Source of the DNA: Candidatus Tayloriibacteriota bacterium
Lineage (GTDB): Bacteria; Patescibacteriota; Minisyncoccia; Phycocordibacterales; SIBU01
Length of the DNA stretch: 48,588 bases
Assembly (NCBI GenBank): GCA_016188455.1
Contig: JACPHR010000013.1
Span: 1 to 48,588, forward strand
Direction: 5' to 3'
Shown here in pieces: positions 1 to 48,588 of the stretch. Made by a program: the position numbers and the translations under genes. Numbering within the stretch: position 1 is the stretch's first letter; each line of letters begins with the position of its first letter. The notes under the pieces are model-generated. The model was not told the DNA's origin. It ran no database searches and worked only from the letters and a program-made list of their open reading frames with translations.

Positions 1-420
1 TGTATAGCTACATGGGGGCGCTCCGGCCGTAGCTTCCGCTGTCCATGTGACATCCTGATTAATAGAAGCAGTAGTGATGGAAGGAGTGCAGGAGACGGTT
101 ATTGGAGCTGGTAAGACGGTAATGGTAACGGAGGAGGAGAAGGGGGGAATACTTGGGTTGGCAAAGTCGAAACAATTGACAGTAAATATAATATCTTCAG
201 GCAATGGGTCAGTATTAGTTAACACCCCAACAGTCGCCTGGTGGAACGAGCCAAGAGGTGTTATTTCAAGGGGGTCTTGAAATCCTTCAGGAGAAGGCGG
301 GCCGGAGGCCGGAGAAGGGTGACACTCTATCGCTGCCGATACTGGCCTAGCGTAAAAAACCGAACCGGCAATGGCGAGAATGGCGCAAAGATATATAAGA
401 GAAGAAAAACGAGATTTCAT
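1..420 (-). CDS. secreted protein, N-terminal part (runs off the left edge)
   Basis: The frame is open from an ATG at 418-420 to base 1, giving 140 codons with no stop, so the protein continues outside the window. Residues 1-27 form a classic signal peptide: Lys/Arg near the start, then a hydrophobic stretch (LIYLCAILAIAG), then small residues around VSAA. The mature part is rich in Pro, Ser and Thr and has Cys pairs. Repeated beta-strand-like phrases such as ITVLPAP and DVTWTAEA recall PKD/Ig-like surface modules, but no family can be named. It shares strand and style with the exported proteins that follow, so I infer an extracellular or cell-surface role. The start is the only ATG before the signal peptide. 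Confidence 0.7.
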   Translation of the reverse strand, partial: MKSRFSSLIYLCAILAIAGSVFYARPVSAAIECHPSPASGPPSPEGFQDPLEITPLGSFHQATVGVLTNTDPLPEDIIFTVNCFDFANPSIPPFSSSVTITVLPAPITVSCTPSITTASINQDVTWTAEATAGAPPCSYT

Positions 421-493
421 AAAATACGAAAACTAAAATTTTAATTATTGTATCACATGAGCAAGTCGCCTGTTGTCCACACGGATAAAAAAT

Positions 494-533
494 AGCCCGC
501 CTAAGTTTGCTTGGGCAAACATTTAGGCGGGCT
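494..533 (-). terminator. rho-independent terminator after the 555-1571 gene
   Basis: An 11-bp perfect stem (agcccgcctaa / ttaggcgggct) encloses a second 6-bp stem (gtttgc/gcaaac). On the minus strand it is followed by a T run at 486-492. It lies 22 bases past the stop codon of the minus-strand gene. Confidence 0.85.
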
Positions 534-554
534 GTGAGACTACTAAAGAGCCGG

Positions 555-1571
555 TCAGTTCCCAACCCTAGCGCGGTAGAACCGCGCGGAACCTGTGGCC
601 GAATCCGTCGTGGAGACGGAGCCGGTGGTGTTGGTGAGCACCGTCAGCACTTGCCAGTTCTTCAGGTTTTCACTGTACTCCAGCGTAACCGAACCAGGGC
701 CGCCGGTTACGGTCAGCTTGACCGCCGGATCTACCGGCTCGGCGCTTTTGGCCGAAAACACCGGCTGCACCGACGCAATCGTCAGCGTCGGCGACAACGG
801 CAAGACGAGCGAGCCGTCCGCCAAACTGAAGGTCTGGCTGGTGCCGTCGGTGTACCAGAGTTGCATCACTCCTGGTTGTTGACCAAAGACATATGCGTTG
901 TTAAACACAATTGCTTTGTTTGGCAACCAACTCAAGGCGGTTTCAGACTCAAGCACATTTCCTTGCTCGTTTCTGATTTCCCCCTTGACAATGCCGTCAA
1001 TGAAGAATCCCTGATTTATGCGGCGGGTTATCGCCTTGCCCATGTCCACTTCGTACGCACTCTCGGGAATGATTGTCTTCCCCTGAGAATCCTTGAGCTC
1101 TCCGAGCACAAATTCGTTATCAACAATGAATGTGCCTATAAGTTCAAGGTAATTTTCAGGATCAGAGGGCGACCATGTACCGCCATTCAATACCGCAATC
1201 ACCTTCCCCTGAAGCTTGGGGTCATTCGGGTCAACTGAAACTCGCAGAGCTTCCCTCATCATTGTCTGAAGGAGCGCTTTGAGCTCCGCTTTGTCCGATG
1301 TGGCGGCCGAACGCTGGCACAGAGCATTGATACTTTCAGTCGTGCCCGCTTTGGTGTACGACCGCCAAGCGCGCATGAAGAGAAAGTTAACATTACCGTT
1401 CTCTATATCTTGAGCGTTGTCCGCCGACTGGACATTGAGCACGATTTGGTGCGTATTCATGAGCTCATGATTAAGCACCTTCTCCACGCTCCCGATGGGG
1501 AGTGAACTGACTGCCGCGAAGGTTTGGAACCCGGCGGCAAAGGCGGCGACAAGCGCCAGCAATGTTTTCAT
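555..1571 (-). CDS. secreted protein with a Verrucomicrobia-style C-terminal module
   Basis: This is a complete 338-residue protein. Residues 1-20 are a signal peptide (TLLALVAAFAAGFQTFAA). No enzyme motif is recognised in residues 25-250. The last ~60 residues form a beta-rich module with the pattern LEYSENLKNWQVL ... FYRARVGN. From memory, C-terminal modules of this LExSxDLxNW...FYR type are common in exported proteins of Verrucomicrobia and Planctomycetes, where they may act as sorting or adhesion modules. Its presence in a CPR-like genome suggests lateral transfer; this is inference. The ATG at 1571 is preceded by a good ribosome site (GGAAAGGA), unlike most genes here, and the gene has its own strong terminator. 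It appears to be a single-gene transcript. Confidence 0.8.
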   Translation of the reverse strand: MKTLLALVAAFAAGFQTFAAVSSLPIGSVEKVLNHELMNTHQIVLNVQSADNAQDIENGNVNFLFMRAWRSYTKAGTTESINALCQRSAATSDKAELKALLQTMMREALRVSVDPNDPKLQGKVIAVLNGGTWSPSDPENYLELIGTFIVDNEFVLGELKDSQGKTIIPESAYEVDMGKAITRRINQGFFIDGIVKGEIRNEQGNVLESETALSWLPNKAIVFNNAYVFGQQPGVMQLWYTDGTSQTFSLADGSLVLPLSPTLTIASVQPVFSAKSAEPVDPAVKLTVTGGPGSVTLEYSENLKNWQVLTVLTNTTGSVSTTDSATGSARFYRARVGN

Positions 1572-1741
1572 TTTTCCTTTCCGCCGTGAGACACGACTAG
1601 TAGAGATTTCACCGCTTTCTTACAAGAAAGCGCGAAGCTCTCTGTTGTCAAAAAATCTAATGCCTACCTCTAGATTATCACATTGTCAATAGATAATCAA
1701 TACCAAACATCACTACCGTCCAATCGTCAAACCACCCTAAA

Positions 1742-1766
1742 GTAGCCTTAAATAAGGGCTTTTTTT
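1742..1766 (+). terminator. possible plus-strand terminator
   Basis: A 6-bp stem (agcctt/agggct, one G-T pair) around loop aaata is followed by seven T. No plus-strand gene precedes it, so it may end a short antisense or small RNA or be fortuitous. Confidence 0.35.
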
Positions 1767-1843
1767 CTTTACTGCCAAAACTATCCCCTTTTTGTCAACT
1801 GCCTTGTCCCCATCTCCCCCTTGAAGGGCTAATTTCTTTGTCC

Positions 1844-1935
1844 GGCGCCCCTCCGAAAGCTACGGATTTTCTTGCTAGAAAAATCCTGAGGTTTCGGCGC
1901 CGACCGCGTTGAAAACTGCCTTTCGGAGAGGCGCC
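1844..1935. repeat. nested inverted repeat in a 467-bp gap
   Basis: The arms ggcgcccctccgaaag (1844-1859) and ctttcggagaggcgcc (1920-1935) match at 15 of 16 positions. Between them, ggattttc/gaaaaatcc forms a second hairpin with one bulge. Just outside, ccccatgt...acatgggg forms a third. The gap 1572-2038 otherwise holds only the ribosome site of the gene on its left and the small terminator at 1742. A structured RNA or a decayed palindromic element would both fit. Confidence 0.55.
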
Positions 1936-2038
1936 TCGGGAAATTACCCCATGTGGGAAGACATGGGGGTTGTCCCAGTCCACAAAACAGCACTGTTTGG
2001 CACTTTTATACTTCGCTAAGCTTCAACTTTTTTACGGA

Positions 2039-5000
2039 TTACTTATTTACCTGCCATTTAAGAGTTGGGGTGCTTCCTGAAGGTACCGAGAGGGTTTTTA
2101 CCGACCATCCGCTTGGGTCCACAATCCAAAGATTGACTGTTGGGTTGACGCAAGCCGCCGAGGATGTATTCATACTAAAATCAGACCAAGAAGAACCGCT
2201 ATCGCCTACAGCTTCAACTTGATAGGTATACAGATGGTTTTTAGTAAGATTTTTATCGGCATAAGGGAAGTCGGAAGCGGCAAGCAGTGTTGAAGTAGCA
2301 AGCACAAAACCAGCCGCCGAATTGTCAGCGTCGAAACGGGAAAGCTTATAACCTCTGGCGCCACTAGAAGCTTGAGTGAGAGAAACAATCATGTTGCCGC
2401 CGCAAGAGCCGGGTGAAACCGAAATCTCGGGCTTTGGTGACGGCGTTATCTTCACCGTTACGGTACTGCTCGTCGGCGAGGCACCTGATTTAGTGCAGGT
2501 TATTTTGTAAGTAGTGGCGCTGGTAATTCTAGCTTGCGTCTCAGGATCATTGCTATCCTTGTGTTCCTTATCGCCTGACCACGGCGCGGGACTGCCGACG
2601 CCATCGGCGTAACAGCGTGAGGGTTTACCCGTGGTCGTCCATGATAGCGCCGGCGCCGTGTTCCAAGGCACCGAAGCGGGACCTGAAAGCGCCACGCTGA
2701 TGACGCCTTTCGGCGGAACGATGTTGACGGTCACAGCGCGATTGCTGTTCATGACCACTCCGCATCGCGCTCCGGGATTGCCATTGGGCAGGTTGTCACA
2801 ATCTCCCGCGACCCAATCGGCCTTATAGCCACTGCCGAGGGAAGCGACCAAGCCGACACTTTCATCCGGTTGGTATGTATGCGCACATGTGGCATTACTG
2901 CCGCATGAGATGTTGCCGTCGGGGCTTTCGCCGGCGGTATTGAAAAACTTCACGCTATTGACAGTGCCGATGCCGTTTACGGAAAGGGTTAGAGTCGGGC
3001 TTACGACCGCCGTCGGACAATTAACAACCTTGGATTGCCTGTCAGCCGAGTTCACCGTCAAGACGGGTGTTTTGGAGCCGACGGTGCTGTAAGACTTGGT
3101 GTATGAACTGCCGGTTGGCGAGCCTCTCTCATCCGTTCCTGACCATGAGTAGGCGTAAGGGGCGAGACCGCCGGTCACATTGGCGACCTGCCAGGTTACG
3201 TACTCGCCGATTAACGGCGTATTGGTGGTGGTTACTTTGGCGCAGGCCGCGTCAAGTTTGGTAAATGTGGCAGTCACAGACCTCGCGGCGCTTAAGGAAG
3301 AAATAGTGCAAGTGGAACCGGAAACATTGTCGCATCCGCTCCAACCGTTGTTAAAAACATAGCCGTTGGTGGGCGAAGCGGAGAGCGTCACCGTGGAGCC
3401 CGAGGCAAAATTTGCCTGGCAGGCTCCGGGACAGTTTATGGTGCCAGGATTACTCGGACTGACAACCGTACCGCTGCCGACAATATTGACCGTCACTGGA
3501 AATCGACTGAATCTAAAATCAACCTGTCTGTAACTATAGGCGCCAGATTGCACTGAAGCAGGCGCCGTATAATAATCCCCAGCGAGGCTGGGAATAACAG
3601 TGGTAAAAGCGTCGCAAGTTGTAAGGCTGGAGTCACTGCAGAAACGCTGCCGCGCCGCCGTGATGGTGTAACCGCTGACCGGCACGACATAAGTGTCGTG
3701 TGTCCCGACCGCCACGTTGTCAAAACTGGCGACGTTGTCGGCCACAAGCGAGCAGTTGTCATTAGTTGTATTATCGAGACACAGAAGCGTGGTGAGCGGT
3801 GACCCGTCGTTAGTTGACCTGGTGAGCCGAACCGAGCCGGCGTCTTTGATAATAAGCGGCAAACTGGAACAATTATTTGTTTCATTTGATTCGGTGACTT
3901 GAGCCCACGCATCGGCGCAAAAATCAACCACGAAATCCCCGGCGGAGGGCGGTAGCCACTGGGCATAGAACGGCACCGTAGCATTTGCGGAGATTTTGGT
4001 CTCTCCTCCCGACCAGGTGTCCGTCTGATAAAAGATGTAGTGGATTTTGTTGTCAAAAACGTTATAGGTTTTTGTAAATTCCATAGCTGGGTCGGGCCAG
4101 TTGATGCCGGGAGCGGGCGGAGCCGGTGCAACGGGAGTCCGTATGGTCAGAAAATCAAGGAAGACATTGGCTCCGCCGATGGTGGAACAGCCGTGGCTCG
4201 TGCCCGCGCATGGATTATACGATGACGTTGTCGGAAGCACTGCGTCTTTGCTCGTTGGATTTGAAACCGGCGCAATCAAGCCGATGTTCTGACCGGACAC
4301 GTACTGGTCGGAGGTTCCGAAGATAACCTTTGGCGCGGGAAGCTCGCCAATGCGCACTCCACCGTCAGTCCCAAGATACGGAATGGACCCGACGGTAATC
4401 GGCAGGGCCACGAGGTCGGGTTTGGCAGCAGCCGTCGTGGTGATGCTCGCGGCATTTGAGTAGTGTGATTCGGTCTTGCCGTCCACTGCCATGCTCCCGG
4501 GATAGAGCGTACGGACAAAGTAATAGTAAGTAGTGCCCGGCGTAAGAGAAGCGGCGTCCAAAAAAGAAGTGGCGGAGCCGCCCACTTCTCCGGCTAGCGC
4601 GGGGTTAACGGCGCTCTCGGCGCGGTAGATCCTATAGCCGCTGTTGTTGCGGGTTTTGAGAGTGCCGAAATAATCAACTTGGTTAGGATGCGTCCAGGAA
4701 ATCGTAACTCCGCTGCTGCCTGCACTTGCGGACACACCGGTGGGCGGGAGCAGAGGGTCAAGGCGGCGCCCGGTGCATTCCTCAAACGCGCCGGTCTGTC
4801 CATAATCGGAGAAACCCGAGAAACCCGTCCCGCCCTCTCCTTCCGCTTGCACCCAAAACCTAATCGTTTGATTAGCGGATAAAGTCCGAGTATGGGACGA
4901 TGCGGAGGTCCTCGGGGTAACTATCGCATACGCATCAGCAGGGGAAAGCTCGGACGCGTAGGTCCCATTAACGGCGCTTTCGCTCTTATACAAATAATAA

Positions 5001-5233
5001 TTTTTTACCGGAGCATCCGGACGCCAAACAGATTCGGACCAAACTACAATTGCCTCATTGCTATCGACACACCTGGGCTCCGGCCCCGGCCCTCCTCCGG
5101 TTCCAAGAACGCGTGCTGCTTGAACGTCTAAAGGCGCGGCGGGAGCCGAGAGCGCGTGCGCCACGGAAAAAGACGCGGCCGCTAACGCGGCGATGCCGCC
5201 GTACGCAAGCAATCTGGGAAAACGCCTCAACAT
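2039..5233 (-). CDS. large secreted multidomain surface protein
   Basis: A signal peptide covers residues ~1-28 (LLAYGGIAALAAASFSVAHA). Two fibronectin-III-like segments follow (about 35-150 and 160-265; PPTGVSASAGSSGVTISW is typical). A CARDB-like segment follows (about 270-465, ending DFVVDFCADAWAQVTES). Next is an InlB-type bacterial repeat (about 570-660, with GSGTVVSPSNPG and GWSGCDN), a PKD-like segment, a second GIGTVNS-type repeat, and further FnIII-like segments to the end. No catalytic site is seen and there is no C-terminal anchor. The role is probably adhesion or surface display. It starts one codon after the small membrane protein gene 5244-5534, so the two are likely co-transcribed. 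A GTG at 5242 is an alternative start; the ATG at 5233 gives the better signal peptide. Confidence 0.8.
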   Translation of the reverse strand: MLRRFPRLLAYGGIAALAAASFSVAHALSAPAAPLDVQAARVLGTGGGPGPEPRCVDSNEAIVVWSESVWRPDAPVKNYYLYKSESAVNGTYASELSPADAYAIVTPRTSASSHTRTLSANQTIRFWVQAEGEGGTGFSGFSDYGQTGAFEECTGRRLDPLLPPTGVSASAGSSGVTISWTHPNQVDYFGTLKTRNNSGYRIYRAESAVNPALAGEVGGSATSFLDAASLTPGTTYYYFVRTLYPGSMAVDGKTESHYSNAASITTTAAAKPDLVALPITVGSIPYLGTDGGVRIGELPAPKVIFGTSDQYVSGQNIGLIAPVSNPTSKDAVLPTTSSYNPCAGTSHGCSTIGGANVFLDFLTIRTPVAPAPPAPGINWPDPAMEFTKTYNVFDNKIHYIFYQTDTWSGGETKISANATVPFYAQWLPPSAGDFVVDFCADAWAQVTESNETNNCSSLPLIIKDAGSVRLTRSTNDGSPLTTLLCLDNTTNDNCSLVADNVASFDNVAVGTHDTYVVPVSGYTITAARQRFCSDSSLTTCDAFTTVIPSLAGDYYTAPASVQSGAYSYRQVDFRFSRFPVTVNIVGSGTVVSPSNPGTINCPGACQANFASGSTVTLSASPTNGYVFNNGWSGCDNVSGSTCTISSLSAARSVTATFTKLDAACAKVTTTNTPLIGEYVTWQVANVTGGLAPYAYSWSGTDERGSPTGSSYTKSYSTVGSKTPVLTVNSADRQSKVVNCPTAVVSPTLTLSVNGIGTVNSVKFFNTAGESPDGNISCGSNATCAHTYQPDESVGLVASLGSGYKADWVAGDCDNLPNGNPGARCGVVMNSNRAVTVNIVPPKGVISVALSGPASVPWNTAPALSWTTTGKPSRCYADGVGSPAPWSGDKEHKDSNDPETQARITSATTYKITCTKSGASPTSSTVTVKITPSPKPEISVSPGSCGGNMIVSLTQASSGARGYKLSRFDADNSAAGFVLATSTLLAASDFPYADKNLTKNHLYTYQVEAVGDSGSSWSDFSMNTSSAACVNPTVNLWIVDPSGWSVKTLSVPSGSTPTLKWQVNK

Positions 5234-5243
5234 TTTTTGCACA

Positions 5244-5534
5244 CTATTTATTCAATGCCTTAATAATCTGGAATCGCTCCGCCTCGGTGAAGTTGTATTG
5301 CCTAATCTTTTCGCCGGCAAGCGACTGAAATACCGCCTGCTTTTCGGCAAGGGTAAGCTTTTCTTCGGAAGAGACGAGTTTGAGAACCACCTGCTTGTCA
5401 AGCGCGTTCGTGCTGTCAGTTCCGGAAGTTGGCGATTTGCCGGGATAAAACTTGATAGCTAAAAACAACACCGCGGCGACTATAATTACAATAGCCACAA
5501 TACCGGTAATGAGAGATTTTTTTGAAGATTCCAT
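5244..5534 (-). CDS. small single-span membrane protein
   Basis: The product is a 96-residue protein. A short basic start (MESSKKS) leads into a strong membrane segment (LITGIVAIVIIVAAVLFLAI, residues ~8-27). A charged helical tail of about 65 residues follows, without recognised motifs. An in-frame ATG exists 60 bases upstream (5594), but the chosen ATG puts the membrane helix right at the N terminus, which is usual for this type. The gene lies directly upstream of the large surface protein and probably shares its transcript. I infer an N-in anchor with the tail outside, perhaps helping export or assembly; nothing in the sequence proves this. I do not recognise the family. Confidence 0.65.
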   Translation of the reverse strand: MESSKKSLITGIVAIVIIVAAVLFLAIKFYPGKSPTSGTDSTNALDKQVVLKLVSSEEKLTLAEKQAVFQSLAGEKIRQYNFTEAERFQIIKALNK

Positions 5535-5705
5535 CAATGATGGGGGGTTAATGGTGTTAGCCCCCATTTTATAGCAAACATGATAGTAATTCAATACTAA
5601 AATGGGGAAAACCGCTTTAAATTTCTTCCCAACTGGGGATAATTATGTGAATAAAAAGTGGAAAAAGATTTCTTTGCGTTCTTATCGGCAATTATTGGCA
5701 TTTAT

Positions 5706-5733
5706 TTGACAAAAAATGCTAGTTTGCTAGTAT
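5706..5733 (+). promoter_or_regulatory. promoter for nusA
   Basis: TTGACA (5706-5711), a 16-base spacer and TAGTAT (5728-5733) match a housekeeping sigma promoter. The start codon lies more than 200 bases downstream, leaving a long structured leader. Confidence 0.75.
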
Positions 5734-5771
5734 GCAGGAGTTGAAGTTCGCCCCGCGGCGGACTCGTTTTT

Positions 5772-5940
5772 TTAGAAAATCAAGGAGCAAAGCGACTATG
5801 ATTTTCAAAACCCAGCACTTTCTAAGATTCTAAACAATGTTGAAAACAGGTATTGGGAGTAAGACTCCAAAGTACCCCGACATTTTAGATTTTAGAAAGT
5901 GCTGGGTGATGATTTTCTAATCGCTTCGCTCAAGAAAATC
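5772..5940 (+). promoter_or_regulatory. structured nusA leader with a 16-bp inverted repeat
   Basis: The arms acccagcactttctaa (5810-5825) and ttagaaagtgctgggt (5892-5907) are perfect complements. An outer pair (ttagaaaatc at ~5772 and gattttctaa at 5911-5920) and a gagcaaagcga / tcgcttcgctc pair, matching except for two adjacent bases, can add to or compete with it. There is no T run after the main stem. NusA binds RNA and modulates hairpin-dependent pausing and termination, so feedback through this leader is plausible but unproven. Confidence 0.6.
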
Positions 5941-5944
5941 AATC

Positions 5945-7099
5945 ATGTTCGACCTAAAAGTAATCAACTCGGTCTTAGACCAGCTTGAAGAAGAGCGGGG
6001 TATTCCGCGCGATAAAATTCTGGAAGCCATTGAAGCGGCGCTGGCCACGGCCTACAAGAAGGAGTACGGCAAGAAGGGCCAAATCGTCAGAGCCAAGTTT
6101 GATTTAAGCTCCGGCAAAACCGAATTCTCCCAAGTGAAAGTGGTGGTGGACGACACCAAAGTCATCATGCCGCCCCAAGACCCCGAAGCGGAACCCGGGG
6201 AGCGAGACCCGGAGGACGAGCGCATTTTCTTCAACCCCGAGCACCACATCTTGATTGCCGACGGCAAAAAAATAAAAAAGGACGCCGCCCTTGACGATGA
6301 AATCGTTTTTCCGCTTGAGACCAAATCCGATTTCGGCCGGATTGCCGCCCAGACCGCCAAGCAAGTGATCATGCAAAAAATCAGAGAGGCTGAAAAGATT
6401 TCGGTGATGAACGAGTACGGCCGCCGTGAAGGCGAAATCGTGACCGGCACCGTCCAGCGCTTGGAGCGCGGCAACATTTTTGTTGACTTGGGGCGCACCA
6501 CCGGCATCCTACCTTTTGAAGAGCAGATTCCGGGTGAACGCTACCGCCAAGGCGAGCGCGTCAGGGCCTATCTCTACAGGGTGGAAGAAACACCGCGCGG
6601 TATTTTTCTGAAACTTTCCCGCTCCCATCCGAAATTTCTGGAGGAGTTGTTCAAGATTGAAGCGCCGGAAATCGCCAATAAAACAGTGGAAATAAAGAGC
6701 GTGGCGCGCGAGGCCGGCTCCCGCACCAAAGTGGCGGCCGTTTCCCATGATATCCACATTGACCCGGTCGGCTCGCTAGTCGGCCAGCGCGGGGTGCGCG
6801 TTTCAACCGTCATGAGCGAACTGGGCGGCGAAAAAATTGACATCATTGAGTGGTCGGCGGACCAGAAAAAATTCGTTGAGGACGCCCTGTCCCCCGCCAA
6901 AGTCATCTCGGTCAATCTCAACGAAGAGGGACACAAGGCCCAAGTCTTGGTGTCCGAAGACCAGCAATCGCTCGCCATCGGCAAGGGCGGCCAAAACGTC
7001 CGCCTGGCCGCCAAACTGACGGGCTGGAAAATTGACATTCAAAGCGGTAGTGCTACCGGGCAAGCTCCTGAAGAAGACGGTGCTCCGGAAAGGGAATAG
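5945..7099 (+). CDS. nusA: transcription termination/antitermination factor NusA
   Basis: NusA binds RNA polymerase near the RNA exit channel and controls pausing, termination and antitermination. At 384 residues it has the short bacterial domain set. An N-terminal polymerase-binding domain covers ~1-135 (starting FDLKVINSVLDQLEEERG). An S1 domain covers ~160-227 (REGEIVTGTVQRLERGNIFVDLG). KH1 is at ~230-315 with DPVGSLVGQRGVRV, and KH2 at ~316-366 with GKGGQNVRLAAKL. The acidic C-terminal repeats of E. coli NusA are absent, which is normal outside Proteobacteria. An acidic insertion (~75-95) lies in the N-terminal domain. The usual neighbours rimP and infB are missing. The gene has its own promoter and a long folded leader. 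Confidence 0.97.
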   Translation: MFDLKVINSVLDQLEEERGIPRDKILEAIEAALATAYKKEYGKKGQIVRAKFDLSSGKTEFSQVKVVVDDTKVIMPPQDPEAEPGERDPEDERIFFNPEHHILIADGKKIKKDAALDDEIVFPLETKSDFGRIAAQTAKQVIMQKIREAEKISVMNEYGRREGEIVTGTVQRLERGNIFVDLGRTTGILPFEEQIPGERYRQGERVRAYLYRVEETPRGIFLKLSRSHPKFLEELFKIEAPEIANKTVEIKSVAREAGSRTKVAAVSHDIHIDPVGSLVGQRGVRVSTVMSELGGEKIDIIEWSADQKKFVEDALSPAKVISVNLNEEGHKAQVLVSEDQQSLAIGKGGQNVRLAAKLTGWKIDIQSGSATGQAPEEDGAPERE

Positions 7100-7125
7100 T
7101 TTTTGCTTTTCGTTGCAACTATTCG

Positions 7126-7165
7126 TATCATTCGTATCAATTCGTATATTAGCATCGGTTATAAT
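7126..7165. repeat. ATTCGTAT array ending in a -10 box
   Basis: Three ATTCGTAT units spaced 9-10 bases apart lie between nusA and the pyrophosphatase gene, followed by TATAAT at 7160-7165. The same word family recurs near 12925, 15880, 33121, 39466 and 46150. Confidence 0.65.
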
Positions 7166-7182
7166 TCTTATTATTTTAATTT

Positions 7183-9243
7183 ATGAGAACAGCGCTTATT
7201 TTCGCTCTCTTGGCGGCTCTCGCGGCCATCGCCTACGGTGGTTCTTTGGTCGCGGCCATCCTTAAAAAAAGCAAGGGTGACATTCGCATGCAAGCAATCG
7301 CTCAGGCGATTGAGCTCGGCGCCAAAACCTATCTCAACCGGCAATACAAAACCATTGCCCCCATCGTTGTAATTCTTTTTATTGTTTTGTGGTATCTCCT
7401 AAATCTCAACACCGCGCTCGGTTTCGTTGTCGGTGCCCTTCTATCGGCCGTGGCCGGATACATCGGCATGAATGTCTCGGTGCGCGCCAATGTTCGCACC
7501 GCCGAAGCGGCCAAGACAGGTTTGGCTGAGGCGCTCGCCGTGGCTTTTAAAGGCGGCTCCGTTACCGGTCTTTTGGTCGTGGGCTTGGCTCTTCTTGGTG
7601 TGGCCGGTTTTTACGCTTTGACCCACGATGTCAAAGCTTTGGTCGGCTTGGGCTTCGGCGCCAGTCTCATTTCCGTTTTCGCGCGGCTGGGCGGCGGCAT
7701 CTTCACCAAGGCGGCGGATGTCGGCGCCGACCTCGTGGGCAAAGTTGAGGCCGGTATTCCGGAAGATGACCCGAGAAATCCCGCAGTCATCGCGGACAAC
7801 GTAGGCGACAACGTGGGCGATTGCGCCGGCATGGCGGCCGACCTTTTTGAAACCTACGCTGTTACCACTATCGCCGCTATGCTTCTCGGCCATTTGCTTT
7901 TCCCAAGCTTCGCCGGCGCCCTTGTCTACCCGCTCGTTCTCGGCGGCGTGGCTATCGTGGCGTCAATTGTCGGCACTTGGTTCGTCCGCCTGCCCACCGC
8001 GCCAAGCACGGCGCGGGCAGGACTCGGGTCGTCAGGCAACCCCGATAGGAAACAAACTTCCAACGGGGCAGGTATTATGGGGGCGCTCTACAAAGGACTG
8101 GCGGCTTCGGGCCTATTGGCCGCGGCCGCTTTCTACCCCGTCACCAGTTGGCTCATGAAAGACAACGGTCTCTACGGCACTGGCGCCCTTTTTGCCTCTA
8201 GCCTTGTCGGCCTGGTTCTCACCGGCCTGCTCGTCGTCATCACCGAGTACTACACCTCCACGGAGTACCCTCCGGTCAAATCAATCGCCAGAGCATCGGA
8301 GTCCGGCCACGGCACAAACGTCATTCAAGGCTTGGCCGTGTCTCTTAAATCAACGGCTATGCCTCTCTTGGCGATTGTCGCTTCAATTCTGGTGGCCTAC
8401 AACTCAGGCGGGATTTACGGCATCGCGGTGGCGGCGGTTTCCATGCTTTCCATGGCCGGCATTATCGTGGCCATTGACGCCTACGGCCCGATAACCGACA
8501 ACGCCGGCGGCATCGCCGAAATGTCGGCGCTCTCCCAAGAAGTGCGCGAAATTACCGACGCCCTTGACGCCGTCGGCAATACTACTAAAGCCGTGACTAA
8601 AGGCTACGCCATCGGCTCGGCGGGCTTGGCGGCACTGGTGCTCTTTGCCTCATACACCCAGGAATTTTTGAGCCTCGGCAAACACTTGTCGTTCAGTCTT
8701 GAAGACCCTAAAGTCATCGTCGGCCTATTTTTGGGAGGTCTGCTGCCCTATTATTTCGCCGCCCTTTCAATGGAATCGGTGGGCAAGGCGGCCGGCGCGG
8801 TGGTAGAGGAAGTCCGCAGACAGTTCCGCGAAATCAAGGGCATTATGGAGGGCACGGCCAAGCCGGACTACGCCCGCTCGGTTGACATTGTCACCCAAGC
8901 CGCGCTCAAAGAAATGATTCTACCGGCTTTAATTCCGGTGGCCGCTCCGATTTTGGTCGGCTTCATTTTAGGGCCGGTGGCTCTCGGCGGACTTTTGGTC
9001 GGCAGTATTGTCACCGGCCTTTTTGTCGCCATCTCAATGACCTCCGGCGGCGGAGCGTGGGACAATGCCAAGAAGCATATTGAAAAAGGCCATCACGGCG
9101 GCAAGGGCGGCCACGCTCACAAAGCGGCCGTCACCGGAGACACGGTGGGCGACCCGTACAAAGATACGGCGGGCCCCGCGATTAACCCTATGATTAAGAT
9201 ACTCAATATTGTTGCCTTGCTAATGGTCAGCTTGCTTGTATAA
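7183..9243 (+). CDS. hppA: membrane-bound proton-translocating pyrophosphatase
   Basis: This integral membrane enzyme couples hydrolysis of pyrophosphate to ion pumping. At 686 residues, with about 16 hydrophobic spans, it has the usual family length. The catalytic signature [11 protein letters not shown] (179-189) and the acidic [16 protein letters not shown] (205-220) are intact, as are the third acidic cluster ([16 protein letters not shown]) and the [14 protein letters not shown] segment near the C terminus. The phrase GNTTKA has Lys followed by Thr three residues later, which in this family marks the K+-independent class; that class pumps protons. An unusual soluble loop (~277-300, rich in Pro, Ala, Gly and Ser) and a His/Gly-rich loop ([11 protein letters not shown]) are extra. 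It probably recycles pyrophosphate energy in a minimal fermentative cell. Confidence 0.97.
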
Positions 9244-9253
9244 AGCTTGTCTG

Positions 9254-9293
9254 AAAGCCCCGATTGGCCGGGGCTAATCGGGGGCTTTTCCAC
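9254..9293 (+). terminator. terminator of the pyrophosphatase gene
   Basis: The stem aaagccccgatt / aatcgggggcttt (one bulged G) runs into TTTT. It begins 11 bases past the stop. Confidence 0.85.
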
Positions 9294-9343
9294 ACCAAGC
9301 GCTGTGGTCTGAAACCAAAATGCGCTATAATTTTGACAACATT

Positions 9344-9715
9344 ATGCCACCCGATACAAACACAAACGGAATTCAGGGCGATGAAAAACTGCTCACCGGC
9401 ACGGAGGCGGAAAAACTGCTCAACGCCGAGCCGGGCGAAAGTTATCCCGCCCAGAGCGCCAAAGAATTTTTGACGCGCACGCCGGAGCGTGAACTGAAAA
9501 ATGTTTTCGGCATGACCGCTGAAGAAAACCTGCGGTCAAGCGCTCCCTCAGTCGCGCCGACAGCGGCTCCTCAAAAATCCGAAATGTCGCCGCCGACAGC
9601 GGAAGCCAAACCGCCACTGTCAATTGCCAGATTCCTACTGGGGTTTCTGCTTGTCGCGCTCATCCTTATTATCGGACTCTACATCTGGGGCGGCGTACTC
9701 AGATTCTATAAATGA
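9344..9715 (+). CDS. small C-terminally anchored membrane protein
   Basis: This 123-residue protein has a soluble, charged N-terminal ~88 residues rich in Glu, Pro and Ala. It contains the helical phrase EAEKLLNAEPGESYPAQ. A C-terminal membrane helix (FLLGFLLVALILIIGLYIWG, about 96-115) leaves a tail of only seven residues. Such a tail anchor would hold the soluble part in the cytoplasm. I do not recognise the family. A TATAAT box at 9326-9331 ends 12 bases before the ATG, so the mRNA has almost no leader. An in-frame ATG at 9320 lies upstream of that box and is unlikely to be used. Confidence 0.65.
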   Translation: MPPDTNTNGIQGDEKLLTGTEAEKLLNAEPGESYPAQSAKEFLTRTPERELKNVFGMTAEENLRSSAPSVAPTAAPQKSEMSPPTAEAKPPLSIARFLLGFLLVALILIIGLYIWGGVLRFYK

Positions 9716-9739
9716 ACCCGAAGGCCTCTCTCTAAACGA

Positions 9740-9767
9740 TTGACAAAATCAAAATACCGTCTATGCT
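9740..9767 (+). promoter_or_regulatory. promoter for the 9837-10250 gene
   Basis: TTGACA (9740-9745), a 16-base spacer and TATGCT (9762-9767). The mRNA leader would be about 60 bases. Confidence 0.65.
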
Positions 9768-9836
9768 TCGGCCAGAAATGGCAGAATTTCAAAGCTTGAG
9801 TAGTTTGCTCAAGCGGTTATGCCAAGAAAGGAAAGT

Positions 9837-10250
9837 ATGCCAAACGTTAGTCCGATGCGTGACGCCATTGAAGAAGTTCTGGACTATAAACGGCGCTGGC
9901 CAGTCGTCCAAATTCCAGAAGGGAAAATACTGCGGTTCGCTTTCTTCCTTGAAGGAGACAGGATGTGCGCTTGCGCCGGGGTGAGTAAGCCGCGCAATCT
10001 CTTGGTCCGAAAACCAACCAAAAACGCAATGATTATCGCGGACTTCGAAACTGCCAGAACCGAGAATCTGGACCCGAGAGAGATTATGAACACCGACCGC
10101 GCCGTGTTCCTCAGCCCTCCGCGCCAGGAGGACGGGCGGACCATACGGGAGGTTGAATTGCTCCACTGCATGGAAATCAACCTGAAGCGGGGCGTAGTGA
10201 CTTTTATCTTCAAGCCTACCGGCATCTCCTCCTGGTTCGCCAACGTTTGA
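9837..10250 (+). CDS. hypothetical soluble protein
   Basis: The product is 137 residues, predicted cytoplasmic, with mixed alpha/beta composition and no membrane span. I do not recognise the family. Visible features are a central basic patch (SKPRNLLVRKPTKNA) and an acidic/Arg stretch with SPPRQEDGRTIREVE. The chosen ATG is preceded by AGAAAGGAAAGT, a good ribosome site; an upstream in-frame ATG at 9819 has none. The gene has its own promoter, and a weak GC stem before TTTTTT (about 10278-10306) could end the transcript. Base composition resembles the neighbours. It is probably a real gene, because a promoter, a ribosome site and a closed frame all agree. Confidence 0.6.
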   Translation: MPNVSPMRDAIEEVLDYKRRWPVVQIPEGKILRFAFFLEGDRMCACAGVSKPRNLLVRKPTKNAMIIADFETARTENLDPREIMNTDRAVFLSPPRQEDGRTIREVELLHCMEINLKRGVVTFIFKPTGISSWFANV

Positions 10251-10328
10251 CGAGACAAGGGCTTCGACTCCGCCTTGGCGTTCTAATTCACCGGGCGGTT
10301 TTTTATCGGCGGTTGAAGTCACGGAAGC

Positions 10329-10357
10329 TTGCGAAACGGTTGAGCGCTGTGTAAACT
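10329..10357 (+). promoter_or_regulatory. promoter for trigger factor
   Basis: TTGCGA (10329-10334), a 17-base spacer and TAAACT (10352-10357). The -10 box ends 8 bases before the ATG, so the transcript should start at or next to the start codon. Confidence 0.65.
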
Positions 10358-10365
10358 GCTAACTT

Positions 10366-11400
10366 ATGAAAACATACGTCGTCGTTAGCCAGAAAAACTT
10401 GCCCGAGTCGGAAGTTGAACTGGAAGTGGAAATCGCCCAAGAAACTTTCGCCAGGCATAGGGCGGCGGCGCTCAAAAAAATATCCGCCGCCGCTTCAATA
10501 CCCGGCTTCAGACCTGGACACGCGCCGGAAAACATGGTTGCCCAAAAAGTCGGCGAGCCGCGCATTCTTGAGGAGGCGGCGTACGCCGCGATTGAAGAAG
10601 CGTTGCCGGGCATATTGGCGGATAAAAAACTTTCCATAGTAGGCGAGCCGCGAGTGTCAATCACAAAACTGGCGGCCGGCAATCCCTTGGGCTTTAAAAT
10701 CAGCCTCTCCGTGTTGCCCGAAGTGATGCTCGCCGACTACAAAAAAATCGCCGCGGCGGAAAACGGCAAAAAACCTGAGGAAATCGCGGTGGCGGAAAAA
10801 GAACTGAACGACTTCATAGAAAACATCCGCCGAGGTTACAACCGAAGCCCTGAGTCCGCGGGTGAAGCCGCGACCAAAGAGCCGCCCGCGCTGACGGACG
10901 AATTCGTGAAAAAACTCGGTAACTTCCAAAACATGGACGATTTCAAAATGAAGGTCAAAGAAAATTTGGCGCGCGAGAAAGCGCACAAAGCCCGCGAAAA
11001 GAAAAGGCTTATGATAGCGGAAGGTATTTTAAATAATACCAAAGTGGTTGTGCCGAGAGCTCTAATTGAAAGTGAACTGCAAAAAATGCTGGCGCGATTT
11101 CATGATGAAGTTACACGGATGGGCCTGAAATTGGAAGACTATTTGAAAAACATCAAAAAAACCGAAGAAGACCTCAGAAAAGAGTGGCGACCCGACGCGG
11201 AGAAGCGCGCCAAATTGCAACTCGTTCTAAACGCCATCGCCGAAAAAGAAAAAATTGAAGCGCCGAAAGAAAAGCTTGGCCACGAAGTGAAACGCCTGCT
11301 GGAAGAATACAAAAACGTTGACCCGAAACGCGCCGAGGCCTACATGGCAATGATGCTGGCAAATGAAAAAGTTTTTGAGTTTTTGGAATCATTGAAATAG
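10366..11400 (+). CDS. tig: trigger factor lacking the PPIase domain
   Basis: Trigger factor is the ribosome-associated chaperone that receives nascent chains at the exit tunnel. The N-terminal domain carries the ribosome-docking loop GFRPGHAP (47-54), matching the usual GFRxGxxP. Typical proteins have ~430 residues with an FKBP-type isomerase domain in the middle. Here there are only 344, and the chain passes from the helix EKELNDFIENIRRGYN (~144-160) straight to the C-terminal chaperone domain (ALTDEFVKKLGNFQNMDDFK onward). The PPIase domain is therefore missing, which does not abolish chaperone function in other trigger factors. The C-terminal helices look complete. No clpP follows directly; clpP lies 1.8 kb downstream. 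The mRNA looks leaderless. Confidence 0.93.
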   Translation: MKTYVVVSQKNLPESEVELEVEIAQETFARHRAAALKKISAAASIPGFRPGHAPENMVAQKVGEPRILEEAAYAAIEEALPGILADKKLSIVGEPRVSITKLAAGNPLGFKISLSVLPEVMLADYKKIAAAENGKKPEEIAVAEKELNDFIENIRRGYNRSPESAGEAATKEPPALTDEFVKKLGNFQNMDDFKMKVKENLAREKAHKAREKKRLMIAEGILNNTKVVVPRALIESELQKMLARFHDEVTRMGLKLEDYLKNIKKTEEDLRKEWRPDAEKRAKLQLVLNAIAEKEKIEAPKEKLGHEVKRLLEEYKNVDPKRAEAYMAMMLANEKVFEFLESLK

Positions 11401-11450
11401 TTCGACGAAACAAGCTGAAACAATTCGACACCGAACCGTCTGCCGTATAG

Positions 11451-11490
11451 TTGTAACCTAACTCAAGCGTACGCTTGGATTAGGTTACAA
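11451..11490. repeat. 40-bp palindrome, copy A of the pair around the first PaaX/Cas2-like gene
   Basis: It is a perfectly centred palindrome (centre 11470/11471) with 18 of 20 arm positions matched and no loop. The core is aagcgt|acgctt with outer arms ttgtaaccta / taggttacaa. It lies 19 bases past the gene's stop codon and has no T run, so it is not a standard terminator. It closely resembles the copy at 12130-12169. Confidence 0.85.
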
Positions 11491-11509
11491 ACCGTGGAAT
11501 ACAAAACAC

Positions 11510-12070
11510 TCAAGGCAATTTGAAATTTTTCTTCAATAAGTCTTCGTTATCTATCCTCACCGCCTCAATATAACTTATGCTGTCACCAAGAAAAAGGTGC
11601 TCTTTCATAAAATCAATTTCATCTTTACATTCGAACGGAAAAACAAATATTGATTTCTGATACGGATAAAAACCTAGTTCTTTTAATCTGACGACAAACC
11701 TGTCCCTACTTCTCTTTCTGTTCTCCTTAATGTCGTAAGTAACAAGACGCCAGAGACCGTCCCAACGTTTCGGGGTTTCAATTTTCATCTCCTCAAAATC
11801 ATACTGGAGTGACCTTTTTTTACCCTTTTCGGTTATTTCAATTACCTCTTTGCCATCCCTATAAAAGGAGTTGACATATTTTGCTTTCTTAAGTCTGGAA
11901 ACGGAACGCGTAAATCGCCGCTTATCGCCCTTTAAATAATTGACAATGATTTTTGCCGCGTACGGCGAAGATAAAACCAGCGCCACACCACCGGCAATCA
12001 AAAGTGACTTGAGAATGATTTTCCCAATTTCTCCTCTGGAATATTTCTTTTTGTTATTTTCTGAGATCAT
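11510..12070 (-). CDS. PaaX-like winged-helix protein with a Cas2-like C-terminal domain
   Basis: The product is 186 residues. Residues ~18-100 form a winged-helix-type region (KIILKSLLIAGGVALV ... SRLKKAKYVNSFYRDGKEVIEITEKGKK). Residues ~108-186 follow the beta-alpha-beta pattern of the Cas2/PaaX C-terminal fold: WRLVTYDIKENRKRSRDRF, then LKELGFYPYQKSIFVFPFEC, then a helix and a last strand. The Asp ending the first strand (TYDI) matches the Cas2 active-site Asp. PaaX proteins are transcription repressors and Cas2 is a CRISPR adaptation protein; there is no cas1 or CRISPR array here, so an adaptation role is unlikely. The gene stands alone between two copies of one palindrome and has a paralogue at 41623. 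A TACAAT box near 12128-12133 could be its promoter. DNA binding is likely; the real function is unknown. Confidence 0.7.
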   Translation of the reverse strand: MISENNKKKYSRGEIGKIILKSLLIAGGVALVLSSPYAAKIIVNYLKGDKRRFTRSVSRLKKAKYVNSFYRDGKEVIEITEKGKKRSLQYDFEEMKIETPKRWDGLWRLVTYDIKENRKRSRDRFVVRLKELGFYPYQKSIFVFPFECKDEIDFMKEHLFLGDSISYIEAVRIDNEDLLKKNFKLP

Positions 12071-12129
12071 ATTTTCCCGACATATTCACAAACACAAATT
12101 GGAATCACTCTGGCTACTCAGCCATGTCA

Positions 12130-12169
12130 TTGTAACATAACTCAGGCGTACGCCTGAGTTAGGTAACTT
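12130..12169. repeat. 40-bp palindrome, copy B of the pair around the first PaaX/Cas2-like gene
   Basis: The core caggcgt|acgcctg is perfect over 12 bases per arm (taactcaggcgt), with two mismatches further out. It starts with ttgtaac like copy A. It lies 60 bases upstream of the gene's ATG and would cover the -35 region of the TACAAT promoter. Confidence 0.85.
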
Positions 12170-12221
12170 AAGACCTGCAAGTCTGCCGAGGTCCGACCAA
12201 AGTAAATACCAGTAGAACTAG

Positions 12222-12917
12222 CTAAAGCAGGAGGAGTGATGATGCGGCAACGGCGGCCGTTTCGGCGCGGAGGATTTGGGAGCCGAGGGAAATGACGGAG
12301 ATTTTTTTGTCGCGCAAAATTTTAAGTTCCTCTTCGCTCCACCCATCCTCCGGCCCTATGAAAACGGAGAGTGAATCAGGAATTACGAATGATGAATTAT
12401 GAAAAGAAGAACCAGAGGGGTCAAGGGCGAAAGCTTCGGAAGAAACTGAAGAGACCGCCGCTTCAAGAGAGACCGGCTCGGCGATGTCGGGACAAACTGC
12501 CCTGCCCGACTGCTCCGCCGCTTCTTTTACGATTCTCCTTTCGCGCGCCATGTCCAATTTTTTGGCGGCTGAACGCCGCGCCAACACCGGGCGAAAGTGC
12601 GACACGCCAAGCTCCGTTGCCTTCTCCAAAATCCACTCAAATCTGTCGGGCTTGATGATGGCCTGAAACAGAAAAATTTCTTTTTTGGGCGCGAATTTAT
12701 TTTTCCGTTTCTCCAGAATCGCCAAGGCTGCGCTGCGAAATGTTAGCTCCGTAAACTGCGCCAGATATTCAAACCCGGAGTTATCAAAAAGCACCACCGA
12801 GCTGCCAGTGTTGAGCCTCAGCACGTGCCGCCATTGATTGAGGAGGTCGGAGTCCCTGACAATAACCTGCTTCTGGCCCCCGATTTTTTGGTCTATGAAA
12901 AAGTTGTGAAGTCTCAT
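12222..12917 (-). CDS. rsmE: 16S rRNA (uracil-1498-N3)-methyltransferase RsmE
   Basis: RsmE methylates U1498 of 16S rRNA in the assembled 30S subunit using S-adenosylmethionine. The 231-residue protein has an N-terminal PUA-like domain (1-70) and a SPOUT knot domain. Conserved motifs in order are KATELGVSHFRP (99-110), EAAEQSGRA (132-140), IGPEDGWSEEEL (187-198) and SLGSQILRAETAA (210-222). Together these make the knotted SAM site. Residues ~169-182 (SGSSFHNSSFVIPD) look inserted: they are encoded by a heptamer-periodic repeat otherwise found between genes. The insertion precedes the strand leading to the IGPEDGW motif and leaves all motifs intact. ACGAAT repeats lie just upstream of the ATG. 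Confidence 0.93.
   Translation of the reverse strand: MRLHNFFIDQKIGGQKQVIVRDSDLLNQWRHVLRLNTGSSVVLFDNSGFEYLAQFTELTFRSAALAILEKRKNKFAPKKEIFLFQAIIKPDRFEWILEKATELGVSHFRPVLARRSAAKKLDMARERRIVKEAAEQSGRAVCPDIAEPVSLEAAVSSVSSEAFALDPSGSSFHNSSFVIPDSLSVFIGPEDGWSEEELKILRDKKISVISLGSQILRAETAAVAASSLLLL
12373..12407. repeat. heptamer array inside rsmE
   Basis: Five consecutive 7-base units follow NGAATNA or a close variant: tgaatca, ggaatta, cgaatga, tgaatta, tgaaaag. The same unit forms intergenic arrays at 15703, 16339, 27655, 28102 and 35281. Here it is translated on the minus strand. Confidence 0.7.
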
Positions 12918-12921
12918 AGCA

Positions 12922-12947
12922 ATACGAATTACGAATCAGTACGAATA
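12922..12947. repeat. ACGAAT array upstream of rsmE
   Basis: Three ACGAAT words with 8-10 base spacing precede the rsmE start. The rest of 12918-13112 holds a cccgtagc/gctactggg hairpin (about 12999-13025) and a GC stem cggcgcc/ggcgccg (about 13069-13083). Confidence 0.6.
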
Positions 12948-13112
12948 AAGACGGGTTCCCACATTCGTGTGTGCCTATTCGTTAAAGCTACCTGTCCCGT
13001 AGCCAGCTTTGCTCTGCTACTGGGATTCGCATACAAATTGTAGTGGAAAATGGAAAAAAGAAAAAGTCCGGCGCCAGGCGCCGAATTACTGCGTGGTACA
13101 TAAAACTAAAAC

Positions 13113-13141
13113 TTGTCAAGTTTCTCCCCGTCTGTTATACT
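13113..13141 (+). promoter_or_regulatory. promoter for clpP
   Basis: TTGTCA (13113-13118), a 17-base spacer and TATACT (13136-13141). The start codon is 56 bases downstream. Confidence 0.7.
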
Positions 13142-13197
13142 TTCCTCGTCTTACTTTATAAACTTGATGGACTTTATAAACTTTTAACTTCAACCTC

Positions 13198-13779
13198 ATG
13201 CTAATCCCAACCGTCATAGAGAAATCGCAGTTTGGAGAAAGGGCCTACGATATTTACTCGCGGCTCTTGCGGGAGAATATCATTTTCCTCGGCGGGCCGA
13301 TTGACGACAACGTGGCCAACATCGTCATTGCCCAGCTTTTATTTCTGCAATCCGAAGACCCGAAAAAAGATATTGCGCTCTATGTAAACTCCCCGGGAGG
13401 CTCGGTCAGCGCCACCCTCGCCATTGTGGATACCATGAACCACGTCAAAAATGACGTCTCCACCGTCTGCGTCGGCATCGCGGCTTCCGGCGGCGCCATC
13501 ATTCTTTCCGCCGGCGAAAAAGGCAAGCGCTACGCTCTGCCAAACGCCGAGGTCATGATCCACCAGCCGCTCGGCGGCGTGGAGGGCCAAGCCACGGACA
13601 TCGCCATCACCGCCAAGCAAATTTTAAAAACGCGCGAGGTCCTCAACAAAATGCTCGCCAAAAACACCGGCAAGCCTTTGTCTCAGATTGAGAAAGACGT
13701 TGAACGCGACTTCTACATGGATGCCGAGGAAGCCAAGAAGTACGGCATTATTGACGAAATCTTTACGCTAAAAGCTTAA
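13198..13779 (+). CDS. clpP: ATP-dependent Clp protease proteolytic subunit
   Basis: ClpP forms the double-heptameric serine protease chamber fed by Clp ATPases. The 193-residue length is normal. The catalytic triad is complete: Ser97 in GIAASGGAI, His122 in MIHQPLGG and Asp171 in [11 protein letters not shown]. The oxyanion-strand phrase [11 protein letters not shown] (62-72) and the N-terminal [19 protein letters not shown] are typical. The start has little or no pro-peptide. No clpX follows in this window, so ClpP is expressed alone from its own promoter and ends at a strong terminator. Trigger factor, which often neighbours clpP and clpX, lies 1.8 kb upstream and is separated by the PaaX/Cas2-like unit and rsmE. 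Confidence 0.97.
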
Positions 13780-13808
13780 AAGCTGGCAGTCAATAAAACC
13801 ATAATATA

Positions 13809-13851
13809 AGCCCCGTCCCGACGTACGTCGGGGCGGGGCTGTACTTTTTTT
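13809..13851 (+). terminator. clpP terminator on a GC palindrome
   Basis: The arms agccccgtcccgacgt / acgtcggggcggggct match at 15 of 16 positions with one G-T pair, and a T run follows at 13845-13851. The core (c)cccga-g..c-tcgggg(cg) recurs at 20911, 27297 and 35452. Confidence 0.85.
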
Positions 13852-14000
13852 CTGTTTTAGGCTAATATACCTGTATTAGAAATTAATCATGATTTTGCTT
13901 TACACTTTTACAGCTAGTGCTTTCTTCCTAAAAATTCTAAGGGGCAATCTTATGTTGCAACAAAAACTAGAAATCGTCAGTCTAAAAATATAGGAAACCT

Positions 14001-14099
14001 ATAGTTTGTCTTCGCTCGGACGCCATGAACGCGAAGACGCGTTCGCGGCGTTCCTCACTAGCCAAAATAAAAGTCTAAAAAGCAAGGTCTTTAAAGACC
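14001..14099 (+). promoter_or_regulatory. rny leader with mutually exclusive hairpins
   Basis: One stem pairs gtcttcgc (14008-14015) with gcgaagac (14031-14038). A second pairs gaacgcg (14027-14033) with cgcgttc (14038-14044). They share bases, so only one can form. A palindrome ggtctttaaagacc (14086-14099) ends one base before the ATG and could hide it. RNase Y is an endonuclease, so self-regulation by leader cleavage is a reasonable guess. The upstream part (13861-14000) shows no clear promoter. Confidence 0.5.
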
Positions 14100-15629
14100 A
14101 TGTCATTAAAAATAGTCGCGCTGCTCGCAAGCCTTGCCGGCGTTGCGGGCATCGCCTTGGGCTATTATCTCCGTCTTATCATTTCGTTGGGCAAACGCGG
14201 CTCCATGGAACTGGAAATCAAGGAGATGACGCTCAAGGCCAAAGAAGAAGCGAAAAAAATCACCGAGGGAGCTCAAAGCAAGGCCGACGAAGCGGTGGCG
14301 GAGGCCCGGGCGGAAGTTAGAGAGAAAGAGGAAAAGCTAAAAAAATCCGAGGAGCGCATCATAAAAAAAGAAGATGCCTTAGACCAGCGTCAAGCAGACA
14401 TTGACAGGGAGGTTGAAAACATCAAGGGAAAAATCGCCGAGGTTAAAAAAGTCAAGGAGAAAGTTGAAGCACTTGAAGCGGCAAAACACTCCGAACTTGA
14501 AAAAATCGCCCGCCTTTCGGAACCGGAGGCCAAGGAAGAGCTCATCAAAAGCGTTGAGAAGAAATACGAGGAGGACATCTTGGTCCGAATGCAGAAGCTG
14601 GAGAAATTCGGCGAGGAGAAACTGGAGAAAAAAGCCCAGGATATTTTGGCGGCCGCCATCCAGCGCCTCGGCAATTCAGTGTCCGCCGACGTCATGACCA
14701 CCGCCGTCGCCATTCCGAACGATGAAATCAAAGGCAAGATTATCGGCAAGGAAGGCCGCAACATCAAGGCTTTTGAGCGGGCGACCGGCGTGGAAGTGAT
14801 TGTGGACGACACGCCCGGGGCCATTACCATTTCATCTTTTGACCCGGTCCGCCGCCAAGTGGCGCGGGTGGCGCTAGAAAATCTTATTTTGGACGGCCGC
14901 ATTCAGCCGGCCAAGATTGAACAGCTGGTGGAAAAGGCCGGCCAAGAAATCAACAAAATCATCAAAGAAAAGGGCGCCCAAGCGGCATACGAATGCGGCG
15001 TGCTCAACCTTGACCCGCGGATTACGGCCATTCTGGGACGGCTTCATTTCCGCACCAGCTACGGCCAAAACGTTTTGCAGCATTCAATTGAAATGTCCCA
15101 CATTGCCGGCATGCTCGCCGAGGAGCTTGGCGCCAATGTGCCCGTGGCCAAAGCCGGAGCTCTTCTTCACGACATCGGCAAGGCGGTTGACCACGAAGTC
15201 CAGGGTACGCATGTGGAGATCGGCCGCCGCATTTTGCAAAAATTCGGCGCCGATGAAGCCATCGTCAAAGCCATGCAGGCCCACCACGGCGAATATCCGT
15301 ACGAAACCGTCGAATCCATCCTCGTTCAAACGGCTGACGCCATTTCGGGCTCGCGGCCGGGCGCGCGGCGCGACAGCGTGGAAAATTATCTCAAACGTTT
15401 GGGTGACCTTGAAGCCATCGCCAAATCCTTTCCGGGCGTGGAAAAATCCTTCGCCCTTCAGGCCGGCCGCGAGATTCGCGTCTTCGTTACGCCGGTTGAG
15501 GTTTCCGACCTTGACGCCAAGAAGATGGCCCAGGACATAGCGCAGAGAATAGAAAAGGAGTTGAAATATCCGGGGGAGATTAAGGTTACCGTCATTCGCG
15601 AACTACGAACCATTGAATACGCCCGTTAA
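14100..15629 (+). CDS. rny: ribonuclease Y
   Basis: RNase Y is a membrane-anchored endoribonuclease that starts mRNA decay. At 509 residues it has the family length. An N-terminal membrane helix (4-30) is followed by a long coiled coil (~35-180, rich in Glu, Lys and Ala). A KH RNA-binding domain lies at ~205-275 (GKIIGKEGRNIKAFE), and the HD metal-dependent nuclease domain at ~320-420 has His328 (LQHSIEMSH) and His357-Asp358 (LLHDIGKAVDHE). The C-terminal domain (~425-509) is complete. With PNPase and a NYN nuclease elsewhere in the window it suggests a Gram-positive-type RNA decay route. The start codon sits directly after a palindrome and has no obvious ribosome site. Confidence 0.97.
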   Translation: MSLKIVALLASLAGVAGIALGYYLRLIISLGKRGSMELEIKEMTLKAKEEAKKITEGAQSKADEAVAEARAEVREKEEKLKKSEERIIKKEDALDQRQADIDREVENIKGKIAEVKKVKEKVEALEAAKHSELEKIARLSEPEAKEELIKSVEKKYEEDILVRMQKLEKFGEEKLEKKAQDILAAAIQRLGNSVSADVMTTAVAIPNDEIKGKIIGKEGRNIKAFERATGVEVIVDDTPGAITISSFDPVRRQVARVALENLILDGRIQPAKIEQLVEKAGQEINKIIKEKGAQAAYECGVLNLDPRITAILGRLHFRTSYGQNVLQHSIEMSHIAGMLAEELGANVPVAKAGALLHDIGKAVDHEVQGTHVEIGRRILQKFGADEAIVKAMQAHHGEYPYETVESILVQTADAISGSRPGARRDSVENYLKRLGDLEAIAKSFPGVEKSFALQAGREIRVFVTPVEVSDLDAKKMAQDIAQRIEKELKYPGEIKVTVIRELRTIEYAR

Positions 15630-15702
15630 AATAGAATCAACCCGCCCGAACCCAGCCCGACAAGGTCATTCTGGCGGGGACTGATATCGTTTAGTCGGGC
15701 GG

Positions 15703-15730
15703 GGAATCACGATTCAAGATTCAAGAATGA
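15703..15730. repeat. heptamer array (NGAWTCA) after rny
   Basis: Four exact 7-base units follow in a row: ggaatca, cgattca, agattca, agaatga. They lie between rny and its terminator. Confidence 0.65.
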
Positions 15731-15737
15731 AACGGGG

Positions 15738-15769
15738 AAAGCGGCTCGGCTTACGCCGAGCCGCTTTTT
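15738..15769 (+). terminator. rny terminator
   Basis: A 13-bp perfect stem aaagcggctcggc / gccgagccgcttt with loop ttac runs into five T. Confidence 0.88.
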
Positions 15770-15849
15770 GTATTTCTGTTACTTGGCTAGAGTACATCTA
15801 AAACAAATTATTAATGTGTTTGTTTGAGTTATTTGTACCAATGGTGTCA

Positions 15850-15897
15850 TAAATGGCTTTGTTAGGCCATTTATTTTTCTTATTCGTAGCCATTCGT
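15850..15897. repeat. small hairpin and ACGAATGGCTACGAATAAG-type repeat
   Basis: taaatggc (15850-15857) pairs with gccattta (15866-15873) and is followed by five T, so it may be a second plus-strand terminator. Directly after it, 15879-15897 is the exact reverse complement of a 19-base word found at 33138 and 46178. The gap 15630-16064 otherwise contains the rny terminator and the HU promoter. Confidence 0.6.
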
Positions 15898-15938
15898 TGC
15901 ATTAGTATCATTGGTATTTTCGTATGTTTACCTACACA

Positions 15939-15966
15939 TTGCGCAAAAAACGGCTTATTATATAAT
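15939..15966 (+). promoter_or_regulatory. promoter for the HU gene
   Basis: TTGCGC (15939-15944), a 16-base spacer and a perfect TATAAT (15961-15966). The leader is about 90 bases. Confidence 0.72.
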
Positions 15967-16064
15967 GGACTCTGGCAAAGTTGCTTAAAGAATACGCGGC
16001 AAGGTCGAGAAAGCGCGTTCTTTGGGGCAAATAATTTATAAAACAATTTCAATATAAAAATATT

Positions 16065-16337
16065 ATGAATAAACAAGCAATCGCGGAAGCAGTGCACGCG
16101 GCTATCGGCGGCACCAAAGTGCAGGCCGAGCAGGCCGTTGATGTGGTGGTAGATTCAATCGTCAATACTTTGAAGAAGAGCGGCGATGTTTCAATCGCCG
16201 GCCTCGGCATCTTCTCGGTAAAGCAGCGAGCGGCCCGACAGGCTCGCAATCCCCGCACTGGCGAATCCATCCAGGTGGCGGCCATGAAAGTGCCGAAGTT
16301 CCGCGCCGCCAAAGCCCTCAAGGAAGCGGTACGATAG
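16065..16337 (+). CDS. hup: HU-family DNA-binding protein
   Basis: HU is a small histone-like dimer that bends and compacts DNA. The 90-residue product has the standard order: helices (MNKQAIAEAVHAAIGGTK ... VVDSIVNTLKKSGD), then the beta saddle with GLGIFSVKQRAARQARNPRTGE, in which RNPRTGE is the arm that enters the minor groove, then a C-terminal helix (FRAAKALKEAV). The length and key residues fit HU rather than IHF. It has a strong promoter of its own and a very strong terminator, fitting high expression. Heptamer repeats fill the gap between the stop and the terminator. Confidence 0.95.
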   Translation: MNKQAIAEAVHAAIGGTKVQAEQAVDVVVDSIVNTLKKSGDVSIAGLGIFSVKQRAARQARNPRTGESIQVAAMKVPKFRAAKALKEAVR

Positions 16338-16338
16338 T

Positions 16339-16380
16339 AGATTCAAGAATCTGGATCCAAGATTCAAGATTCAAGAGTAA
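16339..16380. repeat. heptamer array (NGATTCA) after hup
   Basis: Six 7-base units in register follow: agattca, agaatct, ggatcca, agattca, agattca, agagtaa. They begin two bases after the hup stop codon. Confidence 0.65.
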
Positions 16381-16391
16381 TCAGCTGGAAT

Positions 16392-16430
16392 AACACAAAC
16401 GCCGCCCTTCGGGCGGCGTTTGTGTTTTCA
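16392..16430. terminator. bidirectional terminator between hup and the toxin gene
   Basis: A perfect 16-bp stem (aacacaaacgccgccc and its complement, loop ttc) is followed by TTTT on the plus strand; a weaker TTATT follows on the minus strand. It lies between convergent genes and can serve both. Confidence 0.82.
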
Positions 16431-16688
16431 CCTATAAACCTCGTGGTCCCCTATAGAAATCAACACCACTTCTTTTTTTGATTCGTACTGAAATATAATC
16501 CTAATCCTGTAATCTACCGAGAAGCTGTAACAATTTTTAAAATGTCCATGAAGTTTATGCACTTTGAGCATGGTGTGATCCCTTTCGTCCTTTAGAAGCT
16601 CAATTTTATCCAGCACTTCTTGGTAAAGTTCTTTATCTAAGTGCCGAACTTTTTTGATAAATGACGGTTTATAAGAAACAGTAATCAT
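16428..16688 (-). CDS. RelE/ParE-superfamily toxin (type II toxin-antitoxin)
   Basis: This 86-residue basic protein has the RelE/YafQ fold pattern. A first strand with basic helix (MITVSYKPSFIKKVRHLDKE) leads to a helix (LYQEVLDKIELLKDE), then the phrase LKVHKLHGHFKNCYSFSVDYRIR and the closing strands IIFQYESKKEVVLISIGDHEVYR. KLHGHFKN..SFSVDYRIRI is the typical core, and the C-terminal H-x-VYR end is common in ribosome-dependent mRNA interferases. Its start overlaps the antitoxin stop by four bases (ATGA), so translation is coupled. It probably cleaves or blocks mRNA translation when free of antitoxin. The pair lies next to an insertion sequence. Confidence 0.85.
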   Translation of the reverse strand: MITVSYKPSFIKKVRHLDKELYQEVLDKIELLKDERDHTMLKVHKLHGHFKNCYSFSVDYRIRIIFQYESKKEVVLISIGDHEVYR

Positions 16689-16894
16689 TTATATTTTTTT
16701 ACCAACTCGCGCAGGTCTCCTCTTATAGTGGGCTCTTTTTGCGCCCGCAGAACATCCGCTATCGCCTCCTCCTCCGAAAGCCGCTCTAAGGCATATCGCA
16801 CCACATGGGCTTTATTGGCGGCCTTACCGCTTTTTACTTGCTGTTTGATAAACTTTTCAAGATGCGCCGGCAAAGGCACTGATAGTGTAGTCAT
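16685..16894 (-). CDS. RHH-type antitoxin (ParD/CopG-like)
   Basis: This 69-residue protein starts with a short strand (MTTLSVPLPAHLEKFIKQQV) and two helices (AANKAHVVRYALERLSEEEA), the ribbon-helix-helix pattern. The acidic/basic C-terminal tail (VLRAQKEPTIRGDLRELVKKYK) would wrap the toxin. It lies upstream of, and overlaps, the toxin gene. A perfect inverted repeat (TATGATAA / TTATCATA) 5-33 bases upstream of the ATG is a natural binding site for the antitoxin dimer, which suggests the usual self-repression. Confidence 0.82.
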   Translation of the reverse strand: MTTLSVPLPAHLEKFIKQQVKSGKAANKAHVVRYALERLSEEEAIADVLRAQKEPTIRGDLRELVKKYK

Positions 16895-16899
16895 AAATG

Positions 16900-16927
16900 T
16901 ATGATAATCTAATATGATGTTATCATA
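16900..16927. promoter_or_regulatory. operator of the toxin-antitoxin operon
   Basis: Two 8-base half sites, tatgataa (16900-16907) and ttatcata (16920-16927), are perfect inverted repeats. They lie directly before the antitoxin ATG and overlap its AT-rich promoter region. Confidence 0.65.
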
Positions 16928-17034
16928 TACCTACGAGCGTTCGTTGTCAAATGGGTCAATGGATGCGGACTGAAATAGCCGCCGGCTGGCTGGGACGAGG
17001 GTTGGGTTGGTAGGGAGTGGAAAAACCGGGCAAG

Positions 17035-17060
17035 AATTAAAGGTACCTGACCCCCTTTTT
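17035..17060. other. orphan ggtacctgaccccc sequence, possible RAYT-element remnant
   Basis: The string aaaggtacctgaccccc followed by a T run resembles, from memory, sequence often found at the ends of REP-associated (Y1) transposase elements. No Y1 transposase gene is present. The gap 16928-17102 otherwise shows only low-complexity GC-rich sequence. Confidence 0.35.
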
Positions 17061-17110
17061 CCCTTTTTTGCCGCCCTGAGTTTTAGCTCGGGATGGGTTG
17101 TTTAGAATTT

Positions 17111-17948
17111 GGTAATTAGGGCGAAACGTAACCAAAATAGATGCTGATAAACAGTTTGAACAGGTTGTCACTACGGTGATTGAATCGGTACTCCACTTCT
17201 TTAAGATACATCGGAAAATGATATTTGGAAACCCCGCGATAATTGTACAGAATATGTTTCGCAAAGCTCCAAAATCCTTCGATCCCGTTGATATGATTCT
17301 TGCCGCGGTAGGCAAACGCCTTGCCGTGATTCAAGCGGTGGTGTTTCCCGAAACGATGGAGCGAGTTGTAGCTTCTGAAGGTGTCCGTGTAATACACCGA
17401 GCCCTTTCTGGTATGCTGCTTGATATGCGTCATCAATGCATCGGCCGTCACTCGTTCCACGACTTTGGTGTACACCCTGCCGTCACGCTCCAGAAGCCCC
17501 AATACCACGCTTTTTCCGGCCGCGCCTCGTCCGCGCTTGCCCTTGCGTCTGCCGCCGAAGTAGCTCTCGTCCATTTCTACTTCGCCGTTCAATTTGCCGC
17601 CCTCAAGCTCGGCCACATGGTAGATTGCCACTCGGAGACGCTGGTACACGCGCGTAATCGTCTTGTAGTCGGTACCGAGGTCATGCGAGAGACGATACGC
17701 TGGCTGCTGTTGGTAGAACCCCTGCACAATGGCAATCTCCATTCTGATACGCTTCAACGATTTCTGTTTTCCACAGCTTTTGTTCCGACATCGGATGTAT
17801 CCCCGACCTGTCTTCGAAACCTTGAACGAACCGCAAAAAACACACTTCTTTCCCCTCAAAAAGTTGGCCGCGCAACTGAAAACGTTCTTTCGCCCTTGTG
17901 CCATATGGATATTTTACTACCATATGGTTACGAAACGCCCTAATTACC
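17111..17948 (-). mobile_element. complete IS1595-type insertion sequence
   Basis: The terminal inverted repeats are 24 bases long (17111-17134 and 17925-17948) and match at 21 positions; the three differences are together (aaa against ttt). The 8-base direct repeat tagaattt lies on both sides (17103-17110 and 17949-17956), the target duplication length typical of the IS1595 family. The element is 838 bp and holds one intact transposase gene whose stop codon lies inside the left repeat. Perfect target duplications and an open gene suggest recent insertion. Confidence 0.93.
17116..17904 (-). CDS. IS1595-family transposase
   Basis: The 262-residue protein moves its own element. An N-terminal zinc-ribbon has CVFC (21-24) and C39/C44. 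A helix-turn-helix-like region (AYRLSHDLGTDYKTITRVYQR, ~69-89) is followed by the DDE-type ISXO2-like domain. The probable acidic residues are Asp112 in EVEMDESYFGGRRKG and Asp174 in YYTDTFRSY; the third position is Asn206 or Glu209 in HINGIEGFWSFAKH. GRRKGKRGRGAAGKS is characteristic of this family. The frame is uninterrupted. The gene fills almost the whole element and has no partner gene. Confidence 0.93.
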   Translation of the reverse strand: MAQGRKNVFSCAANFLRGKKCVFCGSFKVSKTGRGYIRCRNKSCGKQKSLKRIRMEIAIVQGFYQQQPAYRLSHDLGTDYKTITRVYQRLRVAIYHVAELEGGKLNGEVEMDESYFGGRRKGKRGRGAAGKSVVLGLLERDGRVYTKVVERVTADALMTHIKQHTRKGSVYYTDTFRSYNSLHRFGKHHRLNHGKAFAYRGKNHINGIEGFWSFAKHILYNYRGVSKYHFPMYLKEVEYRFNHRSDNLFKLFISIYFGYVSP

Positions 17949-17973
17949 TAGAATTTTAATCCAGACGGTTTGA

Positions 17974-19761
17974 TTATTGTCTTTTTTTCTTTGATTTCCG
18001 GGCTTTTTGCTCGGCAAAATGTTTCTGTATTACTCTTTCGGCAATTGTTTTAAATCGGTCACGCCCGGATGTCGCCTGTGGTGCAGTTGTATCAATTTGC
18101 CGTTCGGGAAACCCCATTGTGCCATCGGAAGATATTTTATTGATACCTTGTTTTTCCAGCCATTGCAGAAAAGCGTCGGTAGGATCTTGACCTTTGTAAT
18201 AGACAATTTTTGACGGCCTTTTATCAGGTCGCTTAGCAAAATATGCCTCCCAAAATTCTCTGGAAGAAATCGGGTTTTTACTTTCTTCATACAAAATACC
18301 GAATTTAGTAAGTGCGTTTCTGGCCTCGGAATCGACACTGTGAAAAGGGTCACCTTTACCCTCTTTCTCCATCCGCCTATATATTTTTAAATTAAAAATA
18401 TTGTGATATTGCAGTATAGCATTTTGAAGCCGGCGATCTTTGATGGAAAATTCCGTTTCCAATCTTTGACGGAATGGTTCTAGCTGTTTTGCGAGTTTAG
18501 CGTTTTTAGGATCAAGTTTGGGGTCATCAAATTCTTGATAAAATTGGCCAGTAATTTTCATTACCTGTTCGGCAAATTCTTCAAAATCTGGTGAGCTCGT
18601 CAACAATCTGATTTGATCAATATGCTTTTGATTAACAATTGGTTCTTTTTTTTCATCTAGCTCGTAACGAGAACCGGTTTTCTGATTCACCTTGGCTTCT
18701 TCCGGAATGAAAACAACGCCTGCGTTTATATCCATGCCACGCTCTTCATTGGCCCACACCCATTGATCATTCCAGTATCCGCCGCTATTGTCCTTTAGTT
18801 GGCCTTTGAAATAGTATTGCGATGCAATATAGGCGGATGGGTACGCGATAAAAACTTCATTCCCCTTTTCAGACCCATAATAACAATCTGCTACTGCTCC
18901 CGCGGCAAAATGAACAGCCATGCGATCTGTGTAATCTCCGGGTTCACCGGATCTAAGTAAAGAGTAACGAAGAAACGATTCGGCTTCGGTTTTGTTTTTA
19001 AATTTGTCAAGTTGAAGAAACGTGGCGACAGCTTTATCCTTATCCTCTTCCACAAGATGCACCCCCAAAGGCGAGCGCAAACGTCCATCTTCTACTATTT
19101 TCATAAAACCATCAGTGTATACGCCTTGGCCGGCAGTATGAAACATATGTCCGATGTGATCCCGAATACCCTGCCTGGTTACGTGAGTTACCATCTCCTT
19201 GGGAAATCTCCTAAGGAGCGTTATGTACTCGTCAAGAGAAATGGAGGCCAGATGTTCCTCTGAAAAATATCTAACTATGTCCTCCTTTGTATATTCGCTT
19301 CGCGCCCATTCTTCTTTTTGTTCCTGATAAAAATCAGCAAGCATTTCTTTTGCCTCTTGCAGTGCTCGCGGTGTTTCTTCCAAATAAGATTTCTCAGAAA
19401 TCCATTCAACTTCAGCGGCATCCGTGTCCTGTTGCTTTTTTAACTCCTCATATGTTCTTTCGCCGAGAGCGACATCCGCACGGAGTTTCTTTAGCCGAAA
19501 ATAATTCAAAACTTCCTTCAGCTTTGATGAAGAAAGTTTCTCAATTTCAGATTGCAAATCGCGCAGGGTATCCAGGCGCATAGCTAACTCTGAACCCCGC
19601 TCAGCAGTAGCTTTTTGTAATTCCTTCTTTCTCTCGTTTTGAGCGTGTTTTTCAATAAAATGTTCAGCTCTTTTTGATCTAATGGCCTTAGCAGTTTCTT
19701 TTCTCTTTTCTGTAGATTTCTCTTTAGAAAATTCTTTTATAAATTTTGGATTTTTTTCCAT
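17974..19761 (-). CDS. large unknown cytoplasmic protein
   Basis: The product is 595 residues with no signal peptide and no membrane span. The first ~120 residues are highly charged and helical (KEKSTEKRKETAKAIRSKRA...), probably coiled coil. The middle (~190-345) is more globular and includes VYTDGFMKIVEDGRLRSPLG and SAYIASQYYFKG. The C terminus is again basic (ARKSKKKRQ). I do not recognise a family. Proteins of this size and make-up, with Lys/Glu-rich ends, are frequent as unnamed genes in Parcubacteria. It is followed on its 3' side by the insertion sequence, whose left end lies just beyond; the stop is 18 bases before the target duplication, so the insertion did not damage it. Base use is more AT-rich than in the housekeeping genes. 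Confidence 0.75.
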   Translation of the reverse strand: MEKNPKFIKEFSKEKSTEKRKETAKAIRSKRAEHFIEKHAQNERKKELQKATAERGSELAMRLDTLRDLQSEIEKLSSSKLKEVLNYFRLKKLRADVALGERTYEELKKQQDTDAAEVEWISEKSYLEETPRALQEAKEMLADFYQEQKEEWARSEYTKEDIVRYFSEEHLASISLDEYITLLRRFPKEMVTHVTRQGIRDHIGHMFHTAGQGVYTDGFMKIVEDGRLRSPLGVHLVEEDKDKAVATFLQLDKFKNKTEAESFLRYSLLRSGEPGDYTDRMAVHFAAGAVADCYYGSEKGNEVFIAYPSAYIASQYYFKGQLKDNSGGYWNDQWVWANEERGMDINAGVVFIPEEAKVNQKTGSRYELDEKKEPIVNQKHIDQIRLLTSSPDFEEFAEQVMKITGQFYQEFDDPKLDPKNAKLAKQLEPFRQRLETEFSIKDRRLQNAILQYHNIFNLKIYRRMEKEGKGDPFHSVDSEARNALTKFGILYEESKNPISSREFWEAYFAKRPDKRPSKIVYYKGQDPTDAFLQWLEKQGINKISSDGTMGFPERQIDTTAPQATSGRDRFKTIAERVIQKHFAEQKARKSKKKRQ

Positions 19762-19797
19762 ATTATTAAGAGTTTTAATTGTCTTTTTTTATTACGG

Positions 19798-19868
19798 TGC
19801 GGGTACCGAGAATCGAACTCGGGTCTACACATTGGAAGTGTGTCATTCTACCACTAAACCATACCCGC
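19798..19868 (-). tRNA. tRNA-Gly (TCC)
   Basis: A 7-bp acceptor stem gcgggta/tacccgc, a D arm with AGTGGTAGA, an anticodon loop with TCC between ACACT/ATGTGT-type arms, and the T arm CGAGTTCGATTCTCG. CCA is not encoded; the sequence continues A-CCG. The 5' end is one base past the stop codon of the homing-endonuclease-like gene. Confidence 0.95.
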
Positions 19869-19869
19869 A

Positions 19870-20535
19870 TTATCGCATTACTCTTTCTATCCAAGCATTT
19901 ATCCTCCTTTGTAAGAAGACGCCATGTTCCGGTCGCCCGAGGCTCCGAACCGTGACATGAGCGGTGCCATAAGGCAGTTTACCCCTTTTAAACATTTTTT
20001 TCCCAGTTCGAGTGTCAATCTGTGTTTTTTGAAATTGCCCTAAAGGTATCTTTAATTCTCTAGACCAAAACTGTAGTGTTTCATTAAGGTTGTTATCAGG
20101 ATATAAATGGATTCTTACACGAAAATTCTTATCTGTTAAATCAAAAACTTCCTTGAACCATTTGAGACAAAGTTTGATAATTCTCGGGTTGGAATTGACG
20201 ACTTTGGTAATGCCATGACTTTTTGAACCCTCACCAATATACACACCCAAACCTAACATTAGCAAATCCCTTTTACGTATTGAACCGATGTCTTTTCAAG
20301 CCATTACTCGTGCCGATTCCAGAGATTTAAGTTTTCGCTGTTGTTGCGCAAATATCGATGCAGCACGAGCATGGCCGATTCTTTCTTGTACTTCTGCATT
20401 AGGAGTGAACTCAACCCCAGAAAGCCAATCGCTCAAGGTACTTTTAGACATACCGGTACGAGCAGAAATAAGACTATAGGAATACCCTTGTTTTCGCAAG
20501 GAAAAAACTTGTTCACGCAAAGTTGCCGATTTCAT
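19870..20535 (-). pseudogene. HTH plus LAGLIDADG-like homing-endonuclease-type gene with an in-frame TGA
   Basis: One frame from an ATG at 20535 to a TAA at 19870 is broken only by a TGA at 20296-20298. The first half (residues 1-79) is a helix-turn-helix domain (REQVFSLRKQGYSYSLISAR and MSKSTLSDWL). The second half begins KDIGSIRKRDLLMLGLGVYIGEGSK, a LAGLIDADG-like start, and runs to HVTVRSLGRPEHG. In related CPR genes, as I remember them, the two halves are one protein. CGA or GGA to TGA by one change would explain the stop. TGA is a normal stop elsewhere in this window, so this is most likely a nonsense mutation. Alternatives are readthrough, or two separate proteins with a new ATG at 20251. 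It abuts tRNA-Gly. Confidence 0.7.
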
Positions 20536-20648
20536 AGCCCTATTGTGGCAAACTGTAAACAGGGGTTCAACTTCTAACTGTGTACAAGTCTTCCGCAATT
20601 TCCAACGCAATTCGTCATTGAATCGCGATTTTAGTATAATCCAATCCT

Positions 20649-21908
20649 ATGCCCTTTCTCATAAAACTCGTGGCGTATCTTATCGGCGTGGTCGCGCTTC
20701 TGTTTGTAATTGCTCCGCCGCAAAAACATGGAGTGCCAATTGAGAGACCCCGAGAAGAAGCCGCCCAATTCATCGCAACAAGCAGTGCCTCACGTGCTCC
20801 GGCAAAGGGGACAACAGCAACCAGTACTGCAAAAATAGCAACAACGACGGACACTGCAAAGGTCAAAACCAAAAAGCCAAGTGCACAAACAGTTCTACCG
20901 TTAGCCGCGGCCCCGATGGCCATCGGGGCGAGTCCCGCCACAACCACCGCTTCGGCGTCATCTTCCCCGCTTTCAACTTTAAACCCCGCCCGACTGGACG
21001 ACACCGGTCTTTTGGGCGGGTTGAAACTTGAAACTGCCGCTTCGGCCGATTGGAGCGCCATCAACCAAAAGGCCCGCGCGGCCATTATCAACATCATCTG
21101 CACCTCACAAACCGCTGGCCTCTTTGAGCCGCTCTCGGGCTCCGGCGTCGTCATTGACCAGCGAGGCATCATCATCACCAACGCCCACATCGGCCAATAT
21201 TTTCTGCTCAAAGACTACCGGCAAAAAAACTTTCTCACCTGCGTCGCCCGGACCGGCAGTCCGGCCAAACCGGCCTACACTTTAAAACTCCTCTACCTCT
21301 CTTCCCGCTGGCTCCAGGATAATTATAAAAATATCACGGCGGAGCACCCGACCGGCACCGGCGAAAACGATTTCGCCTTGCTCCAAATCGCCAGTTCGAC
21401 TAACCCCGACCTCGCACTCCCGCCTTTCTTCCCCGCCCTGGCAACCGAGGGCAACGAAGACGGCATTAAAACCGGCAACTCCGTCGTGCTGGCGAGCTAC
21501 CCGGCGGGCTTTCTCGGCGGCATCGCTATCCAACGCGACCTCTATATCGTCTCAAGCATCGTCAATATCGGCCGACGGTTCACGTTTAAAGAAGGCACTT
21601 TGGATGCCTTCAGCCTCGGCGGCAGTCCCGTGGCTCAGCGAGGCTCTTCGGGCGGCGCGGTGGTAAACGCCGAAGGCAAACTTTTGGGCATTATCGTCAC
21701 CTCAACCGATGCCAAAGACACGGCTGACCGCAACCTTGACGCCATCTCCATCGCCCACATCAACCGAAGCCTGGCCGCCGAAACCAATCTGACGCTTGAT
21801 TCGCTCCTCGCTTCAAGCCTTGAAAATTTCTCGGCTCACTTTGAAACGGATATTTTGCCAGACCTAAAAAAACTGCTGCTTGACGAGGTCAACTCAAAAA
21901 ATCCCTAG
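20649..21908 (+). CDS. membrane-anchored trypsin-like serine protease
   Basis: The product is 419 residues. An N-terminal membrane helix (FLIKLVAYLIGVVALLFVIA, 3-22) is followed by a ~100-residue low-complexity linker rich in Ala, Thr and Ser, then a chymotrypsin-fold protease domain (~135-375). The triad is visible: His180 in IIITNAHIG, Asp241 in ENDFALLQI and Ser334 in QRGSSGGAVV. This is close to the HtrA/DegP catalytic domain, but no PDZ domain follows; a ~40-residue helical tail does. It is probably an extracytoplasmic quality-control protease tethered to the membrane. A TATAAT box ends 8 bases before the ATG, suggesting a leaderless mRNA. A GC palindrome (20911-20928) lies within the linker. 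The 3' end overlaps the convergent RNHCP gene by 15 bases. Confidence 0.9.
   Translation: MPFLIKLVAYLIGVVALLFVIAPPQKHGVPIERPREEAAQFIATSSASRAPAKGTTATSTAKIATTTDTAKVKTKKPSAQTVLPLAAAPMAIGASPATTTASASSSPLSTLNPARLDDTGLLGGLKLETAASADWSAINQKARAAIINIICTSQTAGLFEPLSGSGVVIDQRGIIITNAHIGQYFLLKDYRQKNFLTCVARTGSPAKPAYTLKLLYLSSRWLQDNYKNITAEHPTGTGENDFALLQIASSTNPDLALPPFFPALATEGNEDGIKTGNSVVLASYPAGFLGGIAIQRDLYIVSSIVNIGRRFTFKEGTLDAFSLGGSPVAQRGSSGGAVVNAEGKLLGIIVTSTDAKDTADRNLDAISIAHINRSLAAETNLTLDSLLASSLENFSAHFETDILPDLKKLLLDEVNSKNP
20911..20928. repeat. GC palindrome inside the protease linker
   Basis: The 18-base perfect palindrome ccccgatgg|ccatcgggg is translated as part of AAPMAIGAS. The same core is found between genes at 13809, 27297 and 35452. 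Confidence 0.6.
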
Positions 21909-22196
21909 ATAGAGCGAGAGTAAAACTTCAAAATTATCTTCTTTGGCAAAGCGGCTCTTTCTTTCAAAGCCGCAGCCGGCGCAGCGGTGAAGAATTAAAT
22001 ACCCGCCCGACCGTTTTTCAAATCCTATCGGCTTCATCAAGCCGGCGCACTCCCCCGCCCGGTCGCCGGGATGAATGTCAACGTGCTTGCTCCATAAACA
22101 TTGAGGACAATGATTGGTGTAACCACTGCCCGAAACAAACCAGCGGCAATGCTCGCAGGTAAAATCTTCAATGGTCCTTTGAAATAATTTAGCCAC
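21894..22196 (-). CDS. RNHCP-domain zinc-ribbon protein
   Basis: The 100-residue protein matches the RNHCP family by its first half: RTIEDFTCEHCRWFV, then GSGYTNHCPQCLWSKHVD, then HPGDRAGECAGLMKPIGF. Two Cys pairs (CEHC and CPQC) should bind one zinc, and the later CAGCG adds half of another site. The family is small, widespread in bacteria and of unknown function; a nucleic-acid or protein-binding role is guessed from the zinc ribbons. Its 3' end overlaps the convergent protease gene. The tRNA block lies upstream on the same strand and may share transcription. Confidence 0.85.
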   Translation of the reverse strand: MAKLFQRTIEDFTCEHCRWFVSGSGYTNHCPQCLWSKHVDIHPGDRAGECAGLMKPIGFEKRSGGYLILHRCAGCGFERKSRFAKEDNFEVLLSLYLGIF

Positions 22197-22232
22197 GGTA
22201 TCAACTATTCGCTAAAATATCACTCTTCCTAT

Positions 22233-22265
22233 TAGAAGTGCCGGGATTTGAACCCGGACCGCCTT
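22233..22265 (-). other. isolated tRNA-like T arm
   Basis: A perfect T arm (CCGGG, loop TTCAAAT, CCCGG) is followed by CACTTCT and A, as at a tRNA 3' end. No matching 5' half (AGAAGTG) was found within ~400 bases. A short AGAAGAG just upstream could make only a minihelix. It is probably a decayed or rearranged tRNA. Confidence 0.45.
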
Positions 22266-22320
22266 TTTCTCTTCTCTAGAAAACCGCGGATGCGTAACAT
22301 GCGTCCGGTTATTTCCTCTG

Positions 22321-22506
22321 TCGGGGTACCCAGATTTGAACTGGGACTGCTTGCTCCACCGCCTGTCATAGCCTACATATATCGGAGTGCTGGGAATCGA
22401 ACCCAGACCTTATGCTCCCAAAGCATATATACTGCCACTATACTACACTCCGGCTCTAGCAATGGCGGGCAGGCAAAGCAAGTATGCTACCGTACACCAT
22501 ACCCCG
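22321..22506 (-). tRNA. tRNA-Pro (TGG) interrupted in the anticodon by a 116-base insert
   Basis: Exon 1 (22506-22474) holds the acceptor CGGGGTA, a D arm and CTTGC-TTTG. Exon 2 (22357-22321) holds GGA-GCAAG, a variable loop CAGT, the T arm CCCAG-TTCAAAT-CTGGG, TACCCCG and A. Joined, they give a complete 70-base tRNA with loop TTTGGGA, the classic tRNA-Pro(TGG) anticodon arm. The insert (22358-22473) interrupts it between anticodon bases 2 and 3 and contains a second whole tRNA. The acceptor stem extends outward by 15 further pairs, giving 22 bp in all (22307-22328 with 22500-22521, one wobble). It is too short for a group I intron, and the pairing near the junctions (GCCTG/CAGGC) is not a standard archaeal splice motif. 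It may be a dead gene. Confidence 0.6.
22382..22452 (-). tRNA. tRNA-Pro (TGG), nested within the interrupted tRNA
   Basis: Acceptor CGGAGTG/CACTCCG, D arm with AGTGGCAG, anticodon arm TATGC-TTTGGGA-GCATA (anticodon TGG) and T arm CTGGG-TTCGATT-CCCAG, with discriminator A. C1-G72 fits bacterial tRNA-Pro. All arms are well paired, so this copy looks functional. RNase P and 3' processing of it would cut the surrounding tRNA in two. Confidence 0.9.
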
Positions 22507-22620
22507 ACAGAGAAAATAACCCCAAAGCCTGTATGTTGCCATTACGTAACCAATCTGTTTGTAAGTTTGCAGAGTGTAACATAAAAACCGGAAATAACTA
22601 AAGGACAGATAAAGGACATT

Positions 22621-23028
22621 TTACAAAATAATGTCTTCCAACATTTTAACCCGGGCAACCTTATTTTTAACATCAAGCATCACTGTCACAACATCAAGTT
22701 GCCAATCGGCTTCATCCTCAAGCTTATTTTCAGACAAATAAACCTGTATGGCTCTAGACAAACGTTTCAATTTCCAAGGGTGAACATTGTCTTCGGGCCT
22801 AAAACCGTCACCACTCTCAGGCGCCGTTTCTTTTAAATTTTCACGGGAAACGGTTTTCACCTCAACAAAGTGAATCTTTCCGGACTTTTTTGCAATAATG
22901 TCAATCTCACCGAATTTCTTACGATAGTTCCGCGAGACGACTGTAAATCCCTTGTTGATTATAAATCTTGAAGCAATTGCTTCACCTAAGGTTCCAATTA
23001 CTTGTTTTTGAGTTGGCTTAGGTTTCAT
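22621..23028 (-). CDS. YraN/UPF0102 family endonuclease-like protein
   Basis: The 135-residue protein has the PD-(D/E)xK pattern of the YraN family: an early Glu (TLGEAIASRFI), then VVSRNYRKKFGEIDIIAKK with the active-site Asp, then HFVEVKTVS with the ExK. The family is a predicted Holliday-junction-resolvase-like nuclease whose in vivo role is not settled; it often sits near ribosomal or rnhB genes. Here it lies between tRNA genes on the minus strand. The last residues (VARVKMLEDIIL) are typical of the family C terminus. The insertion KETAPESGDGF (~66-76) is longer than usual. Confidence 0.88.
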   Translation of the reverse strand: MKPKPTQKQVIGTLGEAIASRFIINKGFTVVSRNYRKKFGEIDIIAKKSGKIHFVEVKTVSRENLKETAPESGDGFRPEDNVHPWKLKRLSRAIQVYLSENKLEDEADWQLDVVTVMLDVKNKVARVKMLEDIIL

Positions 23029-23166
23029 GAATAACAGTAAACTTAGATTTCACATGAAACAATAAAAGAAATGGGTAGAAAAACTATGTCTTTTTGAAAA
23101 TATCCTTATTCTAAAGCATTTTTAAGCTTTTTAGATCAAAATAATGAGCCATTTTATTGTTGTCCT

Positions 23167-23195
23167 TTATACACACATCCCCATAGTTATCCACA
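23167..23195. promoter_or_regulatory. two DnaA-box-like sites
   Basis: TTATACACA (23167-23175) and TTATCCACA (23187-23195) both fit the consensus TTATNCACA, 11 bases apart, in an AT-rich gap (23029-23268). No dnaA, dnaN or rpmH is nearby, so an origin is doubtful. A third perfect box (reverse) lies at 25630-25638. Confidence 0.35.
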
Positions 23196-23268
23196 TTTTA
23201 CAAAAAATCCTTGTGAATTAAGAACCGTTCGTGGGGATTGAAGTGATATGTACTTTGTCCTTTTGATG

Positions 23269-23339
23269 TGCGGGTAGCGAGAATCGAACTCGCGTCTTAT
23301 CCTTGGCAAGGATACATTCTACCACTAAACCATACCCGC
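23269..23339 (-). tRNA. tRNA-Gly (GCC)
   Basis: Acceptor GCGGGTA/TACCCGC, D arm with AGTGGTAGA, anticodon arm ATCCTT-GCC-AAGGAT and T arm CGAGTTCGATTCTCG. It shares most of its sequence with tRNA-Gly(TCC) at 19798, so the two are related by duplication. CCA is not encoded. Confidence 0.95.
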
Positions 23340-23433
23340 ATTACTGCGGAATATTATAGCTTGAAATATCTTTTTTACAAAAAAAGATTGGGTAAGCCGT
23401 GATGTGCGCTGATTAAACTTTGTGGTCAGGAAT

Positions 23434-23551
23434 AATTTGTTTGCCATCGCAAACAAATTTTCACGACCCTGCCTCGGTTGTTTTGTCTGCTGACAAAACA
23501 TACCTCCGGCTCGCACCAGTATCGAAAAATCTAAAGTAGTTTAGATTTTTC
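23434..23551 (-). terminator. two hairpins downstream of tRNA-Arg
   Basis: gaaaaatctaaa (23524-23535) pairs perfectly with tttagatttttc (23540-23551) eight bases beyond tRNA-Arg. aatttgtttgc (23434-23444) pairs with gcaaacaaatt (23449-23459). The first is AT-rich and likely ends tRNA-Arg transcription on the minus strand; the role of the second is unclear. Confidence 0.5.
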
Positions 23552-23558
23552 TATCTGG

Positions 23559-23630
23559 TGCGCCCACCAGGACTCGAACCTGGAACATCTGCTTCGAAGG
23601 CAGGTATGATATCCATTTCACCATGGGCGC
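23559..23630 (-). tRNA. tRNA-Arg (TCG)
   Basis: Acceptor GCGCCCA/TGGGCGC, a D arm with AATGGATA, an anticodon loop CTTCGAA giving TCG, and the T arm CCAGG-TTCGAGT-CCTGG. The anticodon stem has one C-A mismatch at its outer end. CCA is not encoded, in line with the cca gene just downstream on the other strand. Confidence 0.94.
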
Positions 23631-23690
23631 GACAAACACCATGATACGCTAATTAGCGAAAAACCGAAAGATATAATAAAATGTTCAGTA

Positions 23691-25202
23691 ATGAAAACTT
23701 CAAAAGATACAGACCTTTTTGCTTTGCCAAAGGAAATTGTGGTTATCGCCGAAACCCTGAAAAAGGCCAAATTTGAGGCTTATTTAATAGGCGGCTGTGT
23801 CCGGGACACACTGCTAAAACGCAGGCCGAAAGATTGGGACTTTACCACCAATGCCAAACCGGAGGAAATTATAAAATTGTTCCCAAAAACTTTTTATGAA
23901 AATGAATACGGAACAGTCGGCGTCGTGAACGAGGAAACCCAAGATGAGACCTTGAAAATAGTTGAGGTGACGCCCTACCGGCTTGAATCCGGATATTCGG
24001 ACAAACGCCGGCCCGACAGCGTAAGGTTTAGCGGCAAACTGGAAGATGATTTGAAACGGCGAGACTTTACCATAAACGCCATCGCTCTTGAAGTGAAAGA
24101 AAAAGAAAAGGACACGGATTTATATAAAGGACATTTAGTTGACCTTTATAAAGGACAGGGGGATTTGATTGCTAAAGTGGTCAGAACGGTGGGGGACCCG
24201 CATGAAAGATTTAGCGAGGACGCTTTAAGAATGCTCCGAGCAGTGCGAATTTCTACCGACTTAGGTTTCACGATTAACATTGAGACTGAAACAGCTATCA
24301 AAAAGTACGCTCGGCATCTAAAAGAGATAGCTCAAGAAAGGATTCGTGAAGAATTTGTGAGGATTATTATGTCGGATAATCCCATGAATGGTCTTATTTT
24401 AAGCCATAAACTGGGAATCCTGGAGTTTGTCAGTCCGGAACTGGAAAAAGCCGTAGGCGTTGAGCAAAATCAGGCTCACTCCTTTGATGTTTGGGAGCAT
24501 AGCTTGCGGTGTCTCCAGCATGCCGCTGACAAGAAATGGCCTTTGGAAATAAGGCTTGCTGCCCTTTTTCATGATATTTCTAAGCCGGAAACTCGCAGGG
24601 CTTCACCTGAAACAAAATGGACCTTCTATGGCCATGATGTCGTGGGTTCACGTGTAACAGAGAGGATTTTAGCCCGACTGGCATTTCCAAAAAAAATTGT
24701 AGAAAAAGTAGTTAAACTCGTCCGTTGGCACATGTTTTTTTCGGATACTGAACAAATCACGCCCTCAGCCGTAAGACGTTTAATCACCAAGGTCGGCCAA
24801 GATAATGTCTGGGACCTAATGAACTTGCGGATTTGCGATAGGGTAGGGACGGGCAGACCGAAAGAAAATCCTTACCGATTAAGGAAATACAAGGCCATGA
24901 TAGAAGAAGTGATGCGGGATCCGGTCTCTGTGGCAATGCTCAAAATTGACGGTAATAAAATTATGAATGTTACACATGTAACTCCAGGACCTAAAATAGG
25001 CCATATTTTACATGCTTTACTGGAAGAGGTGCTAGAAAATCCAAAACTGAATACTGAGGCATACTTGGAAAAGAGAGCTTTAGAGCTGGCTCTAGTTTCA
25101 GATGAAACATTAAAGAAGGTGGCTGATAAGGGTAGAGAAACCAAGGGCGCGCTTGAAGAAAGGAGTATAAAAGAGATCCGGGGACGGTATCATGTTGAGT
25201 AG
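23691..25202 (+). CDS. cca: CCA-adding tRNA nucleotidyltransferase
   Basis: This class II nucleotidyltransferase adds or repairs the 3' CCA of tRNAs, which this genome needs because none of its visible tRNAs encodes CCA. The 503-residue protein shows the head signature LIGGCVRDTLL (32-42) with the metal-binding DWD (48-50), the RRDFTINA motif (123-130), and an HD domain with LAALFHDISKPETR (~289-302), as in bacterial HD-type enzymes. Residues ~139-156 (EKDTDLYKGHLVDLYKG) look like a local insertion; their DNA twice contains the word taaaggaca that is scattered around 22.6-25.7 kb. A TATAAT box ends 13 bases before the ATG. It is transcribed away from tRNA-Arg. Confidence 0.95.
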   Translation: MKTSKDTDLFALPKEIVVIAETLKKAKFEAYLIGGCVRDTLLKRRPKDWDFTTNAKPEEIIKLFPKTFYENEYGTVGVVNEETQDETLKIVEVTPYRLESGYSDKRRPDSVRFSGKLEDDLKRRDFTINAIALEVKEKEKDTDLYKGHLVDLYKGQGDLIAKVVRTVGDPHERFSEDALRMLRAVRISTDLGFTINIETETAIKKYARHLKEIAQERIREEFVRIIMSDNPMNGLILSHKLGILEFVSPELEKAVGVEQNQAHSFDVWEHSLRCLQHAADKKWPLEIRLAALFHDISKPETRRASPETKWTFYGHDVVGSRVTERILARLAFPKKIVEKVVKLVRWHMFFSDTEQITPSAVRRLITKVGQDNVWDLMNLRICDRVGTGRPKENPYRLRKYKAMIEEVMRDPVSVAMLKIDGNKIMNVTHVTPGPKIGHILHALLEEVLENPKLNTEAYLEKRALELALVSDETLKKVADKGRETKGALEERSIKEIRGRYHVE

Positions 25203-25600
25203 GCAGAAGAGTAATTACCCCAGCACCAGAAATCATACGGGCTCGCGCTTCGCCCAACAACAAGAGGGATGTCCTATTCGGACACGCACTCGCCCTGGGA
25301 TTGGTGCGGGGTGTTCTATTTTGCAACTCCGAATGAAACATCGGAGGCAAAATAGGCAAAAATAAACCGCCTTCGGGCGGGTCTTTGAAAAGCGACACGC
25401 GCCGAGAGGCGGTTTTAAGGAGACCCTGTCTTGTTTGCTTGTTTTTCCTTTGAAAAATATAATCCGAAAATAAAGAATAAGTGAGAGAATATTTTCAAAC
25501 GAAAGACGAAAACTTTCTGGGGCCTCACAAGAGTGTGGATTCTCAAAGACCATTTGTTGGAGGAGCACATCTCCATTCCAACGGTCTGGGAACATTGTAT
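25203..25600. other. gap without a recognisable gene
   Basis: No convincing coding frame. It holds a tattttgc / gcaaaata hairpin with an inner ctccga/tcggag stem (~25318-25356) and ccgcc-ttc-gggcgg (~25369-25381), which may end cca transcription. No known small-RNA signature was recognised. Confidence 0.4.
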
Positions 25601-25674
25601 CACCTGTAAAGGACATGTAAAAGACAAGCTGTGGATAACTTCTATTTCTTCCATGTCCTTTACAGGTGTATAAT
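25601..25674 (+). promoter_or_regulatory. 17-bp inverted repeat around a DnaA-like box, followed by TATAAT
   Basis: cacctgtaaaggacatg (25601-25617) and its perfect complement (25652-25668) flank a 34-base loop with TGTGGATAA (25630-25638). TATAAT (25669-25674) starts directly after the right arm, so the right arm occupies the promoter spacer. It looks like an operator for the short frame at 25693. Confidence 0.5.
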
Positions 25675-25692
25675 TGAGGCAGAAGAGATTTT

Positions 25693-25830
25693 ATGAAAAC
25701 GCCAATAAGGCTCCCAAGCGCCAGGCGAGCGCCAATTCGCCTGCCAAAATCACAGCATGAAATTTGGAGAAAAGCCATTAAATGCTCCTCCAGAGAACCC
25801 TTGCTGAGTCGGCCTCATTCAACTGATTGA
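25693..25830 (+). CDS. possible 45-residue basic protein
   Basis: A closed frame of 45 codons starts at an ATG 18 bases past a perfect TATAAT box. The product is very basic (IRLPSARRAPIRLPKSQ), with 8 Arg and 3 Lys, and resembles no family I know. There is no clear ribosome site (AGAAGAG lies 6 bases upstream and is weak). The promoter and the operator-like inverted repeat before it are the main reason to list it; it could equally be a non-coding transcript that ends at the GC hairpin 25836-25860. Confidence 0.3.
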   Translation: MKTPIRLPSARRAPIRLPKSQHEIWRKAIKCSSREPLLSRPHSTD

Positions 25831-25835
25831 GGAAA

Positions 25836-25860
25836 CCCCGTCCCGCAGTGCGGGACGGGG
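25836..25860. terminator. GC hairpin between the small frame and exonuclease III
   Basis: ccccgtcccgca / tgcgggacgggg is a 12-bp perfect stem with a one-base centre. On the minus strand it lies six bases past the exonuclease III stop and is followed by a short TTT. Confidence 0.65.
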
Positions 25861-25865
25861 AAAAT

Positions 25866-26693
25866 TTATAATTTAATATCAATATCTAAAGAGACCGGAC
25901 AATGGTCGGAACCTGTAACCTCAGGAAAAATTTCCGCCTTTTTTACTTTTGACTTTAGACTTTCGGAAACTAAGATGTAATCTATCCGCCAGCCGACATT
26001 GCGCTCGCGGGCATTAGCGAAATGAGACCACCAAGTGTAGTGGCCGTTGCCTTTGTGGAACATTCTGAAAGTATCAATGAAGCCGGCGTCAATAAATGCC
26101 TGAAAGCCGGCCCGTTCCTCTTTGGTAAAGCCTTTCAATCCTTCGTTTTCTTTAGGTCGCGCCAGGTCATCCGGCGTGTGGGCCACATTGAGGTCGCCGC
26201 AGAAAATAACGGGCTTTCCATGTGGTGAGCCTGTCGAACCATTCTTTTCCAGTTCTTTGGCATACGCCAAAAAAGCCGGGTCCCAATGCTTGTGGCGAAG
26301 GGGAATGCGGCTTAAATCGTCTTTGGCATTCGGCGTATAAACAGTGACGACATAAAACTTTTCATATTCGGCGGCAATCACCCGGCCTTCGGTCACTGGG
26401 TCGCCATAGCCGTCGGCGAGCGGACCGTATTTTTTGATAATTTTTTCAGACAAGCCGTTAAATACGCTCAAGGGCTTTGTTTTAGTGAAGATGGCGGTGC
26501 CGGAGTAGCCTTTTTTTGAGGCCGAGTTCCAATACTCCTCATATTCAGGCAGGTCAATCGCCGATTGACGCTGTTCGGCTTTGGTTTCCTGCAAACATAA
26601 AATATCGGGCTTTAATTTTTGGATGAAAGGGAGAAAAACTCCTTTCTTAAGGACTGCTCTGATGCCGTTGACGTTCCAAGAGACAATGCGCAT
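25866..26693 (-). CDS. xth: exodeoxyribonuclease III / AP endonuclease
   Basis: This DNA repair enzyme cuts at abasic sites and digests 3' ends. The 275-residue protein has the family's motifs in order: MRIVSWNVNGIRA with Asn7, LCLQETKAE with Glu36, GYSGTAIFTK, CGDLNVAHTPDDLARP with the catalytic Asp-Asn pair, WRIDYILVS, and SDHCPVSLDI with the active-site His. A loop NGSTGSPHGKP before the GDLN strand is encoded by a gagcctgtcgaacc-type sequence that looks like an inserted repeat. TATGCT (26701-26706) lies 7 bases before the ATG, so the mRNA is probably leaderless. Confidence 0.95.
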   Translation of the reverse strand: MRIVSWNVNGIRAVLKKGVFLPFIQKLKPDILCLQETKAEQRQSAIDLPEYEEYWNSASKKGYSGTAIFTKTKPLSVFNGLSEKIIKKYGPLADGYGDPVTEGRVIAAEYEKFYVVTVYTPNAKDDLSRIPLRHKHWDPAFLAYAKELEKNGSTGSPHGKPVIFCGDLNVAHTPDDLARPKENEGLKGFTKEERAGFQAFIDAGFIDTFRMFHKGNGHYTWWSHFANARERNVGWRIDYILVSESLKSKVKKAEIFPEVTGSDHCPVSLDIDIKL

Positions 26694-26731
26694 GAGTTAA
26701 AGCATAACAAAGAAGTGGTTTGACAGTTAGC

Positions 26732-26760
26732 TTGACAATATAAGTTATATATGCTAGTAT
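26732..26760 (+). promoter_or_regulatory. promoter for the pilin-like gene
   Basis: TTGACA (26732-26737), a 17-base spacer and TAGTAT (26755-26760), with a second TTGACA at 26720. One of the best promoters in the window. Confidence 0.75.
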
Positions 26761-26801
26761 ATAGCAGTCGAGATTGGGCAACCTAATATCTACAAAATTT
26801 T

Positions 26802-27119
26802 ATGACACAATTACTTTCAACTATGATAGCAAGCGCTCTCGGTTCAGCGCTACTGGTGAACGGCGTGCTTATCCACACCGATGATGCCATCAACCAAGCG
26901 AAAGCCTCGGTTAATGGCGCCAACATGCACCAGCTGGCGACGGTCGTGGAACTTTATTACAGCGACCATGACGAGTATCCGAATGTTTCCGGCGGGGAAG
27001 CCTTGATTGATACTTTGGAATCCGGCGGCTACATCAGAAATCGCCCGCTTGACCCAAAAGTGTTCAACTACGAACCGAAGCAAAATGGCCAGGATTATTC
27101 CCTGACACTGGCGGAATAA
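26802..27119 (+). CDS. pilin-like (pseudopilin) protein, possibly diverged
   Basis: The product is 105 residues. The first ~25 are hydrophobic (TMIASALGSALLVNGVLI). The rest resembles the C-terminal part of type IV pilins and GspG-like pseudopilins: ANMHQLATVVELYYSDHDEYPN, then GGEALIDTLESGGYIRNRPLDPKVFNYEP and a final strand QDYSLTLAE. The usual GFTLxE cleavage motif is absent; the protein starts directly with a hydrophobic segment. It may therefore be a minor pseudopilin, a secreted monomer or a shortened copy. No pilus assembly genes adjoin it. It is expressed from a strong promoter. Confidence 0.65.
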   Translation: MTQLLSTMIASALGSALLVNGVLIHTDDAINQAKASVNGANMHQLATVVELYYSDHDEYPNVSGGEALIDTLESGGYIRNRPLDPKVFNYEPKQNGQDYSLTLAE

Positions 27120-27139
27120 AATAAAACAAGTGCTGTCGC

Positions 27140-27267
27140 CATCCCCGCGGCAGAGCCGCGGGGTATTGACGCAGAACACCAGGTTGTTTTTTTGGAAGCA
27201 GTATCAGCCTCCGCCGATGCAAAACACAACTCGCCTTCTCATCCCCGCAGCAAAGTCGCGGGGTATT
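27140..27267. repeat. direct pair of 28-base hairpin repeats
   Basis: Two copies (27140-27167 and 27240-27267), each an inverted repeat (ccccgcggcagagccgcgggg in the first), match at 25 of 28 positions, including the trailing gtatt. They lie between the pilin-like gene and rpsO; the first could end the pilin transcript. Confidence 0.65.
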
Positions 27268-27296
27268 CGAAGCCGATCTCCAATGAAAACTAAGCC

Positions 27297-27316
27297 GTCC
27301 CGATGCGCATCGGGGC
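27297..27316. repeat. GC palindrome upstream of rpsO
   Basis: gtcccgatgc|gcatcggggc, one mismatch; same family as 13809, 20911 and 35452. Confidence 0.6.
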
Positions 27317-27351
27317 GACTTTAGATACTTTCGCGCCGCGGCATAAAAAAA

Positions 27352-27380
27352 TTGCGAAAAATAAGCTTTTGTGCTATCAT
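27352..27380 (+). promoter_or_regulatory. promoter for rpsO
   Basis: TTGCGA (27352-27357), a 17-base spacer and TATCAT (27375-27380). The -10 box ends 6 bases before the ATG, so transcription should begin at the start codon. Confidence 0.7.
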
Positions 27381-27386
27381 TTCAGT

Positions 27387-27656
27387 ATGCTTACCAAAAC
27401 CAAAAAACTGCTGATAATCAAAGAAGTGGCCACTCACGACAAGGACACCGGCTCATCCGAGGTCCAAATAGCGTTGCTCACCAAAAAAATTGAAGCGCTG
27501 GCCGCTCACCTGAAAAAGAACGACAAGGACAAGCACTCGCGCCGCGGACTGCTTTCCATGGTGGCCGACAGGCAGACTCACATGAAGTATTTGGAAAAGA
27601 ACAACGTCAAGCGGTACAACGCGATTACGCGAAAAATGGAGCTTAAGAAGAAATAG
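27387..27656 (+). CDS. rpsO: 30S ribosomal protein S15
   Basis: S15 binds the central domain of 16S rRNA early in 30S assembly. The 89-residue protein is full length: helix 1 (TKTKKLLIIKEVATHDKDTG), then SSEVQIALLTKKIEALAAHLKK, the loop DKHSRRGLLSMVADRQ with the conserved HSRRGL, and the last helix YLEKNNVKRYNAITRKMEL. In many bacteria rpsO is followed by pnp; here pnp lies 2.3 kb downstream with three genes between. The classic S15 autoregulatory leader is absent because the mRNA appears leaderless. The stop codon is the first base-triplet bordering a heptamer array. Confidence 0.96.
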   Translation: MLTKTKKLLIIKEVATHDKDTGSSEVQIALLTKKIEALAAHLKKNDKDKHSRRGLLSMVADRQTHMKYLEKNNVKRYNAITRKMELKKK

Positions 27657-27682
27657 AATCAGGAATCAAGAATCATGAATCA
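27655..27682. repeat. heptamer array, left of the S23-type g gene
   Basis: Four exact NGAATCA units: agaatca, ggaatca, agaatca, tgaatca. The array begins in the rpsO stop codon and contains the ATG of the next gene. Its counterpart at 28102 faces it. Confidence 0.75.
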
Positions 27683-28067
27683 CGATAAGGAAACGGGACC
27701 CGATAAGATTCGTGAATTTACTGATTTGAAAGTATGGCAAGAATCTCACAAACTTGTCATCTTGATTTATAAAGAAACAAAAAGTTTCCCGAGGGAAGAA
27801 ATCTTCGGCTTGACTAGCCAAATGCGGAGAGCTGCTGTTTCTGTAAGTTCTAACATAGCTGAGGGTTTCGGACGACAAAGCTACAAAGAAAAGGTACAAT
27901 TCTATTATCTCGCTCATGGGTCGTTAGTTGAATTAAAAAATCAACTTTTTATCGCGAGAGATATTTTGTATATCACAGTACCTCATTTTGAAACGTTAAT
28001 GGAACAAGTGGCTCAAGTCCAAAGACTGCTTCAGGGTTTAATCAGTAAGTCGAAAACTTTTATATAA
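27675..28067 (+). CDS. four-helix-bundle protein (S23 / 23S rRNA intervening-sequence family)
   Basis: The 130-residue protein matches the four-helix-bundle family first found in intervening sequences of 23S rRNA: FTDLKVWQESHKLVILIYKE, then FPREEIFGLTSQMRRAAVSV, then SSNIAEGFGRQS and QFYYLAHGSLVELKNQL. All four helices are present. Relatives include the avd accessory protein of diversity-generating retroelements, but no reverse transcriptase is here. The family binds nucleic acid; its role as a lone chromosomal gene is unknown. The gene is bracketed by two heptamer arrays in opposite orientation, and its ATG comes from the left array, which suggests it may have arrived as a unit. Confidence 0.9.
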   Translation: MNHDKETGPDKIREFTDLKVWQESHKLVILIYKETKSFPREEIFGLTSQMRRAAVSVSSNIAEGFGRQSYKEKVQFYYLAHGSLVELKNQLFIARDILYITVPHFETLMEQVAQVQRLLQGLISKSKTFI

Positions 28068-28101
28068 ATAATTTATTTCACTATTCCGGTTTCAGGTCTG
28101 T

Positions 28102-28134
28102 ATTCTTGATTCCTGATTCTTGATTCGTGATTCT
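28102..28134. repeat. heptamer array, right of the S23-type gene
   Basis: On the minus strand it reads agaatca, cgaatca, agaatca, ggaatca, agaat: more than four exact NGAATCA units, in opposite orientation to the array at 27655. It ends 7 bases before the next gene's ATG. Confidence 0.75.
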
Positions 28135-28141
28135 ATCCAAA

Positions 28142-28693
28142 ATGGGAGTCATCAAACACAAAGAACAGCGGGTGGGTATTTTTATTGATACGCAGAATCT
28201 ATATCACACGGCGCGCAACCTTTACAACGCGCGGGTCAATTTCGGCCAAGTGGTAAAAGACGCTTTGGCGGGTCGGGCACTTATTCGGGCGGTGGCTTAC
28301 GTTATCACCACCGAATCGGGCGAGGAAAAAAACTTTTTTGAGGCGCTTGGCAAAATGGGCATTGAAGCCAAAACCAAAGACCTGCAAATTTTCGCCGGCG
28401 GCGCCAAAAAAGCCGACTGGGATGTCGGGCTGGCGGTGGACGCCATCAAGCTGGCGCCGAAACTGGACGCGGTGATTCTCGTTTCGGGCGACGGCGACTT
28501 CGCGCCGCTCATAGAATACCTTCAAGTACACGAAGGCTGCCAAGTGGAAGTGGTAACTTTCGGCAAGTCCGCTTCCGGAAAACTCAAAGAAGCGGCCGAC
28601 GAATTCGTGGATTTGGATGAAAACCCCCGCAAATATCTCATGGGGTCGGGCCATCCGCGCCGCGAGAGAGCTCCGAGACCTTCTGGCTCTTAA
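28142..28693 (+). CDS. NYN-domain (LabA/DUF88-type) predicted ribonuclease
   Basis: The 183-residue protein has the PIN-like NYN fold. The first acidic site is in VGIFIDTQNLYHTARN, the second in KKADWDVGLAVDAIKLA and the third in VILVSGDGDFAPLIEYL. These Asp residues coordinate metal in NYN nucleases, so RNA cleavage is expected. The tail is basic (PRRERAPRPSGS) and may bind RNA. The start was placed at the second ATG, where the family's N terminus begins; the first (28127) lies inside the repeat array. The gene sits between S15/S23 and PNPase, in a region rich in RNA-related genes. Confidence 0.9.
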   Translation: MGVIKHKEQRVGIFIDTQNLYHTARNLYNARVNFGQVVKDALAGRALIRAVAYVITTESGEEKNFFEALGKMGIEAKTKDLQIFAGGAKKADWDVGLAVDAIKLAPKLDAVILVSGDGDFAPLIEYLQVHEGCQVEVVTFGKSASGKLKEAADEFVDLDENPRKYLMGSGHPRRERAPRPSGS

Positions 28694-28708
28694 ATTTTAT
28701 AAAAGAAA

Positions 28709-28742
28709 AACCAGTTGCCGACATAAAGTCAAACAACTGGTT
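28709..28742 (-). terminator. terminator of the 28761-29720 gene
   Basis: aaccagttg / caactggtt is a perfect 9-bp stem followed on the minus strand by TTTTT. Confidence 0.75.
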
Positions 28743-28760
28743 GAAAAGCCTGACACTTAG

Positions 28761-29720
28761 TTATGGCCAGACACTCCAAACCTCGCTCGCGTACTTCGAC
28801 GTACCTATCCTGTGAAGGTTTTTGACGTCGATGCCGGCTCTGGCTCGCTCTATGAGCGATATCTCAAGGTCGAGATAAAAGTTTCGAGCGCCGGGTGGAA
28901 GACTTGCGAGGAATTCGTAGTAACTCGGCTTTGCCATCTTCTGGTACACACTGGTTCCCATAAACAGAGTAAGTAACAAGGCAACGGCAACACCTGCAGT
29001 TCGCAGAAGAAATCGTGTAGGTTTCCTCACAAACTGATCATGAATCCCAGAACGAGCCTCGAACGCTTTTTTTGCCGCGTCCATCGCGACTTCGAGCTTA
29101 CGTTCATCGGTGATCATGCTTTCGAGAAGCTTGTCAAAAGAATCCGTATGACCGGGTTCTCCTTCAACTTTTGCTCCCTTCAGGTCATGTTGCCAGTGAG
29201 GGAAGTAGAATCGCGATTGACTGCCCGCAATGCCGAGATTGACCCGCATGTAGCGAATGACGTGCTGGTACTGTTCGGCCACCAACACTTCGCCAGCGAT
29301 CCGCAGTGTAACCATGATCCGAAGGTCGTAATCTTCTTGCGGATAGCGGACGAGCTCGTAGAGACGCTCAACGGTTTTACTTGTAACCTCGGACGGTTTC
29401 ACGTTTCTAACTCTTTCCGTGCTCACACCAATGAGGTTGAGGTCATACAAGCGATCATCCTGGTGGGTAGGAGCATTTTGCGGAATTTCGTCCCGTAGGA
29501 TGTGCCGAATAACTTCGTATGCCACTTCGGATGCCATGCCAAGCTTCGCCGTTTCGTACCATTTTACGAAGTTTTCTGAGAGGACTCCGATTTGGAGCAG
29601 ATAATCTATGAACTGCTCCCGAGTAAGTTGGCTGAATGTTCGATAGAATCGATGAGAGTGGAACTTGCGAATGAGTCCATCTTCGAATTGACTGTACTGT
29701 TGGAAGAGCTGTGCGCTCAT
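28761..29720 (-). CDS. unknown alpha-helical protein with one C-terminal membrane span
   Basis: The 319-residue protein is predicted mostly helical. Residues ~20-225 contain helices with conserved-looking phrases (FYRTFSQLTREQFIDYLLQIG, ASEVAYEVIRHILRDEIPQ, RFYFPHWQHD). The order and His/Glu content recall heme-oxygenase-like diiron proteins, but I cannot confirm a metal site. A membrane helix follows (LLRTAGVAVALLLTLFMGTS, ~241-260), with ~60 residues beyond it. The codon use and lack of Lys-rich stretches differ from the neighbours, so recent acquisition is possible. It is monocistronic, with its own terminator. The ATG at 29720 is the only good start; AAAGGAATACTT precedes it as a ribosome site. 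Confidence 0.7.
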   Translation of the reverse strand: MSAQLFQQYSQFEDGLIRKFHSHRFYRTFSQLTREQFIDYLLQIGVLSENFVKWYETAKLGMASEVAYEVIRHILRDEIPQNAPTHQDDRLYDLNLIGVSTERVRNVKPSEVTSKTVERLYELVRYPQEDYDLRIMVTLRIAGEVLVAEQYQHVIRYMRVNLGIAGSQSRFYFPHWQHDLKGAKVEGEPGHTDSFDKLLESMITDERKLEVAMDAAKKAFEARSGIHDQFVRKPTRFLLRTAGVAVALLLTLFMGTSVYQKMAKPSYYEFLASLPPGARNFYLDLEISLIERARAGIDVKNLHRIGTSKYASEVWSVWP

Positions 29721-29855
29721 AAGTATTCCTTTGTTAAGGTTTGGGTTTGTGTTTTTTAAAAGAAGAACTGAACTGAATTTTACATAAAATTATCTTTTTG
29801 TCAAATATCGCGATGAAAAAATTTATGCTACACTACAGCATATTAAAAGTTAACC

Positions 29856-29924
29856 GAGACCTCCGGATAGGTAGTTTTTGTCCTTCACTTACGTTCAGGA
29901 CGAAACCTAAAATTCGCAGGTCTC
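29856..29924 (+). promoter_or_regulatory. folded pnp leader
   Basis: An outer stem gagacct (29856-29862) / aggtctc (29918-29924) encloses an inner stem gtcct (29880-29884) / aggac (29897-29901) that extends through tttt/gaaa-type pairs. It ends 10 bases before the pnp ATG. In E. coli a leader stem of pnp is cut by RNase III and then PNPase destabilises its own mRNA; a similar circuit is possible here. Confidence 0.55.
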
Positions 29925-29934
29925 CTCATTAGCA

Positions 29935-32027
29935 ATGAAAAAGAAGGAGTATTTTCTTGAAATCGGCGGCAAAAAATTAACGGCGGAATTCAGCGACTTG
30001 GCGGAGCAGGCCAACGGCTCGGTGGTGATGCGCTACGGCAACACGGCCGTGCTCGTGACCGCGGTCATGTCAAAAGGCGAGAAGACGGGGGTGGATTTTT
30101 TCCCCCTTACCGTTGACTATGAGGAACGTTTCTACGCCGGCGGCAAAATTCTCGGCAGTCGCTTCGTCCGCCGCGAAGGCCGACCGACCGACGAAGCCAT
30201 TCTTTCCGGCCGAATCGTGGACCGCACTATCAGACCCCTTTTTGAACAGCACCTGCGGTATGAAGTTCAGGTGGTCATTACGGTGCTTTCCATTGACGAG
30301 GACGACCCGGACATCCTGGCCGTCTTGGGCGCTTCGCTCGCCATCGGCACATCGGACATCCCGTGGAACGGGCCGGTCTCGGCTATAAGAATAGCCGAGA
30401 CCGCAGAACAAGGCGGAAAAAAAGAAGATGCATTTGTTGTAAATCCGACATACCTAGTGCGTGAGAATGCGAAACTGGATTTGGTGGCCTGCGGCAAAGA
30501 CGGCAACATCAACATGATTGAAGTTGGCGGCAAAGAAACCGACGAGGCGACGCTTGTCTCCGCCCTAAAAAAGTCTGCCGAGGAAATTGAGCGGCTGCAG
30601 GAATTTCAGGAAAAAATCATTAAGGAATTGGGCAAACCGAAAAAAGAAGTGCCGGCGCCGGCAATGCCGAAAGAAGTAACAGCGCTCTTCAAAGAAAACA
30701 TTGAGGGGGAAATGTCAGACCACGTTATGTCGGGCAAACCAGGGCACGCCGCCATTTATAAAATCAAAGGCCAATGGATGGAACTGTTGAAAGAAAAATT
30801 ACCTGAAGTGAATGAGTCTTTTGGCGACTCTATTTTTGAAAATAAAGTCAATGAAATCATTCACAGAGAAGCCATAGAAAATGATCGGCGGCCGGACAAC
30901 CGGAAAATGGAGGAGTTGCGGCCGCTCTTCGCCAAGGCCGGCGGGGTGTCACCTATACTCCACGGCTCGGGCATCTTTTACCGAGGCGGCACGCACATTC
31001 TTTCGGCGCTCACTTTAGGCGGCCCTGGCGACTCGCAGGTGATTGACGGCATGGAGCTACAGACGAAGAAAAGATTTATGCATCATTACAATTTTCCGCC
31101 TTTTTCCTCTGGCGAAGTCGGCAGAATGGGCGGCACTAATCGGCGCATGGTGGGCCACGGAGCGCTGGCGGAAAAAGCTTTGCTGCCGGTCTTGCCGCCG
31201 AAAGAAACCTTTCCCTACACTATTCGCATCGTCTCCGAAGCCCTGGAATACGGCGACTCCTCCGTGCGCGAGACGATTGCCGTCCATCTGGCCCTGCACA
31301 GCCTGCCCATCTTCCAGTGGGGCACAGAGGAGCAGAAGCAGCGATTCTAACCGACATCCAGGGGCCGGAGGACCACCACGGCGATATGGACTTCAAAGTG
31401 GCCGGCACCAAAAGAGGCGTCACCGCCGCGCAGATGGATGTTAAAGTGGACGGTATTTCCATCACCATCCTGGCGGAAGCCTTTGAAAGAGCGAAGGAGG
31501 CGCGGCTCAAAATTCTTGAGGTGATTGAAGCGGAAATTAAATCGCCTCGCGCCGACATTTCACCGAACGCGCCGAAAATTCTAACCCTCAAAATCAAACC
31601 TGACCAAATCGGCCTGGTCATCGGCGCCGGCGGCAAGACCATCAATGAAATCAGGGACACGACCGGCGTTGAGGACATTGATATTGAAGACGACGGCACG
31701 GTCTTCATCACCGGCAAGAACGGCACGGCGGAGGCGGCCAAGAAAATTATTGAGGACATGACGCATGAGTACACAGTGGGCGAGCGGCTCATAGGCAAAG
31801 TGGTAAAAATCGCCGAATTCGGCGCTTTTGTCGCTCTCAACGACACTACCGACGGCATGGTTCATATTTCGGAAATCGCGCCGTTTCGAATTGACCGAGT
31901 GGAATCATACCTAAAAGTGGGAGACAAAGTGCCGGTGGTCGTCAAAGAGATAGACGCCGAGCGCGGCCGCGTCAAGCTCTCCATTAAAGACGCGGACCCG
32001 AACTTCATCAAACGCAAGAGCGTTTGA
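29935..32027 (+). CDS. pnp: polynucleotide phosphorylase, frameshifted at about 31348
   Basis: PNPase degrades RNA 3' to 5' with phosphate. Frame 1 (29935-31350) encodes the first RNase PH-like core, the linker and the start of the second core ([20 protein letters not shown]). It then stops at TAA after KQRF. The rest ([21 protein letters not shown] onward, a KH domain with [15 protein letters not shown] and an S1 domain to 32027) continues in frame 3. One missing C in ttc(c)taacc would join them; no slippery site is seen. Just before the shift, residues 440-462 ([23 protein letters not shown]) replace the expected GSSSMASVCG...LALMDAGVPI...AGIAMG segment, with the phosphate-binding serines altered and ~13 residues missing. 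It is either a damaged gene or an assembly error. Confidence 0.88.
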
Positions 32028-32034
32028 TGAAGAA

Positions 32035-32099
32035 ATCACAAATCACAATCCGCCAGCTGGCGGACAAATAACAAACAAATCACAAATTCTAATCTACAA
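32035..32099. repeat. heptamer array with a central 16-bp palindrome
   Basis: atcacaa, atcacaa, then tccgccag|ctggcgga (32049-32064), then caaataa, caaacaa, atcacaa, attctaa, tctacaa. The units stay in 7-base register on the right side. GT-rich sequence with the same period (tattggg, tactatt, tgggagt, tggtgtt) follows to ~32180. Confidence 0.65.
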
Positions 32100-32210
32100 A
32101 CACCGACGTTTGTTTGATTATTCCGGGTTTTGGCTATTGGGTACTATTTGGGAGTTGGTGTTTGTGTATTGGGATTTTTAGCAGCAACGGAGTTGCGCTA
32201 TACTTAATCC

Positions 32211-33107
32211 ATGCCAAACCCACAAGAAGAAAAAGATGGGGCGCCGAAGCCGCTACGAACCTATCGGAGCGACGTGGAAGAAGTCCTCAAGGAGGGCGAG
32301 GGCTCGCTTGCCAAAATCGCCATAGCGGAAAATGAAAAACGGCTTCGGGGAGACTTTGACTTTGAAGAAACCGAGCCGCCGGGGAGGACGAAGCTTGTCG
32401 TCTCTGTAAGCGTCGGCCTGATTGTTTTAGGCGTCGGAGTATTATCGGCGCTCTACTTTTTTAGAAACGCGAATAATCCCTCATCGGCAATTTCCGAACC
32501 GCGGCCGATTATTATCGCCGATTCCGAAAAAAGTTTTGACATTAAAGGGTTGAACAGGCAGCAGATTATCAGCGCTTTGGTACGCGAGCGGGACGAGGGC
32601 GCGGCAAAACTGGCCTCAGTGTCAGCCATAAAATTGACCGAGGGCAAAGGGCAAGAAGCGCGGCCGATTGGGGCGGAGGAATTTATGGCTAAACTGCAAT
32701 CGCGCGCGCCGAGCGAATTGATTCGTTCGCTTGAGAGTGATTTCATGTTCGGTATCCACGCCTTAAGCAAAAACCAGCCGTTTTTGATACTAAAAGCCAG
32801 CTACTATCAAAACGCCTTCGCGGGCATGCTCGCGTGGGAGGGAAATCTGAGAGAGGATATTGGCCCGATTTTCATTACGCCGGAGCCGACGGTCCCCGCC
32901 GCGACAAGCGACGAGGTGCTTGGCAAAAACACGGCCTTTGAGGACGTGGTGGTAAAGAATCGCGACGCTCGAGCTCTGCGCGGGGCTGACGGCAAAATAA
33001 TCTTTTTGTATTCATTCCCCGATAAAAACACAGTCGTCATTACCACCAACGCCGACACGCTTGAACAGGTCGCGGCGAGGCTCTTGGCGGGCAAACTTGT
33101 AAGATAA
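32211..33107 (+). CDS. single-span membrane protein of unknown function
   Basis: The 298-residue protein has a charged cytoplasmic N-terminal part (1-60, with KPLRTYRSDVEEVLKEGEGS) and one membrane helix (LVVSVSVGLIVLGVGVLSALYFF, ~62-84). An outside domain of ~210 residues follows (with AKLQSRAPSELIRSLESDFMFG, then FLILKASYYQNAFAGMLAWEG, and VVVKNRDARALRG). This arrangement, with an RTYxSDVEEVLK-like start, is one I associate with unnamed Parcubacteria proteins; no domain name is known to me. TATACT (32199-32204) ends 6 bases before the ATG, so the mRNA is leaderless. It follows pnp but has its own promoter. Confidence 0.75.
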   Translation: MPNPQEEKDGAPKPLRTYRSDVEEVLKEGEGSLAKIAIAENEKRLRGDFDFEETEPPGRTKLVVSVSVGLIVLGVGVLSALYFFRNANNPSSAISEPRPIIIADSEKSFDIKGLNRQQIISALVRERDEGAAKLASVSAIKLTEGKGQEARPIGAEEFMAKLQSRAPSELIRSLESDFMFGIHALSKNQPFLILKASYYQNAFAGMLAWEGNLREDIGPIFITPEPTVPAATSDEVLGKNTAFEDVVVKNRDARALRGADGKIIFLYSFPDKNTVVITTNADTLEQVAARLLAGKLVR

Positions 33108-33114
33108 ACATACC

Positions 33115-33156
33115 AATATGCGAATGGATGCGAATCTACGAATGGCTACGAATAAG
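33115..33156. repeat. CGAAT array with the 19-base word
   Basis: Four CGAAT words at 33121, 33131, 33139 and 33149 (spacing 10, 8 and 10), ending in acgaatggctacgaataag, which is identical to 46178-46196 and to the reverse complement of 15879-15897. Confidence 0.7.
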
Positions 33157-33243
33157 AAATGCCAAAATTAGTAGTTATTAGTAGTATTAGTATAATTCGT
33201 ATATTGGTATTGCTTTAGCCAAAAGTTTGTTATGATTCAATCC

Positions 33244-33609
33244 ATGAAAACCGATACAAAACATTTCGAAGAACTTCTGACAAAAGAGCTGGCGAGTTTG
33301 GAAAAAGAATTGAAAAGCATCGGGCGAAAGAACCCGGCAAATCCAGCCGACTGGGAAGCAAAACCCAACAAAATGGATGTCATGCCCGCCGACTCAAACG
33401 AAGTGGCGGACAGCATTGAATCGTACGAAGAAAACACCGGTATTTTAAAACAGCTTGAAATCCGCTACAACGAGGTCAAGAAAGCGCTTGAGAAAATCAA
33501 GGCGGGCACTTACGGACTCTGCGAGGTTGACCGAAAACCGATCGAGCTCGCACGCCTTGAAGCCAATCCAGCTGCCACAGTGTGTAAAGAACACATAACG
33601 AACCGCTAA
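33244..33609 (+). CDS. DksA/TraR-type protein with an incomplete zinc site
   Basis: The 121-residue protein has a helical hairpin (KHFEELLTKELASLEKELKSI ... YNEVKKALEKIKAGTYGLC) and the C-terminal finger of the DksA/TraR family (GTYGLCEVDRKPIELARLEANPAATVCKEH). DksA proteins insert a coiled coil into the RNA polymerase secondary channel. The normal C-x2-C...C-x2-C is reduced to one Cys on each side (CEVD and CKEH), so zinc binding would need Asp and His or be lost. The ATG at 33244 was preferred to 33232 because TATGAT (33231-33236) overlaps the latter. The stop codon begins a heptamer array. Confidence 0.85.
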   Translation: MKTDTKHFEELLTKELASLEKELKSIGRKNPANPADWEAKPNKMDVMPADSNEVADSIESYEENTGILKQLEIRYNEVKKALEKIKAGTYGLCEVDRKPIELARLEANPAATVCKEHITNR

Positions 33610-33703
33610 TAACTGAATGACTGAATAACAGGAGATTAAAAAAACACCAAAAGAGAATTTTTTGATTGTTATGAGTTATTCAGTAATAAGTTATCAGTTA
33701 TGA
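33606..33703. repeat. facing arrays between the dksA-like gene and comM
   Basis: Left: ctaataa, ctgaatga, ctgaataa (33606-33628). Right: gttatga, gttattca, gtaataa, gttatca, gttatga (33668-33703). The two are inverted relative to each other (ctgaataac / gttattcag). The left array includes the dksA-like stop codon; the right array includes the comM start codon. Confidence 0.7.
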
Positions 33704-35250
33704 GCTTTGCGAAGGTTTACAGCGCCCAGACCACTCTCTTAACCGCCCAGACTATTACCGTAGAAGTTGACCTCTCCAAAGGCTTGCACGCCTTTTCGGT
33801 GGTGGGCTTGCCGGACAAAGGCGTTGAGGAATCGCGCGATAGAGTGGCCGCGGCCATAAAAAATTCCGGCTTCAAATCGCCGAAACAAAAAAACCAAAAG
33901 GTGACGGTATCCTTGGCGCCCGCTGACGTTAAAAAAGAGGGCCCGATTTTTGACCTTGCCATAGCCCTCGCCTACCTCAAAGCTTCGGGAGAAAGCGCTT
34001 TTAACCCTGAAGGCAAAATTTTTCTCGGCGAACTGTCTCTTGACGGCAAACTCCGGAGAATAAACGGCGTGTTGCCGCTGACAAGACACGCCCGCCACTT
34101 GGGCTTCGCCGAAATTTACGTGCCGGCCGAAAACGCCCGGGAAGCGGCTTTGATAGAGGGCATCAAAGTTTTCGGGGTTAAAAGTTTGGAGCAAATTCTG
34201 GAGCATCTGGAAACGGACGCGGAGCCCGACCATGTGGGTAAAAGCATGGCGCCTCAAGAAAAAACCGAGGTGGCCAAAAAATTCCAAAGCTATGAAGTGG
34301 ATTTTTCCGACATCAAAGGCCAGGAAACGGCCAAGCGCGGATTGGAAATCGCGGCGGCGGGCGGCCACAATATAGCCATGTTCGGCCCGCCCGGCACCGG
34401 CAAGACCATGCTGGCCAAGGCTTTCCGCCACATCCTGCCGCCCTTATCTTTTGAAAAAATTCTTGACGTCACGGCCATTCATTCGGTCGCCGGCACTCTC
34501 AAGGGCGACATGCTCGCCGAGCCGCCTATCCGTAGCCCCCACCACACCGCCTCGTATGTTTCGCTCGTCGGAGGCGGAACCATACCGAAGCCGGGCGAAG
34601 TGACGCTCGCCCACCACGGCATATTATTTCTGGACGAGTTCGCGGAATTTGAACGGCGGGCCATTGACGCCTTGCGCGAGCCGCTTGAAGAGCGGGTCAT
34701 GAGCGTCTCGCGGGCGCGCGGCACGGTGCAATTTCCGGCGCGCTTTACCTTGATTGCCGCCATGAACCCCTGCCCGTGTGGTCACCACGGCTCAAGCGAA
34801 AAAAATTGCGTCTGCAGTCCGATAACCCTCAAGCGCTACCAAGATAAAATTTCCGGACCGATTATTGACCGCGTTGATATCTGGCTTGAGGTGCCGAGAA
34901 TTTCGCACCAAACCCTCTCGGCTGAAACCCTTATTGAAACGACGGACGCCGTGCGGCAGAGAGTCATCAAAGCGAGAGAAATTCAAGAGAAGCGTTTCAA
35001 AAAACACAAAAGGCAGATTGACACCAACAGCGACCTGAACGCGCGGGACATTGCCAAACTGATTGCCTTAGACGACCGCGTGACCAAAACTCTCAATGCT
35101 TCCGCCGAGCGCCTCGGCCTTTCAGGCCGCGCTTATCACCGAGTCATCAAGCTGGCCCGCACTATTGCCGACCTTGACGGCGCTGAGGAAATCGGCGAGT
35201 CGCACGTGCTTGAAGCCATTCAGTACAGGCCGAAGCAACTGGCACAATAG
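33700..35250 (+). CDS. comM: ComM/YifB-family AAA+ ATPase (Mg-chelatase-like)
   Basis: ComM is a hexameric helicase that moves branches during integration of transformed DNA. The 516-residue protein is full length: an N-terminal lon-like domain (1-180; VVGLPDKGVEESRDRV and SLAPADVKKEGPIFDLAIAL), the AAA+ core with Walker A GPPGTGKT (229-236) and Walker B GILFLDEFAEF (307-317), a Cys cluster NPCPCGHHGSSEKNCVC, and the C-terminal lid (SGRAYHRVIKLARTIADLDG). Together with the pilin-like and surface genes it fits DNA uptake, which CPR bacteria are thought to rely on. Its ATG lies inside a repeat array. Confidence 0.95.
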   Translation: MSFAKVYSAQTTLLTAQTITVEVDLSKGLHAFSVVGLPDKGVEESRDRVAAAIKNSGFKSPKQKNQKVTVSLAPADVKKEGPIFDLAIALAYLKASGESAFNPEGKIFLGELSLDGKLRRINGVLPLTRHARHLGFAEIYVPAENAREAALIEGIKVFGVKSLEQILEHLETDAEPDHVGKSMAPQEKTEVAKKFQSYEVDFSDIKGQETAKRGLEIAAAGGHNIAMFGPPGTGKTMLAKAFRHILPPLSFEKILDVTAIHSVAGTLKGDMLAEPPIRSPHHTASYVSLVGGGTIPKPGEVTLAHHGILFLDEFAEFERRAIDALREPLEERVMSVSRARGTVQFPARFTLIAAMNPCPCGHHGSSEKNCVCSPITLKRYQDKISGPIIDRVDIWLEVPRISHQTLSAETLIETTDAVRQRVIKAREIQEKRFKKHKRQIDTNSDLNARDIAKLIALDDRVTKTLNASAERLGLSGRAYHRVIKLARTIADLDGAEEIGESHVLEAIQYRPKQLAQ

Positions 35251-35251
35251 T

Positions 35252-35350
35252 CGCCTCTTCGGCGACCCGCCGAAGAGGCGGGAATCAAGAATCACGATTC
35301 AAGATTCCGGCATTAAAGATAAGAAAACCCGCGCTTTGGGGCGCGGGTTT
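35252..35350 (+). terminator. two hairpins after comM, with a heptamer array between
   Basis: cgcctcttcggcg / cgccgaagaggcg (35252-35280) is a perfect 13-bp stem without T run. Four heptamers follow (ggaatca, agaatca, cgattca, agattcc; 35281-35308). aaacccgcgc / gcgcgggttt (35325-35350) is a perfect 10-bp stem. Together they probably end comM transcription. Confidence 0.65.
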
Positions 35351-35451
35351 GTGATTGTGAAAGACAACTACTTTATTTTGTCTAGCGAGGAGCGCGTGGA
35401 CAATTCCTAATTGTACACAACGTCCGAGCGAAGACAAACTGCAGGTCAACG

Positions 35452-35475
35452 CCGCCCCGATGTACATCGGGGCGG
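35452..35475. repeat. 24-bp GC palindrome
   Basis: ccgccccgatgt|acatcggggcgg, perfect. Same core as 13809, 20911 and 27297. It lies in the non-coding gap 35351-35527, where I see nothing else. Confidence 0.7.
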
Positions 35476-35527
35476 GGGGACGAACGGAGCGAGTAGCTAC
35501 ATTACCCTGCGGTCTCTGCCACAGGGC

Positions 35528-35743
35528 CTATATTTTCCCTACCGCAAAATCTGCGAGGAATCTGGCGTATCCCGCCTCCGGAAGCTCGACCCAGAACTCT
35601 CTCTCGCAAGTAGTGCAGATACAGCGTACTTTGCGCGAAGCGTCATCCTTTTCCACCGGCAACGCTATGTGCTTGCTGTGTCCTGTTTGCGCACAGATAT
35701 ATCCGCGTTGTGATTTCAAAAGTTCCTGTATATTTGCGCCCAT
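35528..35743 (-). CDS. small zinc-ribbon-like protein
   Basis: The product is 71 residues. Cys pairs are spread over the chain: one in RGYICAQTGHSKH and CICTTC near residue 42, followed by REFWVELPEAGYARFLADF. A single zinc could be held by CTTC with Cys/His from the first segment. I do not recognise the family. An in-frame start 51 bases upstream is possible, but the MGANIQELL start has a weak AGG ribosome site and fits the fold better. Palindromes flank it: a 24-bp one 53 bases past the stop, and a ~50-bp one 146 bases upstream of the ATG. Confidence 0.55.
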   Translation of the reverse strand: MGANIQELLKSQRGYICAQTGHSKHIALPVEKDDASRKVRCICTTCEREFWVELPEAGYARFLADFAVGKI

Positions 35744-36115
35744 AATCAAACCTGTCGGTAAAAATAAGTTTTGTGAAAAAGACGAGAACTTCAACTTCTA
35801 AACACTATTCTAATAAATTAAAAGTGCTTTGCAAGTCAATCATTTTAATGAGCTCCAAGTTTGTTACTAGAAATTTCAAATTATTCTTACCCCACGGTAC
35901 CCAACTGGGGCGTACGCCCCAGTTGGGTACCGTGGGGGAGGAGGATAGAATTAAGTAAGGAATGAAAAAACGCCACAGGGGAACCGTGGAGAACAAAGGG
36001 GGGAGATTATTCCAAAACTGCTTGCTTTGCAAGCGGGTCGGTTTCGCAGTCTTTTTTCTCCGTTCTCCGTTAGTCTGCGTGAAATCAGCGTCAGTCCGCG
36101 GAAAATCCGTTCTTC
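35744..36115. other. gap with one large palindrome, no gene seen
   Basis: Apart from the palindrome at 35889-35938, it holds a gcttgc/gcaagc hairpin (~36020-36034) and a low-complexity stretch (gtctgcgtgaaatcagcg) of the kind that recurs between genes in CPR genomes. No convincing coding frame. Confidence 0.4.
35889..35938. repeat. 50-bp near-perfect palindrome
   Basis: The centre is 35913/35914 and 24 of 25 arm positions match. The inner arm caactggggcgt|acgccccagttg resembles the taactcaggcgt|acgcctgagtta core of the palindromes around the first PaaX/Cas2-like gene. No Cas2-like gene is next to it, so it looks like an orphan copy. It has no T run. Confidence 0.8.
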
Positions 36116-37066
36116 TTAGAATGGATTTTTAGCTCCACGAACTTCAAAGTGAAGATGTGAACCCGTGGACTTGCCGGTAGAGCCGACGTAACCGATGACC
36201 TGGCCCTGGTAGACGTACATGCCTTGGTAGATGATGTTGCTGCTCATGTGTGAATACAGTGTTTGGGTGCCATTCGGGTGCGAAATGACTACATACTCGC
36301 CGTAGCCGCCGTTCCAACCGTAATTTTTACTGACTATAACCTGCCCGTAGGCGGCCGCCATAATCGGCGTGCCGACCGGAGCGCCGAGGTCAACGGCGTT
36401 GTAGCCATGCAGACCTTGGGTTTTGACGTAGTGGGCAAGGGGTTTGACGTAATAGCCGGCATAATTCGGACCGCCGGCGCCGTAAAGTCGCCCAGCCGGT
36501 TGATAGACTTTCGGTGTGGCAATTTCTCCGTCCGGAATGATGATATCTGTGCCGACCGCCAAAGAAGCATCCGCTTTCAAACCGTTAAACTGAATGATTT
36601 CATTGGCGTCGGCTTTATATTTGGCGGCAATGCTCTTTACAGTGTCGCCGCTTTTCACCGTATATTGAAGGCCGGAAATCGGCAAAATAACCAGTTGGTC
36701 GCCTTGGCGCAGGGTCCTGGGGTTGACATCATTGGCCCACATGATGGTATTGACGGACACGCCGAACATCTTGGCAATTTGCGAGAGCGTATCCCCTTCA
36801 TGCACAACATACAAGCTAATCTGGTCGGAACGGCTTTCCTCAATGTCAACCATCGTGCCTGAAGGGCCGGATTCGGGAAGGAGGGCAGTATCACCAACCA
36901 CAGTAATGTCTCCGCCGCCCTTGGCTGAATTGGGATTGGGATTGATGGTGGCCTGAAGCAAAGCTATGTTCTGCAAAGTGACAACCGCCGCCGGCTCCTC
37001 GCTCGCACGGTCGGAAAACAGGCTAGAAACAAAGGACAAAATGCCAGCATGAGTAAAAGACGGCAA
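36116..37066 (-). CDS. LysM and M23 peptidoglycan peptidase
   Basis: This exported cell-wall hydrolase has two LysM domains (residues ~86-128, YVVHEGDTLSQIAKMFGVS; ~135-177, YTVKSGDTVKSIAAKY) and an M23 (lysostaphin-type) domain (~205-312). Metal ligands are His220 and Asp226 (LHGYNAVDLGAP) and His306 in SHLHFEV; His273 in YSHM is the general base. Coordinates give the TTG at 37066, the only standard start codon in frame, but the frame stays open upstream and encodes a hydrophobic segment (KLVVFLVVFSLPSFTHAG) that must be the signal peptide. Translation therefore likely begins further upstream, up to ~37188, at a non-standard codon or with a base error. TTATTATAC near 37185 could be its promoter. 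Confidence 0.85.
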   Translation of the reverse strand: MPSFTHAGILSFVSSLFSDRASEEPAAVVTLQNIALLQATINPNPNSAKGGGDITVVGDTALLPESGPSGTMVDIEESRSDQISLYVVHEGDTLSQIAKMFGVSVNTIMWANDVNPRTLRQGDQLVILPISGLQYTVKSGDTVKSIAAKYKADANEIIQFNGLKADASLAVGTDIIIPDGEIATPKVYQPAGRLYGAGGPNYAGYYVKPLAHYVKTQGLHGYNAVDLGAPVGTPIMAAAYGQVIVSKNYGWNGGYGEYVVISHPNGTQTLYSHMSSNIIYQGMYVYQGQVIGYVGSTGKSTGSHLHFEVRGAKNPF

Positions 37067-37346
37067 GCTAAATACGACTAAGAAAACAACGAGCTTTGTA
37101 TGGAAAAAGCTCCTTAATACCGATTTTATACCCTTGTTAAGCCATTTTTTAGAGTTTGGCTGAAAGGGTTTTTGAGAGTCTTGTATAATAAGCCTATATT
37201 CTTGGTTAATCTGACTGTCGTACCGTAGAATGGCTTTGTTAAGCCATAAAAGGAAAAAGTACCATTTCTGTCTATACCCAATAGTTTAATTGTAGGGCAC
37301 TCAAAAGTCAATCCGTAAAAGTGGCCCCTGTGGATAGCGAGATTAG

Positions 37347-37440
37347 TTGATAGTTGCTAGTTTATAGTTGTTAGTTTACTGAGAAAAAAAGTTTTAGGTC
37401 CACTTTCACCTAATAACTAAAAACTGCCAACTACAAACTT
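37347..37440. repeat. facing heptamer arrays upstream of the helicase gene
   Basis: Left: ttgatag, ttgctag, tttatag, ttgttag, tttactg. Right: ctaataa, ctaaaaa, ctgccaa, ctacaaa. The units are exactly 7 bases; the right array is the reverse complement type (ttngtag) of the left. The rest of 37067-37346 holds an atggctt/aagccat hairpin (about 37231-37248) and the presumed peptidase promoter. Confidence 0.7.
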
Positions 37441-37463
37441 TCTTCGTGTTATAGTAACAGCCG

Positions 37464-39446
37464 ATGGACTACCTTGAAGAATTGAACGGCCGGCAACAAG
37501 AAGCGGTGCTCCATGTTGACGGACCGCTTTTAATCATTGCCGGAGCGGGGGCGGGAAAGACCAAGACCATCACCTACCGTATACTTCACCTGATAAAAAA
37601 AGGCGTGGAGCCGGCAAGCATTCTGGCCGTCACCTTTACCAACAAAGCGGCGAAGGAGATGCGCGACCGAGTCGCAAGTCTCCTAGCCGCCGACAAAACT
37701 CTCAATTTCCCCGTCCCTGCCTTTAGTCATTCGGCTATGAGTCGCCAATCGTCAGTCGTCAGTGCCCCTTTTATCAGCACTTTTCACGCCTTGGGCGTCC
37801 ATATTATCCGCGAAAACGCCAACCTGCTCGGCGTGCCGCGCCACTTCACTATTCTGGACAAAAGCGACTCGCTAAAATTCATCAAGGAGGCAATGGACGC
37901 CGAGGCTATTGACCGGAAAAGTTTTGACCCCGCAATGATTCAAAACCTCATCAGTCGCGAGAAGGGCAACGCCGTCACCTGCGCCGAGTTTGAGGCGAAA
38001 ACCGAAACGGCATACATCCCCCGAATCGTCGCTTCGGTCTGGAAACGTTATGAGGACGCGCTCGGCAGAGAAAAAGCCCTTGACTTTGACGACCTGCTCC
38101 TGAAAACCGCCTTGTTGCTCAAAGAAAATCAGTCTGTCAGGGAACACTGCCAAAACACCTGGCGCTACATTCACATTGACGAGTACCAGGACACCAATAG
38201 AGTCCAGTATCTCATGGCGAAATACTTGGCGGCAAAACACAAAAACCTCTGCGCGGTGGGCGACATAGACCAAACCATATACAGTTGGCGCGGTGCCGAC
38301 ATTAAAAACATTATGGGTTTTGAAAAAGATTATCCGGAAGCCAAAATTGTTTTGCTTGAGGAAAATTATCGTTCAACCCAGACGATTTTAACGGCGGCCA
38401 ACCGCGTCATTGCCAAAAATAAATTCCGAAAAGAAAAACGGTTGTTCACCAAAAACGCGCCGGGCGAGCGCCTCGGCCTGCTTGAAGCCTATGATGAAAA
38501 CGACGAGGCCCGCTTCGTGGCCCTGAAATCCGAAGAGTTGATAGAAGACGGAAAGGTATCGCCTTCGGCAATCGCCGTCCTATACCGAGCCAACTTCCAA
38601 AGCCGAGCTCTTGAGGAAGCGATGCTTGCTCAAAGTGTGCCGTACCAAATCTTGGGCATCCGCTTCTTTGAACGAAAAGAGGTCAAAGACGTCCTGGCCT
38701 ACCTAAAAGCTTCGCTCAACGAGAAGAGCCTCGCCGACTGGAAACGCGTCATCAATGTGCCGCCGCGGGGCTTGGGCAAAGTCGCGGTCCTTAAAATTTT
38801 CGCCGGCCAAGAAGAAACTCTGACACCGGCTGCCAGAAAGAAAGTCGCCCAGTTCAGAAAAATCCTGGCGGATATTAAAGCGGCGGCTTTGAGGGAGGAA
38901 CCGTCGCAAACCATCAAGCACATCATCAAATGGAGCGGGCTTGAAGCGGAACTTCAAAAGGGCGGGGCAGATGACCTGGAGCGGCTGGAAAATATCCGCG
39001 AACTGGTAACCTTTGCCACCAAGTATGACGCGCTGGCAAAACCCGAGGACGGCATCCTGCGCTTCCTTGAAGCGGCGGCTCTGGCTTCCGACCAGGACGA
39101 GCTTTTGAAAGAGCGCGAGGCGGTGAAATTGATGACGGCGCACGCGGCCAAAGGCCTTGAGTTTGAATATGTTTTCATCACCGGCCTTGAGGAAGATTTG
39201 TTTCCGCATAAAAAACTGGGTGACGGCAAATTTGACGAACGGCAAGCCGAGGAAGAGCGGCGGCTGTTTTACGTTGCTCTGACGCGGGCCAAGAAAAAAT
39301 TGTATCTCTCTTATACCAGCGTGCGCACAATCTTTGGTTCAAAGCAAGTCAATGTGCCCTCCGAATTTATTTTTGACATCAACGAGGAGCTGATTGAAAA
39401 AGAAGAGGTATTCGCCGGAGGAGGCAAAATTATATACTTGGATTAA
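37464..39446 (+). CDS. UvrD/PcrA-family DNA helicase
   Basis: This is a superfamily 1A 3'-5' helicase used in repair and replication. The 660-residue protein carries the motifs in order: Q motif LNGRQQEAV, Walker A AGAGAGKT (26-33), FTNKAAKEM, ISTFHALG, DFDDLL, Walker B IDEYQDTN, GDIDQTIYSWRGAD, LEENYRST, TAHAAKGLEFEYVF and LFYVALTRAKKKL. It is shorter than PcrA (~720) mainly at the C terminus, which lacks the tail that contacts RNA polymerase. The TPAARKKVAQFRKILADIK segment belongs to domain 2B. TATAGT (37450-37455) ends 8 bases before the ATG, so the mRNA is probably leaderless. Confidence 0.95.
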   Translation: MDYLEELNGRQQEAVLHVDGPLLIIAGAGAGKTKTITYRILHLIKKGVEPASILAVTFTNKAAKEMRDRVASLLAADKTLNFPVPAFSHSAMSRQSSVVSAPFISTFHALGVHIIRENANLLGVPRHFTILDKSDSLKFIKEAMDAEAIDRKSFDPAMIQNLISREKGNAVTCAEFEAKTETAYIPRIVASVWKRYEDALGREKALDFDDLLLKTALLLKENQSVREHCQNTWRYIHIDEYQDTNRVQYLMAKYLAAKHKNLCAVGDIDQTIYSWRGADIKNIMGFEKDYPEAKIVLLEENYRSTQTILTAANRVIAKNKFRKEKRLFTKNAPGERLGLLEAYDENDEARFVALKSEELIEDGKVSPSAIAVLYRANFQSRALEEAMLAQSVPYQILGIRFFERKEVKDVLAYLKASLNEKSLADWKRVINVPPRGLGKVAVLKIFAGQEETLTPAARKKVAQFRKILADIKAAALREEPSQTIKHIIKWSGLEAELQKGGADDLERLENIRELVTFATKYDALAKPEDGILRFLEAAALASDQDELLKEREAVKLMTAHAAKGLEFEYVFITGLEEDLFPHKKLGDGKFDERQAEEERRLFYVALTRAKKKLYLSYTSVRTIFGSKQVNVPSEFIFDINEELIEKEEVFAGGGKIIYLD

Positions 39447-39465
39447 TCACCATACGGAAATGGGT

Positions 39466-39548
39466 ACAAATATACGAATGGCTACGAAAATTTCAGAGAC
39501 GGCATTTCGGTGTTCGTATTATTTCGTATAAATTCGTATAATTTTCGT
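39466..39548. repeat. ACGAAT/ATTCGTAT array forming the rsmA promoter
   Basis: cgaatggctacgaaaa (39476-39491) is followed by ttcgtatt, ttcgtata, ttcgtata and ttcgtatg. The last units create TATAAT (39537-39542), 6 bases before the rsmA ATG, whose A and T belong to the final unit. Confidence 0.65.
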
Positions 39549-40424
39549 ATGTTTTACAATAAAAAGTCGCTCGGCCAAAACTTCCTGCGCTCAAAAAAAA
39601 TCCTCAGCGACATCGTAAGGGCGGGGAATATTCTGCCGGCAGAAACGGTGCTTGAGGCGGGGCCCGGAACCGGAAACTTGACGGCGGCGCTGCTCGCCTC
39701 CGGCGCGCGGGTCGTGGCGGTTGAAAAAGACCGCCGACTCATTCCTCCGCTTAAAGAAAAATTCGCGCATGAAATTCAAATCGGAAGATTGAAACTTATT
39801 GAGGCTGATGTTCTTTCTTTCGACGTCAAAGGTCAATTGTCAAAAGTCAACGGTTGGAAGATTGTAGCCAATCTTCCATACTACATCACGGGCGCTTTCA
39901 TCAGAAAATTTCTGGAAACCGAATATCAGCCCTCCTGTATGGTTCTCCTCCTTCAAAAAGAAGTGGCCGAAAGAATCGTGGCGCGCGATGGCTCGCCCCT
40001 TCACCTTTGCCACTGTCATAGACATAAACAACTTTCCGAAGTAGAAAGACAAAATCTCAAACAACTTTATGAAAAAGGTCTGGGGCAAAGGTGTGGGGGT
40101 AAAGAAAGCCTTTTTTCCATGAGCGTCAAAGCCTATGGCACGCCGCGCTATATTGAAACGGTTAAGGCCGGAAACTTTTCGCCGGCACCGAAAGTGGACT
40201 CGGCAATTATCTCTATAGAAAACATTTCAAAAAAATTCTTTAATGGATTTTCCGAGAGGGAATTTTTCAAAATCCTCAAAGCGGGCTTCGCCCACAAGCG
40301 GAAGCAGCTCGTGGGCACGCTCGGCCTTGACGTAGAAACCCTAAGACGCGCGGGTATCGCGCCAAAAGCGCGGCCGGAGGAATTGGGTCTAAAAGATTGG
40401 CTCTGTCTGTTAAAAAGTCTTTAG
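39549..40424 (+). CDS. rsmA: 16S rRNA dimethyladenosine transferase RsmA (KsgA)
   Basis: RsmA dimethylates two adjacent adenines near the 3' end of 16S rRNA as a late 30S check. Motifs: the start phrase SLGQNFLRSKKIL, the SAM-binding VLEAGPGTGNL (34-44), VVAVEKDRRL, and the catalytic NLPYYIT (108-114). The 291-residue protein is longer than usual because residues ~149-184 (from SPLHLCHC to RCGGKE) are an insertion between ERIVARDG and ESLFSMSVKAYG. That insert's DNA ends in inverted repeats, so it looks like a palindromic element that entered in frame. The ATG at 39549 was chosen because the TATAAT box overlaps any earlier start. The stop overlaps the convergent gene's stop. Confidence 0.93.
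   Translation: MFYNKKSLGQNFLRSKKILSDIVRAGNILPAETVLEAGPGTGNLTAALLASGARVVAVEKDRRLIPPLKEKFAHEIQIGRLKLIEADVLSFDVKGQLSKVNGWKIVANLPYYITGAFIRKFLETEYQPSCMVLLLQKEVAERIVARDGSPLHLCHCHRHKQLSEVERQNLKQLYEKGLGQRCGGKESLFSMSVKAYGTPRYIETVKAGNFSPAPKVDSAIISIENISKKFFNGFSEREFFKILKAGFAHKRKQLVGTLGLDVETLRRAGIAPKARPEELGLKDWLCLLKSL
39995..40100. repeat. in-frame insertion element inside rsmA
   Basis: gcccct-tcacctttgcc (39995-40011) and ggcaaaggtg-tgggggt (40084-40100) are inverted repeats, with a perfect 10-base core. They bound a ~106-base segment with no counterpart in ordinary RsmA. Confidence 0.6.
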
Positions 40425-41401
40425 AACAAGGAGCTCCCTGTCGTCGCCCCGATCTGGCCCTCTGATGGAATAGAAGTGCACCCATACCCTATGTAAATCT
40501 GGCATTGAGAGCCGCTAGTGTATTCCCCCAAGACATTGAGTGTAAAGGGAAGATTGTACCCCATGTACATTTGCGTCCCCATGTAATAAGTGAGGAGCAC
40601 GACATAGGTAGGAGCAGTCGGAGTAATGGTTACCAACCAATTGCCGCTACAGGTGCAGTAAAAAGGAAATAAAACTCGTCCGCCAAAAGGCGTGCCGAAA
40701 GCATAAGCTTTTTCACCGATAAAAAATTTCAGAACTGTATTGAGAAATGCCGAAAAATTTTCGCCGCCTTTATATGATTGAACGCCATGGATGGGTACGC
40801 CACTTTTTTGAAACTCTTCTACAAAACGTTTCTCGGGCTTTTGAAGCGCGATATCCTTCGCCGCGGCGTCTTTGATTGTGGTGAGCTGATCTCTGCCGTA
40901 GCCTTGCTCTGCGCCAACATTGTCAAGCGCCTGAAAAAAAGCCTTTTGGTCAAATTGAACCTGGTCCAAACTGGAAGTGGCTAACACCTGCCCGCCGCCT
41001 GTCCGACTGGCTTCGCGATTTGAGGCGGGAGGACTAGCAACGGCAGAATTTTCCACAACTTCGGCGGTTTGGCTCAAGAAAGTTATTTTTTTTCTGGTGA
41101 GCGGCCCGACAAACCCGGTGCCTTGGTACAGGCCAGCGGGCAGAAGTATCTCCGACCTGTACTTTTCTTGAAATTTCACCACGGCCCGCCAGGTCGCTCG
41201 GCCAAAAAAGCTTGTTTCGTTGCCCGGCGAGCCGGGACCCTCTTCGGAAACTCTGGTGTCCGAATCCTGGTTCAAAAAACGTTGCAATTCCAAAACAGCC
41301 GCTCCCGCAGAACCCGGCCGCAAGTTTTGGTTAAAAGTAAATGCCGCGGCAAAGGACGGGGCCAACAACAATAGAAAAGTCAAACGCCAAAAGATTTTCA
41401 T
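40421..41401 (-). CDS. exported peptidoglycan-binding-domain protein
   Basis: The 326-residue protein starts with a signal peptide (FWRLTFLLLLAPSFAAAF, 4-21). A PG_binding_1-like domain follows (~24-112): LRPGSAGAAVLELQRFLNQ, GRATWRAVVKFQEKY and GFVGPLTRKKITFL, the usual helix-turn pattern. A spacer and helical part lie at ~140-210, and a C-terminal beta-rich part (~230-326) has a CTCSGNW phrase and two further Cys that may form disulfides. It is probably attached to the cell wall. Proteins with this N-terminal domain are common in Parcubacteria. Its stop codon overlaps that of rsmA (convergent, 4 bases), so read-through of either gene would make antisense RNA. Confidence 0.82.
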   Translation of the reverse strand: MKIFWRLTFLLLLAPSFAAAFTFNQNLRPGSAGAAVLELQRFLNQDSDTRVSEEGPGSPGNETSFFGRATWRAVVKFQEKYRSEILLPAGLYQGTGFVGPLTRKKITFLSQTAEVVENSAVASPPASNREASRTGGGQVLATSSLDQVQFDQKAFFQALDNVGAEQGYGRDQLTTIKDAAAKDIALQKPEKRFVEEFQKSGVPIHGVQSYKGGENFSAFLNTVLKFFIGEKAYAFGTPFGGRVLFPFYCTCSGNWLVTITPTAPTYVVLLTYYMGTQMYMGYNLPFTLNVLGEYTSGSQCQIYIGYGCTSIPSEGQIGATTGSSLF

Positions 41402-41441
41402 TAAATAAATTATACTACAAAGGATTGCCTAATTACACCGG

Positions 41442-41471
41442 CCAACCCGCCGCGTCAACACGGCGGGTTGG
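41442..41471. repeat. GC hairpin in the gap before the second PaaX/Cas2-like unit
   Basis: ccaacccgccg / cggcgggttgg, a perfect 11-bp stem, with no T run. The rest of 41402-41565 is AT-rich with no gene. Confidence 0.5.
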
Positions 41472-41565
41472 CAACAGGGGACTTAGCGGTAACCCTTGAA
41501 GTAAGGTTGAAAAAGTAAAAAAGTGGCTTAAAAGCTTAAAAGCGAGAGTTGGAAATTTCTTTCCC

Positions 41566-41607
41566 CATCCATGAATAAGATTGCTATAGCAATCTTATTC
41601 GTGGATG
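41566..41607. repeat. 42-bp palindrome, upstream copy around the second PaaX/Cas2-like gene
   Basis: The centre is gattgcta|tagcaatc with 20 of 21 arm positions paired and one G-T pair. It ends two bases before the -10 box (41609-41614), so it covers the -35 region. Confidence 0.88.
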
Positions 41608-41622
41608 TTATAATTAGGCGAT

Positions 41623-42198
41623 ATGGGAAAGTTGGAACAAGAGGTAAAAATTCGTACCCGCAATACAAAAATCAAGCGTGCCATACTGACTGCTCTTGTG
41701 GTTACCGTAGCCGGCTCCCTCAACCCGACTGCCATGGTGTCAGTTGTGTTGCGCGCTCTCAATATAAAAAGGGATAAATATCGTTCGGCCCGGAACACCT
41801 TTTACTCCGCCCGCGGGCGACTGCTTCGGCAAGGACTGATTGAGTATAATAATGGTTTTTTCAATGTGACTGATGAAGGGAGACGAGCGCTTCAGAGTAT
41901 AGAATTCAGCAATGCCAAACCGAGTAAGCCTCCTCGCTGGGACAAAAAATGGCGCCTGCTTATTTTTGACGTAAAGGAAGAACGCAAAACTCAGCGAGAA
42001 AAAATCCGCCGCACGCTTATTGCCATCGGTTTCCTCCGTTTGCAAGACAGCGTGTGGGTATATCCTTATGACTGTGAAGATTTGGTTGCATTGTTGAAAG
42101 CTGATTTTAAAGTGGGCAAGGAACTGTTGTATTTAATTGTGGATGCCATTGAGAACGATTCGTGGCTTAAGAAAGAATTTAATCTTCCTGCCAATTAA
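41623..42198 (+). CDS. PaaX-like winged-helix protein with a Cas2-like C-terminal domain (second copy)
   Basis: The 191-residue protein has the same plan as the one at 11510. A basic N terminus leads to a winged-helix region (~20-95: RNTFYSARGRLLRQGLIEYNN and GFFNVTDEGRRAL), then the Cas2-like part (~108-191: WRLLIFDVKEERKTQREKIR, then LIAIGFLRLQDSVWVYPYDC, then ELLYLIVDAIENDSWLKKEF). The strand-1 Asp (IFDV) and the SVWVYPYDC strand match the paralogue's TYDI and SIFVFPFEC. Overall identity is low, so the two copies are old. TATAAT (41609-41614) lies 8 bases before the ATG. The gene is enclosed by two copies of a palindrome different from that of the first unit. Function unknown; DNA binding at the palindromes is the simplest idea. 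Confidence 0.72.
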   Translation: MGKLEQEVKIRTRNTKIKRAILTALVVTVAGSLNPTAMVSVVLRALNIKRDKYRSARNTFYSARGRLLRQGLIEYNNGFFNVTDEGRRALQSIEFSNAKPSKPPRWDKKWRLLIFDVKEERKTQREKIRRTLIAIGFLRLQDSVWVYPYDCEDLVALLKADFKVGKELLYLIVDAIENDSWLKKEFNLPAN

Positions 42199-42329
42199 CA
42201 AAGACTAAGGATTGGCTGGCACAAACCAAACGGCCGCGAAGAGGCCGTGCGGTTCTCTTTATTGCGCTGTCTGCGGACTGTCTTCAAACTGCTTTCAAAC
42301 TATGTTCTTAATGTTTTCTGTCATTCCTT

Positions 42330-42369
42330 GTCCATCGTTAAGATTGCTATAGCAATCTTAAAGATGGAC
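42330..42369. repeat. 40-bp palindrome, downstream copy around the second PaaX/Cas2-like gene
   Basis: The centre is gattgcta|tagcaatc with 19 of 20 arm positions matched. It shares taagattgcta|tagcaatctta exactly with the copy at 41566 and starts 131 bases past the stop. It has no T run. Confidence 0.88.
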
Positions 42370-42518
42370 GAACTCCTAAAATTGTTACTCCGCAAGTGTT
42401 TGTCTACTTGTGTTTGTCTGCAAAACTGGGGAAACAGCTTGCCGATTTCTCTGATATACTTAAGGCACAAAGAGTGTGCGGGGCCTTCTCCCACGCGTTT
42501 CTTTGCTTAACAATGGCC

Positions 42519-43478
42519 ATGCCAAGCAGAAAAATTATTCTGGCCGCCTCGGTCGCAGTTGTCGTCATTGCTATCACTCTTTTATTGACCCGCCCGCCAA
42601 AAGTCAGCTACACGGCGGCTACGGCCGGTAGCGCCACCACCACTGGCGTTCTGGCCAAAGACTCCGACCAGGACGGCCTCAAAGATTGGGAGGAAGAGTT
42701 GTGGAAAACCGACCCGCAGAATCCCGATACCGACGGCGACGGCGCGCCGGACGGCCAAGAAATCAAACTGGGCCGAAACCCGCTCCTCAAAGGCCCGAAC
42801 GACAGGCTGGACAGCGAAACCGTCAGCAATAAAATCAACTCTCAAACGGACGCCGACCTTTCCGATACCGACAAATTCTCCCGCGAGCTCTTTGTCAAAA
42901 TCATCGCCGCCAACCAATCGCCTACGCCCCCCACCGAGGCCGACTTCCAAAATTTCCTCAACGCGACCATCAAAAACGAGATAGACAGCCAAAAACTCAA
43001 AATCCACACCGCCGCTGATTTTTCGATTGATATGGCGGAAACTGCCGAAAAAATCAAAACCTACGGCAACGCCATCGCCGCCATGCTCAAAAAGCCGCCG
43101 CCCCAAAAACTTGAATATGAAATCAGCACAGTAGAGCGGGCGGAGAAAAATAAAGACCCGTCCGAGCTCAAAGCGCTTGAAGGCAACATCACGGCCTATA
43201 AGCACATTGAGAATGATTTGCTCAAACTGACCGTGCCCCAGAGCGCCCTAGAAATGCATCTCGCGCTCGCCAATGCCACAGCGGGCATGGCTTGGAGCAT
43301 CACGGGGCTTTCATACATTATGACCGACCCTTTAAAAGCCTTGCCGGGAGTGGCCGGCTACGCGGAGAATGCTCAAAACTTTTCCGATGCCGTCCGGGCT
43401 TTTAGAGGCTACTTTGAGAACGCGAATGTCACATTTAACCCCGAAGATGATGGCTACCGTTTCTTTGATGAGTTATAA
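42519..43478 (+). CDS. anchored protein with a TSP3/EF-hand-like calcium segment
   Basis: The 319-residue protein has an N-terminal membrane or signal helix (IILAASVAVVVIAITLLL, ~6-23). A calcium-binding-type repeat follows (DSDQDGLKDWEEELWKTDP and NPDTDGDGAPDGQEIKLGRNP, ~48-87), like thrombospondin type-3 or EF-hand loops. The rest (~100-319) is helical (FSRELFVKIIAANQS, AALLKKPPP-like segment, LALANATAGMAWSITGLSYI). In Parcubacteria such proteins often precede genes for a type IV secretion-like complex, as here. The ATG at 42519 was chosen because it puts the hydrophobic helix at the start; the frame opens at 42396. The next gene follows after 44 bases, so an operon is likely. Confidence 0.75.
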   Translation: MPSRKIILAASVAVVVIAITLLLTRPPKVSYTAATAGSATTTGVLAKDSDQDGLKDWEEELWKTDPQNPDTDGDGAPDGQEIKLGRNPLLKGPNDRLDSETVSNKINSQTDADLSDTDKFSRELFVKIIAANQSPTPPTEADFQNFLNATIKNEIDSQKLKIHTAADFSIDMAETAEKIKTYGNAIAAMLKKPPPQKLEYEISTVERAEKNKDPSELKALEGNITAYKHIENDLLKLTVPQSALEMHLALANATAGMAWSITGLSYIMTDPLKALPGVAGYAENAQNFSDAVRAFRGYFENANVTFNPEDDGYRFFDEL

Positions 43479-43522
43479 TAAGGAGCGAGCGAATCCCGAC
43501 TTTGCGAAGGGCATAATTTCTC

Positions 43523-46006
43523 ATGAATAAAAGTCTAAAACATTCAATTTTGGGAATTATCGTTGCCTCACTCGTAGCGCTTCCAGCGCTTGTGGGATTT
43601 GCGACAGCCGCGCAGGCTGACGTGACAAGTTGCCTCGGGGGTCTCTTGCTTAGCAAAACTAAAAGTAAAATCGGAACGACAGTGGCGACCACGCAAGGAA
43701 CCGCAGCGCAAACAAGCGCGGAGATAGAGGCGCAGGCCAGCGGCATCCAAGCTGTTCCTGTGAGCGATGCCGGCACGCAGGCCTTCATCAAAGCTAATAC
43801 AACCGCTATCACGGCCTTGGCCAAAGACAATTCCAAAATAGCGGGAGACAACGCCGCCCAAAATACCGGCTCTACCATCCAACGCTGTATCGTGGAACCC
43901 CTCGTGACCATCATGGTACGGGCGCTCCTAGACAAATTCACCGCCGCGACGGTCAATTGGATTAACTCCGGCTTCCAAGGCAGTCCGCTCTATGTTACCA
44001 ACCTTCAGGGTTTCCTGGCCGGCGCCGCCGACCAGGCCGCCGGACAATTTATCCAGGGTCTGGGGCCCATCGGCTCCATCCTCTGCAGTCCGTTTGACCT
44101 CCAGCTCCGTCTATCGCTTGGCCTGCAATACTCCCAGCCGGGCTACTACCAATACATCGGCTGTCGGTTAAGCGACATCCAAAATAACATCCAGCGGGCT
44201 TTCACCAGCGGCGCCTGGGGCAGAAACGGCTGGGACAGTTGGATTCAGCTTACCGCTTACCCGCAAAACAACCCTTACGGCGCCTACCTCAAGGCGGTTG
44301 ACTCCATTGACGCCAGCATTGCCGGCACTCAATTCACCCTCACCAAACAGTTGGACTTCGGCAAGGGCTTCCTGTCGTCAGTTGACCCGAGAACCGGCAA
44401 AATCACCACTCCGGGGTCACTCATTGAAGACCAGCTCTCCAATACTTTGGGAGTTGAGGTGCAAAGAGTGGGCCTGGCCAAAGACCTTGATGCCATCCTG
44501 GGCGCCTTGGTGGGCCAGATGATAAACCAAGTGATGGGCGGTTTAGGCGGTCTGGCGGGCGCGAGCGATTCCCGTTCCGCTTCAGTCAACTACTCGTCAG
44601 CGGTTGAACGCGCCTCTAGGCAAACTGTTGACGCCGTCATCGCCAATAGTAGGCAGGCGCAAACTCTGCCAGACGGCTTTATTATGAACACTGGCACAGG
44701 CACCCTCAATCCAACCGGCGCCGGCGGTCCGACGCCCCTCGCTTTCTGTACCCAGTTTAGAAATAATATCTACGGCACCAATACCGGCAGCTCTTTGATT
44801 TATGTAAAAGTAAACGGCGCGACGACCGCCCCTAACGCCACTCCAATCCTAACTTCTAAAACCACCGCCGCGGGCGTCACCACTGCGTGGACTGTCGCCG
44901 ACTACAATAATCTCTTCCGCTTCTGCGCCAATATCAACTTGACGGCGCCAATCGCCGGCGACACAGCCGAATTCAGGCAACAGCTGGATGACGCTGACAC
45001 AGAATTAGAGGATGCTAACAGACAATTGGCGGATGCCGGTCGTCAAACAGGAAGCCCGTCGGTAGCTCTAGTTGACAGAGAAATTCGTCTGGGAACCGCG
45101 AAGCTAAATCAGTCACACATTGATAGAGAAAACGGCAGGGAGCTCGGCCCCATGAACGCGGCCGGCGGCTTTAGCTATTCCGACACTAAGGACGGCAGTG
45201 AGCATTGGTGGACGGCCTCGCTCAACCAATCGGAAGAAATTCAAACCATCAGGGTAAGGTCAAGAAATGCCGCTTTAGGAGCTGGTATCAATGTGAAGTT
45301 GGCAGAGTTGACTGAAAAAAAAGGCTTGCCCATCAGTCCAAGCGATGCTACGGGTCATATAGTGTTCCAGTACCCAAACACAACCTCCCCGCCCAATTTT
45401 ACCAAGGAAGGGACTGATGGTAACTTTACTCTCACTCTTAACCCGCCGGTTACCGCGAGCGCCATTGTCATTTCTAAAGCAACTCGCATCAGCCTTGCGG
45501 AAGTTAAACTGTTCCGCCCCCAAGAACAGGCGCTTTCATTTTCACCCGACAAACAAGAGGCCAAACCGAATGTCTCGCCCGCAAGCGACTACTACAACCC
45601 GACAAACAGAGATTTTTCCAACACCTTTACCCTCTCCGCCGCTCAAACGCAAAGCGGCCTCAAAGCCCGGCTTAAATTATTGGGGGTTCTGACGTCCGGA
45701 GCCGGCCAGCCCGTTCAATTTTCAAGCGTCTTTGCCGCTAATAGTCTAAAAATCAACGACACAATTAACGACGCGTCGATTGATACCAGCCAAAACTCCG
45801 TGATTTTTAAGCAAAATTTCTCGCTCACCCAAGGCGACTCCGTAGAATATACTGAAACGGGTACAATATCCAACTCACCGGGATTCAACAATTCAAATAG
45901 CACGCCCTATCTTTCATACAAACTTGTCATGGAAATTTTTAAAACCGTCAACGGCGTAGACCAATCGCCAATCGCCGTCCAAACCACCACTTTTATCGTC
46001 CGATAA
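43523..46006 (+). CDS. large exported protein linked to the secretion cluster
   Basis: The 827-residue protein has a signal peptide (ILGIIVASLVALPALVGFATAAQA, ~9-32). A helical, Ala/Gln-rich region follows (~33-130). A segment (~130-400) contains CIVEPLVTIMVRALLDKFTAATVNWINSGF and several Gly-rich hydrophobic stretches (QMINQVMGGLGGLAGA). A mid-part has coiled-coil-like DDADTELEDANRQLADAG (~488-505). A beta-rich domain (~510-670: HWWTASLNQSEEIQTIRVRSR) looks like an F5/8 (discoidin) carbohydrate-binding module. A final beta domain runs to the end. No catalytic motif is seen. It may form the extracellular part of the machine encoded by its neighbours. GTTAATTTTTGTTAATT repeats lie in the 150-base gap after it. 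Confidence 0.72.
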   Translation: MNKSLKHSILGIIVASLVALPALVGFATAAQADVTSCLGGLLLSKTKSKIGTTVATTQGTAAQTSAEIEAQASGIQAVPVSDAGTQAFIKANTTAITALAKDNSKIAGDNAAQNTGSTIQRCIVEPLVTIMVRALLDKFTAATVNWINSGFQGSPLYVTNLQGFLAGAADQAAGQFIQGLGPIGSILCSPFDLQLRLSLGLQYSQPGYYQYIGCRLSDIQNNIQRAFTSGAWGRNGWDSWIQLTAYPQNNPYGAYLKAVDSIDASIAGTQFTLTKQLDFGKGFLSSVDPRTGKITTPGSLIEDQLSNTLGVEVQRVGLAKDLDAILGALVGQMINQVMGGLGGLAGASDSRSASVNYSSAVERASRQTVDAVIANSRQAQTLPDGFIMNTGTGTLNPTGAGGPTPLAFCTQFRNNIYGTNTGSSLIYVKVNGATTAPNATPILTSKTTAAGVTTAWTVADYNNLFRFCANINLTAPIAGDTAEFRQQLDDADTELEDANRQLADAGRQTGSPSVALVDREIRLGTAKLNQSHIDRENGRELGPMNAAGGFSYSDTKDGSEHWWTASLNQSEEIQTIRVRSRNAALGAGINVKLAELTEKKGLPISPSDATGHIVFQYPNTTSPPNFTKEGTDGNFTLTLNPPVTASAIVISKATRISLAEVKLFRPQEQALSFSPDKQEAKPNVSPASDYYNPTNRDFSNTFTLSAAQTQSGLKARLKLLGVLTSGAGQPVQFSSVFAANSLKINDTINDASIDTSQNSVIFKQNFSLTQGDSVEYTETGTISNSPGFNNSNSTPYLSYKLVMEIFKTVNGVDQSPIAVQTTTFIVR

Positions 46007-46144
46007 ATGGAAGCATGCTCCCGTTAGAAGTGCCACCGGCTTTAATTGAAAAACAGCTAAAAAATAATTACTATTATATGACATCAACTTTTGTTAATTT
46101 TTGTTAATTATTAAACTTCTAACTGGATGAAGAAATTTTGAGAT

Positions 46145-46196
46145 GAACATACGAATATGCGAATTATACGAATAATACGAATGGCTACGAATAAGA
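46145..46196. repeat. ACGAAT array that supplies the start of the VirB6-like gene
   Basis: CGAAT words at 46152, 46160, 46169, 46178 and 46188 (spacing 8, 9, 9 and 10). The 19-base word at 46178-46196 contains the ATG and codes for MATNK. Confidence 0.7.
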
Positions 46197-48588
46197 CCCG
46201 CCCCGCCCGAGGCGGGCGGGGGCGGGGCGGGACCTGGCTTATCACATTTTTTATAGCGGCAGTCGCGGTCGGACTGGCATTCTCGCCCGCCGGTGGTTTT
46301 AAAGCGGCTGTGTTCGCTCAAACGGATTTTAATCCTGCCATTCCGCCGCAATCAGTGGAAGATATTGAAGCCCTCGAAGCTTACAGGTCATTTGATCCTA
46401 CGGTTCCGCCGCAATCGGTGGAAGATATTGAAGCCCTAAATGCTTACACGAGGGCCAGTAACGCCGCCGATGCTTACACGGGGGGCAGTGGCGTCACCCA
46501 AGGGGCGGATAACCCCGGCGCCAAGGCGGCGGCGGTTCAAGAGAAGGGCGCCCCGCCCAAGAAACCGAAAACGATAGGTTGTATCGCACTTACTGTCCTA
46601 GGGGTCCCAGTCGCCTTTAACTGGGACGCCTGCGCCGCCAATATCGTCTACCTCATCATGTGGATTTTCTCCTGGATACTCTGGCTGGCCGGGATAATCC
46701 TGGACATGTCCATCTACTACACCCTCAACCTCTCCGACCTCATGAGCCATGTGCCGGTGGTTGACATCGGCTGGAAAATTTTCCGCGACCTCGCCAACAT
46801 CTTGTTCATCTTTATTCTTCTTTGGATAGCCATCGGCACCATTTTAGGGTTAGTTTCGGGGAAAACCAAAGAGATGGTTTTCCACTTGGTTATTGTGGCG
46901 CTTCTTATGAACTTCTCGCTCTTCATCACCAAAGCGGTCATTGACGGGTCAAATATCGTGGCCCTCCATTTCTATAACCTCATAGTAACGCCGAGCGCCG
47001 GCAGAACCGGTTTGGCGGCTCTGACGCCTAACTCAAGCTTCTCCGGCGCCTTCATGGAGGGGTTAAGAATCCAAACCCTCTACGACCCTCAAACAGCCGG
47101 CGGGCAAGCGCTGCGAGATACGGGTAGCTTCACCGACTTTGCCGCTCAAGTAAGCGGGGTGGTCATCAACATGGGGAAGGTTATCCTCATGGGCCTTTTA
47201 GGCATCATCTTGATGCTCACCGCCGCCTATGTCTTTTTGGTAGCCGCCATTCTATTCATCATCCGGGTCGTTGTCTTAATGATGGTGATGATTCTCTCGC
47301 CTTTGGCCTTCCTGGCCTTCGCTCTGCCCGCCGCCAAAGAATACGCCGAGGTGTGGAGAAAACAGCTCATCAACCAGTCCCTCTTCGCGCCGCTTTACCT
47401 TGCCCTCTCTTATGTGGTGGTAGGAACCATTCAGTCCGACGCCTTCAAATATGGAGTAATGTCAGTCAACAGACAAGATACCACGGCCGCGGCGGCGGCC
47501 ACGGTAACCTCAGCGGCGGCCGTGTTTGGTATCGGTCCCGGCGGAGCGGTTTCCACCGCCGGCTTCGCCTTCGTTTTCAATTTTATTATTTTGATTGCCT
47601 TGATGCTGGCCTCCATTCTCGTGGCCAAGAAAATGGGAGCCATCGGGGTGGAAACCGCCGTCAAGCTCGGCAAAGAGGCGCGCGGGTTTGTGGGCAGGCA
47701 GATTATGCGCGGCACTTATGTCACTGCCGCTGGCGGGGTGGTTGGTTATGGCGCTAAAGGAGTGGGGGCGGTCGTGGGTAGAATTCCCGGTTTAAAAAAT
47801 GTCGGGGATAAAATTTCCGGCTTCGGTGAAAAAACCATGGAAGGAGCTGAAAGGGTTCAGAAGAAAATTGACATCGCCGAGCTGGACAAAAAATTCGGTA
47901 AGAGTACGTTTGGCAGGACGGAACTCGGCGATTTCATTAGACAAGAAACTACTGGCGGTGCTCTTTTCGGAGTCAAAGCCAAATTCGGCGCCGAGAAGAC
48001 GGTCAAACAGGCTTATGAGGAAAGCGAGAAATTGCGTGAGTTGCGAGAGGATACTAGAAATAAAGAGGCGGTTCAACAAGCCGCAGACCGTCTAAAAATT
48101 GCGGAACAAGCCGAGAAAGCTTACGCGAGACCGGATATAAAAAACTTCACCGATAAAGATGGGAAAGTTGATGAACAGGGATTCGCAGCGGCTGAACAAA
48201 CCTATATTGAAAAATTGAAAGAGATTCTTAGGCCTAAAAGAGATGATTTTGAAAACAGCTCGGATTTTGACGCGGCAGAAAAATTTTACCGAAAAATCGT
48301 TGAACAACTTGATCTTAAACAACCCAAAAGGGCCGATTTTTCTACGCAAGCGGAATTTGATGCGGCGCTCACAGCTTATGAGAACAGACCACTTGAGCGA
48401 CCGACATCACACGCCTCAACCACAGAGTTAAAAGTGGCGCAAATAATGTATGACAATATTGAAAAGCAAAAGACAATGCAGGAAAAGGATACCGAGGAGA
48501 AAAGAGCGGCAGTGGGGACGGCTATGAACTTTTTGTCTCCCCAAGGTTTTGCCGAACTAAGCGAGCGTGATATTAAAGAGCTTGCGCC
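46181..48588 (+). CDS. VirB6/TrbL-like membrane protein (runs off the right edge)
   Basis: An open frame of 802 codons has no stop before the edge. After a Gly/Arg-rich start (encoded by a GC hairpin) comes a signal-type helix (WLITFFIAAVAVGLAFSPAG), then two 21-residue repeats (52-72 and 73-93) each with PPQSVEDIEAL. A membrane region (~125-490) has at least six spans (IVYLIMWIFSWILWLAGIIL, ILFIFILLWIAIGTILG, VILMGLLGIIL, FIIRVVVLMMVMILSPLAFL). AKKMGAIGVETAVKLG leads to a long soluble helical tail. This plan matches VirB6/TrbL-type inner membrane components of type IV secretion systems in Parcubacteria. An alternative ATG at 46157 is in frame. Completion and partners such as VirB4 would lie to the right. 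Confidence 0.82.
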   Translation, partial: MATNKTRPARGGRGRGGTWLITFFIAAVAVGLAFSPAGGFKAAVFAQTDFNPAIPPQSVEDIEALEAYRSFDPTVPPQSVEDIEALNAYTRASNAADAYTGGSGVTQGADNPGAKAAAVQEKGAPPKKPKTIGCIALTVLGVPVAFNWDACAANIVYLIMWIFSWILWLAGIILDMSIYYTLNLSDLMSHVPVVDIGWKIFRDLANILFIFILLWIAIGTILGLVSGKTKEMVFHLVIVALLMNFSLFITKAVIDGSNIVALHFYNLIVTPSAGRTGLAALTPNSSFSGAFMEGLRIQTLYDPQTAGGQALRDTGSFTDFAAQVSGVVINMGKVILMGLLGIILMLTAAYVFLVAAILFIIRVVVLMMVMILSPLAFLAFALPAAKEYAEVWRKQLINQSLFAPLYLALSYVVVGTIQSDAFKYGVMSVNRQDTTAAAAATVTSAAAVFGIGPGGAVSTAGFAFVFNFIILIALMLASILVAKKMGAIGVETAVKLGKEARGFVGRQIMRGTYVTAAGGVVGYGAKGVGAVVGRIPGLKNVGDKISGFGEKTMEGAERVQKKIDIAELDKKFGKSTFGRTELGDFIRQETTGGALFGVKAKFGAEKTVKQAYEESEKLRELREDTRNKEAVQQAADRLKIAEQAEKAYARPDIKNFTDKDGKVDEQGFAAAEQTYIEKLKEILRPKRDDFENSSDFDAAEKFYRKIVEQLDLKQPKRADFSTQAEFDAALTAYENRPLERPTSHASTTELKVAQIMYDNIEKQKTMQEKDTEEKRAAVGTAMNFLSPQGFAELSERDIKELA

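Follow-up and report, generated by a model that had tools for sequence, protein, structure and literature searches.

The RAYT/REP system of the gammaproteobacteria (TnpA-REP, REPtron, BIME) consists of a small gene that always lies between two palindromes; gene and palindromes diverge together, complementary mutations keep the palindromes intact, and palindrome abundance tracks the gene (PMC2817692, PMC8266576). The enzyme has a Y1 (HUH) domain, and the palindromes carry a GTAG/CGTC tag with a GTAG head and occur in more than 100 solo copies. IS200/IS605 elements, which also encode a Y1 transposase, are single-gene units of ~0.7-0.8 kb with hairpin-forming ends and no obvious target duplication. 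On the protein side, the PaaX repressor (TIGR02277; PDB 8a39) joins a winged helix to a following Cas2-like domain in a chain of ~300 aa that includes a C-terminal domain and lacks the catalytic Asp, while CRISPR Cas2 and VapD (PF09827, TIGR01573) have a ferredoxin-like Cas2 domain with a catalytic Asp in strand 1, VapD forming a two-gene toxin-antitoxin unit with its antitoxin.

Here we describe a palindrome-bracketed gene in a 48,588-nt stretch of DNA (the window; contig JACPHR010000013.1, assembly GCA_016188455.1) from a Candidatus Tayloriibacteriota bacterium. The locus resembles RAYT/REP in having one small gene between two palindromes (on both sides in 58 of 76 relatives), in cognate intergenic solo palindromes whose abundance tracks the gene, although one family has none, and in palindromes that are kept by complementary mutations and diverge together with the enzyme. 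It differs in that the protein has a winged helix and a Cas2 fold in place of the Y1 domain, that the palindromes are loop-less, ~38 bp long, centred on CNNNNG and free of tag and head, and that solos number fewer than 10 and occur in Patescibacteria. The size, single gene and hairpin-forming ends of IS200/IS605 recur here, as does the lack of an obvious target duplication, but the window protein contains no HUH motif, no histidine and no Y1_Tnp match at E<=1. It has the domain order of PaaX, yet is 191 aa long, without the C-terminal domain and with the Asp; its Cas2-like domain, unlike CRISPR Cas2 and VapD, is fused to a winged helix and paired with palindromes, and the unit has a single ORF where VapD toxin-antitoxin modules have two genes. 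A search of openly accessible journal papers turned up no account linking palindromes to PaaX- or Cas2-like genes, and to our knowledge the Cas2 fold is not known as a mobile-DNA enzyme from any transposable element. The system lacks features that define RAYT, PaaX and VapD, and we regard it as new in kind, though it probably works in a RAYT-like way.

Organization of the unit

The unit spans 804 bp (41566-42369) and consists of palindrome, gene and palindrome. The left palindrome (41566-41607) is 42 bp long, with 21-nt arms that are 95% complementary, no loop and the centre CTATAG, and holds one of nine exact core copies in the genome; the right palindrome (42330-42369) is 40 bp long with 20-nt arms, also 95% complementary. 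As proposed in the preliminary description, both enclose the gene at 41623-42198 (plus strand) and share an identical 22-bp core, TAAGATTGCTATAGCAATCTTA. Between them lies one ORF on the coding strand. Dinucleotide shuffles gave 0.19 core matches (<=3 mismatches) per 48 kb, and the real window has two exact ones. When 196 kb of this genome were scanned for palindromes, 73 scored >=12, ordinary hairpins included, while the block-shuffled control (two replicates) returned a single score-12 palindrome and none above. The palindromes of the unit have no T-runs beside their stems and no loop, and a reading as terminators was rejected for the lack of T-runs.

A sister unit in the window, unit 1, comprises a palindrome downstream of its gene (11451-11490, centre CGTACG), the gene itself (11510-12070, minus strand; 186 aa, PaaX_M E 1.8e-16) and an upstream palindrome (12130-12167). 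Its core, GCGTACGC, is unlike TAAGATTGCTATAGCAATCTTA, just as had been noted earlier. The accompanying claim of two independent cases in 48 kb did not hold, as the two genes are divergent paralogues of one family with a shared palindrome architecture. The 893-kb genome has 10 such paralogues, and in the matching segments the other nine are 27-55% identical to the window protein. Palindromes of a third family, on contig 14, occur solely as the two flanking copies, with no solos.

Other repeat-associated features were observed in the window. A solo 58-bp near-perfect palindrome at 35885-35942 has a CGTACG centre with other arms and could be part of a further unit of this family. An apparently complete IS1595-family insertion sequence occupies 17111-17948, with a DDE_Tnp_IS1595 ORF at 17116-17904 (minus strand) and 24-nt terminal inverted repeats. 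At 27653-28136, an ORF resembling 23S rRNA intervening-sequence proteins (27675-28067) lies between 33-nt inverted repeats of ATTC/GATTC units, and is possibly another repeat-bracketed single-gene unit.

Features of the protein

The window protein has an N-terminal winged helix and matches the Cas2-like profile PaaX_M (PF20803) with an E-value of 8e-19. It scores 25.7 bits against TIGR01573 (Cas2), just over the cutoff of 24.5, and 20.3 bits against PF09827, under the cutoff of 23.8; the PADLOC Cas2 profile also matches, more weakly than PaaX_M. Against the full-length PaaX model TIGR02277 it reaches 37.8 bits, with a cutoff of 264.55, and PaaX_M alone passes. The nearest fold to its AlphaFold model (pLDDT 91) is E. 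coli PaaX (PDB 8a39), which is the best PDB match by sequence as well, followed by Cas2 structures; the match list of a VIA-align structure search was filled by winged-helix proteins and carries little information on the Cas2 half.

The Pfam Cas2 alignment puts Asp116 at Cas2 position 8, which makes it the Cas2 catalytic Asp; characterised Cas2 and VapD proteins have a conserved Asp7/8/10 (PMC9510766). Asp116, Arg125, Ser143 and Pro148 are each kept in 109 of 109 relatives, and E. coli PaaX has no Asp at the position matching Asp116. Because this residue is invariant in the relatives and missing in E. coli PaaX, the Cas2-like family looks nuclease-competent from its sequence, unlike the repressor, though keeping the Asp is in itself no proof of such an activity. 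Neither cas1 nor a CRISPR array was present among the neighbouring ORFs scanned around the unit.

Distribution of the palindromes

The genome contains the 16-mer core of the window palindrome nine times without mismatch: two copies adjoin the gene, and the other seven are not near any gene of this family; a reversed control pattern has no occurrence. As the flanks of these intergenic solos are unrelated, the repeated sequence is confined to the ~42-bp palindrome. No GTAG/CGTC tetranucleotide tag stands beside any of the nine copies. The unit 1 palindrome occurs seven times, as two flanks and five solos, one of which has a swapped GATC centre. None of 20 solos from two genomes lies inside an ORF; eight are situated between converging genes, eight between tandem genes, two between diverging genes and two at contig edges, and solo positions thus avoid divergent promoter regions (2/20).

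Two solos of unit 1 (L177 and L180, on contigs 24 and 1) resemble each other for a further 35-40 bp on both sides of the palindrome, forming a 112-nt repeat that is 84% identical, which suggests a larger mobilised or duplicated segment; no palindrome-free copy of this repeat was found that would give precise junctions. Another dispersed palindrome type, AGGTCAGACCTAT..ATAGGTCTGACCT, is present in the same genome (L032:5661-5710 and L024:407-451), with no cognate gene identified for it.

Among 98 genomes of the order, the window core (<=2 mismatches) was detected in two, this genome and that of Ca. Taylorbacteria RIFCSPHIGHO2_02_FULL_46_13 (G093). The latter encodes seven paralogues, among them the closest relatives found of the window protein (63 and 59% identical). 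All deviations from the core in G093 are symmetric: the variant AAGAATGC..GCATTCTT stands beside the contig-29 gene and at solos, and AAGATAGC..GCTATCTT at two more sites. With the core confined to two genomes that both have near relatives of the protein, and with the two sides matching within loci, the suggestion that each protein is matched to its own palindrome was supported. Many core copies without an adjacent gene had been named in advance as a finding that would speak against this pairing. Such copies do exist, as the seven solos, but only in genomes that encode the gene, and this confinement argues for dispersal in trans rather than chance.

Relatives were found by a contig scan with an alignment of a closer subset, the whole membership being too diverse for one alignment. 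The scan yielded at least 535 relatives, and the named top matches are all Patescibacteria. The gene is present, patchily, in 90 of 287 genomes across the phylum (about a third of the Patescibacteria sampled), with up to 11 copies per genome; no relatives were found in viral contigs, phages or plasmids. For 76 independent relatives with both flanks available, a palindrome scoring >=9 was present upstream in 67 (88%), downstream in 67 (88%) and on both sides in 76%, while 4.4% of 1793 control windows contained one. The 20-nt centres on the two sides of a locus agree at 0.81, and sides taken from different loci at 0.49. Between the upstream palindrome and the start codon the gap is short, with a median of 14.5 nt. 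A strict scan had left many relatives apparently without palindromes, an impression dispelled by a mismatch-tolerant scan, which found them in nearly all. Among 20 more distant loci, matched palindromes clearly enclose many, among them loci in two single-contig genomes (L214, L215), and a few show no clear palindrome within the scanned stretch.

Palindrome plan and co-divergence

When 138 palindromes were aligned on their centres, one plan was common to all: a centre CNNNNG in which the C/G pair at position 3 never varies, a spacer with weaker pairing at positions 5-10 (64-78% paired), and outer arms at positions 11-18 (91-98% paired) that end abruptly at 19-20. Asymmetric centres (GGTC/GACC) are common among the relatives. 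A spacer that can be unpaired and these asymmetric centres are compatible with two pictures, a dimer that binds the duplex and leaves the spacer free, or a hairpin closed by a tetraloop. Within the nine copies of the window family, variation falls at arm positions 12-15 and nearly always affects both sides at once, and 95.6% of cells pair; the covariation score of 0.263 was unreached in 500 shuffles, and slid structures gave at most 0.071. Judged from these sequences, the compensation observed within the window family would favour a fold-back step.

Comparison of the two sides in 41 palindrome pairs of relatives gave 81 compensated and 37 one-sided pair differences, a ratio biased upward by the picking of palindromes for symmetry; few double changes are expected by chance. 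Comparing palindrome cores with the protein phylogeny, the check proposed in the preliminary description, showed that the centre class follows the tree, with 20 changes against a mean of 26.7 and a minimum of 22 in 300 shuffles. The matching of protein and palindrome is strongly supported.

Presence and absence at orthologous loci

The left neighbour of the unit (40421-41401, minus strand) and the right neighbour, a TSP3-repeat protein (42513-43478, plus strand), are both kept in the same-genus genomes, where they directly abut. Their spacing is ~75-95 bp in all three of these genomes, which lack the unit, and ~1.1 kb here; the extra DNA (~1 kb) exceeds the 804-bp unit. At two solo sites on contig 15 the palindrome is missing in two congeners. 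A unit of G093 lies in a ribosomal-protein operon, between rplE and rpsN, where the congener G010 has a short spacer only. Presence and absence at orthologous sites, as expected of a transposable element, were therefore found for the window unit against three congeners and for a second unit in G093, though not to the base: the congeners are ~70% identical, their intergenic DNA is unalignable, the additional DNA at the window locus is longer than the unit, and the comparison is one of genes, which gave neither a precise empty site nor an exact junction or target duplication. In many cases different species carry a unit at orthologous loci, which indicates that they move rarely or are domesticated.

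The ~1.9 kb between rplE and rpsN in G093 (L082:500-1900) also holds a probable membrane-protein gene adjoining the Cas2-like unit, and other short dispersed repeats.

Interpretation

We lean towards reading the unit as a mobile or selfish element bracketed by palindromes and comparable in its working to RAYT/REP, but with a different, Cas2-fold enzyme, its mobility and its DNA cleavage both being inferred. The protein would act as a homodimer, holding the outer arms (positions 11-18) with its two winged helices; its paired Cas2 domains would cleave the CNNNNG in the centre, either in duplex form or in an extruded hairpin or cruciform. Acting in trans on its own palindromes, the protein would enable these ~40-bp sequences, and on rare occasions the complete unit, to reach intergenic sites by copying or transfer. 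Recognition would be specific to each paralogue and its own palindrome, and for this reason protein and palindrome would diverge together. Counting against the element reading are the low solo numbers (5-7) and at least one family with none.

It is unlikely that the unit undergoes site-specific excision and integration, with a Cas2-like dimer recombining palindromic sites at their central four bases and the solos being empty sites or excision footprints. Such a scheme would account for a site copy at each unit end together with empty single sites, for the CNNNNG centre with its invariant C/G at position 3, and for the asymmetric GGTC/GACC centres, which could set orientation like the overlap sequences of site-specific recombination. 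Neither strand transfer nor recombinase chemistry is known for Cas2, however, the solos outnumber the units 5-7 to 1, and the solo arms differ.

Quite improbable is an autoregulatory PaaX-like repressor with the palindromes as operators and the solos as its regulon. The palindrome downstream is found just as regularly as that upstream, whose nearness to the start codon would otherwise suit an operator, and the solos shun divergent promoter regions and often stand between converging genes. The winged helix, the PaaX_M match and the nearest fold all recall PaaX, but the Cas2 catalytic Asp is invariant here, and arm pairing is kept while the arm sequence changes; 10 paralogues in 0.9 Mb and congeners without the unit at the same locus also speak against a repressor. 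That the palindromes are ordinary bidirectional terminators or chromosome-organising repeats, associated with the gene incidentally, is very improbable: strong stems and the frequent position of solos between converging genes would fit, yet T-runs next to the stems and loops are missing, both sides match the gene family-specifically, and the core is missing wherever a surveyed genome has no near relative of the gene.

Conclusions

Extending the element reading to the whole family, the chances seem about even that these units form a phylum-wide mobile or selfish class of Patescibacteria, whose sole enzyme, a DNA-binding nuclease of the Cas2 type, would recognise its own ~40-bp palindrome and bring about its spread. 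Such a REP/RAYT-like system would have evolved apart from the HUH transposases and would offer a candidate non-CRISPR setting of the Cas2 fold in mobile DNA. If this is true, a new class of mobile-DNA enzyme, built on the Cas2 fold, would be present in about a third of the genomes sampled from a phylum that is huge, largely uncultured and marked by very small genomes, and most such genes would carry a PaaX or Cas2 annotation. REP/RAYT-like biology would then have arisen more than once, hundreds of natural protein-palindrome pairs would become available for reading a DNA-recognition code, and the pre-CRISPR role of Cas2 would become testable.
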